The notes under the pieces: model-generated
Database searches by the model: none
What the model was told of the DNA's origin: nothing
The model's input: the letters and a program-made list of their open reading frames with translations, nothing else
From: an uncultured Paracoccaceae bacterium
GTDB taxonomy: Bacteria > Pseudomonadota > Alphaproteobacteria > Rhodobacterales > Rhodobacteraceae
NCBI GenBank assembly: GCA_938016515.1
Contig: CALILP010000214.1
Coordinates: 1-37,105, forward strand
DNA: 37,105 nucleotides
Reading direction: 5' to 3'
Translations under genes and position numbers: made by a program
Shown here: positions 1 to 37,105 of the stretch, in pieces
Numbering within the stretch: the stretch's first letter is position 1
How the letters are laid out: each line of letters opens with the position of its first letter

Positions 1-782
1 CGAAGGGCCATCCAGCCAGACGCGAAGGCGGTGGACACTGGCCCGAATTTCTTCATCCATGGACCCGCCATGGCCGAAGGGGTGGCAATGACCAAAGCGC
101 CGGGGTGGTCCTTGATCTTGATGTCGCCCCCCGCAAAGGTCGTTTCGGGCAATGTAATGCCCTGATCACGCAGGATTTTGTTGGTGTTTTCAATCGCGCC
201 GTGGGTCAGGATTGGCCCGATGTCAGGGTTGACAGTTGTCAACAACCGTTGGGCCTTACCCAATGCATAGGCCCCTAAAACAGAGGTCACGCCATTGGCC
301 GCGTTCATGGCCCACCAGTCGTTGATCTGTCGTGTCAGGACGTCCTGTGGGGTCCATGAGAATATCGGCAAGCCAAAGGTGCATTCTGTGATGAAGGCAT
401 GGCATTGGACTGGCTCAAACGGCTCTGACAGGCCGTCGTCGACGATTTTGTAGTCTCCTGACGCGACCCAGACCTCGCCTTTGACGGCGACGCGTATCTG
501 GGCAGAGCCGGGGACGTGACCCGCCGGGTGGAACGAGATTGTGGCATCTCCAATCTGTCGCTCCTCACCGTAAGCGATTGCTTCTAAATTGATATCGCCA
601 AGCCGATGCCGGATGACGGGTGCTGCAGCTTCGGTACACAGATAGCGGTTCATGCCCCAGCGGGAATGGTCGGCATGGCCGTGGGTGATCAGGGCGCGAT
701 CAACAGGTCGCCACGGGTCGATATAGAAATCGCCCGCGGGGCAATAAATGCCGCTGTCGGTAAAGGTAAGGACGTCTGCCAT
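1..782 (-). CDS. Ligase-associated DNA exonuclease-like metallo-beta-lactamase-fold protein (partial, C-terminus beyond window)
   Basis: Translated by hand from ATG at 782 on the minus strand: MADVLTFTDSGIYCPAGDFYIDPWRPVDRALITHGHADHSRWGM...; HGHADH metal motif, ...HPAGHVPGSAQIRV...GDYK.... Open to window edge, so absent from the ORF track. Confidence 0.82.
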   Translation of the reverse strand, partial: MADVLTFTDSGIYCPAGDFYIDPWRPVDRALITHGHADHSRWGMNRYLCTEAAAPVIRHRLGDINLEAIAYGEERQIGDATISFHPAGHVPGSAQIRVAVKGEVWVASGDYKIVDDGLSEPFEPVQCHAFITECTFGLPIFSWTPQDVLTRQINDWWAMNAANGVTSVLGAYALGKAQRLLTTVNPDIGPILTHGAIENTNKILRDQGITLPETTFAGGDIKIKDHPGALVIATPSAMAGPWMKKFGPVSTAFASGWMAL

Positions 783-814
783 GCCCCACAGAATAGGGCC
801 TGCATCGGGGATGC

Positions 815-1750
815 CTAGGGGTGGGCGTCGAAATGGGCCGCGATCATGTCAAAGACATGGGCGCGGGTTTCTGGAATTTCGACCATGACTTCGTGTTCGC
901 CACCTTGCAGCATTTCCAGATGTCCGCCGGGCCATTGGGCCATCCGCTCTTCGATGCGGCCGGGGTCAACGATCTTTTCTGCGGTGCCCAGGAAAGTCAG
1001 GCAAGGGTAAGCGGGGCTTGGCATTTCAGACAACGTCTGCATCTCGCGGGATGCCTCGTAAAGCCAGCCAAGCGACGGACCGCCCAGCGACAGGACCGGC
1101 TGCGCTTTGGCTTGTTCCTGCAAGCGTGTCCACATCTCGCGGTCGCGGGTCAGGGTGTTCAGCTCAAAATCTTCGCGTAACACGTAGGTTTCAAGCGTTT
1201 GGCCAGGGGCCAGCATCTCGTCGCGCCCCAGCTGACGGGCCACTGCTGGCAAACCCCAAGCGAAAGGCTTGAGCCAAGTGGCCATCGCAAGCCCCCACAT
1301 AGGGGCCGAAAACGCAGCTGCCTGCACATCCAAGCCATTATGGAGGGCGCGTAGACCAATGCACCCTCCCATGGAATGCGCTAGCAGGTAGTAAGGGCGG
1401 GGCAGGCCAAGCGCTTCGGCGTGTCCTACTGTCACGGCCACATCGTGTTGATAGTCACTGAACTTCTTGACGTGACCTATCCGACGTTCTTTCATCATGC
1501 GATCCGCCAGCCCCTGACCACGCCAATCGATGGCGATGCTGGCATAGCCGCGTTCCTTTAACGCTCCCGCTGTATCCCCATATTTTTCGACGTATTCGGT
1601 GCGGCCGGGAAAGATCAGCACCGTCCCTTTGATATTGGATCCGGTCCAATGGGCCACACGGATGCGCAGCCCGTCAGCCGTGGTCAGCCAGTTGGCGGCC
1701 CCCCCAAGGGGACCATAGGCGATATCGTCAAAGAACGGTGCGGGTGCCAT
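815..1750 (-). CDS. Alpha/beta hydrolase (lysophospholipase-like)
   Basis: 311 aa; LLAHSMGG nucleophile elbow, FPGRTEYVEKYG, C-terminal GGEHEVMVE. Confidence 0.9.
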   Translation of the reverse strand: MAPAPFFDDIAYGPLGGAANWLTTADGLRIRVAHWTGSNIKGTVLIFPGRTEYVEKYGDTAGALKERGYASIAIDWRGQGLADRMMKERRIGHVKKFSDYQHDVAVTVGHAEALGLPRPYYLLAHSMGGCIGLRALHNGLDVQAAAFSAPMWGLAMATWLKPFAWGLPAVARQLGRDEMLAPGQTLETYVLREDFELNTLTRDREMWTRLQEQAKAQPVLSLGGPSLGWLYEASREMQTLSEMPSPAYPCLTFLGTAEKIVDPGRIEERMAQWPGGHLEMLQGGEHEVMVEIPETRAHVFDMIAAHFDAHP

Positions 1751-1753
1751 GGG

Positions 1754-2041
1754 TTAGCCCAATACACCTGCCAACTTCATCGCCATGCCCATATCGCCAT
1801 CTACAGACAGTTTGCCTGTCATGAAAGCGGCTGTTGGATTTTCTTCACCGTCAAGGATCGCCTTGAAAGTTTCAGTAGAGGCAGACAGCGTGACGTCAGC
1901 ATCTGCATCGCCTGCGCGCGCGCCATTTGCGTCGATAATGATGCTGCCTTCGCCTTCAATGTCGAACTTTGCGGTGCCGTCAAAACCACCTGTGATCTTT
2001 TCGTTCAGCTTTGTGACTGCTTCTGCGATGACGTCGCTCAT
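1754..2041 (-). CDS. SCP2 sterol-binding domain protein
   Basis: Internal Met start MSDVIAEAVTKLNEKI...; ...SIIIDANGARAGDADADVTLSASTETFKAILDGEENPTAAFMTGKLSVDGDMGMAMKL typical of small SCP2 proteins. Confidence 0.9.
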   Translation of the reverse strand: MSDVIAEAVTKLNEKITGGFDGTAKFDIEGEGSIIIDANGARAGDADADVTLSASTETFKAILDGEENPTAAFMTGKLSVDGDMGMAMKLAGVLG

Positions 2042-2106
2042 GAGATATTCCTTTGTTTCTTGGTATGCCCTCTGGCGAATGCCGTCTGACACGTTACATA
2101 TAGGTT

Positions 2107-2667
2107 ATGGCTACGCTGACCCACCGCTTCAAATGTACCGTTACGGCATTTGCCCTGTCGCTTGCGATCGCGTCACCTCTTGCTGCGCAAGAGACCGATT
2201 TGGACACGATTTTTCAAGAGCTGATTGAGGCTGATGAGTTTACGCATGAACGCGTTGCGGATCGGATTCGCGCACGGTTCGAGAAAAGCGGCTCTGCGTC
2301 AATGGATTTGCTGCTGCGACGCGGAAACGAAGCGGCAGAAGAAGGGGAGTATCAAGTCGCGATTGAGCATTTTAGCGCGCTTGTCGATCACGCCCCTGAT
2401 TTTGCTGAAGGATATCACAGCCGCGCCTCTGCTTTCTTTGGGATCGGTATGATTGGCCTCGCGCTGGATGATCTGCGTCAGACACTTGTGCTGAACCCAC
2501 GCCATTTTGAGGCGATGTTCGGTGTTGGCATCATGCTAGAAGAGCTTGGCCGCGATCAGGATGCGATTGCAGCTTATGAAGCGATTCAAGAAATTTATCC
2601 GCTTGATCCGCAAGCCGCTGCTGCATTGGCGCGGATGGAAATGAAAACAGAAGGTCAGGCGATCTAA
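2107..2667 (+). CDS. Exported TPR-repeat protein
   Basis: 186 aa with N-terminal signal peptide (..ALSLAIASPLAAQE) and TPR-like repeats. Confidence 0.82.
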   Translation: MATLTHRFKCTVTAFALSLAIASPLAAQETDLDTIFQELIEADEFTHERVADRIRARFEKSGSASMDLLLRRGNEAAEEGEYQVAIEHFSALVDHAPDFAEGYHSRASAFFGIGMIGLALDDLRQTLVLNPRHFEAMFGVGIMLEELGRDQDAIAAYEAIQEIYPLDPQAAAALARMEMKTEGQAI

Positions 2668-2696
2668 TTCTCGCCTGATCCCCACCGGGGACTGAT

Positions 2697-5456
2697 ATGC
2701 AAAACTCCCGGATCACGGCTGTTCTCGGCCCAACCAACACCGGAAAAACCCACTACGCCATTGACCGCATGCTGTCTTATCGGACGGGCGTGATTGGCCT
2801 GCCGTTGCGGCTTTTGGCCCGCGAAGTTTATGACCGGATCGTCGCGATCAAAGGCCCGTCTGTGGTGGCCTTGGTCACGGGGGAAGAGCGGATCGTCCCG
2901 CCCCGCGTCCAGTATTGGGTGTGTACTGTCGAGGCGATGCCAGAGGGCATGGGCTGCGATTTTCTGGCAATTGATGAAATCCAATTGTGTGGCGACGCCG
3001 AACGTGGCCACATCTTTACCGACCGTCTTTTGCACGCGCGTGGGTTGCACGAGACCTTGTTTCTTGGGGCTGCCACAATGCGCTCTGCCATCGCGGATAT
3101 GGTGCCGGGTGTCCAGTTCATGCACCGCGAGCGGATGTCTCAACTCACGTACTCAGGTTCGAAAAAGATAAGCCGTATGCCGGCGAGGGCAGCAATTGTC
3201 GGGTTCTCGGTTGAGAATGTCTATGCCATTGCAGAGCTTTTGCGCCGCACGAAAGGCGGGGCAGCGGTTGTGATGGGTGCGTTGTCGCCACGCACCCGTA
3301 ACGCGCAGGTTGAAATGTATCAGAACGGGGATGTGGACTATCTGGTCGCCACGGATGCCATCGGGATGGGTCTGAACCTTGATATCAACCACGTTGCCTT
3401 CTCGGCGTTGGCAAAATTCGACGGCTTGCGGATGCGGGCGCTGTTTCCCGAAGAGTTGGCACAGATCGCGGGCCGGGCTGGGCGACATACCGCCAACGGG
3501 ACCTTTGGGGTGACGGGTGAAGCGCCTATGCTGGACGACGGCGTGGCGCAGGCAATTATGGATCACACCTTCCAGCCGGTAAAAAAATTACAATGGCGGA
3601 ACAGTGACTTACAGTTTGGATCGGTGAAGCGACTGATCCAAACTTTGGAGGTTCGCACGCAAGACCCGTGGCTGACGCGGGTCCGCGAAAGCGATGACCT
3701 TAGTGCGTTGAAAACACTGGCAGAAGACCCTGTCGTTGCTGCTCGTGCAACTGATGGCCCTTCGGTGCGTTTGCTTTGGGATGTCTGCCGCATCCCGGAC
3801 TTTCGCGGCATAAGTAAAGGGGAACATGCGGCCCTTTTAACCCGTATTTTCAGCGACTTGCATCAGTCGGGCCATGTTGACGAAAGCTGGCTGGCGTTGC
3901 AGATTGCGCGCATTGATCGTCATGATGGCGATATTGATACCCTGTCCAAGCGGCTTTCTTTCATCCGCACATGGACTTACGTGGCCCAACGCAAAGGTTG
4001 GGTCCGTGACGAAAGCCATTGGCGCGACCACACACGCGCGGTAGAAGACCGACTATCAGATGCGCTTCATGGTGCACTGACCCAAAGATTTGTCGACCGG
4101 CGCACCAGCATCTTGCTGCGCCGGTTGAAACAGAAGGAGAGCCTTGTGGCTGACGTGAACGAAAACGGCGAAGTCACCGTTGAAGGTGAATTTGTAGGCA
4201 AGCTGGAAGGCTTCCGCTTCCGCATGGACAAGGCGGGCAGCCCGGATGAGGCGAAAACGCTGAAACAGGCAAGTGTCGCAGCACTGGTTCCGCATTTCCA
4301 CCTGCGGGCCGACAAGTTCTACAACGCGCCGGACACCGAGATCGACTTCACCGAGCAGGGTGGCCTGATGTGGGGCGATCAGGCTGTCGGCAAGCTCGTG
4401 GCAGGGTCTGACATTCTGAAACCCGCCGTGTCTGTTTTTGTCGACGACGAGGCTGGCTCGGATGTGGCCGCCAAGGTCGAACGCCGGTTGCAGCATTTCA
4501 TTGACCGTAAGATCGCGGCAGGGTTTGAGCCGCTGATTGGTCTCAAGAATGATGAAACGCTGGAAGGTATCGCCAAGGGCTTTGCCTTCCGTCTGGCCGA
4601 AGGCTTTGGGATCGTCCCACGCGGCGAAGTAGCCCAAGAGGTCAAAGACCTCGATCAGGACGCCCGCAGTGCGTTGCGCAAGCATGGGATTCGCTTTGGT
4701 CAGTTCACGATCTTTATGCCGCTACTTTTGAAGCCAGCACCGACCCGCTTGCGCTTGGTGCTTTGGGGCCTGTCGAAAGATTTGGGCGAGTTTCCAGAAG
4801 CGCCTCCGCCGGGACTTGTCACTGTGCCAAGCGAAAAAGGTGCGACGCCCGGCTACTATGCGATGGCGGGCTACCGCGCCGCGGGTGAGCGTGCGATCCG
4901 CATCGACATGTTGGAACGCCTGGCTGATATGCTGCGCGATCAGGATTCGCGTGGCGGGTTTGAAGCGACCGCTGACATGCTGTCCATTACGGGCATGACC
5001 TTGGATCAGTTCTCGGATCTGATGGGTGGCCTTGGGTACAAGGCTGAAAAGGGCGAGCGCGAAAAGGTGAAGGCAGTGTCTACAGATGTTGTTGCCAAGT
5101 CAGATGCGCCATCTGCCGAAATTCCGGAAACCAAACCCGCCGAAGTTGTAACGCCATCGGATGAGGTCACTGAAGACGCTGCTGCCGCACCCGAAACTGC
5201 GGCACCGGCAGAGCCAGAAATGGAAGTCTTCTACACCTTCACATGGGGTGGCCGCGCAAACCAGCAGCGCCAGGGCGGTCGTCCGCAAAACGCACGCGGT
5301 GGCAAGCCGCAGGGCAAGGGTAAACCGCGTGGTAAGCCGGGCCAGAAGGGTGGCGGCAACAAGCCGCAAAGCTTCCAATCCAAACCGAAGCGCGAAAAAC
5401 AAATCGATCCGGACAATCCTTTTGCAGCGGCCTTGGCTGGCCTGAAGAAAGATTGA
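2697..5456 (+). CDS. SUV3-like superfamily 2 DNA/RNA helicase with basic Gly/Arg/Lys-rich C-terminal tail
   Basis: 919 aa; Walker A GPTNTGKT, DEIQ motif II, ATDAIGMGLNLDI, QIAGRAGR motif VI; C-tail GGRPQNARGGKPQGKGKPRGKPGQKGGG. Confidence 0.9.
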   Translation: MQNSRITAVLGPTNTGKTHYAIDRMLSYRTGVIGLPLRLLAREVYDRIVAIKGPSVVALVTGEERIVPPRVQYWVCTVEAMPEGMGCDFLAIDEIQLCGDAERGHIFTDRLLHARGLHETLFLGAATMRSAIADMVPGVQFMHRERMSQLTYSGSKKISRMPARAAIVGFSVENVYAIAELLRRTKGGAAVVMGALSPRTRNAQVEMYQNGDVDYLVATDAIGMGLNLDINHVAFSALAKFDGLRMRALFPEELAQIAGRAGRHTANGTFGVTGEAPMLDDGVAQAIMDHTFQPVKKLQWRNSDLQFGSVKRLIQTLEVRTQDPWLTRVRESDDLSALKTLAEDPVVAARATDGPSVRLLWDVCRIPDFRGISKGEHAALLTRIFSDLHQSGHVDESWLALQIARIDRHDGDIDTLSKRLSFIRTWTYVAQRKGWVRDESHWRDHTRAVEDRLSDALHGALTQRFVDRRTSILLRRLKQKESLVADVNENGEVTVEGEFVGKLEGFRFRMDKAGSPDEAKTLKQASVAALVPHFHLRADKFYNAPDTEIDFTEQGGLMWGDQAVGKLVAGSDILKPAVSVFVDDEAGSDVAAKVERRLQHFIDRKIAAGFEPLIGLKNDETLEGIAKGFAFRLAEGFGIVPRGEVAQEVKDLDQDARSALRKHGIRFGQFTIFMPLLLKPAPTRLRLVLWGLSKDLGEFPEAPPPGLVTVPSEKGATPGYYAMAGYRAAGERAIRIDMLERLADMLRDQDSRGGFEATADMLSITGMTLDQFSDLMGGLGYKAEKGEREKVKAVSTDVVAKSDAPSAEIPETKPAEVVTPSDEVTEDAAAAPETAAPAEPEMEVFYTFTWGGRANQQRQGGRPQNARGGKPQGKGKPRGKPGQKGGGNKPQSFQSKPKREKQIDPDNPFAAALAGLKKD

Positions 5457-5851
5457 TCGACCAGCCGAAGGAAACGATCAGGCTGGATAAATGGCTCTGG
5501 CAGGCGCGGTTTTTCAAATCGCGCTCGCTGGCCGCTGGGGTGGTCAGCGCTGGAAAAGTGCGTGTGGACGGCACCCCAGTCAGTAAGCCCGCGCGCAGCG
5601 TCAGTACTGGCGATACCCTCACCTTTGTCAAAGAGCGCGAGACAAAGGTTGTGCGGATCTTGGCTTGCGGCACTCGGCGCGGGCCAGCCACAGAGGCGCA
5701 GGCACTTTATGAAGACCTCACGCCGGAGCCGCCAAAGCCAAAACCGGGGGACACCCGTTCTGCGACACCCAGCTTTGACGGGAAAGGTCGCCCAACAAAG
5801 AAGCATCGCAGGAACTTGATGTCTCATCGTGACGCAGATGATCCTTTCTAG
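5453..5851 (+). CDS. S4-domain RNA-binding protein (heat-shock protein 15-like)
   Basis: 132 aa; RLDKWLWQARFFKSRSLAAGVVSAGKVRVDGTPVSKPARSV; TTG start in a TTGA overlap with the helicase stop. Confidence 0.88.
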   Translation: MIDQPKETIRLDKWLWQARFFKSRSLAAGVVSAGKVRVDGTPVSKPARSVSTGDTLTFVKERETKVVRILACGTRRGPATEAQALYEDLTPEPPKPKPGDTRSATPSFDGKGRPTKKHRRNLMSHRDADDPF

Positions 5852-5852
5852 C

Positions 5853-5884
5853 TTGAACGCATCAAAATCTTCGCCTAGCTAGGC
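5853..5884 (+). promoter_or_regulatory. Putative fdxA promoter with 12-bp palindrome GCCTAGCTAGGC over the -10
   Basis: TTGAAC (5853-5858), 17-bp spacer, TAGCTA (5876-5881); perfect palindrome 5873-5884; 29 bp before ATG. Confidence 0.4.
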
Positions 5885-5913
5885 TGCGGATTGATACGGA
5901 TGAACCAACGCCC

Positions 5914-6249
5914 ATGACCTACATCGTCAACGACAGCTGCATTGCCTGCAAATACACCGACTGCGTCGAAGTCTGCCCTGTGGACTGCTTTTACGAAGGC
6001 GAGAACATGCTGGTGATCCACCCGGATGAGTGCATCGACTGCGGCGTGTGCGAACCTGAGTGCCCGGCAGACGCAATCCGTCCGGACACAGAGCCTGACA
6101 TGGAAAAATGGGTGGAATTCAATCGCAAGTATTCCGAGATGTGGCCGGTCATTATCACCAAGAAAGACCCGCTGCCTACGGCCGAAGAAATGGACGGCAA
6201 AGAAGGCAAGATGGAGCTGTTTTCAGAAGCCGCAGGCGAGGGCGGCTGA
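5914..6249 (+). CDS. fdxA: Ferredoxin FdxA (7Fe/8Fe type)
   Basis: 111 aa; [18 protein letters not shown] and [12 protein letters not shown] cluster motifs. Confidence 0.95.
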
Positions 6250-6280
6250 ACGTCGACGCTACGTGATTTTGTTGCCTGCA

Positions 6281-6308
6281 ACGCCCCGCTTTTATCGGGG
6301 CGTTTTTT
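6281..6308 (+). terminator. Rho-independent terminator after fdxA
   Basis: ACGCCCCG-N7-CGGGGCGT followed by a T-run. Confidence 0.92.
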
Positions 6309-6346
6309 GTGGTATACTGTGCCTAATGACGTTGAATATCTAACAA

Positions 6347-6409
6347 TGCCCGGCGATTGTAATTCCCCGACGTGGACTGTGTCCTTGTCGGTTTTTTGTC
6401 GTCCGGGCA
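6347..6409 (+). promoter_or_regulatory. Structured carD leader with nested terminator-like hairpin
   Basis: CCGAC-gt-GGAC-tgt-GTCC-tt-GTCGG-TTTTTT (6367-6396) enclosed by TGCCCGG (6347-6353)/CCGGGCA (6403-6409); TATACT at 6313-6318. Confidence 0.5.
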
Positions 6410-6437
6410 CTGCATTAACCGCCGTGAGAGGATTATC

Positions 6438-6944
6438 ATGAGCAAGAAGAAACTGGATTTTAGCCCGAACGAATTTGTCGTTTATCCTGCGCATGGCGTT
6501 GGAAAAATCGTTTCGGTCGAAAAGCAGGAAGTGGCAGGGTTCGACCTAGAACTGTTTGTGATCGCTTTCGAAAAGGACAAGATGACGTTGCGTGTGCCAA
6601 CCCACAAAGCGACAGACGTCGGAATGCGCGCGCTGGCGACGCCCGATATAGTGGCCCATGCAATGAAAACACTGCGGGGTAAGGCCAAGGTCAAAAAGGC
6701 CATGTGGTCTCGTCGAGCGCAGGAATATGAACAAAAGATCAATTCCGGTGATCTGATCGCTATTGCCGAAGTTGTGCGTGATCTGCACCGTCAAGACGAC
6801 CAGCGCGAGCAAAGCTATTCAGAGCGGCAGCTGTATGAGGCAGCACTCGAACGGTTGACCCGCGAGATTGCGGTTGTAGCAGGCAACGATGAGACCGCAG
6901 CAACAGAAGAAATCACATCTGTTCTGGTTGGTCGCGCAGCTTAA
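6438..6944 (+). CDS. carD: CarD family transcriptional regulator
   Basis: MSKKKLDFSPNEFVVYPAHGVGKIVSVEKQEVAG...; CarD/CdnL N-terminal domain; preceded by GAGAGGA Shine-Dalgarno. Confidence 0.93.
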   Translation: MSKKKLDFSPNEFVVYPAHGVGKIVSVEKQEVAGFDLELFVIAFEKDKMTLRVPTHKATDVGMRALATPDIVAHAMKTLRGKAKVKKAMWSRRAQEYEQKINSGDLIAIAEVVRDLHRQDDQREQSYSERQLYEAALERLTREIAVVAGNDETAATEEITSVLVGRAA

Positions 6945-6965
6945 ACCGCGCGTCAAAATGGATTG

Positions 6966-6995
6966 AAAGGGCTGCGCTTTGCGTGGCCCTTTTTT
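6966..6995 (+). terminator. Rho-independent terminator after carD
   Basis: AAAGGGC...GCCCTTT followed by Ts. Confidence 0.85.
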
Positions 6996-7055
6996 GCGAT
7001 TTTCCTCTGAAAAATCAAGCACGATGCATGGCGTCGCTCGGATGGTAGCGACAGC

Positions 7056-7103
7056 TTGGGGGCCAGCCCCCAAACCCCCGAAGGTATTTAGGACCAAAAG
7101 AAG
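7056..7103 (-). repeat. Dispersed 3'-UTR repeat copy 1 (after purD)
   Basis: Minus-strand reading CTTCTTTTGGTCCTAAATACCTTCGGGGGTTTGGGGGCTGGCCCCCAA; begins at the base after the purD stop; 8-bp stem TTGGGGGC/GCCCCCAA. Confidence 0.85.
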
Positions 7104-8357
7104 TTAAAGCGCGCGCCAACCGATGTCTTTGCGATAAAACCCTCCGGGCCACGTGATCGCCTTGATATTTGCATAGGCCCCATCGCGCGCCTGAGTGAGG
7201 CTGTCAGCACGGGCGGTCACCGCAAGGACGCGGCCTCCGGTTGCTGTGATCTGTCCTGCGACGGCAGTCGTGCCCGCGTGAAAGACCATGTTCTTGCTGT
7301 CTTCGGGCAGGGTGCCAAGACCTTCGATGACGCTGCCTTTCGTGTAGGCTCCGGGGTATCCGTTGGCGGCCATGATCACAGTCAGGGTGTGATCATCTGC
7401 CCAGTTTACCGTCATCTCGTCCAGGCGATGTTCCGCACAGGCCTGCAGCAAGTCAAGGATCTGCCCCCCCAGACGCATCATCAGGCATTGGCATTCGGGG
7501 TCACCAAAGCGGACATTGTATTCAACCAGTTTCGGCTGACCGTCTTTGATCATCAGGCCCACAAACAGGACGCCTTCAAACGGTGTGCCGCGCTTTTTCA
7601 TTTCGGCCATTGTGGGGGCCACGATTTGATCCAGCGCTTTTTGCGTCACCGCATCAGTCATCACCGGTGCGGGTGAATAAGCCCCCATGCCGCCGGTGTT
7701 GGGCCCCTCATCGCCGTCAAAAGCACGTTTGTGATCTTGGGCGGTGCCAACAGGCAGGATGGTTTCACCGTCACACAGCACGAAGAATGAGGCCTCTTCG
7801 CCCTCCATGAACTCTTCGATCACTACTTCTGCACCGGTCGTGCCTTCGAACATGTCGGTGATTGCGGCCTCTGCCTCGGGGAGGGTCATGGCGACGGTGA
7901 CACCTTTACCAGCCGCCAAACCGTCGGCTTTGACTACGATAGGGGCGCCTTGCGCGCGGATGTAGGCCATGGCTGCCTCACCGTCGATGAAATGTGCGTA
8001 GCTTGCAGTGGGGGCGCCAGCTGCGTCACAGATGTCTTTGGTGAAGCTTTTTGAGGCTTCCAGTTTGGCAGCCGCTTGAGATGGTCCGAAGACCAGAAAG
8101 CCTGCCTGGCGCAGGTGATCCGCGATGCCGCGGGCCAGTGGGTCTTCGGGGCCGACCACAACAAAATCAATAGCGTGGTCCGATGCAAAGCTGCAGACGG
8201 CGTCTCCGTCAAGAATGTCGAGCTTTGCACATTCGCACATCTGCGCGATGCCGGCATTACCCGGGGCTACGATCAGCTTGTCGCATTTTGGGTTCTGCTG
8301 AATCGCCCAAGCCAGACTGTGTTCGCGTCCGCCGCTGCCCAAAATCAAGATATTCAT
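7104..8357 (-). CDS. purD: Phosphoribosylamine--glycine ligase
   Basis: MNILILGSGGREHSLAWAI...; start placed at internal Met (8357); ATP-grasp GARS motifs. Confidence 0.96.
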   Translation of the reverse strand: MNILILGSGGREHSLAWAIQQNPKCDKLIVAPGNAGIAQMCECAKLDILDGDAVCSFASDHAIDFVVVGPEDPLARGIADHLRQAGFLVFGPSQAAAKLEASKSFTKDICDAAGAPTASYAHFIDGEAAMAYIRAQGAPIVVKADGLAAGKGVTVAMTLPEAEAAITDMFEGTTGAEVVIEEFMEGEEASFFVLCDGETILPVGTAQDHKRAFDGDEGPNTGGMGAYSPAPVMTDAVTQKALDQIVAPTMAEMKKRGTPFEGVLFVGLMIKDGQPKLVEYNVRFGDPECQCLMMRLGGQILDLLQACAEHRLDEMTVNWADDHTLTVIMAANGYPGAYTKGSVIEGLGTLPEDSKNMVFHAGTTAVAGQITATGGRVLAVTARADSLTQARDGAYANIKAITWPGGFYRKDIGWRAL

Positions 8358-8424
8358 GCCACGTCCCCCGTTGGCCTTTGGTTGAGGGCGTTCTAAAGTC
8401 GCCCAAAGCGGGCGGCAAGGACAT

Positions 8425-9948
8425 ATGATGGACCTTTTTGAAGACGATGGCCCCGAGGAAGGTGGCAAGGACAACGCACCGGAATTCTCGGTCTCTGAAA
8501 TCTCGGGCGCGGTCAAGAAAGCCGTTGAGGCCGGGTTTGGCCACGTTCGGGTACGGGGCGAGGTGGGGCGCGTGTCGCGGCCGCGGTCGGGTCATCTATA
8601 TTTGGACCTGAAAGACGATCGCGCAGTGCTGGCAGGGATCATCTGGAAAGGCCGCGCTGTTGCCTTGGCCCAACAGCCTGAAGAGGGCATGGAAGTCGTG
8701 GCAACCGGTAAGCTGACGACTTTCCCCGGCCAATCCAAGTATCAGATGGTGATCGAAGACATCGCGCCCGCTGGGGCTGGTGCCCTGATGGCGATGCTTG
8801 AAAAGCGCAAGGCAGCACTGGCCGCAGAGGGTCTGTTTGCACCGGAACGCAAAAAAGCACTGCCCTATCTGCCAGAGGTGATTGGGGTTGTGACCTCGCC
8901 GTCCGGTGCGGTTATTCGGGATATTCTGCACCGACTGCGAGATCGGTTTCCGCGCAAAGTGCTGGTCTGGCCAGTGGCTGTGCAGGGCCAGCGATCGGCA
9001 CCAGAGGTGGCGGCGGCGATCAATGGTTTCAATGCGATGACCCCCGGCGGGGCCTTGCCGCGTCCGGATTTGCTGATTGTCGCGCGCGGTGGTGGGTCCA
9101 TTGAGGACCTGTGGGGCTTCAATGAGGAGATCGTGGCACGCGCCACCGCCGCATCCGACATTCCGCTGATTTCCGCGGTTGGCCACGAAACGGATACAAC
9201 GTTGATCGATTTCGTCTCGGATCAGCGTGCCCCGACGCCGACTGCCGCCGCTGAATTGGCCGTGCCAGTCCGGTTGGACTTGCTAGGGTGGACGGACGAG
9301 CAGAGCGCGCGGCTTTTACGGTCCTTGACGACCGGTTTGCAGCAACGCCAGCAGCGGGTGCGCGATCTGGGGCGGGCTTTGCCTAACAAGGACAGTCTTC
9401 TCGCGACGCCGACCCAAAGGCTGGACCACCTTGGCGGGCGGCTTCCGGGAGCATTGCAGGCTGCAGCGGCCAAAAAACGCGTCGCGCTTTCTGACGTAAG
9501 CGGTGCCTTACGGCCTGCTGCACTGACGCGCAGTGTCGCTGTTGAAAGACGGCGGTTGGAAGAGTTGAGCGCACGGCTTGAACCGGCATTGCGCCGACAA
9601 CTGTTCGAGCGAAAGCAGGGCTTTGCGCAGGTGAGGCGCGGCCTGCAACCACGTCTTGTTCAAGGGGACGTGACCCGCAAACACGAACAGTTACAGGGGC
9701 TTCTGCGGCGATTGTCAGACCGGGCGGGACGTCAGCACGCTGAACGCGCAGCCCGGCTAGACGCATTGGAGCGCGTGCGGACAAGTGTCGGCTACAAGGC
9801 AACGCTTGAGCGCGGCTATGCCGTCGTGCGCGGGGATGGGGCGGTTGTGACCAACATCAAAGCGGCGCAGAAAGCGAAAGAAATTGAGGTCCAGTTCGCT
9901 GACGGGCGGGTTAAATTGGATCGTGATCCGCAAGGATCGTTATTCTGA
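8425..9948 (+). CDS. xseA: Exodeoxyribonuclease VII large subunit
   Basis: 507 aa; N-terminal OB fold, [56 protein letters not shown]. Confidence 0.96.
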
Positions 9949-9980
9949 CCTAAGGGGCTCTGGCTGATCCAACCTTGAAA

Positions 9981-10028
9981 TGGGGGCCAGCCCCCAAACC
10001 CCCGGGATATGAGATCGAAACAAAGAAG
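9981..10028 (-). repeat. Dispersed 3'-UTR repeat copy 2
   Basis: Minus-strand reading CTTCTTTGTTTCGATCTCATATCCCGGGGGTTTGGGGGCTGGCCCCCA; 12 nt after the stop of the minus gene ending at 10041. Confidence 0.85.
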
Positions 10029-10040
10029 TCGGGAAGGCGA

Positions 10041-10433
10041 TTAGGACGACAGGTTTCCACAGATAAGCGGGACGGTGTAGTCTTCAGCCTCGAAGATGAC
10101 TGTGGTGTTTGGGCGAGTTGTAAAGATTGCGCGGATGCCGTTGTCTTCGCGGTAGATCGACCAACATTTTGCCTCTGGGTCTCCGTCGTAGCGAAAGCAG
10201 ATGTCGCCTTTGCTTTCATACCAGACCCCGTTTGTGCATTCCCCGTTGCCTGTCGACCAGATCACGCGGCGGTTCGGTAGATACTGTTCAACCCCGAACG
10301 TCGGATCGCCTTCGCTACCAAATGACATGATACGACCTTCAACATAGGCTTCGAATTCAGCGGCGGTCATCGGTGTCTGGGCAACCGCGGGGACAGCAAG
10401 GCAGGCAAGGGTCAGGGTCAGTCGCAACATCAT
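10041..10433 (-). CDS. Exported hypothetical protein
   Basis: Start at internal MMLRLTLTLACLAVPAVAQ signal peptide; conserved Cys residues; no confident family. Confidence 0.7.
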   Translation of the reverse strand: MMLRLTLTLACLAVPAVAQTPMTAAEFEAYVEGRIMSFGSEGDPTFGVEQYLPNRRVIWSTGNGECTNGVWYESKGDICFRYDGDPEAKCWSIYREDNGIRAIFTTRPNTTVIFEAEDYTVPLICGNLSS

Positions 10434-10617
10434 GCCGTCTTTTGCCACGCCGCCAGGCATGGGTCCACCGCATGACGCGCTAAAGTGACGCCTATGGTGG
10501 CACAATGACGCCGATTGGCGCGCAAACACTGCGCCTCTGGACGCCATGATGTCGTTTTTCCATAGCCTGCATCCGGGCCGGGCGGGTATTCAGGTGCAAA
10601 TGTAGGAGAATGTGACC

Positions 10618-12306
10618 ATGGCGCTGGACGACAAAAAGGGCGTTTGGAAATCAGGCAAAGGCAAGGGCCGTCACACGCCCAAGGGCCGCCAGGTCGAAGA
10701 TCAGGCGTGGGAAGAGGTCAAGGCGCTGCTGGGCGACCGGCCACGAAAGCGTGACCTGCTGATCGAATTCATGCATCTGATACAAGATCAATACGGCTGT
10801 TTGTCTGCGGCCCACCTTCGGGCATTGGCCGAAGAGATGCGGCTGTCGCAGGCAGAGGTCTATGAGGTTGCCACGTTTTATGCCCACTTTGATGTTGTCA
10901 AAGAGGGCGAGCCTGTCCCGCCTGCTTTGACGATCCGGGTCTGCGATTCCCTATCTTGCGAGTTGGCTGGTGCGCAGGCCCTGAAAACCGCCCTTGAGGA
11001 TGGTCTTGATCCGGCAAAGGTGCGGGTTTTGCGTGCCCCCTGCATGGGCCGCTGCGATGCGGCACCTGTGCTTGAAATTGGGCACAAGCACCTCGATCAC
11101 GCGACACCCGCAGCCGCGATTGCGTTGGCGCAGGGTGATGCACCGCTTTGCCCAGAGATCCCGGACTACGACGACCTGACCACATACGTCGCTGCGGGTG
11201 GATATGCCGTCCTCAAAGATTTGCGTGCCAGTGGTGACTGGGAAGCGGTGCAAGACACTGTCTTGTCGAGCGGTTTGCGCGGTCTTGGTGGCGCTGGGTT
11301 CCCGTCTGGCAAGAAGTGGGGCTTTGTGCGCGCCAACGCAGGCCCGCGCTATCTTGCCGTTAATGGTGACGAAGGCGAACCTGGGACCTTCAAGGATCGC
11401 TATTACCTCGAACGTACCCCGCATCTTTTTCTTGAGGGGATGCTGATCGCGGCCTGGGCTGTAGAGGCCCAGACCTGCTTTATCTACATGCGCGATGAGT
11501 ACCCGGCGGTCCTGCACATCTTGCATACCGAGATAAAAGCGCTGGAAGACGCAGGTATCGTCGCACCCGGCTTCATTGACCTGCGCCGAGGGGCCGGTGC
11601 TTACATTTGCGGTGAAGAATCCGCGATGATTGAAAGCATTGAGGGCAAGCGCGGTATTCCGCGTCACCGCCCGCCATTTGTTGCCCAAGTCGGTATCTTT
11701 GATCGTCCGACGTTAGTGCACAACGTGGAAACCCTGTTGTGGGTCGCCCGCGTGTTACGCGAAGGGCCGGAGGTGTTGAGCAGCACCGAGAAGAATGGTC
11801 GTATCGGGTTGCGGTCTTACTCTGTCTCTGGCCGGATTGCTGCACCGGGTGTGTATCTGTTGCCCGCTGGATCTACGATTACAGACGTGATTGCGGCGGC
11901 TGGCGGGATGGCTGATGGGCATATGTTTAAGGCGTATCAGCCCGGTGGCCCGTCCTCTGGCCTCCTGCCTGCGTCGATGGATGACATCCCACTGGATTTT
12001 GACACGCTGCAACCGCATGGAACCTTCATTGGCTCGGCTGCTGTTGTAGTCCTGTCGGATCAGGACAAAGCGCGGGACGCAGCGTTGAACATGTTGCGGT
12101 TCTTTGAAGACGAAAGCTGTGGTCAGTGTACGCCTTGTCGGGTTGGTTGCGAAAAAGCGGTCAAGCTGATGGAAGCGGATCATTGGGATCAGGCCTTACT
12201 CGGAGATTTATGCACCGCGATGGCGGACGCCAGCATTTGCGGACTGGGCCAAGCGGCCCCGAACCCGATCAAACTGGTGATCAGACACTTCCCCGACGAG
12301 ATTTGA
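10618..12306 (+). CDS. Fused NuoE/NuoF-type protein (formate dehydrogenase FdsG-FdsB-like)
   Basis: N-terminal [2Fe-2S] motif CDSLSC...CMGRC, FMN/NADH-binding GLRGLGGAGFPSGKKW...NGDEGEPGTFKDR, C-terminal CGQCTPCRVG [4Fe-4S]. ATG 10618 with TAGGAGAA upstream. Confidence 0.88.
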   Translation: MALDDKKGVWKSGKGKGRHTPKGRQVEDQAWEEVKALLGDRPRKRDLLIEFMHLIQDQYGCLSAAHLRALAEEMRLSQAEVYEVATFYAHFDVVKEGEPVPPALTIRVCDSLSCELAGAQALKTALEDGLDPAKVRVLRAPCMGRCDAAPVLEIGHKHLDHATPAAAIALAQGDAPLCPEIPDYDDLTTYVAAGGYAVLKDLRASGDWEAVQDTVLSSGLRGLGGAGFPSGKKWGFVRANAGPRYLAVNGDEGEPGTFKDRYYLERTPHLFLEGMLIAAWAVEAQTCFIYMRDEYPAVLHILHTEIKALEDAGIVAPGFIDLRRGAGAYICGEESAMIESIEGKRGIPRHRPPFVAQVGIFDRPTLVHNVETLLWVARVLREGPEVLSSTEKNGRIGLRSYSVSGRIAAPGVYLLPAGSTITDVIAAAGGMADGHMFKAYQPGGPSSGLLPASMDDIPLDFDTLQPHGTFIGSAAVVVLSDQDKARDAALNMLRFFEDESCGQCTPCRVGCEKAVKLMEADHWDQALLGDLCTAMADASICGLGQAAPNPIKLVIRHFPDEI

Positions 12307-12381
12307 TAGAGGGCGGCAGGCCTTCCCCTTTGGCTGGGTCCGTATTAGGTGATTGGAAAGAACTTCCAAAGGCCTAGGCGC

Positions 12382-14097
12382 ATGTCATTTTTCAAGAAAC
12401 TCAAAGACCGGATGTTCAAATCCTCGTCTAAGATTGACGAGGGGCTGGATGCGATCGTCAGCGATGGCGGCGAAGAAGAAACGGTTGAGGTGGATACGGC
12501 TGCCCAAGAAGCGGAACGCCTGAGGGTTGCGGAACAAGAGCGCCTTGCTGTTGAGGCGGCCGCCGCGGAAGCGGCCGCAGCGGAGGAGCGCGCGCGCCAA
12601 GCCGCAATGGACCGTGCCGCCGAAGACGCCCGCCTTGCTGAAGAGGCCGCTGCTGCGGCCGAGCGCGACAGACGAGCCGCAGAAGATGCAGCCCGCCGCG
12701 AGGCACAAGCGGCTGCCGCCGAGTCTGCCCGTCAAAAGGCTGCAGCAGATGCCCGCGCCGCAGATGAGGCGCGCTTGCTGGCTGAGAAAGACGCCGCAGA
12801 GGCCGCCGACGCGGAACGTGCCGCTGCTGCAGCGCACGCAACTGCGGCTGCGGAACAGGCACGGCTGGAAGCTGAAAAAGCGGCGGCTGCAGAGCAGGCG
12901 GCACTGGCCGAGGCCGTGCGTTTGGCTGAAGAGGCCCGGTTGGCCGAAGAGACCCGTCTTGCCGACGAGGCCAAGCAAGCAGAAACTGCTCGGATTGCGC
13001 AAGACGTGGCCGCCCGGCAGGCCGAACAGTTGGCGCAAGAAGAGGCCGTGCGCGCCGCTGCGCAAATGGCAGAAGATGCCGCCGCCGCAGAAGCCGCAGC
13101 AGCATTGCAAGAGATCGAAGATACGCGGCCTGCGCCGCAAAGTGTGATCCAACCGTTAACGACATTGACGCCCTCGGCGCTGGACGTCGCCGATACTGAA
13201 GAAGAGCCGCAGAAACGGGGCCTTATGGGTCGTATTTTCGGTCGTGAAAAGAAAACGGTAGTCCGGCGGACGCTTGATGACGACATGCTCGAACAGCTCG
13301 AAGAGCTGCTGATCACGGCTGACATGGGGGTGGATACGGCACTCAGGGTGACGGCCAATATGGCGGAAGGTCGGATCGGCAAGAAGTTGTCTGTGGCCGA
13401 AATCAAAGATCTGATGGCACAAGAAGTGGCCCGGATCATGGACCCGGTCGCGCGTCCGATGCCGCTTTATACCCATAAACCACAGGTCGTGTTGGTTGTT
13501 GGGGTCAACGGATCCGGGAAAACCACAACCATCGGCAAATTGGCCAGCCAGTTCAAAGCGGCGGGCAAATCGGTGGTGATCGCGGCAGGTGACACGTTCC
13601 GGGCGGCAGCAGTAGAACAATTGCAGGTCTGGGGGGACCGGGCTGGCGTGCCGGTGCTGACAGCCCCGGAAGGCAGTGACCCGGCCAGCCTCGCGTTTGA
13701 TGCAATGACGCAGGCCCAGGCGGATGGGGCAGATCTCTTGATGATCGATACGGCGGGCCGGTTGCAAAACCGAGCGGATCTGATGGAAGAACTGGCTAAA
13801 ATCGTACGGGTCATCCGTAAAAAAGACCCCGACGCGCCACATAACACACTGCTGGTTCTTGACGCGACGACGGGTCAGAACGCGGTCCAGCAAGTCAAGG
13901 TTTTTCAAGAGCTTGCGGATGTCTCTGGTCTGGTGATGACCAAACTGGACGGCACTGCAAAGGGGGGTGTGCTGGTAGCACTTGCAGATCAATTCGGCCT
14001 GCCGATCCACGCCATCGGTGTGGGAGAACAAATCGACGATTTGGCGCCCTTCGACCCGGAAGAATTCGCTCAGGCGTTGGTGGGGATCGAGACGTGA
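12382..14097 (+). CDS. ftsY: Signal recognition particle receptor FtsY
   Basis: MSFFKKLKDRMFKSSSKIDEG; long acidic Ala/Glu-rich A domain; GVNGSGKTTTIGKLA, DTFRAAAVEQL, DTAGR, TKLDGTAKGG. Confidence 0.96.
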   Translation: MSFFKKLKDRMFKSSSKIDEGLDAIVSDGGEEETVEVDTAAQEAERLRVAEQERLAVEAAAAEAAAAEERARQAAMDRAAEDARLAEEAAAAAERDRRAAEDAARREAQAAAAESARQKAAADARAADEARLLAEKDAAEAADAERAAAAAHATAAAEQARLEAEKAAAAEQAALAEAVRLAEEARLAEETRLADEAKQAETARIAQDVAARQAEQLAQEEAVRAAAQMAEDAAAAEAAAALQEIEDTRPAPQSVIQPLTTLTPSALDVADTEEEPQKRGLMGRIFGREKKTVVRRTLDDDMLEQLEELLITADMGVDTALRVTANMAEGRIGKKLSVAEIKDLMAQEVARIMDPVARPMPLYTHKPQVVLVVGVNGSGKTTTIGKLASQFKAAGKSVVIAAGDTFRAAAVEQLQVWGDRAGVPVLTAPEGSDPASLAFDAMTQAQADGADLLMIDTAGRLQNRADLMEELAKIVRVIRKKDPDAPHNTLLVLDATTGQNAVQQVKVFQELADVSGLVMTKLDGTAKGGVLVALADQFGLPIHAIGVGEQIDDLAPFDPEEFAQALVGIET

Positions 14098-14100
14098 GGG

Positions 14101-14197
14101 CTTCTTTGTTTATCTCTATATCCCGGAGGGAGGCGCAAGCCGGGGGGCTGGCCCCCCAACCACCGGCAGCGTCTGATCCGAATCTTCCAGAAAATTC
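14101..14197 (+). repeat. Dispersed 3'-UTR repeat copy 3 plus second hairpin module
   Basis: CTTCTTTGTTTATCTCTATATCCCGGAGGG...GGGGGGCTGGCCCCCC (14101-14157), then CCGAATCTTCCAGAAAATTC (14178-14197); 3 nt after the ftsY stop. Confidence 0.8.
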
Positions 14198-14209
14198 ACC
14201 GCCCGCAGT

Positions 14210-15118
14210 ATGAGCGACTGGCTGGTTTCCATTGCGGGCACGCCAGCCGGTGCGCAACTGGCGACGTACCTCGCGTTGATGTCGGCCATTGCACATGCAG
14301 CCTTTGGGGCGCTGCAAAAAGGCAGGCATGACCCCTGGCTGACACGTGGGGCGATTGATGGCTGGCTGGTCGTGATCTCTGCCCCGGTTGCCCTTTTTGT
14401 GGTGCCTTGGCCCAACATGCAAACCGCCTTGATCCTGGCAGGGGCCCTTGTGATCCACTTCGGATACAAGCTGACGATGGCCTTAGCATATGAACGCGCG
14501 GCTTACACCGTCGTCTACCCGGTCGTGCGGGGAACAGGACCGCTGGTGACTGTCATCGCGGCCAGCGTTGTGTTTCAAGAGCATTTCACAGCAACGCAAT
14601 GGCTGGGCGTTGCTTGCCTGTCGGGCGGTATCCTGCTGCTGGCGCTCAGAAATCTGTTGGAAGAGGTGATCGACCCCCATGCCTTGAAAACAGGTCTGGC
14701 GTGGGCGTTACTGGGCGGCATTCTTGTTGCCGTCTACACCACTTACGATGCCTACGGTATCAGACAATCCCCCGATCCCTTCACCTTTCTGGCGTGGTTT
14801 TTCTTTGTCACCGCCTTTGATTTTCCGGTCATCGCCGCGTGGCGCTATCACAAAATGGCGGATGCCCCTGATCTGGGCCCACTTATGTGGCGCGGATTTG
14901 CGGGGGCGATTATCGCCTGGATCAGCTTTGGGGGGGTGATGCTGGCGACCCGGTTGGACAAGGTCGGCGAGGCAGCGGTCCTGCGCGAGACCTCGACCGT
15001 TTTTGCAGCCTTGATCGGATGGTTCATCCTCAAAGAAATGGTTGGGCCAAGGCGCTTATTCCTGATGGCCCTCGTGGCGCTTGGGGCTGTCATTGTCGAG
15101 ATGGGCGGTCGCACATAG
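14210..15118 (+). CDS. DMT superfamily (EamA) transporter
   Basis: 302 aa; about ten hydrophobic segments with two EamA-like halves. Confidence 0.85.
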   Translation: MSDWLVSIAGTPAGAQLATYLALMSAIAHAAFGALQKGRHDPWLTRGAIDGWLVVISAPVALFVVPWPNMQTALILAGALVIHFGYKLTMALAYERAAYTVVYPVVRGTGPLVTVIAASVVFQEHFTATQWLGVACLSGGILLLALRNLLEEVIDPHALKTGLAWALLGGILVAVYTTYDAYGIRQSPDPFTFLAWFFFVTAFDFPVIAAWRYHKMADAPDLGPLMWRGFAGAIIAWISFGGVMLATRLDKVGEAAVLRETSTVFAALIGWFILKEMVGPRRLFLMALVALGAVIVEMGGRT

Positions 15119-15163
15119 ATCATTGACACTAGCGCCGCCCGACAATTCGCGTAGAAAGCAGAT

Positions 15164-15778
15164 ATGAGCCAAAAATCTATCAATCCGATCCTCAAACAGG
15201 TCCTTGAATTGGGACCGACCATTATCTTTTTTCTGATTTACTTACGGATCAAGGACGACACCTTCACCCTTGCAGGGACAGAGTATTCGGGGTTCATCGT
15301 TGCAACCTTGATCTTTGTGCCCGTGCTGCTTGTGGCAATGGGAATCTTGTGGGCCCTGACCAGAACGCTAAGCCGGATGCAGATATTCACGGCCTTCATG
15401 GTCATCTTTTTTGGTGGCCTGACGGCGTATTTCAACGATGAAAGGTTCTTCAAGATGAAGACCTCTATCGTTTATGGGTGCTTTGCGGCCATTCTGGGCA
15501 TCGGGTTGCTGCGGGGACGCAGTTATCTGGAATGGGTGATGGGAGACTTTTTGCCCATGAAACCCGCAGGATGGATGATCCTGACCAAACGGATCACCGT
15601 GATGTTTATCGCGCTGGCAATTGCCAACGAGCTGATTTGGCGCACACAATCCACGGAACTATGGGTCAAGCTAGAAACCTTCGCCTTCCCTGTCGTCCTA
15701 TTTGTGTTCTTGTGGTTACAGATCATCAGTCTGCAACGCTTCCTGATCGAACCCGACAGCGGCTCTGAAACGCCCTAA
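15164..15778 (+). CDS. yciB: Inner membrane-spanning protein YciB (septation protein A family)
   Basis: 204 aa; LELGPTIIFFLIYLR..., GLTAYFNDERFFKMKTSIVYGCFAAIL. Confidence 0.9.
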   Translation: MSQKSINPILKQVLELGPTIIFFLIYLRIKDDTFTLAGTEYSGFIVATLIFVPVLLVAMGILWALTRTLSRMQIFTAFMVIFFGGLTAYFNDERFFKMKTSIVYGCFAAILGIGLLRGRSYLEWVMGDFLPMKPAGWMILTKRITVMFIALAIANELIWRTQSTELWVKLETFAFPVVLFVFLWLQIISLQRFLIEPDSGSETP

Positions 15779-15812
15779 AGCGACGGGGCTCTGAAACGCC
15801 CTAAAGTGATGC
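15761..15812. repeat. Tandem duplication, 26-bp unit x2
   Basis: ggctctgaaacgccctaaagcgacgg / ggctctgaaacgccctaaagtgatgc; 20-bp identical core. Confidence 0.95.
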
Positions 15813-16130
15813 GGCCCTGATGTCTGTCATAGGGGGACTAACCTGATAGGCGGTTCCGCGTAGACGCAACATTGCCAGATATTGTGGTGGAATGGGGCGC
15901 TCGAAATAGACGCCAACCCGGTTGTTGTCTTGCCAGCGAATGCTGGCAACATTCGTCTCTATCGCCCCGCGCAGATGCAACACTTCGTCCGGTGCAACCT
16001 TTGCGATGCCGCTCAAACAGGCCCCATGCGTGTTGATGTCCACGATGTACCCTGTCTGTGGTGATCCTGCCTGGGTCACGATGACTGGGATATGGGTTGG
16101 GTAACGAGGGGGGCGGTTTGGGTAGTTCAT
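15801..16130 (-). CDS. PilZ domain protein
   Basis: MNYPNRPPRYPTHIPVIVTQAGSPQTGYIVDINTHGACLSG...DNNRVGVYFE; start could be 16172. Confidence 0.75.
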   Translation of the reverse strand: MNYPNRPPRYPTHIPVIVTQAGSPQTGYIVDINTHGACLSGIAKVAPDEVLHLRGAIETNVASIRWQDNNRVGVYFERPIPPQYLAMLRLRGTAYQVSPPMTDIRAASL

Positions 16131-16285
16131 GGGCAATGTCCTTTCGTGCGTGGGCACAGGAATATGCATCAATTTTTACTGTGATCTTAACGGACCGCGA
16201 AAAACTGCGCGTCCTGTTGCGTGATCTCGCAACATGTTGACCGGCAGGACGGTTGACGGCTTCATGGCACAGGCGTAGTGCAGGT

Positions 16286-16347
16286 CTTGTGGCGATTTGT
16301 TACCGGATTGCGGGCCACGTTAAACATGCCGCTAAATAGGTGAGGGG
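16286..16347 (+). ncRNA. SAM-II (metA-type) riboswitch aptamer
   Basis: GTGGCGATTTGTTACCGGATTGCGGGCCACGTTAAACATGCCGCTAAATAGGTGAGG; P1 GTGGC(16289-16293)/GCCAC(16314-16318); pseudoknot TTACC(16300-16304)/GGTGA(16339-16343); upstream of metZ. Confidence 0.88.
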
Positions 16348-16351
16348 ATTG

Positions 16352-16384
16352 CCCCGATACCTTGCCCGGTGTCGGGGTTTTTTT
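16352..16384 (+). terminator. Intrinsic terminator forming the riboswitch expression platform
   Basis: CCCCGATACC (16352-16361)/GGTGTCGGGG (16368-16377) followed by T7, 33 nt before the metZ ATG. Confidence 0.9.
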
Positions 16385-16417
16385 GTGGCCCCCAGAACGT
16401 AAGAAAGACGAAACGCT

Positions 16418-17605
16418 ATGACCGACACATCCAAATGGTCCCGCCGCACCCAAGCCGTGCATGCTGGCATTCGCCGCAGCCAATACGGTGAGATATCAGA
16501 GGCGATCTATCTGACGCAGGCCTTCAGTTATCCCACCGCAGAGGCCGCAGAAGCCCGCTTTATCGACGCCCCGGATGATGAATTCATCTATGCCCGGTAT
16601 GGCAACCCAACCTTGGCGATGTTTGAAGACCGGATGGCAGCGCTTGAAGGGGCCGAGGCAGGCTTTGCCTGTGCCTCTGGCATGGCGGCGGTGAATGGTG
16701 CGTTGATGGCGATGGTCAAAGCCGGCGATCATATCGTGTCCTCGCGGGCCTTGTTTGGGTCTTGCTTATACATTCTGGAAGATATCCTGCAGCGCTTTGG
16801 CGTGGAGGTCACCCTTGTGGACGGCCGTGATCTGAATGCCTGGCAGACTGCGATCCGGCCTGACACAAAGATGGTGTTTCTCGAAAGTATCTCAAACCCG
16901 GTTTTGGAAGTCATCGATCTGAAAGCAGTGTCCGAGATGGCTCATGCAGTTGGCGCATTGGTTGTGGTGGACAACGTCTTTGCGACCCCGACCTATTCCT
17001 ACGCCTTGGCATGTGGGGCCGACTTGGTTGTTTATTCAACAACGAAACACGTCGACGGGCAGGGCCGTTGCCTTGGCGGGGTCATCCTTGGACCCAAGGA
17101 AATCGTGCGCGGTCCGGTAGAAGCTTACATGAAGCACACAGGGGGTGCCATGTCGCCCTTCACGGCCTGGGTCATGCTCAAGTCGCTCGACACGCTGGAT
17201 TTGCGGGTCAACGCGCAATGCGACACGGCTGAGGTTCTGGCGGCAGCCCTGTCCGATCATCCCAAGCTTGAGAAGGTGATTTACCCGGGCCATCCGTCAC
17301 ACCCCCAATACAGCCTATCAAAACGCCAATGTGAACGGGGCGGGACGGTTCTGGCGATTGAGGTCAAGGGCGGCAAGGCAGCCACATTTCGGTTCTTGAA
17401 CGCCTTGGAAATCTTCACGATTTCCAACAACTTTGCAGACAGCAAATCAATCGTCACGCATCCGGCGACGACAACGCACCAAAGGCTTAGCGTCGAAAAG
17501 CGGGCAGAGTTGGGGATCAGTGACGGTATCGTGCGCGTGTCGTGTGGTTTGGAAGATGCCAGTGATTTGCTGTCTGATCTGACGATGGCCCTTGATGCGG
17601 TGTAA
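16418..17605 (+). CDS. metZ: O-succinylhomoserine sulfhydrylase
   Basis: 395 aa; Cys/Met-metabolism PLP enzyme, YSTTKHVDGQGRCLGG lysine motif; riboswitch context. Confidence 0.92.
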   Translation: MTDTSKWSRRTQAVHAGIRRSQYGEISEAIYLTQAFSYPTAEAAEARFIDAPDDEFIYARYGNPTLAMFEDRMAALEGAEAGFACASGMAAVNGALMAMVKAGDHIVSSRALFGSCLYILEDILQRFGVEVTLVDGRDLNAWQTAIRPDTKMVFLESISNPVLEVIDLKAVSEMAHAVGALVVVDNVFATPTYSYALACGADLVVYSTTKHVDGQGRCLGGVILGPKEIVRGPVEAYMKHTGGAMSPFTAWVMLKSLDTLDLRVNAQCDTAEVLAAALSDHPKLEKVIYPGHPSHPQYSLSKRQCERGGTVLAIEVKGGKAATFRFLNALEIFTISNNFADSKSIVTHPATTTHQRLSVEKRAELGISDGIVRVSCGLEDASDLLSDLTMALDAV

Positions 17606-17806
17606 GTGCTGACAGATGGCATTGTGTCGAAAATGACAGGGACAGCAGCCTGCCGCGTGTTATAGTTACGAAAGTGTAAACGCGGCGGGGCCCTTGTAAT
17701 GACTGACGAAAAAGGTGGCTTGCAGCGGTTTGTCGACCATGTGAGTGGAAAACTGTCACAATCCCCCCATATTGTTTCGCAGACGACGCAGCCAGGAGAT
17801 GCAGCG

Positions 17807-18910
17807 ATGAATATCCACTCACGCGACATGGACAGGGATCCATCCCGCGCCGAGGCTGAGGCAGCCCTTGCCTTGCTGCGGCGCTGGGCGGGGGATGTGA
17901 CACCAGAAGAGGTCGCAACCCTTGATCCGCTTGTGGCGCGATTGATTCCGGGGCAAGAGGTCAGCAATTATCCTGCTTTGGCGCGTGCCTACCCTGAAGA
18001 ATTTGCGGTAGATGATGCCTACAAAGCCAGCATGCCGGATTTGCAAAACGGGCCGTCCTCGCTGATCCGCGGTGCGAAACAGCAGATTCAACACGTCGGG
18101 ATTTCCAACTTCCGCCTGCCGATCCGGTTTCGGACGCGGGACAATGGAGACTTGACGCTTGAGACCTCGGTGACAGGGACTGTGTCTTTGGATGCCGAAA
18201 AGAAGGGCATAAACATGTCCCGGATCATGCGGACATTTTATAAGCACGCTGAAGAAACCTTCAGCTTCGAGGTGATCGAAAAGGCACTGGACGCTTACAA
18301 AACAGATCTCGAAAGCTTTGACGCCCGCATTCAGATGCGACTGTCTTTCCCGATCAAAGTTGACAGCCTGCGGTCTGGTCTGTCGGGGTACCAATATTAT
18401 GACATCGCGCTCGAGCTGGTGGAACAAGACGGGGTGCGCAAGAAAATCGTGCACTTCGACTATGTCTATTCCTCTACATGCCCGTGCTCGCTGGAACTGT
18501 CGGAACACGCCCGCCAGTTCCGGGGGCAACTGGCGACGCCGCATTCGCAACGGTCTGTGGCACGGATGTCTGTACACCTGGAAGAAGGGCAGGGCATCTT
18601 GTGGTTCGAGGACCTTGTCGATATGGCGCGCACCGCTGTGCCCACGGAAACGCAGGTGATGGTCAAGCGAGAGGACGAACAGGCCTTCGCAGAACTCAAC
18701 GCAGCCAACCCGATCTTTGTTGAAGATGCTGCCCGTCTTTTCTGCGAACAGCTGTTGAAAGAGCCGCGCGTTGGCGACTTTCGGGTCATCGCCAGCCATC
18801 AGGAAAGCCTGCACAGCCATGATGCGGTGTCGGTCCTGACGGAAGGCGAAACCTTTGCGAGCGAAAGCATTGATCCCAGACTTTTCAGTACGTTATTTCA
18901 CGTCGGGTGA
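17807..18910 (+). CDS. folE2: GTP cyclohydrolase FolE2 (type IB)
   Basis: MNIHSRDMDRDPSRAEAEA...; MPDLQNGPSSLIRGAKQQIQHVGISNFRLPI, SSTCPCSLELSEHARQ..HSQRSVARM. Confidence 0.94.
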   Translation: MNIHSRDMDRDPSRAEAEAALALLRRWAGDVTPEEVATLDPLVARLIPGQEVSNYPALARAYPEEFAVDDAYKASMPDLQNGPSSLIRGAKQQIQHVGISNFRLPIRFRTRDNGDLTLETSVTGTVSLDAEKKGINMSRIMRTFYKHAEETFSFEVIEKALDAYKTDLESFDARIQMRLSFPIKVDSLRSGLSGYQYYDIALELVEQDGVRKKIVHFDYVYSSTCPCSLELSEHARQFRGQLATPHSQRSVARMSVHLEEGQGILWFEDLVDMARTAVPTETQVMVKREDEQAFAELNAANPIFVEDAARLFCEQLLKEPRVGDFRVIASHQESLHSHDAVSVLTEGETFASESIDPRLFSTLFHVG

Positions 18911-18968
18911 GGCCAAACAAAATTTGTCCCAAATTTTGGTGGCAAAATCTCTAAGAGATTTTGTGGCC
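18911..18968 (+). other. 58-nt two-hairpin (three-way-junction-like) element between folE2 and trkH
   Basis: GGCCA-aa-[CAAAATTT gtccc AAATTTTG]-gtgg-[CAAAATCTCT a AGAGATTTTG]-TGGCC; begins at the base after the folE2 stop. Confidence 0.85.
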
Positions 18969-19023
18969 GCGTCACGCAGCACAGCGGCTTGACACCCCAC
19001 GGGCCACAGGCCAACCCTGCGGC

Positions 19024-20472
19024 ATGATCGACTTGCGCCCTATCGGATATGTAATTGGCCTGCTTGTGGCCTCGCTTGGGGCGACAATGTTAGTGCCGTT
19101 GGTGTTGGACCTGGTGGACGACAACGGGCATTGGCCGGGCTTTCTGGAAAGTGCTGTCATCACCATTCTGACCGGTGGTCTGGTTGCATTGGCCTGCGCG
19201 AATGGTGTGTCTCAACGCCTAAGCCTGCGCCAAACCTTTCTACTGACCACAATGGTCTGGATCATGTTGCCGATCTTCGGCGCACTCCCGTTTGTATTCG
19301 GGGAAACCAAAGCACCCTTTACCGACGCGTTTTTCGAGGCGATGTCGGGTCTGACCACCACAGGTTCCACGGTCTTTACCGGACTGGATGATTTACCCCG
19401 TAGCCTTTTGTTGTGGCGCGCAACCCTGCAGTGGCTTGGAGGCATTGGGATCATCGTTGTCGCGATGGTGTTCTTGCCGGAATTGCGGGTTGGGGGCATG
19501 CAAATCTTCCGATCCGAGGGCTTCGATACGATGGGAAAAATCCTGCCGCGGGCTGCAGAGATTTCCAGCTCTATCTCGATCATCTATTTCAGCCTGACGA
19601 TTGCCTGCGCCTTTGCCTATGCCGCAACAGGGATGGACCGTTTCGATTCCATCGTGCATGCGATGACAACGGTCTCGACAGGGGGCATGGCCACCAGCGA
19701 TCGCTCATTTATCGACATGTCGGCCGCTGCCCACTATGTGGCGGTTGTCTTCATGATCCTCGCGGCACTGCCTTTTGTACGCTTCGTTCAAATCCTCGCA
19801 GGCTCTGCGCAACCCTTGTGGACCGATCCACAGGTGAGGGGCCTGATGACTGTCATCACAGTTTGCGTTCTGCTGATCACATCGTGGGTCTGGGGACGCG
19901 AAGCAGTTCTGTCCGAGGTTGCCTTCCGCGAGGCCTTGTTCAACGTGACCTCGATCATGACCGGGACCGGTTATGCCAACGCCGACTACATGACGTGGGG
20001 GACCTTCCCGGTCGTCATGTTCTTTTTCATCGGCCTTGTGGGGGGATGCGCGGGATCGACCTCCTGTTCGGTCAAGATATTTCGATACCAACTGCTTTTT
20101 GCCTCCGTCAAAAGCCAGATCCGGCAGATCCACTCGCCCCATGGGGTCTTTACGCCGCGCTATGACGGCAAACCGGTCAGTGACGACGTCCTGAATTCGG
20201 TGATGGCCTTCTTTGTGGCCTTTGTCTTGCTGGTGGGGTTTGTGGCAGTGCTTTTGGGCATGACCGGCCTCGACTTTATCACCTCCGTTTCCGGGGCGGC
20301 CACGGCAGTGGCCAATATCGGACCGGGGCTGGGCACCGAGATTGGACCCACCGGCAGCTTCGCGGGGCTCAATGACCCAGCCAAATGGATCCTGTCCATC
20401 GCGATGTTCGTTGGCCGGTTGGAAATCATGGTTGTCCTGACCATCCTGACCTTCAAATTCTGGAGAGCCTAA
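19024..20472 (+). CDS. trkH: TrkH family potassium uptake protein
   Basis: MIDLRPIGYVIGLLVASLGATMLVP...; AMSGLTTTGSTVFTGLDDLP, QWLGGIGIIV, TVSTGGMA, GTGYANAD, GGCAGSTSCSVKIFR. Confidence 0.93.
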   Translation: MIDLRPIGYVIGLLVASLGATMLVPLVLDLVDDNGHWPGFLESAVITILTGGLVALACANGVSQRLSLRQTFLLTTMVWIMLPIFGALPFVFGETKAPFTDAFFEAMSGLTTTGSTVFTGLDDLPRSLLLWRATLQWLGGIGIIVVAMVFLPELRVGGMQIFRSEGFDTMGKILPRAAEISSSISIIYFSLTIACAFAYAATGMDRFDSIVHAMTTVSTGGMATSDRSFIDMSAAAHYVAVVFMILAALPFVRFVQILAGSAQPLWTDPQVRGLMTVITVCVLLITSWVWGREAVLSEVAFREALFNVTSIMTGTGYANADYMTWGTFPVVMFFFIGLVGGCAGSTSCSVKIFRYQLLFASVKSQIRQIHSPHGVFTPRYDGKPVSDDVLNSVMAFFVAFVLLVGFVAVLLGMTGLDFITSVSGAATAVANIGPGLGTEIGPTGSFAGLNDPAKWILSIAMFVGRLEIMVVLTILTFKFWRA

Positions 20473-22061
20473 TGTCCAACCGTCCCCTAGGTGCGCAAAT
20501 CTCGCATATGCTGAAAGCGCGCGGGGTCGGGGTGATCTTTGGTATTCCGGGGGTCCATAATCAGGAAATGTACCGGGGCATTGCACAGGCAGGTCTGACC
20601 CATGTGCTGGCCCGGCATGAACAAGGCGCGGGTTTTATGGCAGACGGCTATGCCCGCGCGACAGGCCGGCCGGGGGTGACCTATGTGATCACCGGACCGG
20701 GGGTGTGTAACATCATGACACCGATGGGGCAGGCCTACTCAGACCGTGTGCCGATGCTGGTGATCTCAAGCTGTCTGAACCGGGCGGATCTGGGGCTGGG
20801 GCGTGGGCGTCTGCACGAGATGAAGGACCAGGAGATCGCGGCAGGGACGGTGACAGACTGGTCGCTGACAGCACAAGACGCGGCCTCCGCCTACCAGTTG
20901 ATCGACCGGGCCCTTACAGAGTTTGCGGCAGGTCAGACCCGACCAAAACATATCCAAGTCCCCATCGAAGTCCTGGAAGCTGTGGCGCCACCGCCACCAG
21001 ACAACTCGGTTCAGGTGTCACCGGATCAAAGCGTGGACGTAAGTCAGGTCGTTGATCTGTTGGAAACAGCCAAACGGCCCCTCTTTATCTTCGGCGGCGG
21101 GGCTCTTGGGGCGCAGGCGCAAGTCTTATCGGTGCTGGCGGCCACGCAAGCAGCCAGTTTTCTGACCTTCACAGCCAATGGGCTGGTTCCCCCAGCGGAC
21201 CCATTGTGCTTTGGGACGTCGCTGGCGCGGCCGGGTAGCGCGGACATGATTGCCAGTGCCGATGTCGTGATCGCAGTTGGAACAGCACTCAGCGAGGTAG
21301 ATCTGTGGCGCAACGATCTGGGGCATACGGGGCCTCTGGTCCGGGTCGACACTGATCCGGCCGTCTTGGTGGATCAGCAAGATGCGACGCTGCAGATCAA
21401 TGCGGACGCAGGGGCATTCCTGAATGCACTCAGCGAAGGTCTCTCGCAGCGACAGGCAACAACAACCAACTGGACGGCCGCGGAGGTGGCGCAGGCCCGC
21501 GTGCGCTGGCGGGCAGAGGTCGACAGCGAACGCCCGGGTTTGCTGGCCGTCATCGACGCAGTGGCAGCAGCGCTTCCGGATGACACGGCCGTCTATTCTG
21601 ACATGACCCAATTCGCCTACGCAGCCCTCGAGGTTTGGCCCCGGAAAGCCCCCGGCCTTTGGCACCACCCCCACGGCTTCGGAACACTGGGCTACGCCTT
21701 ACCGGCAGCCATCGGGGGAGGCATTGCACGGCAAGGCAAACCGACTATCGCCATCGCCGGGGACTACGGCTTTCAATATACCCTGCAAGAACTGATGGTG
21801 GCGGTCGAACGCAACCTTTGCCTGCCGATCATCCTATGGGACAACGGAAAGCTTGGCGAAATCGAGGACAGCATGATTGCAGCCCAAATCGCACCCAATG
21901 CAGTGATCCAGAAAAACCCAGACTTCTTGAAATTCGCGCAAAGCTTTGGCGCTGCCGTCAGTGCACCAACACGCCTGTCCGACATCGCAGGTGCGGTCAC
22001 AGCAGCATTTGCCCATGACGGACCGACCCTGATCTATCTGACGCCCGCAATAGAATCCTGA
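20472..22061 (+). CDS. Thiamine-pyrophosphate-dependent decarboxylase/acetolactate synthase-like (possibly 5-guanidino-2-oxopentanoate decarboxylase type)
   Basis: MSNRPLGAQISHMLKARGVGVIFGIPGVHNQEMYRG...RHEQGAGFMADGYARATGRPGV; TPP motif GDYGFQYTLQELMVAVERNLCLPIILWDNGKLGEI; TAATG junction with trkH. Confidence 0.85.
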   Translation: MSNRPLGAQISHMLKARGVGVIFGIPGVHNQEMYRGIAQAGLTHVLARHEQGAGFMADGYARATGRPGVTYVITGPGVCNIMTPMGQAYSDRVPMLVISSCLNRADLGLGRGRLHEMKDQEIAAGTVTDWSLTAQDAASAYQLIDRALTEFAAGQTRPKHIQVPIEVLEAVAPPPPDNSVQVSPDQSVDVSQVVDLLETAKRPLFIFGGGALGAQAQVLSVLAATQAASFLTFTANGLVPPADPLCFGTSLARPGSADMIASADVVIAVGTALSEVDLWRNDLGHTGPLVRVDTDPAVLVDQQDATLQINADAGAFLNALSEGLSQRQATTTNWTAAEVAQARVRWRAEVDSERPGLLAVIDAVAAALPDDTAVYSDMTQFAYAALEVWPRKAPGLWHHPHGFGTLGYALPAAIGGGIARQGKPTIAIAGDYGFQYTLQELMVAVERNLCLPIILWDNGKLGEIEDSMIAAQIAPNAVIQKNPDFLKFAQSFGAAVSAPTRLSDIAGAVTAAFAHDGPTLIYLTPAIES

Positions 22062-22088
22062 CGCCAGACAGGATCGCAGACCAAAGGA

Positions 22089-22207
22089 CTTCTTTGTTTC
22101 TTTCTATATCCCGGGGGGAGACGCAGTTGGGGGGCTGGCCCCCTTTGCACGCTCAACTCTTACGCACAGACGTCCGCGACCATACCCCGAATCTTCCAGA
22201 AAATTCG
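22089..22207 (+). repeat. Dispersed 3'-UTR repeat copy 4 plus second hairpin module
   Basis: CTTCTTTGTTTCTTTCTATATCCCGGGGGG...GGGGGGCTGGCCCCC (22089-22143), then CCGAATCTTCCAGAAAATTCG (22187-22207). Confidence 0.82.
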
Positions 22208-22208
22208 C

Positions 22209-23978
22209 CTACCAACAGGACACAAGCACTGTGACATCAGTTGCTTGACGCGACAGCATCTGTGCCGGCAGAAACGCGACGTTGTCGGTGGTTTGCACCG
22301 CAATATCAGCATCACGCAGGGACTGCACAATCTCTGAAGCGTCTACCGAAAACTGGACGTCCGCGGGCAACTGCTGACCGCCCGATGTTTGCTGTGGCAG
22401 CAACATGCCCAATACGGCCCCGCCATTGTCAAACACCGGACCACCAGCATCGCCGGGCTGGGTGACAAGGCTCAGGCGTTTGATATCTTCTTCACCGTTC
22501 AAGCCACGAATATCGGCCAGTTTGCCAAAGGTCAGCGAGGGGGTGGTCAGGACACCGCCATAGGGATACCCGCCAACAGCAACTTCTGCTTGCAGGCGCG
22601 GGACGCCGTTTTGAAACGCAGCAACCTTGCGCGGAGCAAGGGGAACAACAGGCCGCAAAACGGCGATACCTCGTTGCAGGTCCATGTGCACAACGTCCGC
22701 ATCATACACATTGTCGATTGTCATACGGGCGCAATCACCGACAACTTCGGTGGTGGTCAACACATCGCCGCGACCGTCAATAAAGAAGCCAGATCGGGAC
22801 ATCTGAGGCTTGCGGATCTGCAGGCCGGAAATCAAATCGATGGCCTGACTGTCATCAGGTTTCACAAGGGCAGGGTCCAGTACACCGGGGATCGCTTTGA
22901 AGCTGGCGGTCATCTCTTCAAGCACGCGTATCCGCCGGGCGTCGTCCCCTTCAGGCCATACCAGGGTAAAGCCTTTGATCTGGCCATTCTCAAGACCAAC
23001 GGTCGTGTACGAATGAACGCCGTCACCAATGCCCTCCAAAACGAAGGATGTATTGCGACGGGTGCGGGGGCCTTCGGTGGGGACAATGGCAAGGGTCTGC
23101 ATGATTTCGTACAACCCAAACAAGCGGTCCTGATCGCCTTCCTGAGAGATCAGCAGCACTTGGGCTTGTAAGTCACCCTTGGGCTGAAAGCGGGCGAAAG
23201 GCGGCTCATACTCGCTGAAGGCCACAACGCCGGTCGGGATTAAAAGCTCGATGCCGGTTGCATCATCGCGGACCAGCTGCAAATCCATCCCGTCAAGGAC
23301 AGCGTTGTAGTCCGCAATCAGTTTTTGGCGCTGTTTGGTGGTCAAAACGCCTGTTGGTTCAAAATTATTGGCAACCTGCCAGTCGCCCATCGAACTGCGG
23401 GTGCCACGCCCAAACGCACCGTCAATCGCGGCCGTGTAGAAACCAGCCCATTTTAGGGCAGTTTGCAGCAATTCACGCTCTTCACGGTTCAAAAGCGCCT
23501 CAGAATCGCGGGCTTCGCGGACGGTCTCATCTGAAGTTTCAAGCGGGATTGCAGGAACCTCGATGACCTCTGCAGTCGGAGCGTCTTCAGGTGCGGCAGT
23601 CTCTTCTTGCGCAGCATCGCGGAGTCCGGGCAATGGCTGTGCCGATGTCGGCGCACCCACGCCAACCGGCCAGAATTGCTGCCGGAACCCGCGGCCATCT
23701 GCAATAAAGCTGTCGCGCGGAATTTGTCCGGCGTTTCGCAATCGGCGCAGCAAAACTTCTGCGTCATCAGGGGTATAAGGACCCAGTGCAATTGCATACC
23801 AGCGACCGCCTGTTGAAAAGCCTGCAACATCATCAAGCTGGCGCGCATAAACACGGGCCCGCTCTTGCGCAGAGTTCAGCGATGGCTGGGCCTCAACCTG
23901 GACCCAGACCGGGCTTTGCGCCCATGCCGCAAGGGGCATCCAAACACTGAAAACAACCGTAAAGATAAGTCTGATCAT
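22209..23978 (-). CDS. Exported SPOR-like + peptidoglycan-binding + trypsin-like (probably inactive) protein
   Basis: Signal peptide; SPOR-like WVQVEAQPSLNSAQERARVYARQL; PG-binding LLQTALKWAGFYTAAIDGAFGRGTRSSMGDWQ; trypsin-like C-terminus with VTQPGDAGGPVFD. Confidence 0.82.
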   Translation of the reverse strand: MIRLIFTVVFSVWMPLAAWAQSPVWVQVEAQPSLNSAQERARVYARQLDDVAGFSTGGRWYAIALGPYTPDDAEVLLRRLRNAGQIPRDSFIADGRGFRQQFWPVGVGAPTSAQPLPGLRDAAQEETAAPEDAPTAEVIEVPAIPLETSDETVREARDSEALLNREERELLQTALKWAGFYTAAIDGAFGRGTRSSMGDWQVANNFEPTGVLTTKQRQKLIADYNAVLDGMDLQLVRDDATGIELLIPTGVVAFSEYEPPFARFQPKGDLQAQVLLISQEGDQDRLFGLYEIMQTLAIVPTEGPRTRRNTSFVLEGIGDGVHSYTTVGLENGQIKGFTLVWPEGDDARRIRVLEEMTASFKAIPGVLDPALVKPDDSQAIDLISGLQIRKPQMSRSGFFIDGRGDVLTTTEVVGDCARMTIDNVYDADVVHMDLQRGIAVLRPVVPLAPRKVAAFQNGVPRLQAEVAVGGYPYGGVLTTPSLTFGKLADIRGLNGEEDIKRLSLVTQPGDAGGPVFDNGGAVLGMLLPQQTSGGQQLPADVQFSVDASEIVQSLRDADIAVQTTDNVAFLPAQMLSRQATDVTVLVSCW

Positions 23979-24187
23979 CGGTAACCCACCGCACCCCGTG
24001 ACATCGTATCAAAAATCTGCGCCGTACCTAGCAGATCAGGGCCGGGACGCATCCTGATTCTGCCATTAGATTGGTTAATATGCCGTGATCTGTTGCGCAG
24101 ATGGTATCTGGGCGTCACTTGGCCATGCCTGATTGACCCTTGGCCCGCCCCCGCCTATTGACGCATCAACGACGAACGAGGGTGACG

Positions 24188-25114
24188 ATGGCCGATAAAC
24201 CGCGCAGTTTTCAGGAAATCATATTGCGGCTTCAGACCTACTGGGCAGGCAAAGGCTGCGCTGTGATGCAGCCTTACGATATGGAAGTGGGCGCAGGGAC
24301 ATTCCACCCGGCTACCACTCTGCGGTCATTGGGCAGCAAGCCTTGGGCTGCGGCCTACGTTCAGCCCTCCCGCCGTCCGACTGATGGACGCTACGGCGAG
24401 AACCCAAACCGTTTGCAGCACTATTACCAATACCAGGTCCTGATCAAACCCAGCCCACCTGATCTGCAGTATTTATACCTGGGATCTCTTGAAGCTATCG
24501 GCATCGACGCGGCCATGCACGACATCCGCTTTGTCGAGGATGACTGGGAAAGCCCGACGCTTGGGGCCTGGGGCCTTGGCTGGGAAGTTTGGTGCGATGG
24601 CATGGAAGTATCCCAGTTCACGTATTTTCAGCAGGTTGCGGGCTACGACTGCAAGCCTGTGTCGGGCGAGTTGACCTATGGGTTGGAACGTCTGGCAATG
24701 TATATCCTCGACATTGATCATGTGATGGACATGCCATTCAACGATCCGCAAACCCCGATTGCCCTGACCTATGGGGACATCTTCAAACAAACCGAGGAAG
24801 AATACGCGCGCTGGAACTTCGACGTGGCAGATACGGACACGCTTTTGCAGCACTTCAAGGACGCCGAGGCAGAATGTGCGCGCATTTTGGATCAGGACCA
24901 CATCGACCCCAAAACCGGCAAGCGCATCATCATGGCCCACCCGGCCTATGACCAAGCGATCAAAGCTAGCCATGTGTTCAACCTGCTGGACGCGCGCGGT
25001 GTGATCTCTGTCACCGAAAGGCAGTCTTACATTTTGCGGGTCAGGACGTTGACCAAAGCCTGCGCAGATGCCTTCGTACAAACGGCAGCCGCCGGGTTTG
25101 AGCCTGCGGCATGA
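24188..25114 (+). CDS. glyQ: Glycine--tRNA ligase alpha subunit
   Basis: [49 protein letters not shown]. Confidence 0.97.
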
Positions 25115-25641
25115 ACCCCGCTCGCCTTGTTATAGGAGCCCTCCTTTTGTCAGCATTACTTGCGGGCGCGGCCCTCTATTACCTTCAAATCTATGCCTAT
25201 TATGACGAAGTGGCACTGACCACGGAAGATGTGCAGCTGACCTCGATTTTCACCGGCGCGCCGGAACCGATCATGGTTGAAAACGTGCGGGCCATCGACG
25301 GTGACAGCAGCCCGCTCAAATTCCGGGCCTGTTTTGACACCAACCTGTCTTTTGGCCTGCTGACCGAAACCTATGAAGTCTACGAGGCCGCTGAACCCAC
25401 AATCGCCCCCCCTTGGTTCGACTGCTTTGACGCAGAACAGATTGGCGAAGATCTGGCCTCCGGGGTGGCCCTTGCCTTTATGGGGATCGAGAACTTCCAA
25501 TACGGGATCGACCGTGTGGTGGCCGTCTACCCCGATGGCACATCGTTTGCCTGGCACCAGATCAATGCGTGCGGCGAAGCTGCTTTTCACCGCGACCCTG
25601 TCCCCGACACCTGCCCACCGGCACCCGAAAGACTGCAATAA
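25111..25641 (+). CDS. Membrane-anchored hypothetical protein between glyQ and glyS (DUF6446-like by context)
   Basis: 176 aa; N-terminal [35 protein letters not shown] overlap with glyQ, TAATG overlap with glyS. Confidence 0.8.
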
Positions 25642-27869
25642 TGGCTGACTTACTGATCGAACTCTTCTCGGAAGAAATCCCGGCGCGGATGCAGGCGAAA
25701 GCCGCGTCTGATTTGCAAAAGCTGGTCACGGATGGGCTGGTCGAGGCGGGCTTGACCTATGCGGGTGCTGCGTCTTTTGCGACGCCGCGCCGGTTGGCTT
25801 TGTCTGTCGAAGGGCTGACTGCGCAAAGCAAGGCCGTGCGTGAAGAACGCAAGGGGCCATCGGTCTCTGCACCTGATAAAGCGGTTGAGGGCTTCATGCG
25901 CTCTGTCGGGTTGACCAAGGACCAGCTTGAGGTGCGTGAGGACAAGAAGGGTCAGGTCTATTTCGCGGTGATGCAAAAGCCGGGGCGTGCGGCGGCCGTG
26001 ATTATCGCAGAAGTGCTCGAACACGCGGTGCGGACTTTCCCTTGGCCCAAGTCGATGCGCTGGGGGACGGGGACGCTGAAGTGGGTGCGCCCGCTGCATT
26101 CCATCCTGTGCATTCTTTCCGATGAGGCCGGGGCCGAGGTCGTCCCGTTAAAGATCGACGGGATCGCGGCTGGCAATACGACACGCGGTCACCGCTTCAT
26201 GGCGCCGGACCCATTTTCTGTCACCTCTTTCGAGGATTACGAGGCGAAGTTAAAGCGCGCTAAGGTCGTTTTGCGCAGCGAAGAACGCCAAGACCTGATT
26301 TGGCAAGACGCGACTAATCAGGCATTTGCGCAAGGTTTGGAGATTGTCGAGGATCGCGGCCTTTTGGCGGAAGTTGCCAATCTGGTGGAATGGCCTGTGG
26401 TTTTGATGGGCACGATTGCCGAGGATTTCTTGGATATGCCGCCCGAAGTTTTGCAGACTTCGATGAAGGATCATCAGAAATTCTTTTCGCTGCGAAAATC
26501 AAAAACGGGCCGGATTGAGCGGTTTGTGACCGTCGCCAACATCGAGACCCCCGATAATGGCTCCACAATTCTGGCGGGGAACGAGAAGGTTCTGTTCGCC
26601 CGATTGTCCGATGCGAAGTTCTTTTGGGAGAACGATTTGCGCGTGGCGAAGGCGGGGATGGGCGAATGGGTCGATGGTCTTAAGTCCGTAACGTTCCACA
26701 ACAAGTTGGGGTCGCAGGCCGACCGGGTCGAACGGATTGTGGCCTTGGCCCGCGAGATTGCCCCGGTGGTTGGGGCTGACCCGGATGAGGCGGCTACGGC
26801 TGCGCGGGTGGCGAAGGCCGATCTGCAATCCGAGATGATCTATGAATTCCCTGAATTACAGGGGCTTATGGGGCGCTATTACGGTAAGGCGGCGGGGCTG
26901 TCTGCCGAGGTTGCGGCTGTGGCGGAGGAGCATTACGCGCCGTTGGGGCCGTCAGATGATGTGCCCACTGCGCCGTTGTCGGTGACGGTGGCATTGGCGG
27001 ATAAGCTGGACACACTGACCGGGTTCTGGGCGTACGATGAAAAACCTACGGGGTCAAAGGACCCGTTCGCACTGCGGAGAGCGGCGCTGGGGGTCATTCG
27101 GTTGGTAATAGAGAATGATCTGCAGGCACCAGTCAGAGTTACCTTGCTTCGCCTAATTGATGAGCATCGCACAAAAGCCATCGGTGAAGCACACCTTGAA
27201 AGTCTGGAAGAGATTTCAGACGCTCTTGAGCGGGCCGGACTAGACGAACAAGTTTCGAAAATCGTTGATGCAAAAACACAAGCTTTCCTCGAGGAACAGT
27301 TTGCTGAGGCTCGCGAAGAGGTCTTGGAGAGCGCTAAGCGTGCATTTTCGCTCCTCTCCTTCTTTCACGACCGCCTCAAAGTCTTCCTCAAAGACCAAGG
27401 CATCCGCCACGACATCATCGACGCTTGCATCGCCATGCCGGGCAATGACGACCTGACGCTCCTTGTGAAACGCGCCAAGGCGCTGTCGGAAACGCTGAAG
27501 ACCGATGATGGCGAGAACCTTCTCCAAGGTTTCAAGCGCGCCAACAACATTCTGACCCAAGCGGAAGAGAAAGATGGCGTCGCATACGAGTACGGCGCGG
27601 ACATCAAATTTGCCGAAACCGACAGCGAAAAGGCGCTCTTTACGGCCCTCGATGCTGCAGATGCAAAGATCGCACCGGCCATGGCGGCAGAGGATTTTAC
27701 CACTGCGATGACCGCGATGGCTGCACTACGTGGGCCGATTGATGCCTTCTTTGATGACGTGAAAATCAACGCGGACAGCGAGATCATCCGCCGAAACCGC
27801 CTTAATTTGTTGAGCCGTATCCGTACAATCTGCCTTTCTGTCGCTGATCTGACGCGGATCGAGGGATAA
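25641..27869 (+). CDS. glyS: Glycine--tRNA ligase beta subunit
   Basis: [28 protein letters not shown]...; SLRKSKTGRIERFVTVANIE; FFHDRLKVFLKDQGIRHDIIDA. Confidence 0.96.
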   Translation: MADLLIELFSEEIPARMQAKAASDLQKLVTDGLVEAGLTYAGAASFATPRRLALSVEGLTAQSKAVREERKGPSVSAPDKAVEGFMRSVGLTKDQLEVREDKKGQVYFAVMQKPGRAAAVIIAEVLEHAVRTFPWPKSMRWGTGTLKWVRPLHSILCILSDEAGAEVVPLKIDGIAAGNTTRGHRFMAPDPFSVTSFEDYEAKLKRAKVVLRSEERQDLIWQDATNQAFAQGLEIVEDRGLLAEVANLVEWPVVLMGTIAEDFLDMPPEVLQTSMKDHQKFFSLRKSKTGRIERFVTVANIETPDNGSTILAGNEKVLFARLSDAKFFWENDLRVAKAGMGEWVDGLKSVTFHNKLGSQADRVERIVALAREIAPVVGADPDEAATAARVAKADLQSEMIYEFPELQGLMGRYYGKAAGLSAEVAAVAEEHYAPLGPSDDVPTAPLSVTVALADKLDTLTGFWAYDEKPTGSKDPFALRRAALGVIRLVIENDLQAPVRVTLLRLIDEHRTKAIGEAHLESLEEISDALERAGLDEQVSKIVDAKTQAFLEEQFAEAREEVLESAKRAFSLLSFFHDRLKVFLKDQGIRHDIIDACIAMPGNDDLTLLVKRAKALSETLKTDDGENLLQGFKRANNILTQAEEKDGVAYEYGADIKFAETDSEKALFTALDAADAKIAPAMAAEDFTTAMTAMAALRGPIDAFFDDVKINADSEIIRRNRLNLLSRIRTICLSVADLTRIEG

Positions 27870-27902
27870 TCCGCCCAGACTGTCACGTTTCCTTTACACA
27901 TG

Positions 27903-27929
27903 CGCCTGCAACCCCCTATGTTGCAGGCG
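27903..27929 (+). promoter_or_regulatory. 9-bp perfect hairpin in the PPDK-like gene leader
   Basis: CGCCTGCAA ccccctatg TTGCAGGCG. Confidence 0.6.
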
Positions 27930-27947
27930 AATAGAAGGAATGCCGCA

Positions 27948-30530
27948 GTGCAGCAGCAGAACCCGTACCAGCCGATCACGCTGATCACACCCACGGCCCA
28001 GATGGCCGCTGATGTGCACGGTGGTCGTGCCAAATGTCTGCAACGTCTGATCCGGCTGGATATGCCCGTACCCACAACGGTCGCATTGTCCTTTGATGCG
28101 GTGCATCAGATCGCCAAGGGCCAAATGCCCGATATGGATGATATCCTGCGCAATTTTGTGGATGGCATGCTGTTGTCGATCCGCCCATCCAGTCAGGACC
28201 CCGATTGGGGTGGACCGGGCGCGATCTTGAATATTGGCATGAACGCCGAAAAGCATGCCGCCTTGTGCGACCGGATTGGCGAGGGGCCAGCGACGCGTCT
28301 CTATCTGCATTTCGTACAATCCTACGCCGTCCATGTGCACAGGCTTGACCCAGAGGCGTTTGAGACTCCGGATGCTACCGACACCGAGGCCTTGCAGAAT
28401 GCGCTTGAGGCCTATGAGTTTGAAACCGACGAGGTGTTCCCATCTGACCCTGCTGTTCAGCTGAAAGAAGCCCTGCGCTCTATGGCCCGTGCCTGGGATG
28501 GCACAACCGCGCGGTTGCTGCGCGAAGCCAAAGGTGCCCCTGTGGATGCCGGTCTGGGCTTGGTTGTGCAGGCGATGGTGATGGGCCTTGGCACTGGCGA
28601 ATGCGGCGCTGGGAATATCCAGTATGTGAACAGCGATACGGGTCTGCCCCAGATCACTGGCCGCTATATTCCCCAAAGCCAGCGCCGTCGTGCGTTAATG
28701 GATGATGAACGGGCCATGTTCCTGACGAAAGACCCCCGTGGGGCCTCTTTGGAAGAGCAGGCCCCCGAGGTCTTTACCCAGCTTGCTGCCCTTGGCGATG
28801 TCTGCCGCCGAAAGTTGCGCGAAGAGATGATCGTCGAGTTTACTGTCGAATCCGGTGTGCTGTGGATTTTGGACGCCGTCCGGGTGCCCCGTGCTTCGCG
28901 CGCTGCTGTCCGGATTGCCGTGGCTTTGGCCAGCGACAAGATCATTCCCCGCGAAGAAGCTGTAATGCGGGTGCAGCCTGCTGCCTTGAATGAGTTGCTG
29001 CACCGCCAGGTTGACCCGATGGCCCCCCGCGATTTGGTTGTGAAAGGGATTGCCGCCAGCCCCGGTGCTGCGGCAGGTCGATTGGTGTTTACGTCTCAGG
29101 ATGCCCAAGCCAGTGCTGCACGTGGCGAGCCTTGCGTTCTGGTCCGCCGCGAAACAACGCCTGAAGACATCCGTGGAATGCATGCCGCCCAAGCTGTCCT
29201 GACTGTGCGCGGCGGGGTGACGAGCCACGCTGCTGTGATCGGTCGTGGTTTGGGTTTGCCTTGCGTCGTGGGTGCCTCTGCCTTGCGGATCAACACGAAG
29301 CGCCGTCAGATTGCTGTGCCCGATGGTCGTGTGCTGACCGATGGTGATATCGTGACCGTTGATGGCACAACCGGACAGGTGCTGCTGGGCGAAGTTCCTA
29401 TGCTGGAAGCCGCCCTCGATGATGCCTTCCAGACGTTGCTGACCTGGGCTGATGATATGCGTGATATTGGTGTGCGTGCCAATGCCGACACACCCACCGA
29501 TGCCCAAACCGCCCGCAACTTTGCCGCTGAGGGCATCGGGTTGTGCCGGACCGAGCATATGTTCTTTGAAGGTGACCGTCTGGGTGTCATGCGCGAGATG
29601 ATCTTTGCCGATAATGCCGATGACAGGCGTGCTGTGCTGGATCGTTTGATGCCGATGCAGCGGGCTGACTTTGCTGCATTGTTCGAGATCATGGCCGGTC
29701 TGCCCGTATGCATTCGTTTGTTTGACCCCCCCTTGCACGAGTTTCTGCCTGCTGATCGGGCTGGCCTGCGTGATCTGTCAGAGCAGTTGGCCTTGCCATT
29801 GGCCGAAGTGACAGAGCGGGTCGCCGCCCTGGCTGAATACAACCCAATGCTGGGGATGCGCGGTGTGCGTCTGGGGATCGCCATCCCCGAGATTTATGAG
29901 ATGCAGGCTCAGGCTATCTTTGAAGCGACCGTTGACGCCCATGAGCGTGGGGCCACCGTTGCCCCCGAGATCATGATCCCCGTTGTCAGTGCCATGCGTG
30001 AAGTTGAGCTGGTCAAATCGCGGATCGATGCTGTTGCTGCGTCGGTCAGTGCTGCCCGATTGCATGACTTTGATTATAAGCTGGGTGTGATGGTGGAAAC
30101 GCCGCGCGCTGCATTGCGTGCTCAGGATATCGCCCAGCATGCCGAGTTTCTGTCCTTTGGGACGAACGATCTGACGCAGATGACATATGGCTTGTCACGC
30201 GATGATGCTGGCCGTTTCATGTCCTCTTATGTCCAGCAGGGCGTCTACGAAGAGGATCCTTTCCACAGTCTGGACATTGAAGGAGTGGGCGAATTGCTGT
30301 CGATTGGCGCCGCGCGGGGCAGATTGGGTCGACACAATATCACCCTGTCGTTGTGCGGCGAGCATGGTGGTACACGTTCTGCGATTGGCTTTTGTCGCGC
30401 GCAGGGGTTTGATTACGTCTCTTGTTCGCCTTTTCGGGTCCCGGTTGCGCGGCTTTCCGCCGCTCAGCTGACCTTAGAGGACAAGTTAGGCAGCACTCAT
30501 TTAGGTAAGAAACGCCTCTCAACCACATGA
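27948..30530 (+). CDS. Pyruvate, phosphate dikinase-like / PEP-binding protein with divergent ATP-grasp domain
   Basis: Intact LTVRGGVTSHAAVIGRG, GIGLCRTEHMFFE, SFGTNDLTQMTYGLSRDDAG, CGEHGG; GTG start with GAAGGA upstream preferred over 27900. Confidence 0.88.
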   Translation: MQQQNPYQPITLITPTAQMAADVHGGRAKCLQRLIRLDMPVPTTVALSFDAVHQIAKGQMPDMDDILRNFVDGMLLSIRPSSQDPDWGGPGAILNIGMNAEKHAALCDRIGEGPATRLYLHFVQSYAVHVHRLDPEAFETPDATDTEALQNALEAYEFETDEVFPSDPAVQLKEALRSMARAWDGTTARLLREAKGAPVDAGLGLVVQAMVMGLGTGECGAGNIQYVNSDTGLPQITGRYIPQSQRRRALMDDERAMFLTKDPRGASLEEQAPEVFTQLAALGDVCRRKLREEMIVEFTVESGVLWILDAVRVPRASRAAVRIAVALASDKIIPREEAVMRVQPAALNELLHRQVDPMAPRDLVVKGIAASPGAAAGRLVFTSQDAQASAARGEPCVLVRRETTPEDIRGMHAAQAVLTVRGGVTSHAAVIGRGLGLPCVVGASALRINTKRRQIAVPDGRVLTDGDIVTVDGTTGQVLLGEVPMLEAALDDAFQTLLTWADDMRDIGVRANADTPTDAQTARNFAAEGIGLCRTEHMFFEGDRLGVMREMIFADNADDRRAVLDRLMPMQRADFAALFEIMAGLPVCIRLFDPPLHEFLPADRAGLRDLSEQLALPLAEVTERVAALAEYNPMLGMRGVRLGIAIPEIYEMQAQAIFEATVDAHERGATVAPEIMIPVVSAMREVELVKSRIDAVAASVSAARLHDFDYKLGVMVETPRAALRAQDIAQHAEFLSFGTNDLTQMTYGLSRDDAGRFMSSYVQQGVYEEDPFHSLDIEGVGELLSIGAARGRLGRHNITLSLCGEHGGTRSAIGFCRAQGFDYVSCSPFRVPVARLSAAQLTLEDKLGSTHLGKKRLSTT

Positions 30531-30673
30531 TCTATTGGGGGAATCGTTTCTGTAAAGGAAACTCTTCGTTGATGGGCCAATGGTTGCGGGTGCTGCACTA
30601 GACTCTCGGCGGATGTTTTCCTAAGGACACGGCGCTTGCGTGGGGCTGTGCCACGCGTCGCGTGGTGGGGACC

Positions 30674-31345
30674 ATGGGAAGTATGTTGATGCGCAAAGCG
30701 CTTGTAATTGGTTTGGCCGTTTCGGCCATTGGGTCTTCTGTTGTCGCACAAAGCGCGTTGGAAAGCCGTTTGGGTGCTCTTCTTGGTCAAGAGCGTCAGG
30801 CGCTTGCAATGGTTCCGGATGCGCGTCTTGCCGCGCTGACGACCGTTCCGCCTGCCGCGGAGCGTGATATCGCGGTATCCCCACAAGCGATCAGCTACAG
30901 CAATGCGTTCCTTGCCAACATGCCTGCCGCCCAGGGGAATGCGCAATGGCGCTGCCTGTCTGAAGCGCTGTACTTCGAAGCGCGCGGGGAAACGACCGAA
31001 GGTTTGTTTGCCGTCGGCGAAGTGATCCTGAACCGCGTCGACAGCAACAACTACCCCAATTCGCTGTGTGCCGTGATCAATCAGGGCACTGGCCGCAAGT
31101 ATGCCTGCCAATTCACCTACACCTGCGATGGCCGCCCCGAAGTCATCAATGAAAAAGCAGCATGGAGCCGCGTTGGCAAAGTGGCGCGTTTGTTGATGGA
31201 TGGCCTGCCGCGTGACCTGACCAAAGGTGCCACGCATTATCACACGACGGCTGTCAGCCCGTCATGGGCCCGCCGGTATCCCAAAGTGGCCCAATACGGT
31301 GTACATTTGTTCTACCGTCAGCCAACACTTACAGCCTCAAACTAG
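30674..31345 (+). CDS. Cell wall hydrolase (SleB/Hydrolase_2-like)
   Basis: [41 protein letters not shown]...CQFTYTCDG; signal peptide; start could be 30674, 30683 or 30689. Confidence 0.88.
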
Positions 31346-31445
31346 GCCAATTGCGTCGCATGCGGCGGCAGTTTTGTCGCCGCGCATAGCCTTGCCCGCG
31401 TCTGCGCGTGCGAGTATGCCGCCCATATCCTAAGGGGACGGTACG

Positions 31446-32363
31446 ATGACTAACGACATACACCTTGCCTTTGCGCATCCCTCTGAACGCGCAGCCGCCA
31501 GCACTGACATGCCATATGATCGCATTTCGGTACGCGACTACACCGTTGAGGTTGAGATTGGTGCGTTTCAGGCAGAGCGGGGGACATTGCAGCGGGTCCG
31601 CTTCAATGTCGTGGTTGAGGTATTGCCGATTGCTGATCCGCTAGAGGACGATGTGGACCGCATCTTGTCCTATGACAAGGTCACCGAGGCCATTACGCTG
31701 GAATTGCAGGCAGAGCGGATCAACCTGCTGGAAACCCTTGCCGCCCGCGTCGCCGAACGCATCCTGATGGAGCCGCAGCCGGAACGTGTTTTTGTGCGTA
31801 TCGAAAAGCTGGATCGCGGCCCATTTGCTTTGGGCGTCGAAATCGTGCGCGCCCGCGATGGTGCAACCCCCGCCGCACAGGATCACGTCGAAACTCCGCA
31901 CCCTCGCGTTGTCTATCTGGCGAATGCGATGATCCACGCAGACGGTCTGTCGCAATGGATTGATACGCTGGTGGCAGATGATGGCCCTTTGATTTTTTGC
32001 GTCGGTGCAGGTGACACTGCTGCCCCCCAAACCGGCCACACAATGACCCAGCGCCGTGTTGATTTGCTGGCCATCGAACAAAACGCTTGGGTGCTTGCTG
32101 CCCGCGACCATCGCTGCAAGGTCGTCGAGACCCGGACAGAGTTGGATTGGGCCATGAAGAACGGTCAGATCTGCGTCTGGGCCCCGTCAAAGATTGTGCT
32201 GGACGCGGTAGATGGCGCCTCTGCCGGTCCGCGAGAGCCTGCCGCCTTGGCAAGCTGGTTCGCCGCCGAAATGCAGGCCGCAGAGTTGTTGGTCGTTGGG
32301 GCAGAGGCCCCGGCTGCAACGGTTCCCGTCCGCGCAATTGCCGTCAGAGACACCATAACATGA
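31446..32363 (+). CDS. folB: Dihydroneopterin aldolase with about 170-aa C-terminal extension (amino-acid-kinase-like?)
   Basis: N-terminal FolB: YDRISVRDYTVEVEIGAFQAERG...SYDKVTEAI...LLETLAARVAERIL; ATGA overlap with folP. Confidence 0.82.
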   Translation: MTNDIHLAFAHPSERAAASTDMPYDRISVRDYTVEVEIGAFQAERGTLQRVRFNVVVEVLPIADPLEDDVDRILSYDKVTEAITLELQAERINLLETLAARVAERILMEPQPERVFVRIEKLDRGPFALGVEIVRARDGATPAAQDHVETPHPRVVYLANAMIHADGLSQWIDTLVADDGPLIFCVGAGDTAAPQTGHTMTQRRVDLLAIEQNAWVLAARDHRCKVVETRTELDWAMKNGQICVWAPSKIVLDAVDGASAGPREPAALASWFAAEMQAAELLVVGAEAPAATVPVRAIAVRDTIT

Positions 32364-33370
32364 CATTGGCCCAGCTGATCCCCCAGACAACGGCTTACGC
32401 TGTTAGTGCCCGTGTGGGGGGCAGTGCATGGCTGTTTGCCGAGACAGCCTTGATCAAGGCGCGCGATACTGAGCCAGAGGAAGTGCTGTTCGACGACCTG
32501 CCATCCGATCAACGGACCCGCCTGAGCCAACAGCGTGCGCCGATCTGCGGGCTGACCCTCGATGTGCCTCGGATCATGGGCATTCTCAACGTGACGCCTG
32601 ACAGTTTTTCGGACGGGGGGACGCTTGCAAATGTGCAAGATGCCGTCGACCGGGCGCGCGCGATGGCGCAGGACGCCGATATTCTTGACATCGGGGGCGA
32701 AAGCACGCGGCCCGGTGCGCAAGAGGTCGCCTTGGACGAGGAGATCAGGCGCACGGTGCCTGTGATCAAAGCGATCCGGGAGGCCGGGATCACAACCCCG
32801 ATTTCGATTGATACCCGCAAAGCGCAGGTCGCCGCCTCGGCGCTGGCGGCGGGGGCCGATATGGTCAATGACGTCACAGCCATGCGCTATGACCCGGATA
32901 TGATCCATGTCGTGGCGCAGGCCGGTGTGCCTGTCTGCCTGATGCACTCCCAAGGTCGGCCGGACACGATGCAGGACGATCCGCGCTACGACGCCGTCAC
33001 ATTCGACGTCTACGACCACCTTGCAGAGCGGATCGCCGCTGCAGAGGCCGCAGGCATCGCGCGTCACAACATCATCACCGATCCGGGCATCGGTTTTGGT
33101 AAGACTTTGCAACACAATTTGAGGTTACTTCGCGACATAGCCATCTATCATGATCTTGGGCTGCCGATCCTGCTTGGGGCATCGCGGAAACGGTTTATCG
33201 GGACGATTACCGGGGCTGAGGATGCGTCAAACAGGCTCGGCGGTTCCATCGCGGTTGCCTTGCATGGGATCGCACAGGGCGTGCAGATCGTGCGGGTTCA
33301 TGATACCAAGGATACAAGACAGGCACTGAGCCTGCAAATGGCAGTGAACGGAGCGGGCAGCGATGGCTGA
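32360..33370 (+). CDS. folP: Dihydropteroate synthase
   Basis: [50 protein letters not shown]. Confidence 0.96.
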
Positions 33371-34709
33371 AAAATTATTTGGAACCGACGGTGTCCGGGG
33401 CAAGGCGAACGTGCACCCGATGACCGCAGATATGGCCCTTAAGATCGGGGCTGCTGCAGGCCGCTATTTCCGCAACGATGGCTCGAACGGGCATCGGGTG
33501 GTGATTGGCAAGGATACCCGTTTATCGGGCTACATGTTCGAGAACGCATTGACTGCGGGATTGACGTCGACCGGCATGAACGTTCTTTTGCTTGGCCCCG
33601 TCCCAACGCCCGCAGTTGGCATGTTGACCACATCGATGCGCGCTGATGTTGGCATCATGATCTCGGCCAGCCACAACCCGCACCACGACAATGGCATCAA
33701 ATTCTTTGGCCCCGACGGATACAAGCTGTCCGACGAGGCCCAGTCAACCATTGAAGAGCTGATCGCGGGTGATATCGATCCTGCACAGGCCGGTAATATT
33801 GGTCGGGCCAAACGGATCGATGACGGCCGTTTTCGGTATGCAGAGCGGGTGAAATCAACCTTTCCGTCAGGCATGCGCCTTGACGGTCTAAAGGTCGTGC
33901 TCGATTGCGCAAACGGGGCCGCATACAAGGTTGCACCAGAGGTTTTGTGGGAAATGGGGGCCACCGTGATCCCGGTTGGGGTGACCCCGGATGGCTTTAA
34001 CATCAACGACGGCTGTGGATCCACAAGCACCCAATTGGCCGCCGAGACAATTGTCAGTCATGGCGCTGATGTCGGCATCTGTTTGGATGGTGATGCGGAT
34101 CGGGTCATGATCCTTGATGAGACCGGCAAGGTTGCGGACGGCGATCAGCTGATGGCCCTTATGGCCGATAGGTGGGCCTCGCAAGGACGGCTGGTTGGGG
34201 ACACTCTGGTGGCCACTGTGATGTCGAATCTCGGGCTGGAGCGGTATCTGCAAGGCAAGGGCCTGCATCTGGAACGCACAGCCGTCGGTGACCGCTATGT
34301 CGTCGAAGCGATGCGCGAGAAGGGCTATAATTTGGGTGGCGAGCAATCCGGCCATATCGTGATGACCGATTATGCCACAACCGGGGACGGCTTGCTGGCA
34401 GGTATGCAGTTTTTGGCCGCTATGGTGGATAGCGGCAAGAAGGCCAGCGCCTTGACCCAAAGCTTTGATACCGTCCCTCAGATGTTGAAGAACGTGCGCT
34501 ACGCGGCTGGAAAAAACCCGCTGGAAGCTGCCAATGTGACCGGTGCGATTGCGGATGCAGAGACAAAGTTGACCGGTAAAGGCCGCTTGCTGATCCGCAA
34601 ATCCGGCACAGAGCCTTTGGTTCGCGTCATGGCCGAATGCGAAGACCCGGACATGCTGTTGGAAGTCGTCGACGGGATCGTAGCTGAGGTCGAGGCGGCC
34701 TCAGCCTAG
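33363..34709 (+). CDS. glmM: Phosphoglucosamine mutase
   Basis: [56 protein letters not shown]. Confidence 0.97.
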
Positions 34710-34717
34710 CGCCACCC

Positions 34718-35239
34718 TTAGCACGACATATAGACCGCAAACAATTTGTACTGACCGCCCTTGGTTTGGGTCACGGTTTGACCTTCCCACGCGCAGCCTG
34801 CCTGCGCTGAGACCTGTTGCCCGACAGTTCGCGCCAGTGTGTCCTTGTCATATTGCGATCCTGCGAGGAACGGCGCCGATACGTTTGTCAAAAAGCCAAG
34901 CGACCCGGATGGGCCGTCCACGCGGAATGCGATGCCAGAGATATCAAGGACATTCATCGAGACACCAGAGTGCTGGCCGCTGATTCCAGCACGGTTGGCG
35001 CTTAGGTAGAAATTGATCGATCGTCCGGCGGCTGCCGCTGATTGTGCTGTGCGTCCCCTTGCCTGAAAGATCGGTAAAGCAGTTGACATCGTTGATTGTG
35101 CGACAACGGCTGAAGTGGGCGTTGATGCCGGAACGGTGGCGCCTCCGACGGATGTGCCAAAGCCTGGACCGGTTGTCGTCGGCGTTTGTGCAACACAGGC
35201 GGCTGTCGCCAGCATGGCGATAAAGGGTACGAATTTCAT
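34718..35239 (-). CDS. Putative lipoprotein, hypothetical
   Basis: 173 aa; lipobox-like MKFVPFIAMLATAAC. Confidence 0.75.
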   Translation of the reverse strand: MKFVPFIAMLATAACVAQTPTTTGPGFGTSVGGATVPASTPTSAVVAQSTMSTALPIFQARGRTAQSAAAAGRSINFYLSANRAGISGQHSGVSMNVLDISGIAFRVDGPSGSLGFLTNVSAPFLAGSQYDKDTLARTVGQQVSAQAGCAWEGQTVTQTKGGQYKLFAVYMSC

Positions 35240-35350
35240 AACTACTCTCTCAACTTGCTTTTTTGCCGACGTTACCGATGGATGTGGCCAAAATATGAAG
35301 AGATGACGGTTGGTGGGAAAGCCTTTGTCGCTGTGAGGCCTGCATGCGGG

Positions 35351-36247
35351 TTACGATAGCAGGCGCTTGAGGCTGGCTGATTGGCTGATCGCGAGACCCG
35401 CAAGGATCAGGCCAAGGGCGACGAAGAATCGAAGGGGTAGGGTCTCGCTGAGAATCCATGCCCCGAAGATCATTGACCAGACCGGGACCTGGTAATTGAC
35501 CAGCGTCATGAACACCGCCCCCGCGCTGCGGATCGTGAAGACGCGGATCAGGGCGGCAAGGGCTGTTGGGAAGATCCCGAGAAAGACGATGGCCCAACTG
35601 CTGCGTCCGGGCGCGATGGCTGGCACCCCTTCGATCAGCAACATGATCGGCAAAAGGCTTGCGCAGCCGATGATCATCAGGATCGCGGCCATGGTGATGG
35701 AATCCATCGGGGGGCATTGCCGCGTCATCACGCTGGACACCGCATAGGACAGGGCCGCCCCGATGCAGGCCAATTGGCCCAGCGGTTCCATCCCGGTGCC
35801 GATCTTCAAGACCGATGGACCGATCAGTACCACGGCCCCAACGAAACCAAGGGTCACCCCAACCACGTTCCGCGCTTTCAGCTTTTCATCCGAGAAAAGA
35901 TGCGCAAGGGGCAAGACAAACAAGGGGATCGCTGCCATCGAGATGCCTGCAAAAGCTGATGGCACAAATTGCTGACCCCAGCTGAGCATCGCAAAGGGCA
36001 GGGCGGTGTTCAGCACCCCGATCACCAGTAGATATTTGATCAAACGGGGGGTGAAGACTGGCAAGGGGCTTTTCATCGCCCCCATCACACCTAACAAAGC
36101 CAGTGACCCAAGCGTCGTGCGCGCCGTCGCCACCGTGAGGGGGCCATACCCTTCCAATGCAATCGCCACGACCATAAAGGTGCCGCCCCAAATGAGGCCC
36201 AAGGCAATAATCGATGCCCAGTTTGCGCCTGTTGGGGATTGCGTCAT
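35351..36247 (-). CDS. DMT superfamily (EamA) transporter
   Basis: 298 aa; GLIWGGTFMVVAIALEGYGPLTVATART, two EamA halves. Confidence 0.92.
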   Translation of the reverse strand: MTQSPTGANWASIIALGLIWGGTFMVVAIALEGYGPLTVATARTTLGSLALLGVMGAMKSPLPVFTPRLIKYLLVIGVLNTALPFAMLSWGQQFVPSAFAGISMAAIPLFVLPLAHLFSDEKLKARNVVGVTLGFVGAVVLIGPSVLKIGTGMEPLGQLACIGAALSYAVSSVMTRQCPPMDSITMAAILMIIGCASLLPIMLLIEGVPAIAPGRSSWAIVFLGIFPTALAALIRVFTIRSAGAVFMTLVNYQVPVWSMIFGAWILSETLPLRFFVALGLILAGLAISQSASLKRLLS

Positions 36248-36316
36248 GCCGGAACAATCACCTGGATGTCTGCGTTGGCATGACAGGGCTGAAGCATATG
36301 GGGGAGAAGAGCAGGC

Positions 36317-36478
36317 ATGGATTTTCCACTTCTTGCCATACTGGCGTTAGTTATCTGCAACTTCGTATTTGCATTTGCGCTGTGGAGCAAACACCGAACT
36401 GAAGGTCGTCGCGTTGATCCGTCTGACACGTCTTTGACGGCGCGGCGACGGATGAGTAATCGCCTAGATGACGATTAA
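36317..36478 (+). CDS. Small single-pass membrane protein, 53 aa
   Basis: MDFPLLAILALVICNFVFAFALWSKHRTEGRRVDPSDTSLTARRRMSNRLDDD*; below the ORF-track cutoff; followed by a terminator. Confidence 0.6.
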   Translation: MDFPLLAILALVICNFVFAFALWSKHRTEGRRVDPSDTSLTARRRMSNRLDDD

Positions 36479-36481
36479 CGC

Positions 36482-36509
36482 AAAAGGCCCGGACACTGCC
36501 GGGCCTTTT
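36482..36509. terminator. Bidirectional intrinsic terminator
   Basis: AAAAGGCCCGG-N6-CCGGGCCTTTT between the small ORF and convergent ilvC. Confidence 0.9.
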
Positions 36510-36535
36510 CTGTTTGTGATCGGCATAAGGCCCGC

Positions 36536-37105
<570 letters not shown>

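Follow-up and report, generated by a model that had tools for sequence, protein, structure and literature searches.

A PPDK-like protein of Rhodobacteraceae with a remodelled nucleotide half and intact phosphohistidine and PEP/pyruvate domains

The locus and the encoded protein

We analysed a stretch of 37,105 nucleotides (the window), contig CALILP010000214.1 of an uncultured Paracoccaceae bacterium (assembly GCA_938016515.1). Its source genome is estimated to be 81% complete. The forward strand carries at 27948-30530 an open reading frame of 860 amino acids with a GTG start, and its product is PPDK-like. The nucleotide half of the protein is altered, and the phosphohistidine and PEP halves are canonical. 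The ribosome-binding site AGAAGGA (27933-27939) lies ahead of the GTG at 27948. A comparison of upstream regions detected a promoter-like site on the same strand (27893-27922), between glyS and the PPDK-like gene. It consists of TTTACA (27893-27898) and TATGTT (27917-27922), separated by 18 nucleotides. The elements TTTAC and TATGCT are found again upstream of the gene in many relatives of the same genus. This recurring element suggests that the PPDK-like gene may be transcribed separately from glyS. A perfect 10-bp inverted repeat (27903-27929) overlaps the -10 region. It is absent from the relatives, which rules out a conserved upstream hairpin.

Two forward-strand genes precede the PPDK-like gene. 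The first is glyQ (24140-25114; NCBIfam NF006827), an ancestral neighbour by synteny. The second, glyS (25641-27869; TIGR00211), is directly upstream, as in canonical alphaproteobacterial ppdK loci. A DUF6446 protein of unknown function sits between them at 25111-25641. The Rhodobacteraceae loci that we checked have this gene at about the same place; in the canonical outgroup loci we did not detect it. At 31446-32363 the window encodes a FolB-like protein of about 305 amino acids. Only its residues 27-126 match FolB, and its C-terminal 180 residues matched no Pfam family.

Pfam recognized two domains in the PPDK-like protein. They are the PEP-utilizers mobile domain, which is the central phosphohistidine domain (PF00391; 29022-29399, forward strand), and the PEP/pyruvate-binding domain (PF02896; 29412-30485, forward strand). 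The N-terminal 370 residues remained blank. There, PPDK_N (PF01326) gave no match at E<=1, and the canonical PPDK of a rhizobial genome (L050) reached 185 bits. The score of this model falls from those 185 bits to 19-27 bits or none in partly eroded forms of the family, and to none in eroded forms. The AlphaFold model nevertheless predicts a folded ATP-grasp-like domain in this region (27957-28934, forward strand; residues 20-345 of an 876-aa reading). The model is confident over its whole length (mean pLDDT 89.5), and most of the N-domain is at or above 90. Foldseek assigned the model to the PPDK fold (E 5e-78), and a sequence search of the PDB matched PPDK chains at E ~1e-185. The position of the His domain in the model was dropped as a sign of altered docking. 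A canonical control model also places it at the PEP domain.

The protein was also compared with curated family models. With the PPDK equivalog TIGR01828 it scored 796.3 bits, below the cut-off of 843.45. It was also below the cut-offs for PEP synthase (TIGR01418; 140 bits against 739.75) and PTS Enzyme I (TIGR01417; 125 bits against 341.7, with only the shared His/PEP parts matching). By these function-defining tests the protein is not a PPDK, yet it is derived from PPDK. It likely works like the PEP half of that enzyme.

Amino acid substitutions in the ATP half

Residues are numbered as in Clostridium symbiosum PPDK, from a reference sequence that agrees with the PDB chain. All positions below are on the forward strand. 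An earlier note on this DNA, made from one genome, had quoted a series of motifs, and every one of them is present in the reading frame. Compared with C. symbiosum, the window protein presents the substitutions K22R, G94S, P100W, M103P, E271R, E279R, D321I, Q335D and R337V. It conserves R92, Q240 and E323 in the ATP-grasp half.

The first substitution lies in HGGRAKCLQRL (28017-28049), where K22 is arginine. Among 115 eroded relatives, 113 have arginine at this position, one has lysine and one has a gap. The phosphate loop SIRPSSQDPDWGGP (28176-28217) keeps R92. In this loop G94S and P100W are fixed, and M102G and M103P are nearly fixed. From 28176 it reads SIRPSSQ, for which the earlier note gave SVRSGA as the canonical form. 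The altered motif GECGAGNIQYVNSDTG, quoted in the same note, occupies 28596-28643. E271R (114 of 115 relatives) and E279R are found in GRYIPQSQRRRAL (28659-28697). Finally, LWILDAVRVPR (28860-28892; noted canonical form LYFLQTRNGKR) contains Q335D, shared by 115/115, and R337V. Across the 115 eroded sequences Q335D, P100W and G94S are fixed, as are the conserved R92 and Q240. R337 is mostly valine, R135 is usually kept and E323 is mostly kept. One quoted wording, SQRRRAL, is correct for the window and partly species-specific; most relatives read SQGRDAL.

The other half of the protein is well preserved. The phosphohistidine motif GGVTSHAAV lies at 29211-29237. Its histidine is encoded at 29226-29228, and the H455 equivalent is invariant. 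The mid-domain motif GIGLCRTEHMFFE is at 29532-29570, and the PEP/pyruvate domain presents SFGTNDLTQM (30153-30182) and CGEHGG (30354-30371). Equivalents of H455, T453, R561, R617, E745, N768, D769 and C831 are all there. H455, R561, E745, N768, D769 and C831 are fixed in the 115 eroded sequences. The two Pfam matches and these residues bear out the claim that the phosphohistidine and PEP/pyruvate domains are intact.

The same division is seen in the columns that are invariant in canonical PPDK. The nucleotide domain has 113 of them; 28 are kept, 73 are relaxed and 12 have switched to another residue and become fixed. A further 17 columns are newly fixed. Several of the switched and newly fixed columns have Arg, Trp, Gly or Asp at or near old ATP-site positions. 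The PEP domain has kept 111 of its 134 columns (22 relaxed, one switched and fixed). In the central domain, four of 41 are relaxed and two are switched and fixed.

A loss of ATP chemistry in the eroded proteins is well supported, as judged from their residues. The statement that the expected ATP-site Glu, Gln and Arg are missing holds for Q335, R337 and E279, and D321 and K22 are replaced as well. It does not hold for R92, Q240 and E323. With these three kept, and usually R135, the protein may still bind nucleotide or phosphate to some extent. Nor did the alignment recover the catalytic residues at shifted positions. Q335 is aspartate in all 115 relatives, and the arginine at column 338 is a neighbour of R337 rather than its equivalent and is missing from some relatives.

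Distribution, origin and selection in Rhodobacteraceae

The Rhodobacteraceae are a family of marine and soil bacteria. We searched 299 of their genomes, essentially one per genus, with the TIGR01828 profile. A PPDK homologue is present in 294/299 genera, nearly always as one copy per genome. The scores are about 720-924 bits (about 820-924 among the matches listed, with one at 1091), and only one genus shows a canonical-level score. Other alphaproteobacteria, in a class-wide sample, score 1030-1430 and mostly 1280-1430, with almost none below 1030 unless truncated. The gap between the two groups is clear, and the pattern is far beyond chance. In nine of these other alphaproteobacteria the PPDK matches cover only about model positions 2-529. 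They contain the ATP and His parts and no PEP domain, a VadK-like architecture. Five Rhodobacteraceae genera (G148, G154, G175, G179 and G340) are without any full-length PPDK-like gene and represent natural knock-outs.

The first set of sequences that we read comprised 74 fully eroded members, including close relatives within the window genus, five partly eroded members and one canonical member. Later sets added 40 more genera, two plasmid-borne copies and ten low scorers or carriers of the PPDK/PEPS regulatory protein RP, picked as likely exceptions. All of the approximately 130 altered members retain the examined His/PEP residues. In the ten chosen outliers, the ATP residues vary freely and every covered His/PEP residue is kept. 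Genome G090 carries the fully eroded form. The observation made in one genome therefore extends to essentially the whole family. The earlier note had proposed looking for a second, canonical ppdK. The window's own genome has none, a weak result at 81% completeness, and the other 36 genomes of the same genus have none. With a single match in nearly all of the 299 genera as well, we rejected a second canonical PPDK as the carrier of the function.

Strain La 6 has a second and more altered copy, ppdK_2, on plasmid pLA6_002 (CP031587.1, 49965-52487). This rare paralogue has also lost R92, Q240, R135 and E323, and it keeps all His/PEP residues. Genome G269 carries an identical gene in addition to its chromosomal copy. 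The ppdK_2 gene adjoins genes for formate dehydrogenase, folA/folB-like proteins, PEP carboxylase and a succinyl-CoA-ligase-like protein. One plasmid neighbour is a homologue of the window FolB-like protein over nearly its full length (43%). This setting recalls one-carbon (serine-cycle) metabolism, which we regard as a lead and not as a result.

A tree was inferred from the central and PEP domains alone and is thus independent of the N-domain trait. Eroded and partly eroded forms make one group. The single canonical copy of the family branches first, on a long branch and loosely placed, and the partly eroded forms follow. The order glyQ-glyS-ppdK is also that of canonical loci in several other alphaproteobacteria and in some more distant bacteria. 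Since the order at the altered loci matches these, the ancestral gene changed in place. The erosion had a single origin at the ancestral glyQ-glyS-ppdK locus; synteny and the single-origin tree rule out a horizontally acquired paralogue. G94S and E271R are already present in each of the five partly eroded forms. These forms still conserve K22, and three of the five conserve E279. This suggests that the domain interface and the phosphate loop may have been altered before most nucleotide ligands were lost.

In close pairs, the median dN/dS of the altered N-domain is 0.057, compared with 0.109 in canonical PPDK; the PEP domain has 0.035. Across all domains of the altered protein, ω is about 0.04-0.06. 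These figures are rough, with dS near saturation in several pairs, and constraint is still shown. Together with the retention in 294/299 genera, they rule out a decaying pseudogene. The altered N-domain is under purifying selection and has acquired new fixed residues; it has been rebuilt and is not in decay. The term "eroded" used in the earlier note is only half right, and "remodelled" describes the domain better.

Possible role and comparison with known systems

PEPCK and pyruvate kinase are present in 101/101 genomes sampled, with one PEPCK gene broken. This rules out the altered protein as a stand-in for either enzyme. A takeover by PEP synthase was discarded too, with only 59/299 genomes above the cut-off. 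13C labelling found that PEP formation from pyruvate is inactive in vivo in D. shibae and P. gallaeciensis, both of which have ppdK by annotation (PMC2761930). R. denitrificans showed a weak pyruvate-to-PEP flux and low ppdK expression (PMC2749216). The labelling evidence covers growth on glucose or pyruvate; on glucose, a canonical PPDK can be inactive too.

The regulatory protein RP (PF03618) occurs in 12/299 Rhodobacteraceae genera and is absent from the main clade. Eleven of these 12 belong to the dozen genomes whose deep-branching PPDK forms score best (Fisher p ~4e-18, kinship uncorrected). Most RP-carrying genomes lack PEP synthase, and a canonical PPDK occurs in G109 only. In the others, the likely target of RP is therefore the altered protein itself.

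Contrary to its label, the PPDK-like protein probably does not act as an enzyme of energy metabolism. The earlier note had offered a PEP-dependent phosphotransfer protein or a regulatory pseudoenzyme. The intact PEP/His half, the rewritten ATP half and the near absence of any other PPDK in the family are consistent with this proposal; the activity itself is a prediction from residues. By homology with PPDK, the half-reaction PEP + His -> pyruvate + phospho-His should still proceed. With the ATP site rewritten, the phosphoryl group on the histidine must go elsewhere or serve as a signal.

Our preferred reading, held with moderate confidence, is an ATP-independent, PEP-charged phosphohistidine protein that acts as a sensor or relay at the PEP/pyruvate node. 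An ordinary ppdK would have been converted in place in the ancestor of most Rhodobacteraceae. PEP would bind the intact C-terminal barrel and pass its phosphoryl group to the swivelling histidine, with release of pyruvate. At high pyruvate the reaction would run backwards, and the charge state of the histidine would read out the PEP:pyruvate ratio. The remodelled N-domain would neither make nor use ATP. It might instead read the charge state, or bind an effector or partner, and so act as a regulator or relay at this node. The sensing or relay output is what we infer for the altered protein. Two observations count against such a role: the gene still has just its ancestral neighbours, and five sampled genera live without it.

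Alternatively, the protein could be a new metabolic phosphotransferase. Its PEP-charged histidine would then pass the phosphoryl group on to a new acceptor, either a small molecule or a protein, bound in the rebuilt N-domain (PEP + X -> pyruvate + X-P), in the manner of Enzyme I and HPr. The strong conservation of this domain, with 12 columns switched and fixed and another 17 newly fixed, and its confident AlphaFold fold would agree with an acceptor site. However, no substrate gene is linked to the locus. Moreover, E271R and R219T/S are at positions of an engineered PPDK (2R82; R219E/E271R/S262D) in which the His domain is positioned at the PEP domain, away from the nucleotide domain (PMC5371819). 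E271R is an early change, found in 5/5 partly eroded forms. Together with R219T/S and the S262D of the window protein, it fits a His domain that does not serve its own nucleotide domain. Because of this fit we prefer the sensor or relay, and we regard transfer to an N-domain acceptor as the less likely reading.

A still-working PPDK, with its ATP site rebuilt from other residues or using another nucleotide or pyrophosphate, is improbable. R92, Q240, R135 and E323 are mostly kept, K22R is conservative, and RP persists in some deep-branching genomes that have an eroded form and neither canonical PPDK nor PEP synthase. Against this, the protein has lost Q335, R337, E279 and D321, the main clade lacks RP, the reaction is not needed where PEPCK and pyruvate kinase are both present, and 13C labelling detected no PEP made from pyruvate (PMC2761930). 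A catalytically dead relic or purely structural protein would explain the loss of one active site and of the gene in five genera, and it is very improbable given the low ω in all domains, the retention in nearly all genera and the invariant His/PEP residues even in the most divergent copies.

A family-wide altered PPDK is apparently undescribed in the open literature searched, which likewise held no biochemistry for the clade and no Tn-seq statement on the gene. Annotations of model roseobacters name the gene ppdK, SPO1359 being an example. In a metabolic model of D. shibae, the PPDK reaction runs backwards in all simulated states. Should the ATP half be dead, such models and the proposed PPDK-based route of CO2 assimilation need correcting, and the puzzling lack of pyruvate-to-PEP flux is simply explained. 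The series from canonical to partly eroded to fully rebuilt forms within one family lets the conversion of a dikinase be tested. More tentatively than the sensor or relay itself, we suggest a new PEP-driven signalling or phosphotransfer protein, spread throughout an ecologically dominant family, that reuses the old ATP-grasp domain as a ligand or partner site. It would be a counterpart of VadK and a control point of roseobacter carbon metabolism.

Compared with PPDK (TIGR01828; C. symbiosum 1KBL/1DIK), the protein shares the whole fold (TM ~0.7-0.85), the phosphohistidine and PEP/pyruvate domains with their catalytic residues, and the gene order glyQ-glyS-ppdK. It differs by the replacement of K22, G94, P100, M103, E271, E279, D321, Q335 and R337, by its score under the TIGR01828 cut-off, and by the absence of RP from most of the family. 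The PPDK mutants R337A (2DIK), K22A (1JDE) and 2R82 were altered at positions that have also changed naturally, by R337V, K22R, E271R, R219T and, for the window protein, S262D. The natural changes, unlike those of the mutants, are mostly fixed family-wide and are combined. With PTS Enzyme I and PtsP it shares the chemistry of the PEP-to-His half-reaction and a homologous PEP domain. However, it has no HPr-binding domain and carries a remodelled ATP-grasp fold at its N-terminus; the source genome has a separate ptsP-like gene. VadK (Rv1127c) of M. tuberculosis has a regulatory function and also derives from PPDK; its ATP and His domains remain, its PEP domain is gone, and it phosphorylates itself with ATP (PMC13400623). 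VadK shows that such a conversion of PPDK has occurred elsewhere. Both proteins descend from PPDK and would have been retained for regulation or phosphotransfer after one half-reaction was lost. Nevertheless, the architecture of the window protein is the opposite of VadK. It is a mirror image, in which the ATP site was lost and the PEP/His half was kept.
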